DNA of 51,247 bases from Roseiflexus sp. Lineage in GTDB: Bacteria; Chloroflexota; Chloroflexia; Chloroflexales; Roseiflexaceae. The DNA lies in the NCBI GenBank assembly GCA_025062325.1, contig JANXAL010000063.1, positions 1-51,247 of the forward strand, read 5' to 3'. The notes under the pieces were generated by a model. The model did not search any database. It saw nothing but the letters and a program-made list of their open reading frames with translations, and was not told where the DNA came from. Positions 1 to 51,247 of this stretch are shown piece after piece. The first letter of the stretch is position 1; each line of letters starts with the position of its first letter. Position numbers and translations under genes: made by a program.

Positions 1-209
1 ACGCCGCGGTAGGTGACGGCAGTATTCTTCGCCATGATTGTGATGCCGCGTTCGCGCTCGAGGTCATTTGAGTCCAGCACACGCTCGGCAACCAATTGAT
101 TGTCGCGGAAAATGCGCCCCTGGCGCAGCAACCCGTCGACCAGCGTCGTTTTGCCGTGGTCAACGTGGGCAATAATTGCAATGTTGCGAATGTCGTTCCG
201 TCGGATCAT
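1..209 (-). CDS. typA: TypA/BipA-type translational GTPase, 5' end only
   Basis: The reverse strand from 209 to the window edge encodes the first 69 residues of a translational GTPase. It starts [20 protein letters not shown], which holds the G1 loop (AHVDHGKTT), and continues to the switch I region ending LERERGITI and then MAKNTAV. The MAKN after GITI is typical of TypA/BipA, whereas EF-G and LepA differ there. TypA is a ribosome-associated GTPase needed for growth under cold or other stress. The ATG at 209 is the most likely start; an in-frame GTG lies nine bases upstream at 218. The rest of the gene is beyond the window. It is divergent from the regulator at 709. Confidence 0.85.
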
Positions 210-299
210 CTCATTCACCCACAAAATGCCCCAGCCGGTGTGGCCGGGGCGAGACATGCGCTGCAACAAGTTTTCGCCTGACAACATTTCTCAGAGCGG

Positions 300-370
300 A
301 AGATGCAAAGACGCGAAGGCGCAGGGTCTCGCAGTCACTGCTATCCGCCTTTGCGTCGGCCTTTCCGGGA
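300..370. repeat. dispersed intergenic repeat, GACGC/GGCGC family (copy 1)
   Basis: The stretch has the pattern GCAAAGACGCGAAGGCGCAG followed about 30 bases later by its rough complement CGCCTTTGCGTC. Related sequences lie at 11756-11838, 21866-21922 and 28447-28506, all between genes. The rest of 210-587 shows no convincing gene; 470-510 has an imperfect copy of a second short repeat built on CGGATT. Confidence 0.5.
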
Positions 371-587
371 ACCCTTCCAGCGGTCGCTCTTCTCCTGGAA
401 TGTCAGTGTACCACAGAACCGGGAGCGCGTCCACGAAGCCGATGCGTGCGGAGCCGTGAACGATGATCGCACACGGATGTTCCCGGATTAAGGCGGATTT
501 GCACAGATCGGTTGTCTTCCATTACACACGGTATGCATCCGTGTTCCCTTCGTCGGGCTCAGATCCACACAGGGATTGATCGTCGCC

Positions 588-616
588 TTGCGCTACAACT
601 GGCAGTACGTTATACT
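588..616 (+). promoter_or_regulatory. candidate sigma-70-type promoter of the SARP regulator
   Basis: TTGCGC (588-593) and TATACT (611-616) are separated by 17 bp. A second TATACT at 667-672 lies nearer the gene but has no good -35 box. Either could start transcription of the regulator at 709. Confidence 0.4.
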
Positions 617-708
617 CACCCCGGACCCCGCATCGGTCACTCCGTGCAGATGCACTGCTGGCGTGGTATACTCATAATGCACTGCATCATGGCGCTAAGG
701 GCGGAGTC

Positions 709-3700
709 ATGGAGGAAGCGCTCAGGATTGCACTGTTCGGCACACTGACTGTCCAGGTCAATGGTCGCCCATTGCCAGACTCTGCCTGGCGTTCCCGGCA
801 GGAGCGTCGTCTGCTTGCCCTCCTTATCGCTGCGCGGGGGCGAGTCATCGCTGCCGACCGTTTATGTGAGTGGTTGTGGCCCGGCTCTGACAGCGCCGGT
901 GCAGCGGTGAACCTGCGCAGCGCCATCAGCAGCCTACGTCGTGTCCTCGAGCCGGAGGCTGATCGCGCCTCACGCCGCTATATTCTGACCCGACCTGGCG
1001 GATATGCCTGGAACGTAGAGAGCGGCGCGCGGATCGATGTTGAAGAGTTTCTTGCGCTAACCGAACCGGTTCCAACTGATGACATCGTTACCCCAAGGCG
1101 CGAATTGGAACGTCTGGAACGCGCCGTTGCCCTCTACCGCGGCGACTTTCTTGAGGACGAGCAGGAACTTGCGTGGATTGTCCTGGAGCGTGAGCGGTTG
1201 CGTGCGCGCTATCTCACTGCATTGCGGCGACTGGCCGAAATCAAGCTCGAGCGCGGCGATCCGACGGCAGCGACGGCGCTTGCTGAGCGCGGCATCGCCA
1301 TCGCGCCGCTCTCGGAGCCCCTCTGGCGGGTGTTAATGCTGGCGCAGGCGCGCGCGGGCGACACGGCAGGCGCCCTTCAGAGTTACGAACGATACCGGCA
1401 TCTTCTGGATCACGAGTTGGGCGCCGCACCGTCCTCTCAGACACAAGCGCTCCATACGGCAATTTTGCGTGGCGATTTCAGTAGCGGACTGCATGGCGCT
1501 AGGGCGCCAGAGTACGAGGGTCAGGACAGGCCGTTGCGCATGTCCGAAGCGCGCAGTACAACCGTTCCCGTTCGAGCAGTGCGCCCGCTCCGGTCGGCGC
1601 TGCCGATAGTCGGACGGCAGGAGGAGTTGGCCTCACTCCGGCGCTGGCTTGCTGATCTCGATCAACGTCGCGGCGGGATTGTTACGATTGTCGGCGAGGC
1701 GGGAATCGGGAAGACGCGCCTGCTGGCGGAAACGCTGCGCATCGCTGCCGACCGTGGCGCGATAACGCTTGAACTGCGCGCAATGCCATTGGAACAGGGA
1801 TTGCCCTTTGCAGCGATCAGCGAGACGTTGCGTTCGCTGGTGCGCAATGCACCGGAGCAGCGGCTGCGCCAGTTGCCGCAGTTTGCGCTGGCGCAGATTG
1901 CCGATCTTTTTCCTGCGCTGCGCGAACGATTGCCCGACCTGCCGGAGTTGCCGGATGTGCCGCCGGACGAGCGGCGCAACCGGCAGATCGATGGGTTGTG
2001 CGAACTGGCGCTCTCGCTGGCGCGCGCATTACCATTGGTGATCGCGCTCGATGACGCACAGTGGGCGGACGAGGCCACGCTGGCGACCATTGGGCGTCTC
2101 GCGCGTCAGGCGCCGCGGCAGGCGATCCTGATCATTCTGGCATACCGATCTGACGAATTGAGCGACAATCCAGCGCTCCACAGCCTGCTCCGCACCCTTG
2201 GGCGCGACATGCTGTTGCGTCCGCTGGTGCTCAGTCGTCTTGACTCATTGGCAGTAGCGGAACTCCTCGCCGGGTTGGCGGGAGTCGAGAGGGGACGGGT
2301 TGCGCACCTGGCGCCCCGACTGGCAAGCAGCACTGGTGGTAATCCTCTGGCGCTTGTGGTAACTGTGCAGGCGCTGCTCGAGAGTCGCGGCGCAACGTCG
2401 CTTGCTGCGCTGTTGCCCGATCTCGAGGCTGGCGCACCATTCCCCGATCCGACCGAAGCGCCGCAGATGCGCGAACTGGTGCGCGCGCGACTCGACCGTC
2501 TGCCGTCAACCGCGCGCGATCTGGCAGAACATCTGGCTTTGATCAATCGTCCAGTATCGCTTGACCTGATTGAACGACTTGGCGGCGCATCCGCTCTGGA
2601 AGCAGCACAGATGCTGCTCGAACGTCAAATCCTGGTTGAGGACGATGATGCGCACCTTTCGTTTAATCACGATTTAGTACGTTCAATCACAGCAGCAACT
2701 CTCTCGTCGCCGCGCCGTCGCCTGCTCCACTATCGGATTGGTGAAGCGATGGCGGCGCTGGAAGGGCACATACCGGAGCGCGCTGCTGAGATTGCCTTTC
2801 ACTTTCGTCAGGCGGGTCGCACTGCCGACCGCGAAACGTTGCGGTATGCGACTGATGCAGGCGACTATGCGCGTCGCGCGTTCGGGTATCGCAATGCGCT
2901 GCAGCACTACGATGCAGCCATCGAGGCGGGCGAACGTCTCGGCGATGATGCTCCCATCGAGGTGATGCAGCGCGCCTTTGCCGGGCGGTTGCTGACGTGT
3001 GAGACACTGCTGGACTGGAACGGGTTGGAAGAAACATCGGCGCGCTATCAGCGCTGGGCGGCGCGGCGCGGTGTGACGCCGCCGACGCTTGTCGCGCCGC
3101 GTCGGTTGGTGCTCCTGCGTGCACTTATGGGCGATCTGGCGGGCGCTGCGGCAATCAGCGCTGCGCACGCGCCACGCACGCAGAAGGACGGTTGTGTTGA
3201 ACCGCTTCCTGCGATCGCTGACATGCTCCGACGCACGGCATTGATCCTTCAACCTGATACGCTTTCTGCTTCCGGGCGCTCACGCGTGTTCCGGCGCGAG
3301 CGTCGCGGCGAGGATAATGATCCGCCGTCCCTCGATGAGGATGCTGTTTCACGTGAAACACGCGGACAGGACGGCCAAAGCGATGAGTTGCCTTACGCAA
3401 GAGATGCTGACGCAGCGTGGCAAGCATTCCCGTCGTTTGCTATGGCCAACGCTGTTCCAGGCAATCCGGCAGAGGAATTGCCAGAACTGCTTGGACCAGA
3501 CGAAGCTGCTGCAGCGCTGTTCCAGATCGGATGGGCAGCGCTAATGCAAGGATTGCTGCACAGTGCACGACCGTGCCTGCTCCGATCGTATGCGCTGGCG
3601 GTCGAAACTGGTCAGGCGCCGGCGGCTGTGGTGTCAGCGCTGCAACTGGCGCACCTGAACGCGCTCGCTGGCAAGCTCGACGAGACAACGATCTGGCTGG

Positions 3701-4284
3701 AACGCAGCCTGGAGACCGCTGCACGTGCATCTGAAGCGGCTTGGGCATCGATCTGGCCTCGCATTCACCAGGGTTTCCTTTGGCTGCTCGACGATCGCCT
3801 GGCGCAGGCGGAACAGCGCTTTGTCGAGATGGCGGCGCGTCTCGCCGGCGCGCCTGCGTTTCAGTCACACCGCGCTAGCATTGCAGTAGGTATGGGTATG
3901 ATTGCTCTGGCGCGGGGCGACCTGGCAGGCGCCGACGTCCATTTTCACGAAGCGCTGCGCGTGCCGCACCAGTTGTACGGTTTTATTTACGTCAGCGCGC
4001 ATCATGGCATAGCGCGCCTTGCAGCGCTACGCGACGACCTGCCGCGCGCACGCGCAGTGTTGCTGCACGCGCTGCGCTACAGCGCACAACGGGCGCTGCT
4101 GCCAGAGTATGTCCGCACTGTCATCGAGGTCGCGCGCATCGAGCGCGACTTTGGGGATCCCGCTCCGGTTATTTCTCATTTGCGCGTTGCTGCCCGCCTT
4201 GCGCGTGATGCCGGGCTTGCGCCGCTTGCGTCAGCCGCCTCTGCTCTGTCTACCCGTCTTGAGGAGAGTCGCCGTGTCCCTTGA
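709..4284 (+). CDS. SARP/BTAD-type transcriptional regulator with AAA ATPase and C-terminal TPR-like region
   Basis: This is a 1191-aa regulator. Residues about 1-95 form a winged-helix OmpR-like DNA-binding domain (LFGTLTVQVNGRPL, with YILTRPGGYAWN as the wing). Residues about 110-250 are a bacterial transcriptional activator (BTAD) helical domain. Residues about 300-650 are a STAND-like ATPase with Walker A GEAGIGKT and Walker B LVIALDDAQWAD. The remaining half is alpha-helical and resembles degenerate TPRs, as in MalT/LuxR-type sensors. Such proteins bind a ligand or partner through the C-terminal half and activate transcription after ATP-dependent assembly; the ligand is unknown here. A GGCGGAG box precedes the ATG at 709. 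The hydrolase gene at 4274 overlaps its 3' end by 11 bp, so the two are probably co-translated. A perfect parS palindrome lies inside the reading frame at 3345-3360, in a low-conservation linker. Confidence 0.88.
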   Translation: MEEALRIALFGTLTVQVNGRPLPDSAWRSRQERRLLALLIAARGRVIAADRLCEWLWPGSDSAGAAVNLRSAISSLRRVLEPEADRASRRYILTRPGGYAWNVESGARIDVEEFLALTEPVPTDDIVTPRRELERLERAVALYRGDFLEDEQELAWIVLERERLRARYLTALRRLAEIKLERGDPTAATALAERGIAIAPLSEPLWRVLMLAQARAGDTAGALQSYERYRHLLDHELGAAPSSQTQALHTAILRGDFSSGLHGARAPEYEGQDRPLRMSEARSTTVPVRAVRPLRSALPIVGRQEELASLRRWLADLDQRRGGIVTIVGEAGIGKTRLLAETLRIAADRGAITLELRAMPLEQGLPFAAISETLRSLVRNAPEQRLRQLPQFALAQIADLFPALRERLPDLPELPDVPPDERRNRQIDGLCELALSLARALPLVIALDDAQWADEATLATIGRLARQAPRQAILIILAYRSDELSDNPALHSLLRTLGRDMLLRPLVLSRLDSLAVAELLAGLAGVERGRVAHLAPRLASSTGGNPLALVVTVQALLESRGATSLAALLPDLEAGAPFPDPTEAPQMRELVRARLDRLPSTARDLAEHLALINRPVSLDLIERLGGASALEAAQMLLERQILVEDDDAHLSFNHDLVRSITAATLSSPRRRLLHYRIGEAMAALEGHIPERAAEIAFHFRQAGRTADRETLRYATDAGDYARRAFGYRNALQHYDAAIEAGERLGDDAPIEVMQRAFAGRLLTCETLLDWNGLEETSARYQRWAARRGVTPPTLVAPRRLVLLRALMGDLAGAAAISAAHAPRTQKDGCVEPLPAIADMLRRTALILQPDTLSASGRSRVFRRERRGEDNDPPSLDEDAVSRETRGQDGQSDELPYARDADAAWQAFPSFAMANAVPGNPAEELPELLGPDEAAAALFQIGWAALMQGLLHSARPCLLRSYALAVETGQAPAAVVSALQLAHLNALAGKLDETTIWLERSLETAARASEAAWASIWPRIHQGFLWLLDDRLAQAEQRFVEMAARLAGAPAFQSHRASIAVGMGMIALARGDLAGADVHFHEALRVPHQLYGFIYVSAHHGIARLAALRDDLPRARAVLLHALRYSAQRALLPEYVRTVIEVARIERDFGDPAPVISHLRVAARLARDAGLAPLASAASALSTRLEESRRVP
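3345..3360. promoter_or_regulatory. parS: parS-type ParB binding site, intragenic
   Basis: The 16-mer TGTTTCACGTGAAACA is a perfect palindrome and matches exactly the parS consensus known from Bacillus and many other bacteria. It lies in the coding sequence of the SARP regulator, where it is read as AVSRET. An identical 16-mer occurs at 28962-28977. ParB spreads from such sites, loads SMC and segregates the origin region. The match is seen; the function is inferred, since no parAB genes are in the window. Confidence 0.8.
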
Positions 4285-5284
4285 ACCGATCACTCGCTAT
4301 GATGCGCCTGGCGGCGTTCGCATCTACCGCATGCCGCTGCGCGTTTTTCCTGGAATGACGGCTAACGTCTATCTTGTCATCGCAGGCGACTATACCGCGC
4401 TCATTGATGCTGGCAGCGGTCTCGGAGAGAGCGACGCCGATCTCCGCGCCGCCTTCGCCCTGCTGCGCTCCGACTGGAACGAACGCCTAACCTGGACTGA
4501 TCTGCGACGCATTATCATCACCCATGCACACATCGACCACTATGGCGGATTGACGGCATTGCGCACCTTGACCGATGCGCCGATCGCAGTGCACGAACTT
4601 GACCGGCGAGTGCTGACCCATCACGACGAGCGATTGGTCCTGGCGCGTCGCGCTCTCTCGGTATTCCTCCGACGTGCGGGCGTGTCGCCAGCAAAGCACG
4701 CGATGCTCATCCAGATGTACGGTTGGAGCAAAAATCTGTTCCGATCAGTTGATGTCGCAACAACCTTTCGCGAGGGGGACGTGATCGACGACCTCTTCCG
4801 CGTGTATCACGCCCCTGGTCACTGTCCGGGACAGGTCTGCCTGCAGGTTGGCGATATTCTGTTCAGTGCTGATCATGTGTTGCCGCAAACGTCGATCTTC
4901 CTGCCGCCGGAGAGCATCACGCTCTCTACCGGTCTCGATCATTATCTGAGGGCGTTGCGCGCCATCGATGCGGTATCAGGCATTCGCCTAGCGCTCGGCG
5001 GACATGGCGCTCCAATCGATGATCTGCACGGTTGGATAGAGCGGATTATCAGCGCTCAAGAGCAGCGCCTTGATCAGGTGCGCGCTCTGTGCAGCGAACC
5101 GCGGACCATTGCCGAGTTGACCGCAGCGCTTTACCCCGGCGCCACTGGTTATGAAGAATTGCTGGCGCTGCAGAAAGCTGGCGCATACGTTGAGTATCTC
5201 GACATGCGCGGTGAACTGACCATTGCCAATCTTGCCGATATCGACGTGGACGAGGGCGCTGCGCCGCGCTATTGGCGAGGATGA
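4274..5284 (+). CDS. metallo-beta-lactamase-fold hydrolase
   Basis: The 336-aa product has the MBL-fold zinc motif THAHIDHYGG, the later histidine in HAPGHCPGQ, the aspartate in LFSADHVLP and a final GGHGAPI. A C-terminal helical region (from about residue 255) resembles the winged-helix tail of RNase Z/glyoxalase-II-like family members. The open frame extends upstream into the regulator gene, but the GTG at 4274 has a GAGGAGAG box just before it and begins a normal MBL N-terminus, so I use that start. It overlaps the regulator by 11 bp. The substrate cannot be predicted; thioester or lactone hydrolysis is common in this subgroup. Confidence 0.85.
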   Translation: MSLEPITRYDAPGGVRIYRMPLRVFPGMTANVYLVIAGDYTALIDAGSGLGESDADLRAAFALLRSDWNERLTWTDLRRIIITHAHIDHYGGLTALRTLTDAPIAVHELDRRVLTHHDERLVLARRALSVFLRRAGVSPAKHAMLIQMYGWSKNLFRSVDVATTFREGDVIDDLFRVYHAPGHCPGQVCLQVGDILFSADHVLPQTSIFLPPESITLSTGLDHYLRALRAIDAVSGIRLALGGHGAPIDDLHGWIERIISAQEQRLDQVRALCSEPRTIAELTAALYPGATGYEELLALQKAGAYVEYLDMRGELTIANLADIDVDEGAAPRYWRG

Positions 5285-5317
5285 GGGGCGTCGCACAGTG
5301 AAGACCTGAACCTGAAT

Positions 5318-5367
5318 CCTTGAGTCCTGTCTCCTGTCTGGTTCTTGGTTCTCAGTTCTTGGTTTTC
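5318..5367. repeat. low-complexity intergenic repeat (GGTTCTTGGTTCTCAG family)
   Basis: TCCTGTCTGGTTCTTGGTTC and neighbouring copies form a short T/G-rich repeat. Similar strings occur at 13250-13285, 26608-26640 and 47772-47800, always between genes. A TAGAAT -10-like box follows at 5387-5392, upstream of the kinase start. Confidence 0.45.
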
Positions 5368-5423
5368 CTCACCCCTCAGCATAGCGTAGAATGAGCGCGG
5401 AGCGTCGCGCAAAGGAGATGTGC

Positions 5424-7091
5424 ATGCTAGCGCCCGATACACTTGTCCACAACCGATACCGCATTGTGCGCACGATTGGCAAAGGAGGCATGGGCGCCGT
5501 TTATGAGGCGTTCGACCTACGTTTGCAAAGCCCGGTTGCGCTCAAGCAGATGATTGTCGAGGGCGAGCAGTTAAGCCGCGCGTTTGCGCATGAGGCGCGG
5601 TTGCTCGCTTCGCTGCGCCATCAGGCGTTGCCGCGCGTTATTGACTACTTTGTTGATGATCAGGGTCAGTTCCTGGTCATGGAATTCATCCCTGGCGATG
5701 ACCTGGCAACGCTGCTGCAGAAACGCGGCGCGCCTTTCCTCGTCGATCAAGTGTTGTCATGGGCTGACATGCTGCTCGATGCGCTCAGCTATCTCCATTC
5801 GCAGCAACCGCCCGTCGTTCATCGTGACATTAAGCCGCAGAATATGAAGTTGACCCCGCGCGGTGAGGTCATTCTGCTCGATTTTGGTCTGGCGAAAGGC
5901 GCTACGACAGCGCAGACCCGCTCGATGATCGGCAGCGTCTTCGGCTATACGCCACAGTATGCGCCGCTTGAGCAGATCAAGGGGTCCGGCACCGAGCCGC
6001 GCAGCGACATCTATGCGCTGAGGGCGACGCTCTACAACCTCATGACAGGCGCGCCGCCGCCTGATGCGTTGACTCGCGCCGCTGCGACGATTGCGCATGA
6101 ACCCGATCCGCTCAAACCGGCTCACCAGTTGAACCCTGCCGTACCTGAAGAAATCAGCGCGATCCTGAGCCAGGCGCTGGCTCTTGATCCAGCGGCGCGT
6201 TTCGCTAGCGCCGAGGCTATGCGCCGCGCGTTACGCACGGTGCGTGGTCTGTCTGAACCACTGCCTGCGGTTGATCCAAACATCGCTGTCGGACGGCGGA
6301 CAACTGCAGTTGATCCGCGCCCCGCGTCGCCGTCATCTGTCAGACAGGCGACTATGCCCGCTGGCGCGATCCGCGACGATGCGCGACTGCCCGCGCTTTC
6401 GTCTCCGTCGACTGCACCAGCGCAACGGCGCGGTCTTAGGGTCTCCGGCACGCTCGGAGTTATCACCCTGGCCATTGCCATTGTCGCAATCATTGGCGTC
6501 GTCTATGTCGTGCGCCAGATCGGGCCAGGCATCCAGCAAGGGATCGGTCAGGCGATGGAGCAGGTGACATCCGTGACGCCGACGGTTGTTGCTGCCCAGC
6601 AGACGCCGGGAGCGATTTCAACACAGACGGCGGCTGTTAAGGAGCAGGCGACCGCACTCGCCCCAACGCGCGAAGCTTCGCAGCGAACGATCGTTGCCGC
6701 GACGACGACTGTCGTAGAAGAAGCGCCGCTTCTGCCGGGAGAAGGGCGACCGAATACCGTCGTCCCTTACAGGCTGAATGAGGTTATCAGCGGCGAACTC
6801 CCATCTCCTGATGTCCGCGTCGGGTATGAGTTCGTCATCGATACGCCGCAGCAGATCGTCATCGAAACCCGAAAGTACGCTCGTGGGATGGAGCAGGTCA
6901 ACGTCATGCTGATAGGTCCCGCAGGCGGGCAGTTGCTCAACACCTGTCTGGGATGCGGCCATCCCGGTCTCCAGTCGCTCAGTCGCCCCGGCAAGTACAT
7001 GCTCGTACTCAGCGGAGCGCCGAATGCAGGCACCGGCGCGTTCGAGATGCAGACCTGTGCCGCCGCCGCAGCGCTTTGCGATAACGCTTGA
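5424..7091 (+). CDS. membrane-anchored PknB-type Ser/Thr protein kinase, C-terminal region frameshifted
   Basis: This Hanks-type kinase has the glycine loop GKGGMGAVYEA, the lysine in VALKQM, the catalytic loop HRDIKPQNMKL and DFGLAKG, in roughly residues 12-270. A proline- and serine-rich linker follows, then one membrane segment (ITLAIAIVAIIGVVYVV, about residue 345) and an extracellular beta-rich domain with a CLGCGHPG motif. The frame stops at 7091. A second and third copy of the same domain continue in the +1 frame (next entry), so the gene appears broken near 7056. The conserved subdomain IX motif reads DIYALRATLY where DIYALGATLY is usual. I chose ATG 5424 because AAAGGAG ends six bases before it; ATG 5391 is in frame but has no such box. 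It probably senses an envelope signal and phosphorylates cytoplasmic targets. Confidence 0.88.
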   Translation: MLAPDTLVHNRYRIVRTIGKGGMGAVYEAFDLRLQSPVALKQMIVEGEQLSRAFAHEARLLASLRHQALPRVIDYFVDDQGQFLVMEFIPGDDLATLLQKRGAPFLVDQVLSWADMLLDALSYLHSQQPPVVHRDIKPQNMKLTPRGEVILLDFGLAKGATTAQTRSMIGSVFGYTPQYAPLEQIKGSGTEPRSDIYALRATLYNLMTGAPPPDALTRAAATIAHEPDPLKPAHQLNPAVPEEISAILSQALALDPAARFASAEAMRRALRTVRGLSEPLPAVDPNIAVGRRTTAVDPRPASPSSVRQATMPAGAIRDDARLPALSSPSTAPAQRRGLRVSGTLGVITLAIAIVAIIGVVYVVRQIGPGIQQGIGQAMEQVTSVTPTVVAAQQTPGAISTQTAAVKEQATALAPTREASQRTIVAATTTVVEEAPLLPGEGRPNTVVPYRLNEVISGELPSPDVRVGYEFVIDTPQQIVIETRKYARGMEQVNVMLIGPAGGQLLNTCLGCGHPGLQSLSRPGKYMLVLSGAPNAGTGAFEMQTCAAAAALCDNA

Positions 7092-7875
7092 CGCTGGCAT
7101 TGGCGCCGGTCGCCCGAATGCTGACGCTGGGCGGATCGTCTCACCCGGCGCGCACCAGGAGTATATTTTCGAGGGACGCCCTGGTCAGACGATCTTTGTT
7201 GTTATCCGGCGCTACGACCAGGCGCTCAACCAGGTGCGTCTCAGACTGATCGACGCGGTTGGCAGCGAGGTGTTCGCCACCCGTCTGGGGTGCGGCAATC
7301 CAGGCGCGCGCACACTGCTGCGTCAGGAGCAGTACGTCCTGGTCGTCGGCAGCGACCGGGAGCCAGCGACGGGCGCCTATGAACTGGGCGTGTATAACGT
7401 GCCGCCGCCGCGTGAGTTCACTATCGACATCAACACTGTGATCGTCGGTGACCAGCCAGCGCCTGGCGCGGGACGCATAGAAACCCCCGGCGCCAAAAAT
7501 ATCTATCTGTTTGAAGCGCAGGCTGGCCAGCGAATTGTCATAACAATAGCAAACTATGATCGGACGGTGTCACTGGTGTCTCTCACGCTGCGCGCTCCTT
7601 CCGGTGCGGAAGTGTTCGCCACCTGTCTGGGATGCGGCAATCCTGGTGAGAAAACCCTTCCTGAAACCGGCGTCTATCGCCTGATCGTCGGCAGCGACCG
7701 ACACGGGGGCGTCGGAACGTTTGAATTGGGCATTGTGCCAGCAACGGAAATCGCTGCTCGAGGGACGCGCCGATACCGGCGCGTAGCACGTGTACCCTGC
7801 CGGTACGTGCCAGCAACGGAAATCGCTGCTCGAGGGGCGCGCCAGAGGCACTCCTGTGGAACCTCACAAGTGTAG
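7024..7875 (+). CDS. detached C-terminal repeats of the upstream Ser/Thr kinase
   Basis: This frame encodes two more copies (about 115 aa each) of the extracellular domain at the end of the kinase. Each has the pattern GRI.(S/T)PGA...Y.FE...GQ, then (R/C)LGCGNPG, then Y.L(V/I)VGSDR. In register, VPPPQRFAITLD follows directly on the kinase sequence GAFEMQ, so a one-base insertion or two-base deletion near 7056 separates them. The domain resembles bacterial pre-peptidase C-terminal (PPC) beta-sandwiches. The last 50 residues come from repeat DNA: VPATEIAARG appears twice, 70 bp apart. The ATG at 7024 is only the first Met in this frame and is unlikely to be a real start. It could be expressed only if the shift is programmed or a sequencing error. 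Confidence 0.6.
   Translation: MQAPARSRCRPVPPPQRFAITLDAGIGAGRPNADAGRIVSPGAHQEYIFEGRPGQTIFVVIRRYDQALNQVRLRLIDAVGSEVFATRLGCGNPGARTLLRQEQYVLVVGSDREPATGAYELGVYNVPPPREFTIDINTVIVGDQPAPGAGRIETPGAKNIYLFEAQAGQRIVITIANYDRTVSLVSLTLRAPSGAEVFATCLGCGNPGEKTLPETGVYRLIVGSDRHGGVGTFELGIVPATEIAARGTRRYRRVARVPCRYVPATEIAARGARQRHSCGTSQV
7738..7840. repeat. 27-bp direct repeat at the 3' end of the kinase gene
   Basis: GCCAGCAACGGAAATCGCTG and the bases after it occur at about 7737 and again at about 7807, with GATACCGGCGCG and ACCCTGCCGGTAC palindromic bits between. The repeat is read in frame as VPATEIAARG. Confidence 0.6.
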
Positions 7876-7980
7876 ATTTCTTGGCAAGCCCTTCCGTTGC
7901 ATCGCCTGTTTGGAGCGTTAGGAAGCGTAAACTCCCCCTTCTCCCCTTGTGGGAGAAGGGGGAAGGGGGGACGAGGGGAA
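7872..7980. repeat. dispersed repeat R1 with C/G-rich hairpin (copy A)
   Basis: The element starts GGCAAGCCCTTCCGTTGCAT, continues with a GAGCGT.AGGA..CGTAAACTC core and ends in a perfect 12-bp hairpin, CCCCCTTCTCCC (7934-7945) with GGGAGAAGGGGG (7951-7962). Other copies are at 47608, 49121, 49384 and 51171. Read backwards it gives the pseudo-peptide LTLKTGDATEGLA, so automatic gene callers may place false starts in it. Confidence 0.75.
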
Positions 7981-8085
7981 CAAGGGCGTCGGGACGCGGC
8001 ACATCCGCTCTGCATGCCAGAAAGCCGACACTTGAGAGCTGTGGAACCCGTGCGTTCGCCGTGTAACGTTCCTGTGGAACGCGGC

Positions 8086-8151
8086 GTAGGCGCGCTGAAG
8101 GTGCGCTCCTACAGGGGACGTGGCGTAGGCGCGCCAGCGGCGCGCCCCTAC
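8086..8151. repeat. tandem pair of GTAGG...CCTAC palindromic hairpins
   Basis: Two 27-nt imperfect palindromes, 8086-8112 and 8125-8151, each run from GTAGGCGCGC to a complementary end in CCTAC. They are 39 bp apart. They look like REP-type extragenic palindromes and sit between the convergent kinase and helicase genes, where they could also end transcription. Confidence 0.6.
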
Positions 8152-8211
8152 AACTTCTCTCACCTCGCTTTATCTTCCCTCCCTTGACCTTCGCGCCTTT
8201 CCTCAGCCCGC

Positions 8212-11200
8212 TTACACTGGGCAGATCAGGTTGAACGGACACGCATCACACTGCGGACCGAACGATGGCGCCCATCGGCGCGCGCGCATAGACTCGAGCA
8301 GACGGTCGATCTTCGTAGCGTGATTCGCTAGCACCTTTTCAGACGGCGTGACGTGCCGCGTTTCGCCGGTTCCAGTGTACGCAATAGCGATCTCATCGGG
8401 AGGATCGGCTGTCTCGTGGCGCGCTAGAGCGTAGAGCATCACCCGCTCCGCCAGATGATCGTCGCTGCGCGGCATGCCCGGTCGCACCCACACCCAGCGC
8501 GTTACGCCGTCCTGCGTCTCCTCACGGTCAATTCGCACCTCGATGGTCCCGGCTGGTCGTCGTACAATCACTTTCCGGTCCACCTGCGCTGGCGTGATCC
8601 TCCCGCTGCGTAAGTCTTCCCACACTGCTTTAATGTGCCGCAGCGTCTCGGCAGCGTAATCGTCAGCGTACAGGACGCTATCGAGTTCATAGCGTTGCAG
8701 TTGACCAAACACCAGAGTGCGCAGGCTGGCTTCATCAGGAGGAAGAATCCTATCACGCGCCTGTTCGGTTAGGGTCTTGACGCATTCGCGGATTGCCTGG
8801 TGCATACGTAAGAACGGCGACAGGTCATCGTACAACTGGTAGACATACTGGTAGAGAAAGCGCCGTTTGCACCCGTCGAGATCAATGCTCGACGCTGGCA
8901 GCGGCATGCGCGGCAGCGGCGTGTCATGCAGACGCATCTCGAGCGTCGGCGCCGGGCAATTCACCAAACTCTTCATCAATCGCACTCGCCACGGAACGCC
9001 GTTTCCCTGACCGTCGCCAGGCAGGAGCGACGAGCGCTCCGCTGGTTTCTTCCCGTCGTTGTGCGTCAGCGCCCGGCTAAGCACCAGCCGATCGCGTGCG
9101 CGGGTCATCGCTACGTAGAGCAGGTAGCGCTCCTCATGCTCTTCGCTCGTAATTGGACCACGAATGAGACCGTTGGGCAGCGGAACGCCGCGCTGGTTGC
9201 CGCGTGCCGGAAAGCGCCCTTCCTGCAATCCCGGCACATACACGATCGGAAATTCCAGCCCTTTTGCGGCGTGAACGGTCATCACCTGCACGGCATCCGC
9301 CAGCTTGCCGGTCGATGGGCGTGGACGCACCCCGGCAGCGCGCAGTGCGCGAATGTAGTCGGTGAAATGCAGTACGCTGCGCGCGTCCGGCTCTGCCGTG
9401 CGCACAAAGGTATGCGCAATTGCAAGAAGTTGACCGAGCACAGCGAGTTCGCGCCGCGCCCGGATATCCCCCCGTGCGGCGCGGACTAACCGCTCGCGCA
9501 TTGCCTGACTATGTCGGAACAGGTATGCTGTCAACACCTGCCAGGCGTCCTCTTCGCGCTCTAGCGACTCGACTATTGTCTGAATGTGCGTGAGCGTTTG
9601 TTGCCCTGCTGCGCTAAGTTGAGCGACGATCTGCGGGTCACGCGCTGCCCGCGGCAACGCTTGCTGGGTTCGCCGCGCCAGATCAACTAACCGGTTGAGG
9701 TCGGCGGAGTCGAGGCAGTGTTCAGGCATGGTCAGCGCGCGAAGCAGTCCGGCGCTGTTCGTTGCGCCCACCTGAGCGCAGACTGCCAGGGCATCCTTGA
9801 CTTCAGGCGCATCGAATACGTCGTCGATGTGATCAACGGGAATGCCGTGCGCTTCAAGCACGGCAGCCAACGCGCCTGCCTGCTCGTGGGTGCGGCAGAG
9901 GATGGCATGATCACGAAAGCGCCACCGACGGAACGAAAGCGCAGGACGCCGCATCGTTCGCTGCATCCTCCTAGAATGTGCCGTCCAACGCCGTACCGCG
10001 CAGCCTGGCAGGCGTCGGCGGTTCGGTCGCACTCGGCGTAAAATATCGTGCGCAATAGCGGCATACTCATCATGAACAGACTGCACGACCCACTCGATAA
10101 CCGTGCGACCGTCGCCGCCGTTGCGTTGCGCTACGAGCGGCGGTCGTTCGGCGGCGTGCGGATCGCGGGCCATCACTGCGGCGCTAGCGTCGAGGATCGG
10201 TTGCAGCGAGCGGTAGTTACGCGTCAGGTAACAGATGTGTGCGTTCGGGTAGTGTGTCGTGAATTCGTCAAGGTTTGCAGCAGACGCGCCGCGAAAACGG
10301 TAGATGCTCTGCCAAGCGTCGCCGACTGCCCACACCTGCCCGCGTCCCCCATCGAGCAGCCGTATCAGCTCGCCCGAGGCGTAGTTGATGTCCTGAAACT
10401 CATCGATTAGCAGATAGCGGTAGCGACGCCGAAGATCGGCAGCGATTGCCGGGTGGTCGCGCAGCGCCTTGACCGGCAGCACGATGAGGTCGCCATAGTC
10501 GAGTGCGCCTGCATCGCGCAGAATGGCTTCGTAGCGTGGATAGACCTTTGCCAGTTCGCGCAGCGCGGCAGCCTGTCGTATGGCGCGTTCACGCGCCTCG
10601 GTCGCTTTTCGAGTCGTCCCAGGATGATCCCGTTCCGCCTCTTTGACCAAACGCTGCGCTTCGGCTTCCGCCAGATGTGCAAACTCCTCCGGCGACCACA
10701 GTTCATCCTTGATACGACTAATCGCCTGAATGATCGTCAGAAGGTGACGGGTCGGCTCACGCAGGTCTTTGAAATATTCCAGGCGCAAATCGTTCAGGCG
10801 CTTCGATAGCAACATGAAAAGATCGGCAGTGTCAAGCAGCCGCGCGTCGACCGGCAGCCCCAGGCGTGCGCCATAGATGCGCAGCACATTTAAACCCCAC
10901 GAATGAAAGGTGCTGACCTCAACGCGCCCGGCGAGGTGCGTCGCCTCCTGGCGGAGCGCTGCGATGATCCGCTCCCGCATTTCTTCCGCCGCCCGATTCG
11001 AGAACGTCAGCGCCAGAATTGACGCCGGATCGATCCCCTGACGCACCAGCGATACATACTTCGCCACAATGCTGCGCGTCTTGCCAGTGCCCGGTCCGGC
11101 GACAAGCAGCACTGGCAACGGCGCATCGACTGCCGCCTGCTGTTCCGGGTCGGGAGTGAATGAAGCAGTGCGCGTTTCAACTGACGTTTCTGGCGATACC

Positions 11201-11751
11201 AGCGGTTCAAGACTGCAGACATTCGCCAGTTGAGCGCGAATGGCATCGGAGGAAACAGCGAACTGCGCCGCCAATGCTTCGATGCTCCAGTCCGGTTGCT
11301 GAACCGCCTGCCAGAGGTCCTCCGCTGGCACAAGCAGTTCGAGCGCAAAAAGGTTTGCCTCGCGTTCACGGCGCTCGCGCGTGTTGTAAGTGCGGACCGC
11401 CGTCTCATCAGCATCCTCGCCAGCCGCCCGCTCGTCGAGAGTGTCATCGGTATCGCGAAAGGGACCGGCGGTCAATCCTTCGAGCGCTACATGACCGATC
11501 TCGTGTGCAACGACGAAGCGTAGGCGGGTCGGCGGCAGATCGCGTCGCACCCGAATGACCTGAAGTTCCGGTTCGACCTTCCCTTGGATGCCTTCGGCGA
11601 GCGTCGTCGTGGGAACGACCGTCAAACTCCAGAGGGTCTCCGCCAGATCGTCGAGCGGCAGGGGGTGGTCAGGCGCACTGCCAGCGCGTTCCAGGTAGAT
11701 CCGCCGGATATCGCGCGCCAATGCGCGAATATGCTGCCAACGAACGCTCAT
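8212..11751 (-). CDS. ImmA/IrrE metallopeptidase - UvrD-like helicase - degenerate RecB/AddB nuclease fusion
   Basis: This 1179-aa protein joins three parts. Residues about 1-190 form an ImmA/IrrE zinc peptidase with AHEIGH and the third-ligand helix REREANLFALELLVP. Residues about 230-930 form a UvrD/Rep-type SF1A helicase with all main motifs: AGPGTGKT, TFSNRAAEEM, LLIDEFQD, GDAWQSIYRFRG, TRNYRS, TVHAAKGLEF and YVAMTRARDRL. The last 240 residues look like a PD-(D/E)XK nuclease of the AddB/RecB/Cas4 kind: one cysteine in GCKRRFLYQY and CDACPFNLIC at the end would hold a 4Fe-4S cluster, but the catalytic DYKTG-like strand reads WVRPG. I chose ATG 11751 (MSVRWQH); the 35 upstream in-frame residues are intergenic repeat. 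It follows the sigma-like and XRE genes on the same strand, 169 bp after the latter. ImmA-type peptidases usually cleave XRE repressors, so the neighbour is a plausible substrate. The function is unknown; DNA damage response or defence is my inference. Confidence 0.88.
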   Translation of the reverse strand: MSVRWQHIRALARDIRRIYLERAGSAPDHPLPLDDLAETLWSLTVVPTTTLAEGIQGKVEPELQVIRVRRDLPPTRLRFVVAHEIGHVALEGLTAGPFRDTDDTLDERAAGEDADETAVRTYNTRERREREANLFALELLVPAEDLWQAVQQPDWSIEALAAQFAVSSDAIRAQLANVCSLEPLVSPETSVETRTASFTPDPEQQAAVDAPLPVLLVAGPGTGKTRSIVAKYVSLVRQGIDPASILALTFSNRAAEEMRERIIAALRQEATHLAGRVEVSTFHSWGLNVLRIYGARLGLPVDARLLDTADLFMLLSKRLNDLRLEYFKDLREPTRHLLTIIQAISRIKDELWSPEEFAHLAEAEAQRLVKEAERDHPGTTRKATEARERAIRQAAALRELAKVYPRYEAILRDAGALDYGDLIVLPVKALRDHPAIAADLRRRYRYLLIDEFQDINYASGELIRLLDGGRGQVWAVGDAWQSIYRFRGASAANLDEFTTHYPNAHICYLTRNYRSLQPILDASAAVMARDPHAAERPPLVAQRNGGDGRTVIEWVVQSVHDEYAAIAHDILRRVRPNRRRLPGCAVRRWTAHSRRMQRTMRRPALSFRRWRFRDHAILCRTHEQAGALAAVLEAHGIPVDHIDDVFDAPEVKDALAVCAQVGATNSAGLLRALTMPEHCLDSADLNRLVDLARRTQQALPRAARDPQIVAQLSAAGQQTLTHIQTIVESLEREEDAWQVLTAYLFRHSQAMRERLVRAARGDIRARRELAVLGQLLAIAHTFVRTAEPDARSVLHFTDYIRALRAAGVRPRPSTGKLADAVQVMTVHAAKGLEFPIVYVPGLQEGRFPARGNQRGVPLPNGLIRGPITSEEHEERYLLYVAMTRARDRLVLSRALTHNDGKKPAERSSLLPGDGQGNGVPWRVRLMKSLVNCPAPTLEMRLHDTPLPRMPLPASSIDLDGCKRRFLYQYVYQLYDDLSPFLRMHQAIRECVKTLTEQARDRILPPDEASLRTLVFGQLQRYELDSVLYADDYAAETLRHIKAVWEDLRSGRITPAQVDRKVIVRRPAGTIEVRIDREETQDGVTRWVWVRPGMPRSDDHLAERVMLYALARHETADPPDEIAIAYTGTGETRHVTPSEKVLANHATKIDRLLESMRARRWAPSFGPQCDACPFNLICPV

Positions 11752-11755
11752 AGAC

Positions 11756-11838
11756 TCACAAAGGCGTTGCGCCTTTGCGTCAGCCTTTCTGCGAAGCCCG
11801 CACGGGCGGACGCCAAGACGCAAAGGCGCGAAAATACA
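11756..11838. repeat. dispersed intergenic repeat, GACGC/GGCGC family (copy 2)
   Basis: GCGCCTTTGCGTC (11769-11781) and GACGCAAAGGCGC (11817-11829) are perfect 13-bp inverted arms around a 35-base loop. The element separates the XRE gene from the helicase fusion and could form a terminator or attenuator between them. Confidence 0.6.
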
Positions 11839-11920
11839 TACAGGCAATGACCGCAAGGCGTTGTGTCAACTTTGCCGGAAAATGCTTCGAGGAATGAATA
11901 TACACCCGTCTAGTCCGGCA

Positions 11921-12535
11921 TCAGGCGTCCGACAGCACATCAGCCCAAGCTGCCCGTTCTTCGTCAGTCGGGGCGCTATCGGCAAACGCCTGCGCAAAAC
12001 TGACCGTCGGCTCTTCTGGTTCGACGATTCCATCCTCAGCGTTTAGCCGCGCTGCTGTACTAACCGGCGGCGGGGCGAGCAGCGCTGCTCGAATAGCGGA
12101 CGTAGTAGTTTGCAGGGCATCAGCCAGGCGCTCGATCAATCGTTCGGGGATGGTTGCGACGCGCACTTTACCGCGCTCCAAGCGCGCCAGCAGATCGACC
12201 GGCAGTTGCAACTGGCGTGCTAGTTGTCCAACCGTCATTTGCCGCGCCTTACGCAGGTCGGTCAGATTCTGTATCGGCTCGCCGCTCAATTCGCGCTCAA
12301 ATGCGGCTCGCGCCAGCGCCATGACTCGGCTGGCAGCCGCTTCTTCCGACGGCGACAGAACTGCTGGCTCGTCCAGTTCGCCAAGCGTCAGGTTGAACTC
12401 GAGAAAAGCGCGCAGCTCTTCGCGCACCTCCGGCGGTTCCTGGGCTACAAATGCATCGAGGCTGATGATCTGACCGGATTCGAGCAGCTCCTCGTAACGC
12501 AGCGCCGCCTCGATGAAATACGAACGGTCTTTCAT
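11921..12535 (-). CDS. XRE-type helix-turn-helix protein, likely partner of the sigma-like factor
   Basis: The 204-aa product has a central XRE HTH (about residues 93-145): LRKARQMTVGQLARQLQLPV followed by LLARLERGKVRVATIPE. The N-terminal 60 residues are acidic and helical (EELLESGQIISLDAFVAQEP), similar to the first part of zinc-less anti-sigma-like proteins found beside ECF sigma factors in Chloroflexi. The C-terminus is acidic and ends AAWADVLSD. The start overlaps the stop of the sigma-like gene by 4 bp (ATGA), so translation is probably coupled. It may regulate the operon, bind the sigma factor, or be the substrate of the ImmA domain encoded downstream; none of these can be told from sequence alone. 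Confidence 0.78.
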   Translation of the reverse strand: MKDRSYFIEAALRYEELLESGQIISLDAFVAQEPPEVREELRAFLEFNLTLGELDEPAVLSPSEEAAASRVMALARAAFERELSGEPIQNLTDLRKARQMTVGQLARQLQLPVDLLARLERGKVRVATIPERLIERLADALQTTTSAIRAALLAPPPVSTAARLNAEDGIVEPEEPTVSFAQAFADSAPTDEERAAWADVLSDA

Positions 12536-13179
12536 GATGACTCCCCAGTCGTCAACATCTGACGCAACCGTTTGACCGCGCGTTCGTAAGTGCGTGAAAC
12601 TGTTGCGGGCGACACCCCGAGCATCTGTGCAGTATCAGTCCCGCGCACTCCTTCCAGACGATGGGTGATAACAATACGTTCGGTCGTGGGAAGCGCTGCA
12701 ATCGCTTCATACAATCGCCTGCGCTCATCTTCATCACAGTACGCTTCAACAAGACGTTCCAGCGTCGGATCTTCGATCACCTCGTGGAGCGGCGGACCAT
12801 CGTCGCCAACCGGTGCGTCCAGGCTCACGGTAGAAGATAAGATATTCTGCCGGTTGTTTTTTCGTTCGTAGAGAATGCGGTTTACCGTGGTCGAGATGTA
12901 CGCGCCAAATTTACGCTCCATGCTGCTGAATCCAGGACTGCGCAGGTCTTTGTGAAGTTGTTCGATAACTGCACGCAGAAGATCGCTGCAGGCGTCCTCG
13001 TCCAGTCCCAGCTTGCGCGCCCGCCCATAGATCCAGTTGCGCACTGCAAGGATCACGGCGTCGAGGTCCGCCCAGAGTTCGGGCGTCAACGCGCCGCCTG
13101 TCGTCAGCACCGCGCGAATGCGTGTCACGCGCCGCTGACATTCCTGGACCACTTCATGCCACGAACGTTGCTGTGCCAT
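12532..13179 (-). CDS. ECF-like RNA polymerase sigma factor
   Basis: The 215-aa product has a sigma region 2-like helical part (DEDACSDLLRAVIEQLHKDL, FGAYISTTVNRILYERK) and a clear region 4 helix-turn-helix (IAALPTTERIVITHRLEG, GTDTAQMLGVSPATVSRTYE, RAVKRLRQML). The region between them is acidic (DDGPPLHEVIEDPTLERLVE). It belongs to the ECF/sigma-70-like group, though the -10-binding region is not typical. ATG 13179 is preferred; a TTG nine bases upstream is in frame. The gene leads the minus-strand operon with the XRE protein and the ImmA-UvrD fusion, so it may direct their expression. It is divergent from the DUF4258-like gene. Confidence 0.8.
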   Translation of the reverse strand: MAQQRSWHEVVQECQRRVTRIRAVLTTGGALTPELWADLDAVILAVRNWIYGRARKLGLDEDACSDLLRAVIEQLHKDLRSPGFSSMERKFGAYISTTVNRILYERKNNRQNILSSTVSLDAPVGDDGPPLHEVIEDPTLERLVEAYCDEDERRRLYEAIAALPTTERIVITHRLEGVRGTDTAQMLGVSPATVSRTYERAVKRLRQMLTTGESS

Positions 13180-13249
13180 TCCCACCAACCGCCTTCGTCA
13201 GGTCGCCCAAGCCACAACTGCGCATTACGCCTCTCAAGATCCGGTTCCC

Positions 13250-13285
13250 GCCTCCTGGTTCAATCCCTGGTCCTTGGTTCTCAGA
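13250..13285. repeat. low-complexity intergenic repeat (GGTTC..TTGGTTCTCAG family)
   Basis: A second copy of the short repeat seen at 5318-5367, in the 291-bp divergent gap between the sigma-like gene and the DUF4258-like gene. The rest of that gap must hold both promoters; TACTAT at 13387-13392 is a weak -10 candidate for the plus-strand gene. Confidence 0.4.
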
Positions 13286-13470
13286 ACAAGCGTGCATGCA
13301 CAATGATATCGAATCGCTGCAACGGTTGTCAATCGACAGAGATGAAAAAAGCCAGGCGCGACAGTCTTATCCTGTTCATAGAAACATACTATCCTGACTG
13401 CAAACGGTTGGAGAAGCCGCTGCCTGTCTGAAGGCAGAGCGAGCGCCGCACATGAATAGAGGAGGCGCCT

Positions 13471-13791
13471 ATGATCGTCGTTAGCAACCACGCGCGCCTG
13501 CGGCAGGCGCAGCGCAACCTGAGTGATGACGAGGTGGCTTTCATCATGCGACATGGGCGTCGCATCCGCAGCGGCGGCGTGCTGCACATCTTCCTTGGTC
13601 GGCGTGACATTCCAAATGACCGGGCAACCTTTCAAAAATATCATCATTTGGAAGGCGCCACGCTGGTCATCAACGATACCGGCGCAACGCCGGTGCTTAT
13701 CACCGTCTACCGCAACCGGCGCGCTCTGCGCGACATTCGCCGCAAGCAGAAGTACGACCGGTCGGCGGGAAAGACGTGGGCAGACGTCTGA
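13471..13791 (+). CDS. DUF4258-like small protein
   Basis: The 106-aa product begins IVVSNHARLRQAQRNLSDDE and has the fold signature of DUF4258: an early histidine, an arginine-rich helix, then a strand pattern LHIFLGRRDIP, LVINDTG and PVLITVYRNRR. Relatives are often found in toxin-antitoxin loci next to HTH antitoxins and resemble small RNases of the RelE/BrnT kind. No antitoxin partner lies directly beside it here; the XRE protein is 935 bp away on the other strand. GAGGAGG sits seven bases before the ATG. Confidence 0.65.
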   Translation: MIVVSNHARLRQAQRNLSDDEVAFIMRHGRRIRSGGVLHIFLGRRDIPNDRATFQKYHHLEGATLVINDTGATPVLITVYRNRRALRDIRRKQKYDRSAGKTWADV

Positions 13792-14085
13792 GTCAGGCGG
13801 ATTGGCCAGACGTTGAACGAGCAGGCCGAAACGTTTGCGCTCGGTCCAAAAATGCGGACAGGCATCATCGCGGGCAATCTGAGCGATCTTCGCGTCTGAC
13901 GAGACATTGTTCCCGACGTTCGTCGTCACAGTCGATCCAAGGCTCCGTTGTCGCTGCGCACGTTCGAGCGGCCTACCAAACGCGCGCCAGATCGTCGTTT
14001 CATGACTCCGCGCCCTTGCGCCAACCGTATCACGGCGCAGGGCGCAATTTGCGTCCGCTTATTCGCTCTCCCATTTGCTTATTTG
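13792..14085. other. intergenic, no gene recognised
   Basis: Several short frames are open on both strands, but none has a recognisable motif, a ribosome-binding site or codon use like the neighbours. Nothing else is visible before the promoter at 14086. Confidence 0.4.
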
Positions 14086-14114
14086 TTGACAGTCCTTCAC
14101 GCTCACGCTACACT
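14086..14114 (+). promoter_or_regulatory. near-consensus sigma-70 promoter of the helicase pair
   Basis: TTGACA (14086-14091) and TACACT (14109-14114) are separated by exactly 17 bp. Transcription would start near 14121, about 20 bases before the start codon, giving a very short leader. Confidence 0.75.
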
Positions 14115-14139
14115 GACGTAACACAATGCTCCACCGATC

Positions 14140-15969
14140 TTGAAGCGCATTAGCGCATTGATTGTCGATAAACCCGAAACATCGGTGTCATTCGATCATC
14201 CGGGCTCTCCAGCAGAATTTCTGCGTCGGTTGCGTCGACTGGTGATCGACGAAGCCGAGAGTGTGCGTCAACAACTGCTTCAGATCTGGTCGAAGCCGGT
14301 TGCCGTGCGTGTAGCGGAAGGCTATGCGATCGAAGGAGTGCAGATCGTTCGCGTGACTCCGGAGGGTAGTGTCGAACTCGCCTGTCAGCGCAATATGTCG
14401 CGTTTTCGCGAGGGAGACATGCTACTGTTGAACCGCGGCGATCCGCTCGAAGAGCCGCGCGCTCTCTGCACCCTCGAAGTCGACGACGAAACGCGCCTGA
14501 TCGTCTCAATTGACGAACCGGGCGTCAATTGGGGGCGAATCCTGCACCAGCGCACTGGATGGGTGCTCGATCAGGGCGACATCGACCTCAGCCAACACGT
14601 CCTTGATGCACTCGATCAGGTTGCGAAAACGACCATCGGGCAGCAACGCATTCTGCCGCTCTTGATGGGGCGTGTCGAACCAACTATCGATTATGCGCGC
14701 TATGAGCGGGCGTATAGGCGCGCTGAAGAATGGGGATTGAACGAAGCGCAGTGCGAAGCTGTGGCAAATGCTTACGCCACTAACCTGACCTGGCTGATCC
14801 AGGGTCCTCCCGGCACAGGCAAAACGCTGGCGCTTGCCCGTCTGGTTCAGTTGCTCGTCGAAGATGGCGAGCGTGTCCTTGTAACAGCTTTGACGCACCG
14901 TGCCATCAATAATGCGCTGGAGAAGATCGCCTATCTCAACCAACGCGGTGATGCAGGGCCGATTTCATTCTGCAAAATCGGACGCCGGGCGCGCGCCGAA
15001 GGACTTCGGGGCGTCGAGAATTACGAGACGTTCGATCAATCGCCGTTTACAGAACTCAGCGGCGGGTATGCGATTGGCGCAACGCTGTTTGCAACGCGCA
15101 CAGATCGCCTCAGCGGCGTTGATTTCGACACAGTGATCTTTGATGAAGCCAGCCAGATAACCATGCCGCTCGCCATTATGGGCATGCTGGTCGCAAAGCG
15201 GTATATCTTTATCGGCGACCACAAACAGTTGCCGCCGGTGCTGACAGCGAAACATCGCGAGGCGTGGCTCCGTTCCTCAGTGTTTGGCGCGCTTGTCGGG
15301 CGACGGTTTGATACAATGCTCGACGAAACCTACCGGATGAACGCCGAACTGACCGCCTGGCCCAGTCAGCAGCACTACTACGGGAAACTGCGCTGCGCCA
15401 CAGAAACGATTGCCAGACGCCGGATTGTCTATCGGCGACCGCCGACGCGATGTATTGACATTCTGGACCCGGAAACTCCCAAAGTTTTTGTTGATCTGCG
15501 CCACCGTAACACCACAACAAGAAGCCATGAGGAAGCAAACCTGATCTGCCATCTGATCGCCGAACTCCTGCGCTGCGGCGTCGAACCTGCTGAAATCGGC
15601 GTTGTTGCGCCGTACCGGGCGCAGGGGCGCCTTATTCGCAATCTGCTGCGATCAGTCATTCCCGACAACGACCGACGGCGGGCACTGGTCGTTGACACCG
15701 TTGAGCGGATGCAGGGACAGGAGCGTGATGTTGTCTTCCTCTCACTGACGACATCGAACCCGGCGTTTGCCGCAGGGATCGCTGATTTCTTTCTGCAGCC
15801 GGAACGCCTGAACGTCGCTGTGACCCGCGCGCGGGTGAAACTGATCATTGTAGGCAGCCGTCATTTGCTCGCGACAGCTCCTGAAAATTGGGAGTATCGA
15901 GCGCTGATCGAACAATTGAAAGACCTGATTTCATCGTGTGCGTATCGTCTCGCCCCCCACGTGCGGTAG
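14140..15969 (+). CDS. DNA2/NAM7 (UPF1-like) superfamily 1B helicase
   Basis: The 609-aa product has the SF1B motifs in order: IQGPPGTGKTLALARL, TALTHRAINNALEKI, VIFDEASQITMPLA, FIGDHKQLPPVL, DETYRMN, VVAPYRAQGRLIRNLL, ERMQGQERDVVFLSL and LNVAVTRARVKLIIVGS. The N-terminal 200 residues form a small beta-rich domain like the OB/1B region of DNA2/UPF1 helicases; no nuclease domain is seen. The frame starts with TTG at 14140, just after the near-consensus promoter; no better start exists because this is the first codon after the predicted transcript start. The second helicase gene begins about 45 bp downstream, so the two probably form an operon. Its likely role is nucleic-acid unwinding in repair, R-loop removal or defence. 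Confidence 0.87.
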   Translation: MKRISALIVDKPETSVSFDHPGSPAEFLRRLRRLVIDEAESVRQQLLQIWSKPVAVRVAEGYAIEGVQIVRVTPEGSVELACQRNMSRFREGDMLLLNRGDPLEEPRALCTLEVDDETRLIVSIDEPGVNWGRILHQRTGWVLDQGDIDLSQHVLDALDQVAKTTIGQQRILPLLMGRVEPTIDYARYERAYRRAEEWGLNEAQCEAVANAYATNLTWLIQGPPGTGKTLALARLVQLLVEDGERVLVTALTHRAINNALEKIAYLNQRGDAGPISFCKIGRRARAEGLRGVENYETFDQSPFTELSGGYAIGATLFATRTDRLSGVDFDTVIFDEASQITMPLAIMGMLVAKRYIFIGDHKQLPPVLTAKHREAWLRSSVFGALVGRRFDTMLDETYRMNAELTAWPSQQHYYGKLRCATETIARRRIVYRRPPTRCIDILDPETPKVFVDLRHRNTTTRSHEEANLICHLIAELLRCGVEPAEIGVVAPYRAQGRLIRNLLRSVIPDNDRRRALVVDTVERMQGQERDVVFLSLTTSNPAFAAGIADFFLQPERLNVAVTRARVKLIIVGSRHLLATAPENWEYRALIEQLKDLISSCAYRLAPHVR

Positions 15970-16012
15970 TATATTCCGGGAACAATGTGCGTTTGTGGTG
16001 CGGGTGCAACCT

Positions 16013-16259
16013 ATGGCTGCCATGTTTCCTGAAAAACCTGCCGGTGCGCTGCCGCCGGAGACCGGCAAGGTCTTCCGCTTGTTAACGCTCGTTGCCGGAT
16101 GAGGAGTACGCCGTCTGGCAGCGGCTCGTCATCAGCGGCGCGCCTGAGCCTGATTTTCTGGTGCGTCACCGCTCCGGGCGATTTCTCATCATCAAAGTCT
16201 CAACAGCAACGCCGCAGGATGCACAAAACGCCTTTACAGGGGGAGTTATTCGACAATAG
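16013..16259 (+). pseudogene. frameshifted NERD-like N-terminal domain of the following helicase
   Basis: Three pieces in three frames read as one protein. From ATG 16013 the frame gives MAAMFPEKPAGALPPETGKV and FRLLT, the usual start of NERD-helicase proteins, and stops at 16100. From 16092 the next frame continues LPDEEYAVWQRLVISGAPEP, DFLVRH and GRFLIIKVSTATPQDAQN, and stops at 16257. The helicase frame then takes over with GELFDNRVVFGS. One extra G near 16091 and one extra G in the G5 run at 16239-16243 would explain both shifts. The NERD active-site E-x-K reads I-I-K, so the nuclease motif also looks degenerate. Confidence 0.55.
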
Positions 16260-18039
16260 GGTCGTTTTTGGCAGCGTCGAACAGGAAGCGCTGCAACGGT
16301 TCTGGTCGATGCTTGGCGAACGCGAGGGCGCGCCATCTCCTGTGCAGGTTCCTGGCGTCATCCTCTTTCCGAACATTTCCTCTAGCGATCTGCGCCGGGC
16401 GCTTCCCCCGGGCATCCGAGCAGCCGGACGCGAAGAGGTGAGTTCCGAGCGGCTTCCCGCCTGGATCGAAGCGCACCTTGGCGCTCCCCTGACCCGCGAT
16501 CAGATCGACGTACTGCGAGCAGTTTTTTCACCCGAGGTTGTCATTCCTGCAACCATGACGGTCCGTCAGCCGGTGCGTCGTGACACGTCCGCTGGGTTGA
16601 CCGACTATCTCCTCAGCCCGACGCAGGAGTGGGCGCTCAAGGTTGATCTGGAACTTTCGGACGAAGCTGAGAGCGCGAACCGCGACATGGGAGTGTGGCA
16701 GGTCAGCGGCGTGGCCGGCAGCGGCAAATCGCTGCTGATCGTCTATCGCGCTCGCCTGCTGCGGCAGTATTTTCCCCAGAAGCGCATTCTCGTCCTGACC
16801 TTCAATCGTCCGCTAATCCGCGACCTCGAGGCGCGCTACAAACGCCTTACCGATGACGACACCGGCGTCGAATGGCAGACTTTCCACCAGTGGTGCCTGA
16901 CACACTGGCCAGGCGACGAAGGGCGACCGAAAATCATCACTGAACGCAAGCGTACAGCGATCATCGCTGAGGTGTTGCGGCAGCACCTGGCGGACACGTC
17001 GATATCTGAACGGATGTTCCATGAAGAGATTGACTGGTTCAAGGGTCGGTCGTTGAATACGCTTCAGGACTATCTCTCCGCTGATCGGTCAGGGCGCGGT
17101 TTCGGCTTGAGCGAAGCCATGCGTCATCGCGTGTTCGTTGCCATGCAGGCGTATACGCGCCGCCTCGAAACACAGGGGCTTATCGATTGGGGCGATGTTC
17201 CGCGCCGTATCCGGCGTGCGCTACTCGAAAATCGCGTCTCCTTTCAGCCGTATGACTTTATTCTGATCGACGAAGCGCAGTTCTTCGCGCCGATCTGGTT
17301 TGAGATCGTCAAGCTGATCCTCAAGCCGAAAGGTCATCTGTTCGTTGTTGCCGACCCGACGCAGGGCTTTTTGCGGCGCGGAGAGTCGTGGAAGGCAGTG
17401 GGGTTGGAAGTGCGCGGACGTTCGATACGCCTCGACCGATCGTATCGAACATCCCCCGCCATCCTCGACTTCGCCTCGCGTATGTATCAGATGCGCCTGC
17501 CCGACGACGAGGAAGCGATCATTCCACAGGCAGCGCCTCAAGCGCAGAGCGAACCGCCGCAGGTTATCGCACTGGACAGCGAGCAGGACGAGATAACGCG
17601 CGTCATTAACGAAATCCGCGCGCTCTGCAACCGTGGCGTGCCGCTCGAACATATCCTGGTGCTCCACTCCGATTGGCAGGGGGTTGAACGGATGCTGGAA
17701 CGTTTGCGGCGCGAGTTCGGGAACGCTGCGGTTGCCGACCCGAAGAAGATACCGCCGGGGAAGCATCTTCGAGTCTGCACCATGAATGCCGCCACTGGTC
17801 TCGAAAGCCCAATTGTCTTCGTCATGGGCGTGCACCGCCTTTATGAAGCGGAACAAGATCCGCGCCTTTCCGCTGAAGAGCGTGCTGAACTGATCCGCTC
17901 CAATACGCGGCAACTGTATATGGCATTTACGCGCGCTGCTCAGCGTCTGGCGATCACCTGCGTCGGCGATCCGCCGCCATTTCTTCTACTGTCGGGGTCT
18001 TCATCCGTGTACGGGCGCGAGTACGCACGTGCGTCCTGA
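16219..18039 (+). CDS. UvrD/Rep-like superfamily 1 helicase (NERD-helicase type)
   Basis: This intact frame encodes about 606 aa with SF1A helicase motifs: VSGVAGSGKSLLIVYRA, VLTFNRPLIRDL, FILIDEAQFFAP, VVADPTQGFLRRGESW, LDRSYRTSP, TMNAATGLESPIVFV and LYMAFTRAAQRLAI. The DE-A-Q form of motif II and the short 2B region fit NERD-domain helicases. Residues about 85-130 after the start (SSERLPAWIEAHLGAPLTRD) are the linker seen in that family. ATG 16219 is the first Met after the second frameshift region; earlier starts in this frame have no family similarity. It may still give a working motor without its N-terminal domain, or be a decaying gene. It follows the DNA2-like helicase in the same direction. 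Confidence 0.75.
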   Translation: MHKTPLQGELFDNRVVFGSVEQEALQRFWSMLGEREGAPSPVQVPGVILFPNISSSDLRRALPPGIRAAGREEVSSERLPAWIEAHLGAPLTRDQIDVLRAVFSPEVVIPATMTVRQPVRRDTSAGLTDYLLSPTQEWALKVDLELSDEAESANRDMGVWQVSGVAGSGKSLLIVYRARLLRQYFPQKRILVLTFNRPLIRDLEARYKRLTDDDTGVEWQTFHQWCLTHWPGDEGRPKIITERKRTAIIAEVLRQHLADTSISERMFHEEIDWFKGRSLNTLQDYLSADRSGRGFGLSEAMRHRVFVAMQAYTRRLETQGLIDWGDVPRRIRRALLENRVSFQPYDFILIDEAQFFAPIWFEIVKLILKPKGHLFVVADPTQGFLRRGESWKAVGLEVRGRSIRLDRSYRTSPAILDFASRMYQMRLPDDEEAIIPQAAPQAQSEPPQVIALDSEQDEITRVINEIRALCNRGVPLEHILVLHSDWQGVERMLERLRREFGNAAVADPKKIPPGKHLRVCTMNAATGLESPIVFVMGVHRLYEAEQDPRLSAEERAELIRSNTRQLYMAFTRAAQRLAITCVGDPPPFLLLSGSSSVYGREYARAS

Positions 18040-18044
18040 GAAAG

Positions 18045-18175
18045 CTATCGCCAGAGCAAACGTTCTCCAAGTAAGTAGTCGCGGGGGGGCGCCAGCGGAT
18101 CGTTGGGATCTAACTGTGGAAGCGCTGCGCGTTCTATTGCCCAGTAACGCTCCGAGGCGGGCGCGCCTCCACAAG
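18045..18175 (-). pseudogene. possible C-terminal gene remnant
   Basis: On the reverse strand a frame without a start codon reads SERYWAIERAALPQLDPNDP and then RDYLLGERLLWR before a TAG at 18047-18045. Its composition is protein-like and unlike the other frames, so it may be the tail of a lost gene. I cannot assign a family. The remaining bases to 18232 include a low-complexity run of TAACTCC units (18205-18240). Confidence 0.25.
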
Positions 18176-18232
18176 CATGACCTGACCTCCACGATCCGCC
18201 CTAGTAACCCTTAACTCCTTAACCCCTAACTC

Positions 18233-18451
18233 CTAACCCCGTGTCCCGGGCTTGACCGGACAGGTGTTGATGCCTAGCACCGAGTAAAGCGGGCATACGC
18301 CAACAGCAGCCGTTACAAGCAGCATGAACGCAACCACGCCTGCAACGATCTGCCAGATGCCGTTCAGCAGAGTGAAAGTTGCAACCAGAGCGGCCAAGCC
18401 TAGTACTGCGCGAACGCCGCGATCAATCGGGCCTTCATTCTTTGCGAACAT
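18233..18451 (-). CDS. DUF2892 (YgaP-type) small inner-membrane protein
   Basis: The 72-aa product starts MFAKNEGPIDRGVRAVLGLA and has two hydrophobic helices, then CPLYSVLGINTCP, which is the hallmark of DUF2892. These proteins occur alone or fused to rhodanese domains and sit in the membrane; the two conserved cysteines suggest a link to sulfur or thiol handling. An AGGAG box lies seven bases before the ATG. It is divergent from the STAS gene. Confidence 0.85.
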   Translation of the reverse strand: MFAKNEGPIDRGVRAVLGLAALVATFTLLNGIWQIVAGVVAFMLLVTAAVGVCPLYSVLGINTCPVKPGTRG

Positions 18452-18534
18452 CGTCAGGCTCCTTCCCTTCCGTGAGAAATGTATCTGATAACCGCGTCAC
18501 TCTTGAAATGCGGCGGTCAGCGAAAGGTTACAAA

Positions 18535-18562
18535 GTGACTAGTGGCGGCGCTGGGGTATAAT
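18535..18562 (+). promoter_or_regulatory. candidate sigma-70 promoter of the membrane STAS gene
   Basis: TATAAT (18557-18562) is a perfect -10 box; GTGACT (18535-18540) is a partial -35 box at 16-bp spacing. The leader to the GTG start at 18654 would be about 85 nt. Confidence 0.5.
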
Positions 18563-18653
18563 CGTGGCGGGAGCGGTCACTGCTGTCTGCGTACTGGCGC
18601 GTGACGAGCCCGGCAGGCTGCGCGCCGTACTCTTTGAGGAAGGAGGTTTCTCC

Positions 18654-19820
18654 GTGCGGCCTATTGATGACGCCAAATTGTTCAGCAACGTTATCGAACG
18701 CCAGCAGGCGCCAGCGTTGCAACGCATCCTGATCGCCATCAGCAGCGCGGCGCTGGTTGCGCTAATCGTCTTCCTTGCGACGCTGGGCGTCAACCCAACC
18801 GGCGGCGTTCCTGCCGCTGGCGCGGTTGTCGTGATGCTGACCAGTATAGGAGGAGTGATTGTTCTCCGTTATGGGCGTTTTCGCCTAGCAGTTCTTGTGG
18901 CGTCTGCCGGTCTGGTAGGCGCAGTGCTCTTCGTGACCGTTATCTATGGTTATCCGGCTGCAACGCCGTTCTTGCTGGTCACGCTTATTCCGGTTATCCT
19001 GACCGGTCTCCTGGTTGAAACTAGCCGGTTGATCGCTGTCTCTGCGGCAAGCGGGCTGATTCCCGCCCTGATATGGCTCCTCAAGCCAGCAGTTACGCCA
19101 TTTGTCGCCGCTGTTCAACCGCCTGGCGATCTGACAGTCGTTGCGGTTGCGCTGTTCTTGCTCGTACTTTTTGTAGTCACGACGATCATTGCATTGTTCG
19201 GTCCGGTGCTGCGTCAATCGCTGGCAGCCGCGCTGGTGCGCGAGCAGGAACTTGATCGGCTGCGCGCTTCGCTTGAGACGACTGTGCAGGAACGCACCGC
19301 TGCGCTTCAAGAAGCGCTCCGCACCGTTGAGCAGCGTGAAGCGCAGTTGCAGCAGACGCTCGCCGACCTGCGCGCAAGCCAGGAGGCGATCCGTGAACTG
19401 AGCGCTCCAGTTCTTCCAGTGTTGCCTGGGATATTGGTAGCGCCGCTGATCGGCGCTATTGATGCAGCACGAGCAGAGGTGTTCGTCGCCAATGTGTTGC
19501 ACGCTATCGAGCGCGAACGCGCGCATCACATCATCTTTGACATAACCGGCGTTCCAATTGTCGATACCCACGTCGCTCGTATGATCCTGCAGGCTGCCGA
19601 TGCTGCGCGTCTGCTGGGCGCACAGGTTATCGTAGTCGGCATTCGCCCTGAGGTGGCGCAGACAGTGGTGAGTTTGGGCGTCGCTCTTGAGCAAATACGC
19701 ACCTTTGCGAATCTGCAGCAGGCGATCAGTGCGCTGCGCATCGCGTCGTCTGCCGATATGCGTCAACAGAATGCGTCCGCGAATATAGATGCCAGATTGC
19801 TAGAGACAGGAGACGCTTGA
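18654..19820 (+). CDS. membrane STAS-domain regulator (RsbR-like)
   Basis: The 388-aa product has five or six hydrophobic segments in residues about 25-200, a coiled coil (about 205-265, EQELDRLRASLETTVQERTA) and a C-terminal STAS domain starting VLPVLPGILVAPLIGAIDAA. The STAS core HHIIFDITGVPIVDTHVARM keeps the threonine found at the phosphorylation site of RsbR-type proteins. Such proteins act in stressosomes or partner switches, with the N-terminal part as sensor. The frame is open further upstream, but GTG 18654 has a perfect AGGAGG box seven bases before it, which decides the start. It could connect with the RsbW/RsbV-like pair at 46379-47153. Confidence 0.82.
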   Translation: MRPIDDAKLFSNVIERQQAPALQRILIAISSAALVALIVFLATLGVNPTGGVPAAGAVVVMLTSIGGVIVLRYGRFRLAVLVASAGLVGAVLFVTVIYGYPAATPFLLVTLIPVILTGLLVETSRLIAVSAASGLIPALIWLLKPAVTPFVAAVQPPGDLTVVAVALFLLVLFVVTTIIALFGPVLRQSLAAALVREQELDRLRASLETTVQERTAALQEALRTVEQREAQLQQTLADLRASQEAIRELSAPVLPVLPGILVAPLIGAIDAARAEVFVANVLHAIERERAHHIIFDITGVPIVDTHVARMILQAADAARLLGAQVIVVGIRPEVAQTVVSLGVALEQIRTFANLQQAISALRIASSADMRQQNASANIDARLLETGDA

Positions 19821-19878
19821 CCGCGCGCGACTCACGGGATATGTTGTGCAGGAGAAAAATGTGTGCAGGGAGAGAATG

Positions 19879-20418
19879 ATGGCGACTCCAGCGATGTCTA
19901 TCGAGGAACTGATTCTGCAAACCGACGCCAGCGGCGCGCCGGTGCGTCTGGAGTACGTGCGTGGCCGAACACGCTGGGAAGCCTCGCCATCCAGCCGTCA
20001 TCAGAAAGCGCTCCAGCGAATTGAGAGATCGGTTCGTCCTTCGGGCGACGCAACGGGCTGTGCGTGCTTCACACTCTTCGACGTGCTCATCCGTTTTCCC
20101 GATCCCGAAGGTTCAATCAAGCGACCGGATCTTGCTATCTTTTGTGAAGAGCCGCCGGATAGTGATGAGGCGTTGAACGTAGTTCCGGTCGCGGTCGTTG
20201 AAATCCTGAGCCCGGGGTACGAAGACAAAGACCTGGGTCCTGACGGTGCGCCATTCTATCTGGAGCACGGCGTGCTTGACGTTGTGGTGGTCGATCCGCG
20301 CAGCGGCGCAGTCTTCCACTTTCGCCCCGGTCATCCGCCAGCAACGCTTCAGGCGCCAGTCACCCTCTTCCTCTCCTGCGGCTGCACTCTGGAGGTTTCA
20401 TCGCAGCCCGCTCGATGA
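19879..20418 (+). CDS. Uma2-family putative restriction endonuclease-like protein
   Basis: The 179-aa product matches the Uma2/DUF820 family: MSIEELI at the start, SRHQKALQRIER, then FDVLIRFPDPEG.IKRPDLAI, VVEILSPGYEDKDLG and YLEHGVLDVVVVDPRS. The D, E and K positions of the PD-(D/E)XK fold are present as PDL, VEI and K in EDKD. The family is very common in Cyanobacteria and Chloroflexi but its function is not established. GGAG lies six bases before ATG 19879; ATG 19876 and GTG 19846 are in-frame alternatives. Confidence 0.8.
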   Translation: MATPAMSIEELILQTDASGAPVRLEYVRGRTRWEASPSSRHQKALQRIERSVRPSGDATGCACFTLFDVLIRFPDPEGSIKRPDLAIFCEEPPDSDEALNVVPVAVVEILSPGYEDKDLGPDGAPFYLEHGVLDVVVVDPRSGAVFHFRPGHPPATLQAPVTLFLSCGCTLEVSSQPAR

Positions 20419-20517
20419 AGGGCGCGAACCTGCCATTTGACGGCTGCGCTTTTCTGTGGTATCCTCGCCGCGCCTTGCAAATTGTGAAAGAAAAGTAAAC
20501 AAGTCCACGACGACTAT

Positions 20518-21666
20518 ATGAGGTTACGAAGCAGCCGCCCGTTGCGGCGCTGGCTGGCGTTAGCTTTCTTTTTTGCTGCGCTGGTCCAGACGTTGCCGCT
20601 TACGGCGGCAGATCACGCTGGCGTCGCCCCCGAACTCTGGTTGCCGACGCCTCCTGGTGAGCAGTGGCGCATTATTCAAGGATACGCCTGTGGCACCCAC
20701 AACGGCTGGGATCGCTACTCGCTCGATCTCGTTCGGGTTGATGGTCCGAGCGCTGGCGCCCCGGTGCGCGCCGCCGCCGACGGCGTTATCTTCGTCTGGG
20801 CGCGGCGAAGTGGTACGCTCATCCTCCGTCACGAGGGGAGCCTCTACACCATGTATACGCATATGCAGCATGCTGAAAATCCGCAGATCGGACGGATTGT
20901 GGCGCGTGGCGAGGTGATTGGCGCTGTTGGCGACCGCGGATCACCGGGGATGGTTCATCTGCATTTCACTGCGTTTACAGCAGAAGGACCCTGGGCGCGC
21001 AATCGACGTTCTGTGCCGCTGCGTTTCGCGGAAGGATACGATCTGCCGGAGATCGGCGGATGCAATCAGCACGGCGGCAGAATAGTAGTTGCTAGCAGTG
21101 TACGGCTATCGAAGGTCGAAGGAATCGGTTTTGCCGGTGCAGATATTGGGCGCTGGTACAGCAGCGATGTGCGGATTGAGTTTAGCGGCGCAGCGATGGC
21201 GGCGGGGTATCGAGCGGCATGGGGTGCTGATCCTGCTGGCGCGGCGCCGGAGATGACGACGCCGAACGGAAGCATGAACCTCGCCGGAGCAGGCGAAGGG
21301 TTACACACGCTCTTCGTGCGCGGGTGGGACCGCAACGGGCGGCAAACAGTCGCCACATTTGGTCCGATAGGCTACGACATCACTCCACCAGAACCTCCGC
21401 CTGCAATTGGTCTGATTTCTTTGAAAGCCGGGAAGGAAGCGCTGATCTCCTGGGAGCCAGCGGGCGACGCCGCGTCTGGCGTCGCCGGTTATCGCATCTA
21501 TATCGGCAGTGATCCGGGGGGCGTCTCAGAATGGTTCGTTCCCTTGCCGGAGATCGAAGCCCCGCCGCTTGCCCCTGGTGAGCACCTGCTGCGGGTACAG
21601 CCGATTGATTACGCCGGTAATGCGGGTGAGTGGGTGACGATCGCCAGAATTGTCGCGCAACCCTGA
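20518..21666 (+). CDS. secreted M23-type peptidase-like protein with fibronectin-like C-terminus
   Basis: The 382-aa product begins with a signal peptide (RRWLALAFFFAALVQTLPLTAA). The LytM/M23 fold follows, with THNGWDRYSLDL holding the first histidine and aspartate, then GVIFVW, YTHMQH and HLHFTAF, the usual H-x-H. This is the four-ligand set of an active zinc endopeptidase. The second half has two beta-rich parts; the last (about residues 290-380, ISWEPAGDAASGVAGYRIYI) resembles a fibronectin type III domain. It probably acts on the cell wall or on extracellular proteins. It stands alone. Confidence 0.8.
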   Translation: MRLRSSRPLRRWLALAFFFAALVQTLPLTAADHAGVAPELWLPTPPGEQWRIIQGYACGTHNGWDRYSLDLVRVDGPSAGAPVRAAADGVIFVWARRSGTLILRHEGSLYTMYTHMQHAENPQIGRIVARGEVIGAVGDRGSPGMVHLHFTAFTAEGPWARNRRSVPLRFAEGYDLPEIGGCNQHGGRIVVASSVRLSKVEGIGFAGADIGRWYSSDVRIEFSGAAMAAGYRAAWGADPAGAAPEMTTPNGSMNLAGAGEGLHTLFVRGWDRNGRQTVATFGPIGYDITPPEPPPAIGLISLKAGKEALISWEPAGDAASGVAGYRIYIGSDPGGVSEWFVPLPEIEAPPLAPGEHLLRVQPIDYAGNAGEWVTIARIVAQP

Positions 21667-21986
21667 ATAAATCCGGGAAACCCGCGCCCCTCTGAGCTGG
21701 GAGCTGAAGCCCTCGCTCAGGACGTGGAAGCCCCAGAGGAGCTTTCATGACCTCAGCAAGGGCTTCAGCCCGTGGTGTCCAGGAACACCAGGCTGGTTTT
21801 TCATCAGCCCGCAGCGTCCGGGAATGCCAGACTATGAGGGTCGCTCAGGGAGGCTAATATAAAGGTGCAGAGATGCCGAGGCGGGTGATTGATTGCGCGA
21901 CTTTGCGCCTCTGCGTCTGCGTATCAGCCTCGTGGCGAATCGCTTCGATTAGCCTGGCGGAGGCGCATGTTGCGCTCCCCGCCTTC
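21667..21986. other. repeat-bearing gap between convergent genes
   Basis: This 320-bp gap holds an inverted repeat, GCTGAAGCCCTCGCTCAGG (21703-21721) with CCTCAGCAAGGGCTTCAGC (21751-21769), 18 of 19 bases complementary, and a copy of the GACGC/GGCGC family at 21866-21922. The first hairpin is well placed to terminate transcription from either side. No gene is visible. Confidence 0.55.
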
Positions 21987-23924
21987 TCAGATATCTAGGT
22001 TCCGCACCTCTAGCGCATGGGTCTGAATAAAACGCTTGCGCGGCGGGACCAGATCACCCATCAACATCGTGAACGTTTCATCTGCCTGCTGAGCATCCTC
22101 AAGCGTCACCTGCAGGAGCATGCGGTTCTGTGGATTCATCGTTGTTTCCCACAGTTGCGCAGCGTTCATCTCTCCCAATCCCTTGTAGCGCGTCACGACG
22201 GCTTTACTGCGCTCCGACGGCGACAGCGTCGCCAGATACTGATCCCGCTCAGCGTCGGTAAAAACATATTTTTCAGTCTTCCCGTGCACAATCCGATAGA
22301 GTGGCGGTTGCGCCAGATAGAGATGACCGTTGGTGATAATCTGGCGCATGTAGCGGAAGAAGAACGTAAGCAGCAGCGTGCGAATGTGGCTGCCGTCCAC
22401 GTCTGCGTCGCACATCAGAATGATGCGATGGTAGCGCAGTTTAGACAGATCAAACTGATCGCCGACTCCCGCGCCGATAGCGGTGATAAGCGCCTTGACC
22501 TCGTTATTGGAGAGCATTTTGTCGAGTCGGCTTTTCTCAACATTCAGGATTTTGCCGCGCAGCGGCAGGATCGCCTGGTAACGCCGATCGCGTCCCTGTT
22601 TGGCGCTCCCGCCAGCGCTATCGCCCTCAACGATGAACAACTCTGTACGCGCCGGATTAGTATCCGAGCAATCGGCCAGTTTGCCCGGCAGCGAGAACCC
22701 CTCCATGGCGCTCTTGCGCGCTGTTTCCCGCACTTTCTGGACGGCGATGCGGGTGCGCGCCGCCGCGATACACTTCTCGACGATCCGCCGCGCTTCCTGC
22801 GGGTTTTCTTCAAGCCAGGCGCTGAAAGCGTCGCCGAAGACCGTGTTGACGGCGCTGGTCGCGGAAGGGCTGACCAGTTTCTCCTTGGTTTGCGAACTGA
22901 ACTGCGGGTCGCGCAGTTTGACGCTGATAACAGCAGTCAACCCTTCGCGCACATCGTCGCCGGTCAGGTTCCCTTCATTTTCCTTGAGGAACCCTTTGCT
23001 GCGCGCATACGAGTTGATCACCCGCGTCAACGCGCTGCGGAAACCGGCGACATGGGTGCCGCCATCGGTGTTGTTGATGCCATTGGCGAATGCATAGACC
23101 GAGTCGGTATCGAAGCTTTCGGTGTACTGCAGCGCTACCTCCACCATCACATCATCGACAGTGCGTTCGACATAGAATGGGTGCTTGTGGAGCACATTCT
23201 TGTCTTTATTGAGGTGGCGCACGTATGAGCGGATGCCGCCCTCGAAATAAAAGTTGACCTCGTTCCCGTCGCGTTCATCGACGAACTTAAAGCGCAACCC
23301 CTTGTTGAGGTATGCCATTTCGCGGAAGCGCTGCGCCAGGGTCTTGAAGTTATAGTCCAGTGTCTGAATAATCGTTGTATCCGGCAGGAAACGCGTAATG
23401 GTTCCGCGCCGGTTAGTCGGACCGACCTTCTGCACCTCGCACAGCGGAACGCCGCAGCGGTACTCCTGATAGTAGTGCATGCCGTCTCGTGCGTTATGCA
23501 CATCAACGCGCATGTACGCAGAGAGTGCGTTGACAGCCGACACGCCGACGCCATGTAATCCGGATGAAACCTTGTAGCTCTTGTTGTCGAACTTCCCGCC
23601 GGCGTGGAGCATGGTCATGACCACCTGAAGGGTGCTGACGCCCAATTTGGGGTGAGGGCCGGTCGGAATGCCATAGCCGTCATCGGCGACGGTCACTGAC
23701 CCATCTTTATGGATGGTCACCTCGACCGTCGTCGCGCGTCCGGCCATCACCTCATCGACCGAATTATCGACGACTTCGCGCACCATGGTGTGCAGACCAT
23801 TAATGTCGGTCGGACCAATATACATGCCGGGACGGCGGCGAACCGCCTCCATCCCCTCAAGCACCTGGATCTGATTTTCGTCATAGCTGGTCACATCGAC
23901 CGAATGCAGCGGTTCTGTTGTCAT
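21987..23924 (-). CDS. gyrB: DNA gyrase subunit B
   Basis: The 645-aa product is a type IIA topoisomerase B subunit. It has the GHKL ATPase motifs (EVVDNSVDE, DDGYGIPTG, GLHGVGVSAVNALS), the transducer lysine loop (QTKEKLVS), and the TOPRIM motifs EGDSAGGSAKQGRDR and CDADVDGSHIRTLLLTFF, with RYKGLGEMNA near the end. Together with GyrA it introduces negative supercoils. The length fits a short Gram-positive-type GyrB without the proteobacterial insert. ATG 23924 (MTTEPLHS) is the family start; the longer frame runs into the upstream membrane-protein gene. A membrane-protein gene ends 38 bp upstream on the same strand. Confidence 0.95.
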   Translation of the reverse strand: MTTEPLHSVDVTSYDENQIQVLEGMEAVRRRPGMYIGPTDINGLHTMVREVVDNSVDEVMAGRATTVEVTIHKDGSVTVADDGYGIPTGPHPKLGVSTLQVVMTMLHAGGKFDNKSYKVSSGLHGVGVSAVNALSAYMRVDVHNARDGMHYYQEYRCGVPLCEVQKVGPTNRRGTITRFLPDTTIIQTLDYNFKTLAQRFREMAYLNKGLRFKFVDERDGNEVNFYFEGGIRSYVRHLNKDKNVLHKHPFYVERTVDDVMVEVALQYTESFDTDSVYAFANGINNTDGGTHVAGFRSALTRVINSYARSKGFLKENEGNLTGDDVREGLTAVISVKLRDPQFSSQTKEKLVSPSATSAVNTVFGDAFSAWLEENPQEARRIVEKCIAAARTRIAVQKVRETARKSAMEGFSLPGKLADCSDTNPARTELFIVEGDSAGGSAKQGRDRRYQAILPLRGKILNVEKSRLDKMLSNNEVKALITAIGAGVGDQFDLSKLRYHRIILMCDADVDGSHIRTLLLTFFFRYMRQIITNGHLYLAQPPLYRIVHGKTEKYVFTDAERDQYLATLSPSERSKAVVTRYKGLGEMNAAQLWETTMNPQNRMLLQVTLEDAQQADETFTMLMGDLVPPRKRFIQTHALEVRNLDI

Positions 23925-23962
23925 AGACGACTCGTATCGTTGACTGGTGTGGTTGATGCGAT

Positions 23963-24928
23963 TTACACTCTGGGACGGACCACCTGTTGTTCGCTCAGAC
24001 GGCGCACCCGTTCGCGGTAGAACGCCATTCGCGCCGCTGCCAGGCCAGTGCCGATATAGGCGCTGCCGAGCGCCGCCGCCACGCCGCCAACTGTCGAAGT
24101 TCCCAGCATCTCCCAGATGACCTCGGTGCCGCGCGTAATGAGCAACGAGAGGAGCAGGAACCCGACAACGCCCCACAGATTGCGATGCACAACTTCAAAA
24201 CTTGCCCGCAGCGCGCGGAGCGGACCCACTCGGCTCATCACAATCGCCTCATTAGCAAAACCGACATAGATTTGCACCCAAATAATGACGATCAGGATCA
24301 GGCTAAATGCCAGCACGCCCAGCACTTCGTTAACTGCCATAAGCAGCGCCGCCACAAAGGTGAACGGCAGCCCAATAAGCACAAATGCTGTCGCCAGGAT
24401 TGCCATCACTCCCAGCACAGCAGCGCCAATGTGTACCATCACGCGCCATAGGTTGCGCTGCAATGCTGGTTCACCGCGCACTGCGGCGCCTACCAGCGTT
24501 AGAAACAGCACGCCGATAGGAAAGACAATAAGATTGACGACCACAAACGTTAGCGCTGCCGCTGGGACGCTGGCTATCGTGATCACGACGCCTGCGCTGC
24601 TCGTCGCTAGTGCGCCCGGCGCGAAGTGCGGCACAACGAACCGCGGCATCAGATTCATCAGCGCCAACGTCTGGCGCAGGTCAGTCTGACCGAGTTCCGC
24701 CAGCAGTGCGCTCACCTGGCTCTGCGCTTCGCTATTGACGTCCGCCGACGCGCCTGCCAGCCTGGTGAGAAAACTATCGAAGCGATCAAATAATGGTGCA
24801 AACGAAACCGGCGCTGTCATGAGCAGCGCCAGATTGAATACGAACACCAGCAGCAGCGCAGCCGGCCTTCGGTGGATAGCGCGATACCCTTCGCTCAGCG
24901 TGTCGATAATCGAGGCGGATTGCCGCAT
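23963..24928 (-). CDS. multi-pass membrane protein of unknown function
   Basis: The 321-aa product has about six hydrophobic helices (for example LLLVFVFNLALLM, GVVITIASVPAAALTFVVV, LGVLAFSLILIVIIWVQIYV). The part LRALRASFEVVHRNLWGVVG resembles the amphipathic turn between helices in DUF7847/GlpQ-membrane-domain-like proteins. It has no recognised catalytic motif. It lies 38 bp before gyrB and may share its transcript, but the link may be accidental. Confidence 0.65.
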   Translation of the reverse strand: MRQSASIIDTLSEGYRAIHRRPAALLLVFVFNLALLMTAPVSFAPLFDRFDSFLTRLAGASADVNSEAQSQVSALLAELGQTDLRQTLALMNLMPRFVVPHFAPGALATSSAGVVITIASVPAAALTFVVVNLIVFPIGVLFLTLVGAAVRGEPALQRNLWRVMVHIGAAVLGVMAILATAFVLIGLPFTFVAALLMAVNEVLGVLAFSLILIVIIWVQIYVGFANEAIVMSRVGPLRALRASFEVVHRNLWGVVGFLLLSLLITRGTEVIWEMLGTSTVGGVAAALGSAYIGTGLAAARMAFYRERVRRLSEQQVVRPRV

Positions 24929-24963
24929 ACTGGCGCTCTAAATATGTCATAGACAACTTCCAC

Positions 24964-24972
24964 ATTATACCA
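24964..24972 (-). promoter_or_regulatory. extended -10 promoter of the membrane protein and gyrB
   Basis: On the minus strand TGGTATAAT is a perfect extended -10 (TGnTATAAT) box. Transcription would start near 24957, about 30 bases before the ATG at 24928. No -35 box is seen, as is usual for extended -10 promoters. Confidence 0.5.
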
Positions 24973-25139
24973 CATATCGCCAAATTCGGGGAGAGTGATA
25001 TGAACACATGTTTTGAAAAGAATGAGCGCAGGAACGATGAAGTAAGGCGAAGGGCAGGGGGCAAAAGGTGCGAAGCCAGCGTATAAAGACAACCGACAAG
25101 AGGCGCGGCGGCAAATCCAGAGACGTTCGCCAGCGTCGT

Positions 25140-25245
25140 CGAACCAGATGACAAATGAACATGTGAGGCGCCGATGGACGATGACGATACGGCGGTTGAG
25201 CGTGACGTCTTGGGCAGTCCAGACGACAAATGGACGTGTCGGTGT
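25140..25245. repeat. imperfect 22-bp direct repeat
   Basis: CCAGATGACAAATGAACATG (25144) and CCAGACGACAAATGGACGTG (25219) recur 75 bp apart. Otherwise the 423-bp gap 24929-25351 holds only the promoter noted above and no recognisable gene. Confidence 0.35.
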
Positions 25246-25351
25246 TCAGGATTTGCCCTGCTGCTTCCGGAGTTCGTAAATCCGCCGCATGAGGTGAAAA
25301 CAGGACCGCAACGACAACACAGCGCACTATCGTCGCGCCCCATCCGTACCC

Positions 25352-26323
25352 TCACTTCTCGAGTTCGGCAAGCCACTGTGCGTCTAGCGCGGATCGTTCC
25401 GGGCGCTCGGGATCGTAGCGCACAATGACTGTGTCACGCCGATGGAGCCGAGCATACTGTTTTGCGTTAAGTTGTTGTGCTTTTCTGAAACGGGCAATTT
25501 CACCTTTCTGAGTAGGTAACTGTAATTCCCACGCAATGAAGTATGGTTCGCCCCAGTACTCCCTCTCTTCTTCATCCTCTGCCCATAGATCAATAACCTT
25601 TGCTTCGGCCGTCAATCCTTTCTGAGGTCGTGATTTCTCTATGATCCACACCAAGAATAAAATAAAAGGAGTCGATACAAAAAGCACAAGGAAGACAATG
25701 CCACGGGTTTTGTCGTTTGGTATAGAAAAGAGTACTAGCGGAAAAAGAAATAAAAGAACGAAGAATGACCCGGCGACATAGCCTGAAGTTGAAAAAGTGC
25801 TCAGTCTATTCGCACGCTTTATGAGATTATACCGATCCGACCAAGGTAGAGATGAACGTTGTGAGCAATCAAGCGATGAACGTAACCTCGAAGCGGGACT
25901 ACGCGGTAACGTATGCAACTGCGATCCGCAGAAGCGGCATCGTTGGTCCGCTGTATCAATCTCCGCGCTGCAATTTGGGCAGCATGCGGCGTCAGCCAGC
26001 GTTGACGGAGCGCTTGCCGCCGGACTTGCAGCGTGCTGTGTCCGCACCCGCGCAACAGGCAGCGCTGTAACGCCAAGCGACTGCAACCTGCGCCGTGCAA
26101 TGCTGTTTTGCGGGTTAATTGCCAGGGCGCGCTCCAGGCATTCATGCTTCTGTTGGGGCGTTTCAGCGATGGTTGCCATCCAGAGCCAGGCGCTCTCACA
26201 GGACGGGTTCGCGCGCAATACCTGCGCGAGCAACACACGTCCACGCTCCGTCTCGCCTGCACGAATGGCAGTGATGGCTGCGTTCAGTATCTGGTCAGGC
26301 TGGCTTGATTCGGTGATCGACAT
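25352..26323 (-). CDS. TPR and zinc-ribbon membrane protein
   Basis: The 323-aa product begins with two TPR-like helical hairpins (AAITAIRAGETERGRVLLAQ and CLERALAINPQNSIARRRL), then a zinc ribbon CCPNCSAEIDTADQRCRFCG around residue 115, then two membrane helices (SFFVLLFLFPLVLF and GIVFLVLFVSTPFILFLVWI) and a C-terminal 90-residue beta-rich domain. The arrangement of TPR, zinc ribbon and membrane pair is common in Chloroflexi, and its role is not known. The last part (RYDPERPERSALD) resembles DUF3592-type extracytoplasmic domains. Confidence 0.65.
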   Translation of the reverse strand: MSITESSQPDQILNAAITAIRAGETERGRVLLAQVLRANPSCESAWLWMATIAETPQQKHECLERALAINPQNSIARRRLQSLGVTALPVARVRTQHAASPAASAPSTLADAACCPNCSAEIDTADQRCRFCGSQLHTLPRSPASRLRSSLDCSQRSSLPWSDRYNLIKRANRLSTFSTSGYVAGSFFVLLFLFPLVLFSIPNDKTRGIVFLVLFVSTPFILFLVWIIEKSRPQKGLTAEAKVIDLWAEDEEEREYWGEPYFIAWELQLPTQKGEIARFRKAQQLNAKQYARLHRRDTVIVRYDPERPERSALDAQWLAELEK

Positions 26324-26697
26324 TGGCAGTCTCTGGTGTCGGGAACAATCTCAACTGGCAGACGTGTCACTCCTATTGTAGCCAATTTGATGGACGCAGA
26401 GCGTTCCAATTTGATTGCGGCATTGCGACAAAGTCGCAAACTGGAAGTGACTGCCTGTCCGGTCGCTTGCTCTGCGAGCGTGGTGCGTGACGGAACACAG
26501 ATTGGCGCGGATTGAGACGGATCCGGACGGATTGGGGAATGCGCGCCTTTCGCGGGTTGAGGTGCGGAGTCTTTGTGCCTTGGTGTGAGTGCTTATTTGA
26601 GGAGAAGCCCTGGTTCCTGATCCTCGGTTCTCAGTGCTCGCAAGAATTGCCAACGGTGTTATAATAAGAAGGGTTTATCCCATCAGAAAGCCTTGGA
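26324..26697. other. intergenic gap with short repeats
   Basis: The gap has a direct CCAATTTGAT repeat (26382 and 26407), a CGGATTGAGACGGATCC repeat copy at 26498-26537 that recurs at 30620-30650, and a GGTTC..TCGGTTCTCAG copy at 26608-26640. TATAAT at 26660-26665 is a perfect -10 box for the ATPase gene at 26698, but no -35 box fits. Confidence 0.45.
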
Positions 26698-28437
26698 ATG
26701 GCGATTTCCTCCGTGTCAGATCACCAAGTAATGTTCACGCCGGAAGCGCTGGCGGCGCTGACGGTTTCTGGCGCTACGGAACGCTGGAATGCCGTCCAGG
26801 AGCGGTTGCAACCGGTGCTGGCGGGGTTTGCTGCCCGTTTCAGCGCTGAGGCGTCCCGACGGTTCCCGCGTATCTGGAGCCTCTACGAGATTAGTTACCG
26901 CACCCAACGCTATGTCAACCGCGGTCGCGGCATGCGCGATCCGATCGACGACTACTATCTGGTGATCGATCGCCCGCCGCGCGGCGCAGGGGTTTACCTG
27001 GCAGTTAGCGGCGCTGAACGTCTCATCCTGGTTGCGCTTCAGGTCGCGCGTCGCCGCAAAGAAGACTTGGCGCGCGTATGGGAGGAGTCGCGTGCGCTCT
27101 GGCTGCCGCTAGTGGAACGCATCCGCGAGGTGCGCTTTGTTGACCGTGATCGGGCAACCGAACCGTCGACGTTATGGCTTGATCGCTACCTGGCAAACCG
27201 CGCGGCAGCGTCGCTCCTGGCAGGATTCGCCTACCGCTGGGACGATCCGCAGGTCTTTCAACCGGCATTCATCGAGCGCTTGATTGAGGATGCGCTGGCG
27301 CTGCTGCCGCTCAACGAGGCGCTGATGGAACGTGCTGAGGCGCGTGATCCGACCGGCGCCGCCTGGCTGCGTGAACAGCGCGTCGCCTATCTGACTGCGG
27401 AAGAACCGCCTATTGAAGTTATTATCGAACGCATTCGCGCTCGCGGGCTAACGCTGTCAGAACAGATTATTCGCGCCTACCACGTCGCGCTGCACACCCG
27501 GCCGCTCGTAATCCTGCCCGGAATCTCCGGCACTGGCAAAACCCGCCTGACCCGTCTGTACGCCGATGCACTGCTCGGCGAACGTCTGGCGCCTGGTCAG
27601 GAGAACGAGCGCTACCTGCTGGTAGCGGTTCAACCCGACTGGCATAGCCCGCACGACCTCCTGGGGTATTACAACGCAATCACCGGCAAATACCATCCGA
27701 CGCCGTTTCTCCGCTTTTTGCAGCGCGCCGCAGCCGATCCAACCGCGCGCTATTTCGTCTGCCTTGACGAAATGAACCTGGCGCGACCGGAGTACTACCT
27801 GGCGCCAATCCTGTCGGCGATGGAGACCGACGACCGCCTGATCGATCTTGGCGCGCCCGGTCCGACCGTTGAAACTGTAACCAGCGAGGTGCTGACCAAT
27901 CCCTTTCGACTGCCGCCGAATGTGGTGATCATCGGCACGGTTAACGTTGACGAAAGTGCGCATGCCCTTTCTGATAAACTGCTCGACCGCGCGAATGTCA
28001 TCGAGTTAACCGATGTTGATCTAGAAGGGTTCCGTGTCGCATATCCTGGTACAATCGATGACTCCGTCTGGAGCGTGATTGTTCAGGTTCACGGCATTGT
28101 TGCGCGCGCCGGACAACCGTTTGGCTATCGCACTCTGAATGAGATGCTGCGGTATATTGAACAGTCACAGGGAGTTTTGGCGCCGCGGCAGGCGCTGGAC
28201 TTCCAGATCAAACAGAAAGTGCTGCCCAAACTGCGCGGCGACGACACACCGCGTTTGCGGCGTGCGTTGACCGAACTGCTGGAACTGCTGCTTGGCGCGC
28301 CTCAGAGCGTCTGGAAACGTGCAGCACAGGTTGCGCCCGAAGCTATCGCCGCTGCGCCCTTCCCTGAGTCAGCGGAGAAAGTGCGGCGCATGCTCGAACG
28401 CCTCGATGTCGATGGATTTACCGATTTCTACGGCTAG
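26698..28437 (+). CDS. McrB-like AAA+ ATPase
   Basis: The 579-aa product has an McrB-type AAA+ domain from about residue 260: Walker A LPGISGTGKTRL, QPDWHSPHDLLGYYN, Walker B FVCLDEMNLARPEYY, and the McrB signature GTVNVDESAHALSDKLLDRA, in which the DES and LDRAN elements are specific to this family. The N-terminal 250 residues are a separate helical domain (RFPRIWSLYEISYRTQRYVN), unlike the EVE or B3-type modified-base readers of known McrB proteins. McrB normally works with the McrC nuclease to cut modified DNA; no McrC is found in the window. It may be an orphan or belong to a related NTPase class. Confidence 0.78.
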   Translation: MAISSVSDHQVMFTPEALAALTVSGATERWNAVQERLQPVLAGFAARFSAEASRRFPRIWSLYEISYRTQRYVNRGRGMRDPIDDYYLVIDRPPRGAGVYLAVSGAERLILVALQVARRRKEDLARVWEESRALWLPLVERIREVRFVDRDRATEPSTLWLDRYLANRAAASLLAGFAYRWDDPQVFQPAFIERLIEDALALLPLNEALMERAEARDPTGAAWLREQRVAYLTAEEPPIEVIIERIRARGLTLSEQIIRAYHVALHTRPLVILPGISGTGKTRLTRLYADALLGERLAPGQENERYLLVAVQPDWHSPHDLLGYYNAITGKYHPTPFLRFLQRAAADPTARYFVCLDEMNLARPEYYLAPILSAMETDDRLIDLGAPGPTVETVTSEVLTNPFRLPPNVVIIGTVNVDESAHALSDKLLDRANVIELTDVDLEGFRVAYPGTIDDSVWSVIVQVHGIVARAGQPFGYRTLNEMLRYIEQSQGVLAPRQALDFQIKQKVLPKLRGDDTPRLRRALTELLELLLGAPQSVWKRAAQVAPEAIAAAPFPESAEKVRRMLERLDVDGFTDFYG

Positions 28438-28956
28438 AAAGTGTTGATGCGAAGGCGCGAGGACGCAGATGTATTGATTATCAAACTTTGCGCCTTTACG
28501 TCCTTGGAGAGCAGTTGGCGTTGGCAGAGCCTGTCGAAGCCGACGCCAATCACGAAAAAGCTATTGCAACCGGAGCCCGTTGCGCAGCGTATCCAAATAT
28601 ATTCCGTTCAATCGCCGCAACCTGCTATAGGTCCAGTGCAGAGACGGTTGGTTGATGAGGAACAAAAGCGCACCCGCACCGTATCGGGCTGTTGAAGCTG
28701 ATGGAAGACTTCTTCCTAATGCGCTACGCTCCACAGTATGGACGGAACGCCCTCCGCTGTCTGAAGATGTACAGATGCCTTCGTATTGTTCGTCCTGCCA
28801 GACATCGAGGATGAGCGTCTCAGCCTTTCTTTGCTGTGCTCCGGCAGGGGGCGCCGTTTCTTTACTGGTCAGGGTGCGGCTTTCAGGTTATGATGAGATC
28901 GTGTGAAGCAGGGCGGGCATCGATGGGGAATCAGGTTGCCTGTGCGTGTTGGAGCG
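28438..28956. other. intergenic region with repeat, no gene recognised
   Basis: 28447-28506 is a copy of the GACGC/GGCGC repeat family. It is followed by GCCTGTCGAAGCCGACGCC, a short string seen again as GCCTGTCGAAGCCAACGCC at 30690. Open frames at 28441, 28652 and 28903 lack motifs and good start signals and are not convincing genes. Confidence 0.4.
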
Positions 28957-28984
28957 CCGGGTGTTTCACGTGAAACACCCGGCG
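28955..28984. promoter_or_regulatory. parS: parS-type ParB binding site in a 30-bp perfect palindrome
   Basis: The consensus 16-mer TGTTTCACGTGAAACA (28962-28977) is embedded in a larger perfect palindrome of 30 bp, with arms CGCCGGG and CCCGGCG on either side. It lies between the McrB-like ATPase and purB. With the site at 3345 it supports an origin-proximal location. No parA or parB is visible. Confidence 0.82.
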
Positions 28985-29230
28985 TCGAGCCGGTGGAGGA
29001 TGGCATGCGAAGCGTCAGCGTTGCTGGAGTGGAGTGCGGCAATGGCGTCATTCACTGTTTGGTTGACGTCGGGCAGCGTGATGGGCGGCATAGCAGTCTC
29101 CGGCAGCGAAGAGCGTTGTGCGGGCGCCAATTACAGCGTCTAGCGTCAATTATCCTCGTCCTCATAGACGGCGGGTTGTTCGAAGTGAGTCCAGGGACGC
29201 AACGAAGTCGCTATTAGGAGGAGCAAAGAG

Positions 29231-30586
29231 ATGTCGCTAACTGCACTTTCTCCGCTCGATGGGCGCTACCGTGCCGATGTCGCCGACCTCGAAGCCTATT
29301 TCAGCGAGGCGGCGCTGTTCCGCTATCGGGTGCGCGTCGAGGTGGAGTATCTACTGTTTCTGACACGTGCACGGGACGTCGATTTCGTTCCAAAGCTCGA
29401 TCCGCGCGCTGCGGCGGCGTTGCGCAATCTGTACCGCTCGTTCTCCGCAGCCGACGCCGAGGCGATCGCTGCGTGGGATCGCAAAGTCAACCACGATGTC
29501 AAGGCAGTCGAATACTGGCTGCGCGAGCGTCTCGACGCGCTCGGTCTCGGCGCCTGGAAGGAAGCGGTGCATTTTGCGCTGACCTCGGAAGATGTTAATA
29601 ACCTCGCATATGCACTGATGACCCGTGAAGCGCGCGATCTGACGATCATGCCTGCGGTTGGCGAAATTATTGTGGCGCTGCGTGACCTGGCGTTCACCGA
29701 AGCTGAGACGCCGATGCTAGCGCGCACCCACGGTCAACCGGCTACGCCAACGACCTTCGGCAAGGAAATGGCAGTCTTCGCGGCGCGGCTCCAGCGTGCT
29801 CACGAGCAGGTGTCCAGCATTCGGCTCACCGGGAAACTGAACGGGGCGACCGGTACGTTCGCCGCCCACGTCGCAGCCTTGCCCCAGGTAGACTGGATCG
29901 CGTTCAGTCGCGGGTTCATCCGGTTCCTTGACCTGGAGCCGGTGCTGCTGACCACCCAGATCGAGCCGCATGACACGCTCGCCGAGCTGTGCGATGCGCT
30001 GCGGCGGCTCAATACGGTGTTGATCGACCTTTGCCAGGATATGTGGCGCTATATCAGCGACGGCTACCTGGTGCAGATTGCACGTCCCGGCGAGGTCGGT
30101 TCGTCTACTATGCCGCATAAGGTCAATCCGATCGATTTCGAGAATGCTGAAGGCAATCTAGGGCTAGCGAATGCGCTACTGGAGCACTTTAGCCGCAAGT
30201 TGCCGGTCTCGCGTCTGCAACGCGACCTGACCGATAGTACAGTGCTGCGCAACCTCGGCGTTGCATTCGGGCATTGCCTGCTCGGTTACCGACGCATCAG
30301 CAGGGGATTGGGCAAGATCGCCGTTGATCGGGAGCGTCTGCTCGATGACTTGCATCGTCATCCGGAGGTGCTGGCGGAGGCGGTGCAGACCATCCTGCGC
30401 CGCGCCGGTTACCCGGAGCCGTATGAGGCGCTCAAGCGCCTGACACGCGGACGGTCGCTGACGATCGAGATGCTGCATGCATTTATTGACGAACTCGATG
30501 TCGCGCCGGAGGTAAAGGACGAACTGCGCGCCCTGACGCCGGAAACCTACACCGGGCTGGCTGACCGCCTAGCGCGGATGGTGTGA
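29231..30586 (+). CDS. purB: adenylosuccinate lyase
   Basis: The 451-aa product is a full-length PurB of the long (E. coli-like) type. It has the fumarase/aspartase-family signature GSSTMPHKVNPIDFENAEGN, ARTHGQPATPTTFGKE with the catalytic histidine, and LTSEDVNNLAYALM. It catalyses two steps of purine synthesis: SAICAR to AICAR plus fumarate, and adenylosuccinate to AMP plus fumarate. AGGAGG ends nine bases before the ATG. A 7-bp hairpin (30661-30681, CGCTGCC with GGCAGCG) follows the gene, without a T run. Confidence 0.95.
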   Translation: MSLTALSPLDGRYRADVADLEAYFSEAALFRYRVRVEVEYLLFLTRARDVDFVPKLDPRAAAALRNLYRSFSAADAEAIAAWDRKVNHDVKAVEYWLRERLDALGLGAWKEAVHFALTSEDVNNLAYALMTREARDLTIMPAVGEIIVALRDLAFTEAETPMLARTHGQPATPTTFGKEMAVFAARLQRAHEQVSSIRLTGKLNGATGTFAAHVAALPQVDWIAFSRGFIRFLDLEPVLLTTQIEPHDTLAELCDALRRLNTVLIDLCQDMWRYISDGYLVQIARPGEVGSSTMPHKVNPIDFENAEGNLGLANALLEHFSRKLPVSRLQRDLTDSTVLRNLGVAFGHCLLGYRRISRGLGKIAVDRERLLDDLHRHPEVLAEAVQTILRRAGYPEPYEALKRLTRGRSLTIEMLHAFIDELDVAPEVKDELRALTPETYTGLADRLARMV

Positions 30587-30774
30587 GATAACTGTACGTG
30601 TTGCTTGTGACGGAACTAGGATGGATTGGGACAGACTCGGACGGATTACGGTTGTGTTTTCGCTGCCTGTTCCTGGCAGCGGGTGTTGGCGAAGCCTGTC
30701 GAAGCCAACGCCCTACGATAAGATTTCACACTGGCAACCGGTTCGCGGTTATCTATGAGAGCCGCTGCTGCGCG
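30587..30774. other. intergenic gap with short repeats
   Basis: Between convergent purB and the DUF454 gene lie the hairpin at 30661-30681, a CGGATT-repeat copy (30620-30650) and GCCTGTCGAAGCCAACGCC. No gene is seen. Confidence 0.4.
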
Positions 30775-31194
30775 CTACGGTGATCTAGCGGTCCTGAGAC
30801 GCAGAATGACGATTGTCTTGATCATCGCCAATCCGACAAGGAACGCGCGCATCAACAGGCTCTCAACGGCGAAGATCGCCGCAGCAAGCAGCATTATCCA
30901 GGCAACCCCCAGGACCATCACCTTTGCGCGCAGGGTCATTGAGCGATCCTGCTGAAAACGTTGAAGATGCGGTCTTATCAGCGGGCGCTCGGCCATCCAG
31001 CCGTACAGTCGAGGCGACGACCGAAAGAACAGCGCCGCAGCCAGCAGAAAAAACGGCGTTGATGGGAGCGCAGGCAGAAAAGCGCCCAAAAATCCAAGAA
31101 TAAGGAATAACGTTCCTCCAATCAGTAAAAGCGGACGCAAGAGCGGATAAGACAGTCTTGCGTGCGCGTTTGAGAGACGCTCGCGCTCATTCAT
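30775..31194 (-). CDS. DUF454 (YbaN) family membrane protein
   Basis: The 139-aa product has the YbaN-type pattern: PLLLIGGTLFLILGFLGAFL with PALPSTPFFLLAAALFFRSS, then a conserved SPRLYGWMAERPLIRPHLQ and two C-terminal helices. ATG 31194 overlaps the TGA of cydC (ATGA), so translation is coupled. The function of DUF454 is unknown; its position directly after cydDC suggests a link with thiol export or cytochrome assembly. Confidence 0.8.
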   Translation of the reverse strand: MNERERLSNAHARLSYPLLRPLLLIGGTLFLILGFLGAFLPALPSTPFFLLAAALFFRSSPRLYGWMAERPLIRPHLQRFQQDRSMTLRAKVMVLGVAWIMLLAAAIFAVESLLMRAFLVGLAMIKTIVILRLRTARSP

Positions 31195-32975
31195 GTCGCC
31201 ATCTCCTCCCGGCGTATGTCTTCCCACAGATCCCGTTGTTGCGCAAAGAGTTGAGCATATGTTCCATTTCGTCTGAGCAACGCGTCGTGTGTGCCGCACT
31301 CGACCAGGCGACCGTTGTCGAGAACCAGAATCTCGTCTGCCATGCGCACCGTCGAGAGTCGGTGCGTGATGATAATGGTAGTGCGTTCTTTTCGGGTGGT
31401 GTGCAGTGCATCTTGAACGGCGCGCTCTGTCTCGGGATCGAGATTGGCGGTCGCTTCATCGAGCACAAGAATGGGTGCATCCTTTAGAAACGCGCGCGCC
31501 AACGCCAGGCGCTGGCGCTGACCACCCGAAAACCGGTTTCCCAGTTCTCCAACCGGCGTGTCGTAGCCGTGCGGCAATGTCATCACAAAATCATGCAGGT
31601 GGGCAGCCCTGGCAGCCGCGATAATCTCATCGTCTGAAGCAGACGGCTTGCCCAGGCGGATGTTCTCGCGGATTGACGCATTGAACACATGCGCGTTTTG
31701 CGAGACGACCGCGATATGGTGACGGAGTGCAGTCAGCGAAAACTCGCGAATGTCAACGCCGTTCAGGGTGATCCGCCCGTCTGTCGGGTCCCAGAACCGT
31801 AACAAGAGCGCAAGCAGCGTAGACTTTCCTGCGCCGCTCCTGCCCACTATGGCAATCGTGCGGCCGAACGGAATATCGAATGTGATATTGTGCAGAACAT
31901 GCTGCGCATTTCCTTCTCCGGACGCCTGCGGATAGCGAAATGAGACGTTCTCAAAACGCAGGTGCAGCGGTTGGTTGACGGGAAACGGACGCGGTTGGGC
32001 AGGATCCTGAACCGCTGGCGCTTGATCCATCAACTCGAACAACCGCTCTGCGCTCGCCATGGCGCCGTTGAAATCGTTGATCACGCCGGTAACGCCCAGC
32101 AGCGGTTGAAACGCCATCCATCCCAGCGTTACAATCACCGGCACGTCGCTGATTGCCAGCATGCCGCGCTGAACGAGCCAGATGCTGAGGGCTAGAAGCG
32201 TCAGTGTCCCGCCTGCTAGCAATGCTTCTATAACTCCGTTCTGAAGCGCACCGGTACGCGCCAGACCAGCCTGTGCGCTGCGCAGGCGTTCGCCTGCCTC
32301 CCGCAACAGCGCACGGCGGCGTTCACCATAGTTGAATGCCAGGACATCACGTATGCCCTGGAAACTGTCTGTCAGCAGTGCGCTGATCTCTCCGGCCTCG
32401 CGCCGTGTTCGTGCAGCAGGAGCGCGACTTGCACGATAGGCGATCCACGGCGCGACAACGCCGACCAGCACCAGAAAGGGCAGTAGTCCAAGGGCTAAAA
32501 CGATGTTGTAGTATCCCAGCGCCGCCAGCAACGTCAGCGGCGCGATGACTGCTGCAAAGAACGGTGCAATTGTGTGTGCATAGAAGGGTTCGATTCGATC
32601 AATGTCCGCAATCACGCGAGAGACAGCATCGCCGCTGCGCAGACGCTGCAACCCGGCTGGCGTCTGCGGCTCCAGTGCGTTGTAGAACTGATACCGCAAC
32701 TGCGCGAGCAGATGAAATGCGACATAGTGACCAGTGTATTGCTCGACATAACGCACGACGCCCTTGAACAGCGCAAGCGCAACCAGCGTCATCACGACGA
32801 TCGCAGATGACAATGGCTCGCCAAGCGCGAAACGCACGACAGCAGAAACGCCGACTGCGAGGAGGGCGGTTCCGGCAAGAAAGTTCAAAATACGCGCTGC
32901 GATGGAAACGGTCATAACCCAATACATTGGGCGCAGGAGCGTCAACAGACGTGCAAGAATGCGGGATCGACTCAT
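31191..32975 (-). CDS. cydC: thiol reductant ABC exporter subunit CydC
   Basis: The 594-aa product is an ABC half-transporter with six membrane segments in residues about 10-310 and an ATPase domain: Walker A VGRSGAGKSTLL, signature NRFSGGQRQRLALARAF, Walker B LVLDEATANLD and the H-loop ITHRLST. It would pair with CydD to export glutathione- or cysteine-type thiols, which is needed for cytochrome bd assembly in other bacteria. ATG overlaps the TGA of cydD by one base in ATGA. Subunit assignment rests on gene order and on the closer match to CydC. Confidence 0.83.
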   Translation of the reverse strand: MSRSRILARLLTLLRPMYWVMTVSIAARILNFLAGTALLAVGVSAVVRFALGEPLSSAIVVMTLVALALFKGVVRYVEQYTGHYVAFHLLAQLRYQFYNALEPQTPAGLQRLRSGDAVSRVIADIDRIEPFYAHTIAPFFAAVIAPLTLLAALGYYNIVLALGLLPFLVLVGVVAPWIAYRASRAPAARTRREAGEISALLTDSFQGIRDVLAFNYGERRRALLREAGERLRSAQAGLARTGALQNGVIEALLAGGTLTLLALSIWLVQRGMLAISDVPVIVTLGWMAFQPLLGVTGVINDFNGAMASAERLFELMDQAPAVQDPAQPRPFPVNQPLHLRFENVSFRYPQASGEGNAQHVLHNITFDIPFGRTIAIVGRSGAGKSTLLALLLRFWDPTDGRITLNGVDIREFSLTALRHHIAVVSQNAHVFNASIRENIRLGKPSASDDEIIAAARAAHLHDFVMTLPHGYDTPVGELGNRFSGGQRQRLALARAFLKDAPILVLDEATANLDPETERAVQDALHTTRKERTTIIITHRLSTVRMADEILVLDNGRLVECGTHDALLRRNGTYAQLFAQQRDLWEDIRREEMAT

Positions 32976-34699
32976 CGCGCACCTCCTGCAGCAAGGTGTG
33001 CCATGTATGCAAAAACGCCCTTCTGCCGCAGCAGATCAGCAGGAGCGCCCATCTCAATGATCCGTCCGCTGTCCAGGACTACAATGCGATCCGCACGGCT
33101 GGCTGTACTCAGACGGTGCGCGATAATGAGCACCGTCCTGCCCTGGAAAAGATGATCGAGAGAGTCCTGGATCACCGCTTCCGTCTGGCTATCGAGTTGC
33201 GATGTCGGTTCATCGAGCAGCACAATTGGCGCATCCTTTAGAAAAGCGCGCGCCAGCGCCAATCGCTGCGCCTGACCGCCGCTTAGCGTGCTGCCGCGCT
33301 CGCCGATGACCGTACGCAACCCGTCGGGGAACTGCGCCACGACGTCATCAAGGTGCGCTGCACACAGCGCGCGCGCCAGTTCCTCTGGAGAAGCGTCGGG
33401 TTTCGCAATGCGCAGATTCTCTTCCACGGTTCCGTAGAAGATGTAAGGGTCCTGCGACACCAGCGCAATACTGGCGCGCAGATGATCAGAAGAGTACGCT
33501 GTAACAGGGGCGCCGTTGATCAGGATCGTTCCCTGCTGTGCCGCAATAAAACGCAGCAACAACTGAAAGACCGTACTTTTCCCCGCCCCGCTTGCGCCGA
33601 CCAGTGCGACTCGCTCACCGGGCTGGATGGTCAGCGAAAACCGGTTCAGGGCAGGAGCGTCTCTCCCGGCGTACTGGAACATGACTTCTTCGAACCGAAT
33701 CTCAGGCGCCTCAACGATCAGACCTGCGGACTGCGCTGGCTCCGCCACCCCTGGAGGCGTATCGAGAAAAGCCAAGATCTTTTTCGCCACCGAGCGACCG
33801 ATCGCTCCGGCGAAGAAGAACTGACCGATCAGATTCAGCGGTCGGGCAAGCTCAAAACTGAGAAGAACGAACGTCACAGCTGTTCCCAGAGCGATGCCGT
33901 CAGTCGAAAGCCGCCAGAGCGATGCCAGGGTTAACACCACTGTCGTTGCCAGCGCAAATCCGCCATCGACAATAAACAGCATCACCTGGTTGACCGCTAA
34001 TAGACGCATCGTCTCTCGCCGGAGCGTCTCATTTTCCTGGCGAAACTGCTCGCCGCGCGCTTTTCCCTGGTTGAACATTTTGAGGGTCGTTAATCCTTGC
34101 AAACTATCGAGGAATTGCGCACTCAAATGGTTCGCTGCTGCGAAAAAGCGATCACTCACTGCTTTGAACCGTTGCGAAGTTGCGCCCAGCAAAAGCGGCG
34201 GCAACGGCAGTGTCAGCAACAGAATCAGCGCTGTTGGAACGTCCTGTGTGGCAATGTACGCAATGACCAGGACAGGACTGAGCATCCCGACGATGAATTG
34301 CGCCCAGTAGATGCTGTAATACTGCTCCAGCCAGTCCATGCCGTCGACGGCGGTATTGACCAGTTCACCGGTGCGCTCACGGTCAAGACCAGCTGGTCCA
34401 ATCCGTAGAGCATGGGCGTAGATAGTGTCGCGGACGGCAATTTTGGTGTCGGCGGCTGCCTGCGCTGCCGCAAAACGCTCGAGCCACCCGGCAAATCCTT
34501 TGCTCACGATGAGCGTGAGTGCGCCGATGAGTACACCTGTCGAAAGGATGAGTCCGCCGGTCCATATGCTTTCGATGACCCAACCTAGCGCAGCGAAAAG
34601 AGCAATGTTTAGTATGACTGTCACTAGTCCGGCGGCAGCGGAAACTGCAACCCACCTCCGTGTCTGACGGGAGAAGAGACGGCTGTCAATGCCCAACAT
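32972..34699 (-). CDS. cydD: thiol reductant ABC exporter subunit CydD
   Basis: The 575-aa product is an ABC half-transporter: six membrane segments, then Walker A VGASGAGKSTVFQLLL, signature STLSGGQAQRLALARAFL, Walker B IVLLDEPTSQLDSQ and H-loop IAHRLST. DTKIAVRDTIYAHALRIGPA in the first half is typical of CydD. The frame is open further upstream to 35017, but the 106 extra residues are not family-like and run into the upstream gap; ATG 34699 begins a normal N-terminus (LGIDSRLFSRQTR). It leads the cydD-cydC-DUF454 operon. No cytochrome bd genes are in the window. Confidence 0.82.
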   Translation of the reverse strand: MLGIDSRLFSRQTRRWVAVSAAAGLVTVILNIALFAALGWVIESIWTGGLILSTGVLIGALTLIVSKGFAGWLERFAAAQAAADTKIAVRDTIYAHALRIGPAGLDRERTGELVNTAVDGMDWLEQYYSIYWAQFIVGMLSPVLVIAYIATQDVPTALILLLTLPLPPLLLGATSQRFKAVSDRFFAAANHLSAQFLDSLQGLTTLKMFNQGKARGEQFRQENETLRRETMRLLAVNQVMLFIVDGGFALATTVVLTLASLWRLSTDGIALGTAVTFVLLSFELARPLNLIGQFFFAGAIGRSVAKKILAFLDTPPGVAEPAQSAGLIVEAPEIRFEEVMFQYAGRDAPALNRFSLTIQPGERVALVGASGAGKSTVFQLLLRFIAAQQGTILINGAPVTAYSSDHLRASIALVSQDPYIFYGTVEENLRIAKPDASPEELARALCAAHLDDVVAQFPDGLRTVIGERGSTLSGGQAQRLALARAFLKDAPIVLLDEPTSQLDSQTEAVIQDSLDHLFQGRTVLIIAHRLSTASRADRIVVLDSGRIIEMGAPADLLRQKGVFAYMAHLAAGGAR

Positions 34700-34738
34700 A
34701 CAATATAGTATCACTAAGGGAGAATAGACTGCGTCTGT

Positions 34739-34767
34739 ATAGTAACAGAGATGATAGTAAATGTCAA
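34739..34767 (-). promoter_or_regulatory. sigma-70 promoter of the cydDC operon
   Basis: On the minus strand TTGACA (34767-34762) and TACTAT (34744-34739) are separated by exactly 17 bp. Transcription would start near 34732, about 33 bases before the cydD ATG, and this supports the shorter cydD start. Confidence 0.75.
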
Positions 34768-35000
34768 TAAATGCATAGCCTGCTTCGCGTTCAACGCACG
34801 AGCGCCGCACCTTCCGCCTTCGCACCTTGCCCTCTTCTCCTCTTGCCCTGCGTCTCTTACCTCTTTTGCGCCTCTTTACGTTTTGCAAAATCGCACTCAA
34901 ACCGATCCATTTCCGGTACCGTCGGGCGCTTGACCTTCGCCGATCTTCCATAGTATGCTTGCGCAAGGTGAATAAATTGTTGTTCATTTGCGACAGTGCC

Positions 35001-35471
35001 ATGACCATGACAGGCATGCGATCCGATAGCGCTGGGCAAACCGACCAGAGTGTGCTGCTGATCCGTCTAGCGGACGAGGTTTATGCACTGCCGTCGTCGT
35101 ATGTGCGCGAAGTCGGGCGCTATCGGGCGTTCACTCCCGTCCCCGGCGCCCCGTCAACGATTCCCGGTATCATTAGCCAGCGTGGCGTTATCCTGCCGGT
35201 AGTAGATCTGCGCCTGGTGCTAGGCCTGCCAACTGCTGAAACATCTCGCTCGACACGTTTGGTGACAGTCGCTTACGAAGACGTCGATATGGCGCTGCTG
35301 GTCGACGCGGTGATTGATCTGGCAGTAGTGCCGGGGGACGCCTTCGGGCAGCCGCCAGCCGGTCTTGACCCGGCGCGCGCCCGGTTGCTCCGCGCTGTCG
35401 CGCTTCATGAAGACCAGACCGTGGCGCTGCTCGATGTGGGGGAAATTGTTGCAGCGCTGCGGGAGGCGTAG
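35001..35471 (+). CDS. cheW: CheW-like coupling protein 1
   Basis: The 156-aa product is a CheW domain: VLLIRLADEVYALPSSYVRE, TPVPGAPSTIPGIISQRGVI with LPVVDLRLVLGL, and ALLVDAVIDLAVVP. CheW links chemoreceptors to CheA. The frame is open upstream through the low-complexity gap, but ATG 35001 gives a normal N-terminus and is preferred; ATG 35007 and 35016 are close alternatives. It opens the chemosensory cluster. Confidence 0.85.
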   Translation: MTMTGMRSDSAGQTDQSVLLIRLADEVYALPSSYVREVGRYRAFTPVPGAPSTIPGIISQRGVILPVVDLRLVLGLPTAETSRSTRLVTVAYEDVDMALLVDAVIDLAVVPGDAFGQPPAGLDPARARLLRAVALHEDQTVALLDVGEIVAALREA

Positions 35472-35650
35472 GGAAGATGAGAAAGGCGAGACGAGCGGCG
35501 CGAGGGTATGGCGACAGGAGAAGTGCAGGTTGAAAGTGCTCTGAGGAATGATACAGGTCAACGACAAGCAGTCTAACCCATAACCCATAATCCATAATCC
35601 ATGACCCATAACCCGTGACCCCTAACTCTTAGCTCTCAATTCTCGGCTCA
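35472..35650. repeat. low-complexity intergenic repeat (CCATAACCCATAATCC type)
   Basis: 35575-35650 is a run of near-identical units such as CCCATAACCCATAATCC, CCATAATCCATGACCC and CCCTAACTCTTAGCTC. A similar TAACTCC run is at 18205-18240. Unit slippage probably makes them variable. Confidence 0.5.
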
Positions 35651-36070
35651 ATGTTGCTTATCGTTCGCACAGCACGACATCGTTACATAGTCCGGCGTGA
35701 AGACGTAGCGGCGCTCCGCGCCTTTACTCGGATCGCCAGTTATCATCAGCCAGGGGACGAGGGTCGAACCTCTATCATAGTGGAGTTAGGACCGCTGCTT
35801 GACCCTGCTGATATCAGTGTGATGCAGCGACGGCACGCCCTGATCATTCCCCTGCGGCGACGCACCATTGCGCTGCTCGTCGATGCAGTGGATAACCTGG
35901 TTGATCACGCTGTCGTTCAGCCGCTGCCGCCGTTGTTGCGCGAGCGCTTGCGTGAACCCTGGGCAACCGGCGTGCTTATGGTTGACGAACAGCCTGTCGT
36001 GCAACTCGATGTGCGGGCGATCGCGCGAAGCATTCTGCTGAGACGAGCACGTGACGCAGAACAGAAGTGA
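35651..36070 (+). CDS. CheW-like coupling protein 2
   Basis: The 139-aa product is a shorter and more divergent CheW domain: [42 protein letters not shown] and VQLDVRAI. It lacks the full N-terminal strands of CheW1 and may bind a different receptor or phase. The MCP gene begins seven bases after its stop (ATG 36078). Confidence 0.75.
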
Positions 36071-36077
36071 GCGACGT

Positions 36078-37613
36078 ATGGAACAGGTCTCGAATCGCCA
36101 GATGTTTGCCAGTGTCATTACCAATCCGCAGAGTCAGGACGAAGACCGCGCCAGGGTGTTGGCGCACCTGACGCTGGTATTCGGCAGCGTCGCGGGCGTC
36201 GGGTGCGTGCTGGTGATCATCCTTGCGCTGATTGGCATTATGCCCCAGCAGGTGGTCAATGCAGCATTTGGCGTGATCGCCATGGCAGCGACGATTGTCG
36301 GCGGCACGCTTGGCGCGTTGCGCCTCGGCAGACACGCGGCAGCGTCAAATGTTTTTCTGTACGGCTCGCTCATCTACGTCATCGGCATGATCTATCTGGC
36401 AGGCGGCGTTTCTGGTCCCGCCGGGATTGCATTTCTCTTCCCGATTGTGGTTGCTGGATTGTTCGGGCGCGCCGCCGAGAGTCCGCGTTTGTTCGGCGTT
36501 GCGCTCGCGTCATACGTCGCTCTTGCGATTGCCGAAACCGCTGGCATCCTTCAACCGCAGAATGATCTGCCAGGACTGCCGCGCACCGTGGCGTTTCTCA
36601 TTTTTTTCACCTGCGTCGGCGGCCTGCTGACCTACGTCGCGTCGCTCTGGTCGACCAGCACCATGCGTTTTCTGGAGCAAACCAGAGCGCAGTCGGAGGA
36701 GCTGTACGAGACGAACCAGCGGTTGATTGAAAAGAATATTCAGCAGGTTGAGCTGGGGAGTGAACTCGCAGCCGCAGCGACCGAGCTGTTGCGCGCCTCG
36801 CACGAGCAGGCGAGCGGCGCATCCGAGCAGGCAAGCGCTGTTTCGCAGGTGAGCACGACCATTGAGGAGCTGGGATCGACAGCGCGCCAGATAGCCATTG
36901 CCGCTGAACAGGTAGCGGAGGCGGCGCGACAGACGCTCGAAAATCTGAGCGAAGGACAGGAAGCCGTCGACAAGAGTATTCAGGCGATGGACCGCATTCG
37001 CAACCGCATGCAGGATATCTCGGCGCGGGTGCTGAACCTTGGTGAGCGATCACAGCAGATAGGCGAGATTATTGATCTGATCAACGACCTCTCCGATGAA
37101 ACACACCTGCTGGCGCTCAACGCCGCCATCGAAGCCGCTGGCGCCGGGGAACATGGTCGTCGGTTTGCGGTTGTGGCAGCCGAAGTCAAGAGCCTCGCCA
37201 ATCGTGCGCTGCTTGCTGCCAAAGAGGTCAAAGGCGTTATTGCCGAAATTCAGCAGGCGACCAATGCCGCCGTGCTGGCCGCCGAGGAGGGCGGCAAGGA
37301 AGTCGCCGCTGGCGTCGAACTGGCGCATAGCGCTGGTCAGGTGATGGATATCATCGTGATGGCGGCGGAGCGCACTGCGCAGAGCAGCGCCGAGATCAAT
37401 CTGGCGACGGCGCAGCAGCAGAGCGCCAGCGAGCAAGTTGTGGAAACCATGCGCGAGATTGCCGATGTGGCGCGTCGCACAGCGGCAGGTGCGCGTCAGG
37501 TGCAGGACGCTGCACAGCGTCTGACTGCCATCGCCAACCGGTTGCATGGTCTCTCACAGGACGGGAGCGAGGCGCAAGGCAAGCGACGAGAGGCAAGAGA
37601 GAGCGCCGGTTGA
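36078..37613 (+). CDS. methyl-accepting chemotaxis protein with multi-pass membrane sensor
   Basis: The 511-aa product has about six membrane helices in residues 35-200 ([58 protein letters not shown]) and no large periplasmic domain or clear HAMP. The cytoplasmic rest is a long MCP coiled coil with the hairpin tip [20 protein letters not shown] followed by [17 protein letters not shown]. It probably senses membrane or intracellular signals and controls CheA. ATG 36078 is preferred; GTG 36051 is in frame but overlaps cheW2. Confidence 0.88.
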
Positions 37614-37702
37614 AGGTGCGTAGATCAGAGGCGTGACCGGTGGAGCCATTGCCCTGCAACAGCTCGAAAAAGCGCACCGCACCACCCTCCGTTGCAGGGC
37701 GG

Positions 37703-37723
37703 AGCCGGTGCTCTGCACCGGCT
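37703..37723 (+). terminator. 9-bp perfect hairpin downstream of the MCP gene
   Basis: AGCCGGTGC and GCACCGGCT flank a 3-nt loop, and an outer CCCTGCAAC/GTTGCAGGG pair lies just upstream. There is no T run, so this could be a Rho-dependent or attenuating structure before cheA rather than a true terminator. Confidence 0.35.
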
Positions 37724-37760
37724 TATGCCATGGGCAGTAAAAAGGAATTGTTGAACGTCT

Positions 37761-39992
37761 ATGGACCTGGCGTCGTTCTACAGCCAGTTTCGCGATGAAA
37801 CAGCGGAAAACCTCCGCATCATCACCGATGGTCTCATGGCGCTTGAGAGGAACAATTTGGAGGGTGAAGCGCGCCGTGAGCGGATCGACGCCATTTTTCG
37901 CGCCATGCACACGATCAAGGGTTCGGCGCGAATGCTTGGTCTGGAGGATATCGGCAAAGTTGCGCATACCTGCGAGCATATTCTGGCGGCAGTGCGCGAC
38001 GGTCGGCGCACGCTGGATCGCTTCCTCATCGATGAACTATTGAAGGGGAGCGATGCCATCCTGGAGTTGCTAACCGCTGCAATCGATGGCAGGCCGTCGT
38101 CGGTTGACGTTGAAGCGTTGACCAACAGGCTTGGACGGGGAGCGCCCCAACCTGCGCTTTCAACCGAGATGCCAGCGGCGACCTCGCCCGAACCGCTGCA
38201 ACCGTCGGTCGATGAGGGCGCTCCGCAACATGTGACGAAGAGCGGCCGCGAACGCATACGTCAGACGGTGCGCGTGCGGGTGGATCGGTTGGACCGCTTG
38301 TTGAACCTGGCGGGTGAATTGTCCATCGACAGACAGGTCGAGGATATGCACCTTCAGGCGCTGGAGGAGTTAAAAGGGTTGCTCGAACGCCAGCAACGTT
38401 CATTGCTAACCCTTGAAGCTGAGCTGCGACGCATGCATCTCGCGCCCAATCAGCGCCAACTGTTCGAACGTGAAATGAACAGCGCCCTGAATGCCAGCGA
38501 GCGCGCCGGTTCTATCGTCAGGTCGCAGCTTGACCGCATCGGGCAGCATACGATGCATAAGGCGCAGTTGATCGACGATCTCGAACAGGAGGTCATGGCG
38601 ATCCGTCTAACACCAGTGGCGACCCTGTACGCCAATCTGCCGCGCGCCGTTCGTGAACTAGCGCGCGATCTCGGCAAGGAGGCGTCGCTGGCGCTCATTG
38701 GCGAGACGACCGAGCTGGATCGGAAGGTTATTGAGATGCTTTCCGACCCGATGGTGCATCTCATTCGGAACGCGATTGATCATGGCATCGAGCCGCCCGA
38801 GGAACGCCAGCGACTGGGAAAGCCGCGTCAGGGATTGATCGAGATAGCAGCGCAGGCGCAAGGCGGTCGGGTGCTGATCAGCGTGCGCGACGACGGGCGC
38901 GGCATGGATCCGCAGCAGTTGCGAGAGGCGGCAGTGCGCAAAGGGCTGATCGACGCCGATGCTGCAGCGGCGCTTTCGGATCAGGAGGCGCTGGAATTAA
39001 TTTTCATTCCAGGGTTTACTACCGCAAAAATCATTACCGATGTTTCAGGGCGCGGGGTTGGCATGGACGTGGTCCGTACCAATCTTGCCGAGATCGGCGG
39101 CGAAGTGCAGATCGAGTCGCAGCTCGGCGTCGGTACGACGGTCACGCTCTCCTTGCCGCTGACTCTGGTCACTACGCGAGTGTTACTGATAGAGGCGGGC
39201 GGTCAGTTATTCGGCTTTCCGGCATCGGGATGCCAGGGCACGGTGTGGGTGCGCCGCAACCAGATTCGCACCGTGGAAGGTCGAGCGGTCTTTCAACACA
39301 ACCAGATATTGACGCCGCTGCTGCGGTTAGATGAATTGCTCGGGATTGCAAACGGACATCCCTTCGCCAGCGCCGCGCGCGCGCCGGCGCTGCTGATCGG
39401 CGGCGCGCGTCGACCGATGGCGTTGCTGGTCGATCGGATGGTCGATGAACGGGAAGCGGTCATCAAACCGCTCGGTCCGCTCCTGGAGAAACAGCGGCGG
39501 TACAGCGGCGCATTGCAACTCGGCGATGGACGACTGGCGCTGCTGCTCAACCCGATGACGCTGACGCAACTGGGACGCGGAACGGCGCTGGTTGCACACG
39601 CGCCGGAGCAGAGCCAGCGACGCCGCGCGCGATTGCTTGTGGTGGATGACTCCTTCGCCACCCGCGAGTTGCTCCGTAGTATCCTGAACGCCGCCGGGTA
39701 CGAGGTGGCGACCGCTGTCGATGGCCTCGATGCGCTTGACAGACTCCGCGCTGAAACCTACGATCTCGTCGTCAGCGACGTCGAAATGCCCCGGATGGAT
39801 GGCTTCGCTCTGACCAGTCGCATCCGCAACGATTTGGGCAAGACCGATCTGCCAGTCATTATTGTGACCAGTTTGGCGTCGGAGGCGCACCGTCGGCGCG
39901 GGCTGGAAGTCGGCGCACAGGCGTACATTGTCAAAAGTCAGTTCAATCAGAATAACCTGCTGGAAACCATCCGGCAGTTGATCGGCGTGTGA
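37761..39992 (+). CDS. cheA: hybrid chemotaxis histidine kinase CheA with C-terminal receiver
   Basis: The 743-aa product has an N-terminal HPt domain with the phosphorylated histidine in MHTIKGSARMLG (about residue 50), a dimerisation helix pair with LNLAGELSIDRQ, a GHKL ATPase domain (LIRNAIDHGIEPPEERQRLG, RDDGRGMD, GRGVGMDVV), a CheW-like domain (about 470-610) and a receiver domain at the end (RLLVVDDSFATREL, LVVSDVEMPRMDG, VTSLAS). No P2 domain is evident. The attached receiver suggests a phosphate sink or internal relay, as in gliding-motility and other alternative chemosensory systems. ATG 37761 gives a normal start. Confidence 0.93.
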   Translation: MDLASFYSQFRDETAENLRIITDGLMALERNNLEGEARRERIDAIFRAMHTIKGSARMLGLEDIGKVAHTCEHILAAVRDGRRTLDRFLIDELLKGSDAILELLTAAIDGRPSSVDVEALTNRLGRGAPQPALSTEMPAATSPEPLQPSVDEGAPQHVTKSGRERIRQTVRVRVDRLDRLLNLAGELSIDRQVEDMHLQALEELKGLLERQQRSLLTLEAELRRMHLAPNQRQLFEREMNSALNASERAGSIVRSQLDRIGQHTMHKAQLIDDLEQEVMAIRLTPVATLYANLPRAVRELARDLGKEASLALIGETTELDRKVIEMLSDPMVHLIRNAIDHGIEPPEERQRLGKPRQGLIEIAAQAQGGRVLISVRDDGRGMDPQQLREAAVRKGLIDADAAAALSDQEALELIFIPGFTTAKIITDVSGRGVGMDVVRTNLAEIGGEVQIESQLGVGTTVTLSLPLTLVTTRVLLIEAGGQLFGFPASGCQGTVWVRRNQIRTVEGRAVFQHNQILTPLLRLDELLGIANGHPFASAARAPALLIGGARRPMALLVDRMVDEREAVIKPLGPLLEKQRRYSGALQLGDGRLALLLNPMTLTQLGRGTALVAHAPEQSQRRRARLLVVDDSFATRELLRSILNAAGYEVATAVDGLDALDRLRAETYDLVVSDVEMPRMDGFALTSRIRNDLGKTDLPVIIVTSLASEAHRRRGLEVGAQAYIVKSQFNQNNLLETIRQLIGV

Positions 39993-40063
39993 TCATCCCC
40001 TGATTTCTATCGTTGCTCAGGTCCCACAGACCGATTGCGACGTGAAAGGATACGAGGCGTACC

Positions 40064-40426
40064 ATGGCAGAAAAGATCCTGGTGGTCGACGATAGCAAGC
40101 TAGTAACCGATATTGTCAAGATGCGACTCGGCATGTACGGCTACGAGGTGCGCCTGGCCCACAGCGGCGAAGAGGCGCTCAAGGCGATAGAGGAGGAAGT
40201 GCCTGATCTATTGGTGCTCGATGTGCACATGCCGGGAATCGATGGGTATGAAGTCTGCCGCCGGCTGCGCGACAACCCGGCTCTCGATGACCTGCGCATC
40301 ATTATGCTGACATCGAGTGACGACAAACATGCCGCATTTGAGGCGGGCGTCGATGACTATCTAAATAAAGATGTTGATCTGCTCAACCTGCCGAACCGGG
40401 TCAAGATGATCCTGGAAATGGAGTAG
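40064..40426 (+). CDS. CheY-like response regulator, receiver only
   Basis: The 120-aa product is a single receiver: ILVVDDSKLVTDIV with the acidic pocket, the phosphorylated aspartate in LLVLDVHMPGIDGYE, TSSDD with the conserved serine/threonine position and LNKD with the conserved lysine. It has no output domain and would carry the signal from CheA to a motor or another protein. An AAAGGA box lies upstream. Confidence 0.88.
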   Translation: MAEKILVVDDSKLVTDIVKMRLGMYGYEVRLAHSGEEALKAIEEEVPDLLVLDVHMPGIDGYEVCRRLRDNPALDDLRIIMLTSSDDKHAAFEAGVDDYLNKDVDLLNLPNRVKMILEME

Positions 40427-40445
40427 CACGGTTAACGTGCTTCTG

Positions 40446-40471
40446 GCAGGCATTGTTCAGCCGATGCCTGC
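40446..40471 (+). terminator. possible terminator hairpin after the receiver gene
   Basis: GCAGGCAT and ATGCCTGC form an 8-bp perfect stem around a 10-nt loop, followed by GCGGTTGTTT. The short T-rich stretch makes a weak intrinsic terminator possible between the receiver and cheB. Confidence 0.35.
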
Positions 40472-40586
40472 GCGGTTGTTTGCCCTGCATTTCCCAACAC
40501 GCTGCTGCGTCGCGCTAGCGGCTTGTTGATATGGACGAACGTCCTGCTCTCGCCAGTCGTTCGCAGTGAACGAAATGAGCTGACCC

Positions 40587-41726
40587 ATGACCAGACCCAT
40601 CCGCGTTGTCGTAGTGGACGACTCTGCTCTCATGCGGCGTTTTATTACCGACATGCTGCACCGCGATCCGGCAATTCAGGTTGTCGGCGTCGCCGCGAAC
40701 GGGCGCGAGGCAATCGAGGTGGTGCAACGGTTGCGCCCCGATGTGGTCACCATGGACGTGCGCATGCCGGTGATGGATGGGCTGGCGACGACTGAGCACC
40801 TAATGGCGTATTGCCCGACGCCGATCCTGGTGCTGACGGCGTCGCTTGCCAGTTATGAGGTGGACATCACCTTCAAAATGCTTGGCGCCGGTGCGCTTGA
40901 GGTGGTCGAAAAGCCGCGCGGCGGCGACGCACAAGCCCTTGAGCGCGCCGCACGCGATCTGGTGCGGCGGGTCAAGATTCTGTCGCGGGTTAGGGTCGTC
41001 ACCCACTTGCGCGGTCGCCGTCGTGCGCTCAATGAAGGGTTATCGCAGCAAGCGGCATCTCTGCCTAATCGAGCAGTGGTGCAGGACAAGCTGCTGGCGG
41101 ACCCGACTGCCGCTTCGTCTGTTCCGCCGGTCAGCAGCGGACCTGATGCGCTGCTCAGCCCGATCGTCGTTATAGGTGCAAGCACAGGCGGGCCGCGTGT
41201 TATCCACCAAATCATTTCCGGTCTTCCGCGCACATTCCCCGCTGCCGTCTTGGTGGTACAGCATATCGCGGAAGGATTCAGCGCAGGCATGGCAGAGTGG
41301 CTGGCAAGCGCTGGCACGTTGCCAGTGCGTATGGCGCAGGAAGGATCGCCCATTCGCGCAGGGGAAGTGCTAATTGCTCCTGACCGGCGCAATCTGCTGG
41401 TAACGCACGATGGCACGGTTCATTTGAGCGATGCGCCGCTGCTCATTCAGCGACCATCAATCGATGTCACGATGCAGGCAGTTGCCGATGTGTGGGGGTC
41501 GCGCGCAGTCGGAGTGCTGTTGACCGGCATGGGGCGCGATGGCGCATATGGCATGCGGTCGCTCCACCGTCGTCGCGCGTATACCATTGCGCAGGACGAA
41601 GCGAGTTGCGCAATATTTGGCATGCCACGCGCGGCCATCCAACTCGGCGCTGTGCGCGAAGTGTTGCCGCCTGCCGCCATTGCGCCGCGGTTGGTGGAAG
41701 TGGTAGCCGAGTTGGTCAAAGGTTGA
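40587..41726 (+). CDS. cheB: chemotaxis protein-glutamate methylesterase CheB
   Basis: The 379-aa product has a receiver domain (VVVVDDSALMRRF, phosphorylated aspartate in VTMDVRMPVMDG) and a CheB methylesterase domain with the catalytic serine in GASTGGP, histidine in VVQHIAEGF and aspartate in LLTGMGRDGA. It removes methyl groups from, or deamidates, MCP glutamate side chains and so resets the receptors. The linker (about residues 145-190) is longer than usual. Its opposing enzyme CheR is the next gene. Confidence 0.94.
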   Translation: MTRPIRVVVVDDSALMRRFITDMLHRDPAIQVVGVAANGREAIEVVQRLRPDVVTMDVRMPVMDGLATTEHLMAYCPTPILVLTASLASYEVDITFKMLGAGALEVVEKPRGGDAQALERAARDLVRRVKILSRVRVVTHLRGRRRALNEGLSQQAASLPNRAVVQDKLLADPTAASSVPPVSSGPDALLSPIVVIGASTGGPRVIHQIISGLPRTFPAAVLVVQHIAEGFSAGMAEWLASAGTLPVRMAQEGSPIRAGEVLIAPDRRNLLVTHDGTVHLSDAPLLIQRPSIDVTMQAVADVWGSRAVGVLLTGMGRDGAYGMRSLHRRRAYTIAQDEASCAIFGMPRAAIQLGAVREVLPPAAIAPRLVEVVAELVKG

Positions 41727-42076
41727 AAGTGCGCGGGTTTCCGGTAGCGAAGGTCACTGCACCGTCTTGAAGCATACGCGGCGGGGGCGCATGCCGCGCG
41801 CCCATCCAGGGGTGCAGTCGCAGGCAGGCTGGTGGAAGGTAGTACGAGGCGCCAAGTGCGAGAGAGAGTGTCTGGAGAAGACAGGTGCGTTGCTATGCCT
41901 CGGTGATTAGGAAACGGGTGTGTAAGGGGCAGGTTGCACGTCGCCTGTCGCGCAGAGGAAAGCGCCATAGGTGCGCCTCCTCGTGGACGCCCGCCTGGAC
42001 AGCGACAGCATAGCGCGACATTGCAATCTGTTGCAACACTTACGATTCAGGTCACATGCACAATGATTGAATACCA
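41727..42076. other. intergenic, no gene recognised
   Basis: The 350-bp gap between cheB and cheR has a GC-rich imperfect palindrome near 41779-41810 (GGGGGCGCATGCCGCGCGCC) and no convincing open frame or promoter. Confidence 0.4.
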
Positions 42077-43579
42077 ATGAATGGTATGGACACCGCGCCC
42101 GATCTGTGTGTTCTGTCGCCGGTGCGTCTCTCGCCAGAAGCGTTTGACCGGTTGCGCACCCTGCTGGCGGATTACAGCGGCGTCTACTTGGATACGGCGC
42201 AGCAGCGCGTCCTGGAGGCTGGTCTGGCGCAGCGCATGGCGGCGCTCGGCGAAACGCTCGAGGCATATGAGCGTCGCATTAGCGCGCCATCCGGTCGCAG
42301 CGAACTCCACCGCCTGGCGGAAATGGTAGTCAACCACGAGACCTTTTTCTTCCGCAATGCGCCGCACATGCGCGCGCTGCGCGAAACCTTGCTCTTTGAG
42401 TTGCACCGCTGCAAACCGCCGGGCGAGCCGATCCGCATCTGGAGCGCCGGGTGCGCAACCGGCGAAGAAGCGTATTCTCTGGCGATTACGGTGTTGGAAA
42501 CGTTTGGATCGACAATTGCGCGCCCGGTCGAGATCTGGGCGACCGATCTGAGCGAACTGGCGCTCGAAAAGGCGCGCGCTGGCTTTTACCGGGGCCGCTC
42601 GCTCAACAATGTGACGCCTGCGCTGCTCAATCGCTACTTTGTTCGGCAGGGCGACGGGTTCCTCGTGTCGGACGCCGTGCGTGCGCTGGTGCGTTTCGAG
42701 CAATTGAATCTGCTCGAGGCATTTCCGCCGACTGCGTATGGCGTCGATGCGATTTTCTGTCAGAATGTGACAATCTATTTTCGCCCGGAGACGCGACGAT
42801 CCTTGATCGAACGGTTTTACCGCTGCTTGCCAGCCCATGGGCTGCTCTTTTTGGGATTTTCAGAAACGCTCTGGAATGTCTTCGATGGATTTCGCTCGCG
42901 TGAGGTTGCGGGCGCCTATGTTTACCAAAAAGTCGAACGTCCTGATCACAGCGTGCCGCGTCGCACCATGCCGCGCCGACCGACGCCGACCGGAGAGATC
43001 CGGCGACGTTCCCCCCTGATCGTCGAGGCGCCGCACACCACTTCCCGCGAGCGACGACCGTCCGATGATCTGCTCGCATCTGAACCTAACAATGAGGATG
43101 CCAGTCGGATCGAACAGGCGCGAACGCTGATTGATGCTGGCAAGATCAACGAGGCGATGGATCTGCTGCGTCGCGTCCGTCCCAACTCATTGCTGGCGCC
43201 GCGCGCGCTGGTGCTGGTGGCGCGTGTGCACGCTGATCGCGGCGAACTCGATCTGGCAGTCGCCGAGGCGCGTCGCGCGCTTGAAATCGATGCACTGAGC
43301 AGCGACGCCTATCTTCTGATCGGAACGATTTATGCGCGTCAGGGTCAATGGAACGAAGCGATCCAGGCGCTCGAACGCGCGCGCTACCTGGATCCCGATA
43401 CAGCGCTGATTTCCTACCATCTGGCGCTGGCATACAAGCAGGCGGGAAAAACGGAGCGGGCGACGCGCGAATTCCGCAACGCGCTGCGCAAACTGGCAGC
43501 CTACCGTTCCGAAGATCTGATTGAAGGCGTTGAAGTTGGCTGGTTGCGCGCCTCGTGCGAGCAGCACCTGGGAATGTAA
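42077..43579 (+). CDS. cheR: CheR-type methyltransferase with C-terminal TPR domain
   Basis: The 500-aa product begins with the CheR N-terminal helical domain (FDRLRTLLADYSGVYLDT, NHETFFFRN) and a SAM-binding Rossmann domain (IRIWSAGCATGEEAYSLAI, EIWATDLSELALEKAR). The motif usually written CRNVLIYF reads CQNVTIYF. A proline- and arginine-rich linker (about 285-335) leads to three TPR-like repeats (about 345-480). CheR methylates MCP glutamates; TPR fusions are known from alternative chemosensory systems and may dock the enzyme on a partner. Confidence 0.9.
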   Translation: MNGMDTAPDLCVLSPVRLSPEAFDRLRTLLADYSGVYLDTAQQRVLEAGLAQRMAALGETLEAYERRISAPSGRSELHRLAEMVVNHETFFFRNAPHMRALRETLLFELHRCKPPGEPIRIWSAGCATGEEAYSLAITVLETFGSTIARPVEIWATDLSELALEKARAGFYRGRSLNNVTPALLNRYFVRQGDGFLVSDAVRALVRFEQLNLLEAFPPTAYGVDAIFCQNVTIYFRPETRRSLIERFYRCLPAHGLLFLGFSETLWNVFDGFRSREVAGAYVYQKVERPDHSVPRRTMPRRPTPTGEIRRRSPLIVEAPHTTSRERRPSDDLLASEPNNEDASRIEQARTLIDAGKINEAMDLLRRVRPNSLLAPRALVLVARVHADRGELDLAVAEARRALEIDALSSDAYLLIGTIYARQGQWNEAIQALERARYLDPDTALISYHLALAYKQAGKTERATREFRNALRKLAAYRSEDLIEGVEVGWLRASCEQHLGM

Positions 43580-43585
43580 CACGGT

Positions 43586-44674
43586 ATGCGAAAACGTCGT
43601 AAACAGCCAAAGCGCCATTTCACGCTGCTTAGCCACATAGCGACGGGCCGACCGCGACGCGTCAGCCGTCCTGCGCCGCCGCAACCGCAGATCGGTCCAG
43701 AGGAGGCGCGCCGTCAGGCGGAGATCGAGCGCGAACTCCTCCTAGCGCGTGATATTCAGCAAGGTTTGCTGCTCGAGGCAGTACCGCATCTGCCCGGTTG
43801 GGAGATTCACGCAATTTCGCTGCCAGCGCGCGATCTAGGAGGCGACCTGTACGATTTTCTGCCGCTTGGCAACGGGCGCCACGGGATCATGATCGGGGAT
43901 GTTTCGGGCAAAGGGTTGCCAGCGGCATTGCGCATGGCAGTAGCGCGCACTGTCTTTCGCTACGTCGCCCGACGCGGCGCTGCGCCGGGCAGCACGCTGG
44001 CTGACGTCAATCGCGGGATTATCGCCGATATTCCGCAGGGCATGATCACCATGCTCTACGCTATGCTCGATCTGCGCCAGGGCATCGTGCGGATTGCCAA
44101 TGCCGGGCATCACTACCCGTTGCTGCTGAACGGGCGCGTCAGCGAACTGGAACTGTCGGGATTGCCGCTCGGCGTGGATGACGATGCGGAGTATGAAGAG
44201 ATCTGCGTGGCGATCGAACCGGGCAACACCGTAATCATGTATACCGATGGAGTGGTCGAAGCGACGAATAGCAACGGCAAATATTTCGGATATGAGCGGT
44301 TGGAGCGTCTGCTGACCGAAGGCGCCGCCCTGAAACCGCGGGCGTTGGTGGCGCGCCTGTTGCACGAATTGCGCACGTGGAGCGACGCCGGACAAGACGA
44401 CGACATTACCGTTGTGGCGGTGCGCCGGCGATTTGAGCGCCTGGCGGATGAGCTGCGCAGCATTATGCGCGATGTGTTGGGCGAGGAACGCGGCGAAGAG
44501 GCATGGCAGACGTTGCCGCACCCGGGTGACTCAGGCGTGGCTGCGTGGACAGAGGCGTTGCCAGAGATCGTCAAAGCTGCGCAGAGTCGGTTTGGGCGCG
44601 GTCTGGCGCGCGAGTTGAATGCACAGATCCGGCTGGCGCTCGAGGAGTATCGGGATCAGAAAAAATGTGACTAA
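43586..44674 (+). CDS. SpoIIE/RsbU-type PP2C protein phosphatase
   Basis: The 362-aa product has a basic N-terminus, a short coiled coil (EEARRQAEIERELLLARDIQ, the RsbU-like switch helix ending QQGLLLEAVP) and a PP2C-type SpoIIE domain: ARDLGGDLYDFL, GIMIGDVSGKGLPAALRMA, IANAGHHYPLLL, MYTDGVVEATN and GQDDDITVVAV, with all metal-binding aspartates. A helical tail of about 80 residues follows. It would dephosphorylate the STAS anti-anti-sigma protein encoded at 46809. It lies six bases after cheR, which suggests that chemosensory input feeds it. Confidence 0.9.
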   Translation: MRKRRKQPKRHFTLLSHIATGRPRRVSRPAPPQPQIGPEEARRQAEIERELLLARDIQQGLLLEAVPHLPGWEIHAISLPARDLGGDLYDFLPLGNGRHGIMIGDVSGKGLPAALRMAVARTVFRYVARRGAAPGSTLADVNRGIIADIPQGMITMLYAMLDLRQGIVRIANAGHHYPLLLNGRVSELELSGLPLGVDDDAEYEEICVAIEPGNTVIMYTDGVVEATNSNGKYFGYERLERLLTEGAALKPRALVARLLHELRTWSDAGQDDDITVVAVRRRFERLADELRSIMRDVLGEERGEEAWQTLPHPGDSGVAAWTEALPEIVKAAQSRFGRGLARELNAQIRLALEEYRDQKKCD

Positions 44675-44702
44675 GGCGCTACTAAACTGCAATCAAGACG
44701 CC

Positions 44703-44731
44703 TTCAAGAGTGCAAAGGTTCATAGTAGAAT
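44703..44731 (+). promoter_or_regulatory. weak candidate promoter before the TPR gene
   Basis: TTCAAG and TAGAAT are 17 bp apart in the 120-bp gap after the phosphatase gene. The -35 match is poor. Confidence 0.3.
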
Positions 44732-44794
44732 AGAGGGAAAGCATCAACCAAAGGCGGATGCATAAACGTCAACCGTAAAGGGCACAGGTAGACG

Positions 44795-46363
44795 ATGAGT
44801 TCGACAGAACCGCTCAATTTCATGCCGCTTGATCTGGACACGTTCAGCGGGAGCGAGCGATTCATGGCTGGGACGCGCCTGGGGGCGGCGTTCAGTCAGG
44901 GCATTCGCGCCTACCTGCGTGCTGACTATGCAAGCGCGATTGAGCACTTTAAGGCGGCGCTGATTGCCGCCTACATCGAAGGGGAAGAGCGTGCTCAGAT
45001 CTATGATCGCGAACGCGCGATCATCTATCTCTACATCGGCAATGCGCTGGCGTACCAGGAAGATTGGGAAGGTGCATTGCGCGAGTATCTGGAAGCCGTC
45101 CAGACTGACCCGCAACTGGCAGAGGCGCACTACAATCTGGGGGTGGCATTTGCGGCGCAGGGTCGCCTTGATCGCGCCATTGCTGCGTTCAAGGAAGCCA
45201 TCGAGCACAATCCGCGCCTGTACGAAGCGCACTTCTCGCTCGGGCGCTGCTACCAGCGGCTCGACGATGCCGGGCGCGCATACATTCACTACGACCAGGC
45301 ATGTCAGGCGCGTCCGCAGGCAGCCGAGCCGCGCTACTATATGGGATTGATGCATCAGAGCCATGGCGCGCACGAACTGGCGCAGCGCTGTTTCGCTGAG
45401 GCGCTGCGCGTTGAGCCAACCTTCGTCTCTCCAGAGTTGCAGGACGAAGTGCTCGTCAACCGCTCGGAAGAGGAAGTTGCGCAGTGGTACTACCGGCTCA
45501 GCAACGACCTGAAGCAGCAGGGGTATGAAGAGGAGGCGGAGCGGATCTATCGCGCGCTCTTGCAGTGGCGACCGGAAGAGCACTATGCGCGGTATCTGCT
45601 CGGCAATCTGCTGGCGCGGGCGCGGCGGCTCGACGAGGCGCTCGAAGAGTATGCTCGAATTCCGCCGCAGGATAAGCACTACGTCGATGCGCGCATTCGG
45701 ATCAGCGCCATTCTCAAGTTGCAGAACAAAATGCGCGAGGCGTACGATACCCTCTTCGAGTGCGCCAAACTGCACCCCACGAACGGTCAGTTGTTTCTGA
45801 ACATGGGTAAACTCCTCTACGACATGAACAAGCACGCGGCTGCAGTCAAGGCGTTCGAGCGCGCCGTGCAGTTGCTGCCCAACGATCCGCAGGCGCACTA
45901 TCTGCTCGGGTTCATGTACAACCTCATGGGACGCGAAGGGTGGGCGCTGGCCGCCTGGCGCAAGGCGGTCGAACTGGCGCCGGACGCGCACTCGCTGCGG
46001 TACGACCTCGGCTATATGTATATGCGGCGCAACCGCTACGACCTAGCAGCGAAAGAGTTTGCGCGTGTGCTCCAGTTCTGGCCCGATGACGTCGAAACGA
46101 ACTTTATGCTCGGGTTGTGCTACAAAGAGTTGATGGAACCGGCGCGCGCCATCCCGCTGTTCGAGAAGGTGCTGCGACGTAATCCGCGCCATGTGCAGGC
46201 GCTGTATTACCTGGGCGCGTCCTACCTGCAGATTGGTAACACCTCACTGGGCAAAGCCTATCTCCGGCGCTACGACTACCTGGTGAGCCAGGAACAGGCA
46301 GGCGCGTCCGCGTCGCATCACGCCATGCGGCAGCGCAGCGTTGGCATGGTGGGTTCATCGTAA
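44795..46363 (+). CDS. large TPR-repeat scaffold protein
   Basis: The 522-aa product is almost wholly tetratricopeptide repeats, about ten from residue 60 to the end. Examples are AEAHYNLGVAFAAQGRLDRA, YEAHFSLGRCYQRLDDAGRA, AHYLLGFMYNLMGREGWALA and ETNFMLGLCYKELMEPARAI. It has no signal peptide or membrane segment, so it is probably a cytoplasmic scaffold. Its place between the phosphatase and the anti-sigma-like kinase, with only 15 bp to the latter, suggests that it binds components of this module. Confidence 0.82.
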   Translation: MSSTEPLNFMPLDLDTFSGSERFMAGTRLGAAFSQGIRAYLRADYASAIEHFKAALIAAYIEGEERAQIYDRERAIIYLYIGNALAYQEDWEGALREYLEAVQTDPQLAEAHYNLGVAFAAQGRLDRAIAAFKEAIEHNPRLYEAHFSLGRCYQRLDDAGRAYIHYDQACQARPQAAEPRYYMGLMHQSHGAHELAQRCFAEALRVEPTFVSPELQDEVLVNRSEEEVAQWYYRLSNDLKQQGYEEEAERIYRALLQWRPEEHYARYLLGNLLARARRLDEALEEYARIPPQDKHYVDARIRISAILKLQNKMREAYDTLFECAKLHPTNGQLFLNMGKLLYDMNKHAAAVKAFERAVQLLPNDPQAHYLLGFMYNLMGREGWALAAWRKAVELAPDAHSLRYDLGYMYMRRNRYDLAAKEFARVLQFWPDDVETNFMLGLCYKELMEPARAIPLFEKVLRRNPRHVQALYYLGASYLQIGNTSLGKAYLRRYDYLVSQEQAGASASHHAMRQRSVGMVGSS

Positions 46364-46378
46364 GCGTTGAGGAGCGAC

Positions 46379-46819
46379 ATGTCCATGCATCAAGTCCTAG
46401 TGAACATTCCGTCCGTGCCCATATTCGAACGTGTCGTTCGCGCCAGCGCCGATGAGGTTGGGCGTGCGCTCGGGTTCAGCGCCGAGCGCGTCGAAGACTT
46501 GAAGCTGGCGGTTAGCGAGGCGGTGAACAATGCCATCGATCACGGCAACAAGCGTCAGCCCGGTAAGCTGGTGGAAGTCGTCTTTGCGCTCCATAGCGAT
46601 AAGCTTGAAGTCCACGTGACCGACGAGGGCGGCGGTGTCGAAATGGTCGATTTCTCCCGGAAAGTCATTGACGATCAGAATCTCGATGCAGGTATGCATC
46701 GCGGCTTTGGCATGTACCTGATCAGCGCCCTGGTTGATGACTGCGAAGTGAATTCGTCACAGTCAGGCACAACGTTGACACTACGTCTCTATCGGAGGAA
46801 CCAGGACCATGACGAATGA
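46379..46819 (+). CDS. RsbW-like anti-sigma factor/serine kinase
   Basis: The 146-aa product is a GHKL-type kinase: LKLAVSEAVNNAIDHGNKRQ is the N-box, VTDEGGGVEM the G1-box and HRGFGMYLISALVDD the G2-box. It would phosphorylate the STAS protein and hold a sigma factor or other partner. A GAGGAG box precedes ATG 46379; ATG 46385 and TTG 46367 are in-frame alternatives. It overlaps the following STAS gene by 11 bp, so the two are translated together. Its sigma partner is not adjacent; the nearest sigma-like gene is at 12532-13179. Confidence 0.88.
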   Translation: MSMHQVLVNIPSVPIFERVVRASADEVGRALGFSAERVEDLKLAVSEAVNNAIDHGNKRQPGKLVEVVFALHSDKLEVHVTDEGGGVEMVDFSRKVIDDQNLDAGMHRGFGMYLISALVDDCEVNSSQSGTTLTLRLYRRNQDHDE

Positions 46820-47153
46820 GATGAGCGAAGTGATCCGCCGGGAAGAATTCGGCGATGTCGCGGTGCTGCACATTATGACGAATAGCGTCGATGCGGTGTC
46901 GGCGAGCGCCATCGAAGCCGTCGCTACGGCGACAACGATGCGCCCGATCACTGTCCTTGATTTTGCCAATGTGTCTTTCATTAATTCAGCGGGCATCTCT
47001 GCCCTGCTCAAGTTTGTTGTGTCAGCAAAGAAGTCTGGCTATACACTGTATGCAATGAATGTGACTCCGCACCACCAGAAGGTCTTCAAGATGGTCGAGA
47101 TGTCACGCTATATGCCCCCCATTGAAGAGCGCGACCTGGCGGCGTATCGGTAA
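46809..47153 (+). CDS. STAS-domain anti-anti-sigma factor (RsbV-like)
   Basis: The 114-aa product is a single STAS domain with the phosphorylatable serine in SFINSAGISALL and FANVSF just before. When dephosphorylated by the SpoIIE-type phosphatase it would bind the RsbW-like kinase and release its partner. GGAGGAACCAGGACC precedes the ATG, inside the end of the kinase gene. This is the last gene of the chemosensory and partner-switching cluster. Confidence 0.88.
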   Translation: MTNEMSEVIRREEFGDVAVLHIMTNSVDAVSASAIEAVATATTMRPITVLDFANVSFINSAGISALLKFVVSAKKSGYTLYAMNVTPHHQKVFKMVEMSRYMPPIEERDLAAYR

Positions 47154-47202
47154 CGAGGCGAGAGGCGAGAGGCGAGAGGGAGTTGCAGGTAAGAACGTTG
47201 AC

Positions 47203-47225
47203 GAGACGTTGCGCCGCAACGTCTC
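47203..47225 (+). terminator. perfect 11-bp palindromic hairpin after the STAS gene
   Basis: GAGACGTTGCG (47203-47213) and CGCAACGTCTC (47215-47225) pair fully around a single base. It lies 50 bp after the last gene of the cluster. There is no T run, so it may be a repeat element that also acts as a terminator. Confidence 0.4.
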
Positions 47226-47607
47226 ATTACCCTGTTGCACCGCCACGTCTTGTGGCATCGTTGTGAGAGGGAAGGGGCGCGCCGTTAGTGCGCTCGGTTG
47301 CGCAGCCATGCGCCTGTACGAGTGCTCCGCATTGCGCAGGTTGAGCGCGGAGAAGTGGCAGACATGGGCGCGAGGCGTGAGGCGACCGGGCGCCGCTGGC
47401 GCGCCGTTGTATCGCACCAGTGCGGTGCAGGTGCACGATGATAGGTATGCGTATGGCGACAGCGCCCCTTGCAGGTTCAGCGCAGGAGAGGCGCTCCCTC
47501 AGTAGACCTCGCGAGTAAGGTTTTCTTTAGCGGACCCATGCGTCGCATCGCCCCTCTCAGGCATCAAGATGTCTCCCGCATGCGGAGGAAGGGGGCAGAT
47601 CCACGAG

Positions 47608-47684
47608 TGGAGATTTTTCGGCAAGCCTCCGTGTTGCATCTTGAGCGTCAGGATGCGTAACCTTCCCCTCGTGGGAGAAGAGGG
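47608..47684. repeat. dispersed repeat R1 (copy B, diverged)
   Basis: GAGATTTTTCGGCAAGCCTC, then TTGAGCGTCAGGATGCGTAA and the CCCTC..GTGGGAG hairpin remnant match copy A with small deletions. Confidence 0.6.
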
Positions 47685-47796
47685 TTGGCTCACAAGGGTA
47701 GATTTTTCCGGCACGCCCATAAAGAGGAGAAATATCCGGGACGCCTGTGCTGCCGGTCTGTGCGTTCTCTGAGCTTTGGTTCTCGGATCTTAGCGC

Positions 47797-48917
47797 TCAT
47801 CCTCTCTTCCGCGCTACGTAGAACGCCACGCCGCCGTCATTGACGACGAAAACGGTATCGGTTGAAGGGCGATGGAGCAGGAAGCCGCGCTGAAAGCGCC
47901 GATAGCCGCCGGTTTCGCCCTGCTCCGGTTCGATGGCCCACCCCAATCTGGCGCGCACGTCGGCGTTTCGTCCCCATAGATAGCCAAAGCCGCGTTCGGG
48001 GGCATACAGTCCGGAAGGCGGCGGTTCAGAAATGTCCGTGGGGGCTCCTTCGCTCCACTCATCAGCGAAACGCTGCCAGGTCCAGCGTTGCGGATCGGCG
48101 GGATCAGGAACGAAGACAAAGATCTCACCCGGAGCAATGGCATCGCCAGCGAATTGGCTGACCCATAGCATCATGCCGCGCTCAAAACGCTGAACAGCGA
48201 GCGGCGCGGGGCGCAACCCAATGTTCGTGACAAGAACTAGTTCGCGCGACGTCGCAATCGGGCAGCCGAGCAACGCCCGGTAAGCGTAGGCTACCGGCTC
48301 GTACTCCGCCAGAAGCGGGACGCAACCATCGATACGCATCACTTCAACTCCCAATCGTCCTAGAAGCACCTCGTAGGGCGTACCGGCAAGTTCTGCGTGA
48401 TACTCCATCCGCCGGCGCTCGAAGTATTGCACCGGGTAGATGCGTCCCTCAATCTCTTCCTCAAAGCGTTCCGTGATCGGGTAGCCGAAGCGCTCCAAAC
48501 CACCGCGCGTGCGCCAGTGGCTCAGGAATGGCTCGCATACCTGGTGACCGGTCACTGCGAAGTAGGCGCACCCCGGCGCTGCCTGCGCTACGGTCGGGAA
48601 CGTCTGCCAGGGACAGCCCTGCAATTCCAGGTGCCGCGCCCTAGGCGTCCAGCGGTCACGCGCCCGTCCGCCTGAATCTCCAGACGGTCGCGCTCGAACC
48701 ACTGCACCGTCAGCATGCGATCCTCGACCATTGCGGTTCGTTGAGCGCTGCTCGGCAAGCCGAATGTGCTCAAACCGCCATTCCGCCTCCAGTAAGCCAG
48801 GATCGGTCCAGAAATGCAATAGCCGGTCTCGCGGAAGCATTGCTCGCGGCTGGCGGCAACGCCACTCTGCGGGATCAGGATAACGCTCAGGAAGAGGAAC
48901 AGTGTGAGGCGTTTCAT
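47797..48917 (-). pseudogene. secreted protein with duplicated domain, frameshifted
   Basis: A gene starts at ATG 48917 with a signal peptide (MKRLTLFLFLSVILIPQSGV) and a first domain with CFRETGYCISGPILAYWRRN, GGLSTFGLPSSA and LTVQWFERDRLEI. It leaves its frame near 48647 (after VTAGRLG) and continues in the next frame with a second copy of the domain: GHQVCEPFLSHWRTRGGLER, FGYPITERFEEE and PVQYFERRRMEYH, then PYEVLLGRLG. One missing base explains the shift. The stop is at 47797. The remaining 250 residues are probably beta-rich. Proteins of this type are common secreted or cell-wall proteins in Chloroflexi, with no known function. The frame upstream of 48917 to 49179 is R1 repeat and not coding. 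Confidence 0.6.
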
Positions 48918-49120
48918 AGCATTCTCCGGGGGTGTTCAAGAGAGTCCGCTTGTATCTGGCGGGGTCATCTGTAGAAAAGAACGTTTCTCGCAAGCATTCT
49001 CTCTCATCGAAGGAACACGAATTCGCATGGACGCAATAGATGCACGCGGATCTGCTGGTAGGAGACGCCACGCCGTCCCGATCCATCTCGATCCGCAGTG
49101 GTCCCTGTGCTCTCTCAGGA

Positions 49121-49219
49121 ATGGATTTGTCGGCAAGTCCTTCCGTTGCATCGCCCGTTTTGAGCGTGAGGATGCGCAAACTCCCCCTTCTCCCCTGGAG
49201 GGAGCGGGGGGCAGGGGGT
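49121..49219. repeat. dispersed repeat R1 (copy C)
   Basis: GGCAAGTCCTTCCGTTGCAT, GCATCGCCCGTTTTGAGCG, AACTCCCCCTTCTCCCCTGG and the matching G-rich arm are present, nearly identical to copy E at the end of the window. Confidence 0.7.
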
Positions 49220-49345
49220 GAGGAGACGCCCCCACCCCCGCATTCCCTGGCGCACCCTCACTCCTGGCCCCGCTCGCACCCCCACCCCCGGCCCCGCTCG
49301 CACCCCCACCCCTGCCCCTCCCCCATCAAGGGGGAGGGGTGACTA
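49220..49345. repeat. C-rich low-complexity repeat (CCCCGCTCGCACCCCCACCC units)
   Basis: GGCCCCGCTCGCACCCCCAC occurs twice in tandem, followed by a CCCCTCCCCC..GGGGGAGGGG hairpin. The beginning, GACGCCCCCACCCCCGCATT, recurs on the right of the IS element at 50855, with the same downstream sequence. Confidence 0.6.
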
Positions 49346-49383
49346 CGCCCCCCGCTCCCCGCGTGGGAGCGGGGGGCGGCTCA

Positions 49384-49505
49384 CAGGCGGAGATTTTTTG
49401 GCAAGCCCTTCCGTCGCCTCGTCCATTGTGCGCGTCAGGACGCCCTACCTCCCCCTGCTCCCCTGGTGGGAGAAGGGGGAAGGGGGGAAGGGGGGATGAG
49501 GGGCA
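49384..49505. repeat. dispersed repeat R1 (copy D)
   Basis: GAGATTTTTTGGCAAGCCCT leads into a diverged core and the CTCCCC..GGGAGAAGGGGG hairpin, followed by AAGGGGGGATGAGGGG as in copy A. Confidence 0.65.
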
Positions 49506-49578
49506 AAAGGTCGTCGGGATGCGGCAAAGCCGCTTCGCACCCCAAAATCCTCCGCTTGAGAGGGGGGGCAGGGGGTGA

Positions 49579-49589
49579 GGAGACGCCCC
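49579..49589. repeat. 11-bp target-site duplication, left copy
   Basis: GGAGACGCCCC is repeated exactly at 50851-50861 on the other side of the IS element. Confidence 0.8.
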
Positions 49590-50850
49590 GTCAAAGGATG
49601 TCACTTGGACATCTATTATCCTACACGGAAACGTGAAACAATACTGGTAACGGTAAGGTGTAACTTGCTCGATGCTCTTTCCACCCCACCCCCAATTGAA
49701 AGAAGCTGAAATGCCATTGGCGCGCACTCCCATCATCAATGATGCGCCGGTAGCCCCGTTTGACCACCCAGCGCCCGACGCTGACCAACCAGAGATAGGC
49801 GAGCGCCAGCACCAACAGCAACTGGACGACCCGCTTGGTGTCCGTCAAGCCGCTCTGATCCAGGTGAAAGCCGCCGCTTTGCCAATCGCGAAAGACCGTC
49901 TCAATCCACATCCGGCGCTTGCCATATGCTTTTGTCTGCGCCGTGGCCGGCAGATTGGTCATAACGGCGTGCAACACGATCTTGCCATCATCATCGCGTT
50001 CCCGCCACGCCAGGACGTTGACCGGCCCATAGCGCTGCTCCTGGCCGAGATAGACCTGCGCCAGATAGGTCACCGGCGAGGCGCGATGGCGCCGTTTCCG
50101 TCCGGTGGCTGTTTGCGGCGGCAACGCCGTGACGTGATCGGCCAAGGGACGCCCGTCCACATGCGGTTCGGCGCTCGCGTAGACCCAGATCTGGCCGCGA
50201 ATGCCCAGCATGGCATCATACCCCTGCGCCCGCAACCAGCCAAACAGCTCCGGCGAGCGAAACTCGCTATCGCCGTGGACGCTCATCCGCACGTCTGGCG
50301 GCAACCGCGTCACGGCGGTTTGGCGGAGTTCCTGTTGCTCGCGCGGATTGCTCGACCCGCGATGCGGCAATGCGCACCAGACCAGCGGGATTGAGCGACG
50401 CCGGAACCCCACGCTGACCACCAGGATGGTGTGTTGGTTGCGCAGCAGCACGCGGTCCAGCAGCAGTTGCACCCGCTGACCGCGCAACCCATGGAGCGCG
50501 TGTTGCACCAGCGGATGGTAATGGCTGGGTTGGGTGATCCGTTCATTATCCAGCCAGCGGCGCAGGCGCTGCTCTTTGGCCAGGGCGGTGGTGTCGAGCG
50601 GCATCGCGCGGGCGATTTTGGCCAATTGACTACTCATACTCTGCACGACACCGACGAGGACCAGGCTCAGGGTATCGAGCTGACTCGCCAACGCCTGCGG
50701 CAGATGCTGCGCCAAACGGGCGCGTGTGCTAAGATAGAGCGGTGAGGTGGGCATGGAATGCTCCTTTCGCGTGATCAGTTTTTGGCACGCACGATCATAC
50801 GCAATTGGCGCATTCTGTCCACCTCCGTTTGTCAAGTGACATCCTTTGAC
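49590..50850 (-). mobile_element. IS4-type insertion sequence, 1261 bp
   Basis: The element is bounded by perfect 18-bp terminal inverted repeats, GTCAAAGGATGTCACTTG (49590-49607) and its complement (50833-50850), and by an 11-bp target duplication (GGAGACGCCCC). It holds one transposase gene on the minus strand. The length, repeat size and duplication length fit the IS4 family. Perfect ends and duplication indicate a recent insertion. It landed in a copy of the C-rich repeat also seen at 49220. Confidence 0.9.
49621..50754 (-). CDS. IS4-family DDE transposase
   Basis: The 377-aa product has DDE motifs: LLLDRVLLR with the first aspartate, SVHGDSEFRSPELFGWLRAQ with the second, and the YREK-like WIETVFRDWQSGGFHLDQ with the glutamate. 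The order and spacing fit IS4-type transposases. ATG 50754 (MPTSPLYLSTR) has AAAGGAG six bases before it; the frame is open 27 codons further upstream but that part lies close to the terminal repeat. The stop is 31 bp from the left terminal repeat. It looks intact. Confidence 0.9.
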   Translation of the reverse strand: MPTSPLYLSTRARLAQHLPQALASQLDTLSLVLVGVVQSMSSQLAKIARAMPLDTTALAKEQRLRRWLDNERITQPSHYHPLVQHALHGLRGQRVQLLLDRVLLRNQHTILVVSVGFRRRSIPLVWCALPHRGSSNPREQQELRQTAVTRLPPDVRMSVHGDSEFRSPELFGWLRAQGYDAMLGIRGQIWVYASAEPHVDGRPLADHVTALPPQTATGRKRRHRASPVTYLAQVYLGQEQRYGPVNVLAWRERDDDGKIVLHAVMTNLPATAQTKAYGKRRMWIETVFRDWQSGGFHLDQSGLTDTKRVVQLLLVLALAYLWLVSVGRWVVKRGYRRIIDDGSARQWHFSFFQLGVGWKEHRASYTLPLPVLFHVSV

Positions 50851-50861
50851 GGAGACGCCCC
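50851..50861. repeat. 11-bp target-site duplication, right copy
   Basis: This exact GGAGACGCCCC copy follows the right terminal repeat directly. Confidence 0.8.
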
Positions 50862-51170
50862 CACCCCCGCATTCCCCGGCGCGCCCTCACCCCTGGCCCC
50901 GCTCGCACCCCCACACCCAAACTGCCTGCGCGATTCGCGTCACTCCCGCGCACAAATACCCCGCGCCCCGGCCGGCCCGGCGGGGGGCCCGGCGGCGGCG
51001 CGCGGGCCCCCCCCCGACCGCGTCGCCGGCGCTCGCGCGGTTGCCGCCCCCCCCCCCTCCCCCACACAAACCCCCCCACCGCCACCCCCCACACCCCCCC
51101 GGGGGGGGGGGGGGTTGGGGGGGGTCGGCAGCAACCAACCCCCCTCTCCCCCGATGGGAGCGGGGGGCAG
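50862..51170. repeat. C/G-rich low-complexity tract
   Basis: CCACCCCCGCATTCCCCGGC and GCTCGCACCCCCAC continue the C-rich repeat interrupted by the IS. From about 50995 the sequence becomes long homopolymers, including C7 then G14 at 51094-51114 and G8 at 51117-51124. No gene is present; open frames here are artefacts of composition. Confidence 0.5.
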
Positions 51171-51247
51171 CTCACAGGTGGAGATTTTTCCGGCCAGCCC
51201 TTCTGTTGCATCGCCCGTTTTGAGCGTCAGGAGACGCAAACTCCCCC
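51171..51247. repeat. dispersed repeat R1 (copy E, cut by the window edge)
   Basis: GAGATTTTTCCGGCCAGCCC, GCATCGCCCGTTTTGAGCG and AGACGCAAACTCCCCC match copy C closely. The hairpin lies beyond the window. Confidence 0.7.

Follow-up and report, generated by a model that had tools for sequence, protein, structure and literature searches.

A Chloroflexales gene block that unites chemosensory genes with a partner switch and a likely TPR hub

Chemosensory (Che) genes have been found beside partner-switching genes before. In Shewanella, the Che1 genes lie, as here, beside an anti-sigma-antagonist, with CrsR and CrsA (PMC9855816), and ancestral (stage 1) F7 clusters carry Che genes beside anti-sigma antagonists and a serine phosphatase, again as here (PMC7184735). 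Nostoc punctiforme is likewise a gliding filament, and in it a Che-like system, Hmp (HmpA-F), is accompanied by a phosphatase/STAS/kinase switch, HmpU-V-W, a likeness in the kinds of genes. HmpV, the STAS member of that switch, is regarded as the output on an undefined effector and not as working through a sequestered sigma factor (PMC6495340, PMC8256260). Among the Chloroflexi, the pathways known in 2012 were all classed as ACF (alternative cellular function), and CheR-TPR proteins in the absence of flagella were noted (PMC3447774); Chloroflexota CheA proteins with very long dimerisation domains have been placed in class Tfp (PMC10782961), so that the two published classifications differ. A sequence-only reading of the locus described here had called a partner switch an unusual output for a Che system, which is right only in part, because the pairing is known from Shewanella, F7 clusters and Nostoc. 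In the literature searched, we found no description of the joint cluster below or of its TPR protein.

The window, a stretch of 51,247 nucleotides from a Roseiflexus sp. genome of 4.73 Mb, contains a block of 11 genes, all on the + strand and spanning 35001–47153, as defined by the list of open reading frames and Pfam matches. The Che and partner-switch genes named in the sequence-only reading are all in place, on one strand and with Pfam matches:

CheW1, 35001–35471, + strand: canonical coupling protein (PF01584, 101.7 bits)
CheW2, 35651–36070, + strand: divergent CheW, slightly above the cut-off (PF01584, 27.2 bits against 23.5)
MCP, 36051–37613, + strand: receptor with a membrane N-terminus (PF00015; hydropathy scan)
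CheA-REC, 37761–39992, + strand: Hpt, long dimerisation region, HATPase, CheW and receiver domains (Pfam)
CheY, 40064–40426, + strand: single receiver domain (Pfam)
CheB, 40587–41726, + strand: REC-methylesterase (Pfam)
CheR-TPR, 42077–43579, + strand: CheR with TPRs (Pfam)
Phosphatase, 43586–44674, + strand: SpoIIE/PPM-type Ser/Thr phosphatase (PF07228, 169.5 bits)
TPR protein, 44795–46363, + strand: TPR scaffold, the proposed hub (Pfam; predicted structure)
Kinase, 46367–46819, + strand: RsbW-like serine kinase (PF13581)
STAS protein, 46809–47153, + strand: RsbV-like (PF01740)

The ATG of CheW1 at 35001 lies in frame inside a longer open reading frame, 34827–35471. Upstream of the block is a divergent pair of genes judged by eye to be ABC-transporter-like, and downstream are an opposite-strand gene without a Pfam match and a DDE transposase. 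A scan for promoters and terminators gave the same counts as shuffled sequence and is uninformative on the limits of the transcript. CheC, CheD and CheZ are absent from the cluster, as had been noted. The absence of flagellar genes extends beyond it: the flagellar rod protein family PF00460 has no match in eight genomes, the source and seven relatives, and does match in the control genomes.

The Che half is complete in its core. CheA has the Hpt histidine, dimerisation, ATPase and CheW domains and is accompanied by CheW and MCP genes and by both adaptation enzymes, CheR and CheB. H50 of CheA is present in every alignment row that covers the site and D673 in all rows; the dimerisation domain falls below its own cut-off (19.6 against 23 bits) and is stretched across 114 residues. 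A hydropathy scan shows about six hydrophobic segments at the N-terminus of the MCP, in which Pfam recognises no ligand-binding domain. CheW2 is weak or replaced in other families, and the TPRs of CheR lie at about residues 344–472. In CheY, D53 and K102 are invariant, as are 61% of all columns across 22 loci.

The partner-switch half likewise appears intact. D87, D105, D221, D272 and D273 of the phosphatase, which correspond to the metal-binding residues of PPM enzymes, are invariant in 56 rows. Its predicted structure (pLDDT 86) consists of a leading helix (38–62), the PPM domain (72–281) and a C-terminal four-helix bundle (286–361); the nearest folds are the RsbU domain of Rv1364c, RssB of Pseudomonas aeruginosa and SiaA, and the bundle seemingly lies outside the coverage of the best fold matches. 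A hidden receiver or sensor domain was considered and rejected, as PF07228 is the sole Pfam match and the model holds nothing besides the helix, the PPM domain and the C-terminal helices; the phosphatase thus has no fused receiver of the CrsR/HsbR type. A conserved FGRGLARE stretch may be a docking site. The kinase has invariant N-box and G-box residues (E51, N55, H59, G60, D86 and G88), and its best match in the PDB is RsbW (6m36). Ser60 of the STAS protein, invariant in 54 rows, aligns with the DSAG serine of TM1442 and is the probable phospho-acceptor. Across both halves, the phosphotransfer, phosphatase, kinase and STAS residues examined vary little or not at all, in alignments of about 50 rows each. 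All three switch proteins score below the cut-offs for named proteins, the kinase falling under both the RsbW and the SpoIIAB equivalog cut-offs.

Several lines of evidence support a functional coupling of the two halves, which the sequence-only reading had suggested from their order. First, the order is conserved. We took the phosphatase orthologue and its neighbours from 40 relatives and from 55 named or metagenome-assembled loci; a single-sequence genome of 5,801,598 bp (G003) belongs to the genus of the source, whose named loci are Roseiflexus. Wherever the contig is long enough, gene order is identical in four families of Chloroflexales (f1, f2, f3 and f4), apart from a few rearranged or fragmentary loci (L108, L113). 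Among the named carriers are Chloroflexus islandicus, four Herpetosiphon species, Kouleothrix, Oscillochloris and Viridilinea. An arrangement shared by tens of genomes from four families far exceeds what chance would give. In genera g3, g7 and g8, the genomes tested have neither CheW nor an orthologue of the SpoIIE-type phosphatase.

Second, the junction between the halves is tight. The cheR–phosphatase–TPR junction, whose conservation the sequence-only reading had proposed checking, is kept in the four families: the gap between cheR and the phosphatase gene has a median of 4 bp and a maximum of 134 bp (44 loci), neighbours in the block are co-directional in every sampled locus, and cheR and the phosphatase gene are never on opposite strands. 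In the one split of the block found (G024), cheW-MCP-cheA lies at 1.20 Mb and cheY-cheB-cheR-SpoIIE-TPR-RsbW-STAS at 1.74 Mb of the same sequence (C2). This break is between cheA and cheY, inside the Che part, and not at the cheR–phosphatase junction. Genes for REC and REC-HD-GYP proteins repeatedly adjoin the cluster in f4 and in parts of f1 and f2. As system members following the STAS gene we rejected them, as they do not adjoin the cluster in Roseiflexus or f3; next to some clusters they could nonetheless carry the output, which counts against our main reading.

The TPR protein, encoded between the phosphatase and the kinase, is highly conserved and narrowly distributed. The sequence-only reading had correctly identified it and had credited it with ten TPRs; the predicted structure (pLDDT 85) instead has 13 helix pairs in two halves (28–206 and 225–514), separated by a weakly predicted break at 207–224. 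A fold search returned generic TPR superhelices only and was set aside as a source of a specific relative. Across 25 loci, 210 of the 522 columns are invariant (40%), and this protein and CheY are the most constrained among the members profiled. Among 400 Chloroflexota genomes, an orthologue (E <= 1e-60) was found in 38 Chloroflexales and in one genome of another family in the same class (G314), and the family was not found outside Chloroflexales and this relative. The TPR protein is likely the hub that joins the Che and switch halves.

Third, where the switch has been lost, the putative connecting proteins appear to have changed. Three genomes of one genus (g19; G248, G286 and G293), perhaps Ca. 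Chloroploca by our assignment, keep the Che genes and the TPR gene; SpoIIE, RsbW and STAS are missing from the locus, and no STAS orthologue was found elsewhere in these genomes. Relative to the f4 median, the distance from g19 to f1 is 1.45–1.47 for the TPR protein and 1.35–1.45 for CheY, against 1.03–1.14 for CheA, CheB and CheR. Of 186 TPR residues that are invariant elsewhere, 15 (8.1%) are changed in g19, compared with 6 of 334 in CheA, CheB and CheR together (Fisher P = 0.0008); 11 of these 15 are in the N-terminal half of the TPR protein (P = 0.006, with the split into regions chosen post hoc). On this basis, contacts with the switch proteins are predicted for TPR residues 102–220. In the deep family f2, TPR losses also reach 11.4%, but more residues are lost there in CheA (6.4%) and CheR (5.2%) as well. 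We discounted a high TPR value for locus L144 in this comparison of rates, its TPR gene being apparently split by a frameshift. Representing one clade and hence one event, the rate test is suggestive of relaxation of the TPR protein and CheY in g19.

The separate conservation of the two halves that the sequence-only reading had said would argue against coupling is found only in G314, which is an outgroup, and partly in g19. In G314, RsbW-STAS-SpoIIE-TPR are on one contig and an orthologous Che set, MCP-CheW-CheA-CheY-CheB-CheR, is on another, with a CheY that is 56% identical; the halves are therefore modules of separate origin that were joined in Chloroflexales. Such a TPR-switch group without linked Che genes implies that the contact between TPR protein and switch need not involve CheY. 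These separate contigs, and the loss of one part in g19, are what could be expected if two independent systems were merely kept adjacent by shared regulation. We consider this highly improbable given an order held over four families with a 4-bp median junction, a break in G024 that falls between cheA and cheY, and relaxation in g19 that is specific to the TPR and CheY genes.

The g19 genomes also imply that Che must have another output there, and with it comes a different arrangement of the same parts: the switch may be a branch or feedback of Che, its STAS protein or kinase binding CheA, CheY or the array, while phosphorylated CheY (CheY-P) acts directly on the gliding machinery, perhaps through the TPR protein. 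There is a precedent in CheS of Sinorhizobium meliloti, which is encoded in a che cluster, consists of STAS alone and binds CheA (PMC12654446), and both the extreme conservation of CheY and a g19 core that works without the switch would fit. A lone binding protein, however, would have no need of a full phosphatase-kinase-STAS cycle with intact active residues, and neither RsbW nor SpoIIE is named with CheS in that study; we regard this arrangement as possible but doubtful. In our assessment, the comparative sequence evidence gives good support to a functional link between Che and the partner switch; the direction from CheY through the TPR protein to the phosphatase is offered as a hypothesis.

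For the target of the switch, the sequence-only reading had suggested either a sigma factor or some protein of motility. A dedicated sigma factor as output finds no support. None of 40 genomes has a match to the SigB/F/G type (TIGR02980) over the cut-off, compared with 1 of 14 control genomes, presumably B. subtilis. The source genome has five Sigma70_r3 genes, all SigA-like by eye, besides weaker matches, and no sigma gene was found in the conserved block or in the flanking genes scanned. The missing TIGR02980 match removes the classical target and leaves a SigA-like one. The kinase could accordingly sequester a group 1 or 2 sigma factor and pass Che signals to transcription, as is thought for Shewanella, where Che1 would act on RpoS through the CrsR and CrsA of the che1 locus (PMC9855816). 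Resemblance of the kinase to RsbW before all other solved structures and the five SigA-like factors on hand lend this some weight; the empty SigB/F/G search, the lack of a sigma gene in or near the block and the kinase scores under both equivalog cut-offs weigh more heavily, and we judge it improbable.

A motility-related output is favoured. In Herpetosiphon aurantiacus (G139), the genome has no CheA or MCP besides those of the block. The same is true of a second genome (G264), which we take to be Chloroflexus aggregans and which has one orphan CheW in addition. Herpetosiphon glides, and a Che contig was noted there in 2018 (PMC6210107); for C. aggregans, gliding and taxis in relation to oxygen have been reported (PMC8004040). 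Chloroflexales have pili near their septa, with Tad pilus genes alone reported, and a chemoreceptor-like array lies near the septa of Ca. Viridilinea (PMC7332563). No gene had been identified as a marker of gliding (PMC5826079). With no SigB/F/G-type factor over the cut-off, no flagellum, a sole Che system in gliders, and a receptor array and pili near the septa, the output is most likely a surface behaviour. Roadblock/MglB-like and T2SSE proteins, which occur in every genome tested, were rejected as pointers to a motor; the T2SSE search does not separate pilus types.

We therefore return to the reading in which the block is one Chloroflexales signalling unit, running from Che through CheY-P and the TPR hub to the phosphatase and STAS protein and on to a gliding or surface target, to which we give about even chances. 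Gene content and residues are consistent with an MCP without a ligand domain that, with CheW1 and CheW2, would control CheA-REC; CheB and CheR-TPR would give adaptation, and the CheA receiver may act as a phosphate sink. CheY-P would dock on the TPR scaffold, which would also hold the SpoIIE-type phosphatase, the RsbW-STAS pair or both, and docking would thereby set the phosphorylation of STAS Ser60. Free STAS, or kinase freed from STAS, would then act on a target not of the SigB type. The analogy with Nostoc HmpV makes control of gliding, of reversal or of surface polysaccharide the most likely role of this target. In a more specific and tentative version, which we think rather unlikely, CheY would gate the TPR protein, an adaptor on which receptor signals switch the phosphatase, and STAS would act directly on the gliding motor with no sigma factor involved; if true, this would be a new kind of Che output. 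The block suggests how filaments of Chloroflexales that lack flagella turn a sensed signal into behaviour. As the only Che system of H. aurantiacus, it is an obvious entry point to their steering, and the STAS and TPR proteins can serve as baits for the gliding motor or its regulator.

Each described system shares part of this design. The Bacillus RsbU/RsbW/RsbV switch likewise has a PPM phosphatase, a serine kinase and a STAS protein with intact active residues; the block differs in lacking a SigB-type target and a Pfam-recognised N-terminal sensor and in scoring below the named-protein cut-offs. ACF pathways share CheR-TPR and the lack of flagella, but have a multidomain regulator where the block has a single-domain CheY (PMC3447774). 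The Frz system of Myxococcus xanthus, which controls gliding reversals, likewise has two CheW proteins, one of them divergent, and a CheR with TPRs (PMC2535941, PMC6952110). The block resembles it in two CheW, CheA-REC and CheR-TPR. FrzCD is a cytoplasmic, nucleoid-bound receptor, unlike the Chloroflexales MCP with its hydrophobic segments, and the literature consulted describes no partner switch for Frz. Shewanella Che1 and F7 clusters include CheD and arrange their genes differently, whereas the Chloroflexales block has a receiver-less phosphatase, a separate CheY and the TPR protein; an RpoS-type link is proposed for Che1 and would be conjectural here. Nostoc differs in its type IV pili and in HmpF, which is confined to cyanobacteria (PMC12288463), from the Chloroflexales, reported with Tad genes only (PMC7332563), and the family of the likely TPR hub sets the latter further apart. 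Both have pili near the septa (PMC7332563), and the block thus offers, in an unrelated phylum, a parallel to the pairing of Che and partner switch in gliding cyanobacterial filaments.

Downstream of STAS, family f4 and parts of f1 frequently encode a receiver protein together with a REC-HD-GYP protein (for example at loci L042:13338-15369 and L028:16528-18183, and at others), and in f2 there is REC-HD-GYP only, farther downstream. These downstream genes may form a c-di-GMP branch. The cheB-cheR-SpoIIE-TPR order also occurs, with 51-82% likeness to the window, on a contig filed as Candidatus Gracilibacteria (L104), which is probably a Chloroflexales contig placed in the wrong bin.

Within the window, other ORFs are as follows:

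12532-13188, minus strand, ORF with sigma-70 region 4 as its sole match
47797-49179, minus strand, 460-aa ORF
49621-50835, minus strand, DDE transposase, close to the contig end

The first of these, perhaps an ECF-type factor, has no link to the main cluster. The 460-aa ORF has no match in Pfam or NCBIfam; relatives occupy the equivalent position in congeneric genomes as well as in genome G009.

The source genome, G000, holds a further Che cluster and two more partner-switch-like groups:

contig C119, about 77650-86000 (L027:9159-17491), CheW, MCP, CheA, receiver, CheW, CheB and CheR
contig C45 (L068:4080-5475), STAS with two tandem RsbW-like genes
contig C20 (L070:2951-7181), GAF-SpoIIE protein with a STAS protein

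No partner switch was found adjoining the second Che cluster, and its proteins are 26-42% identical to those of the main cluster.
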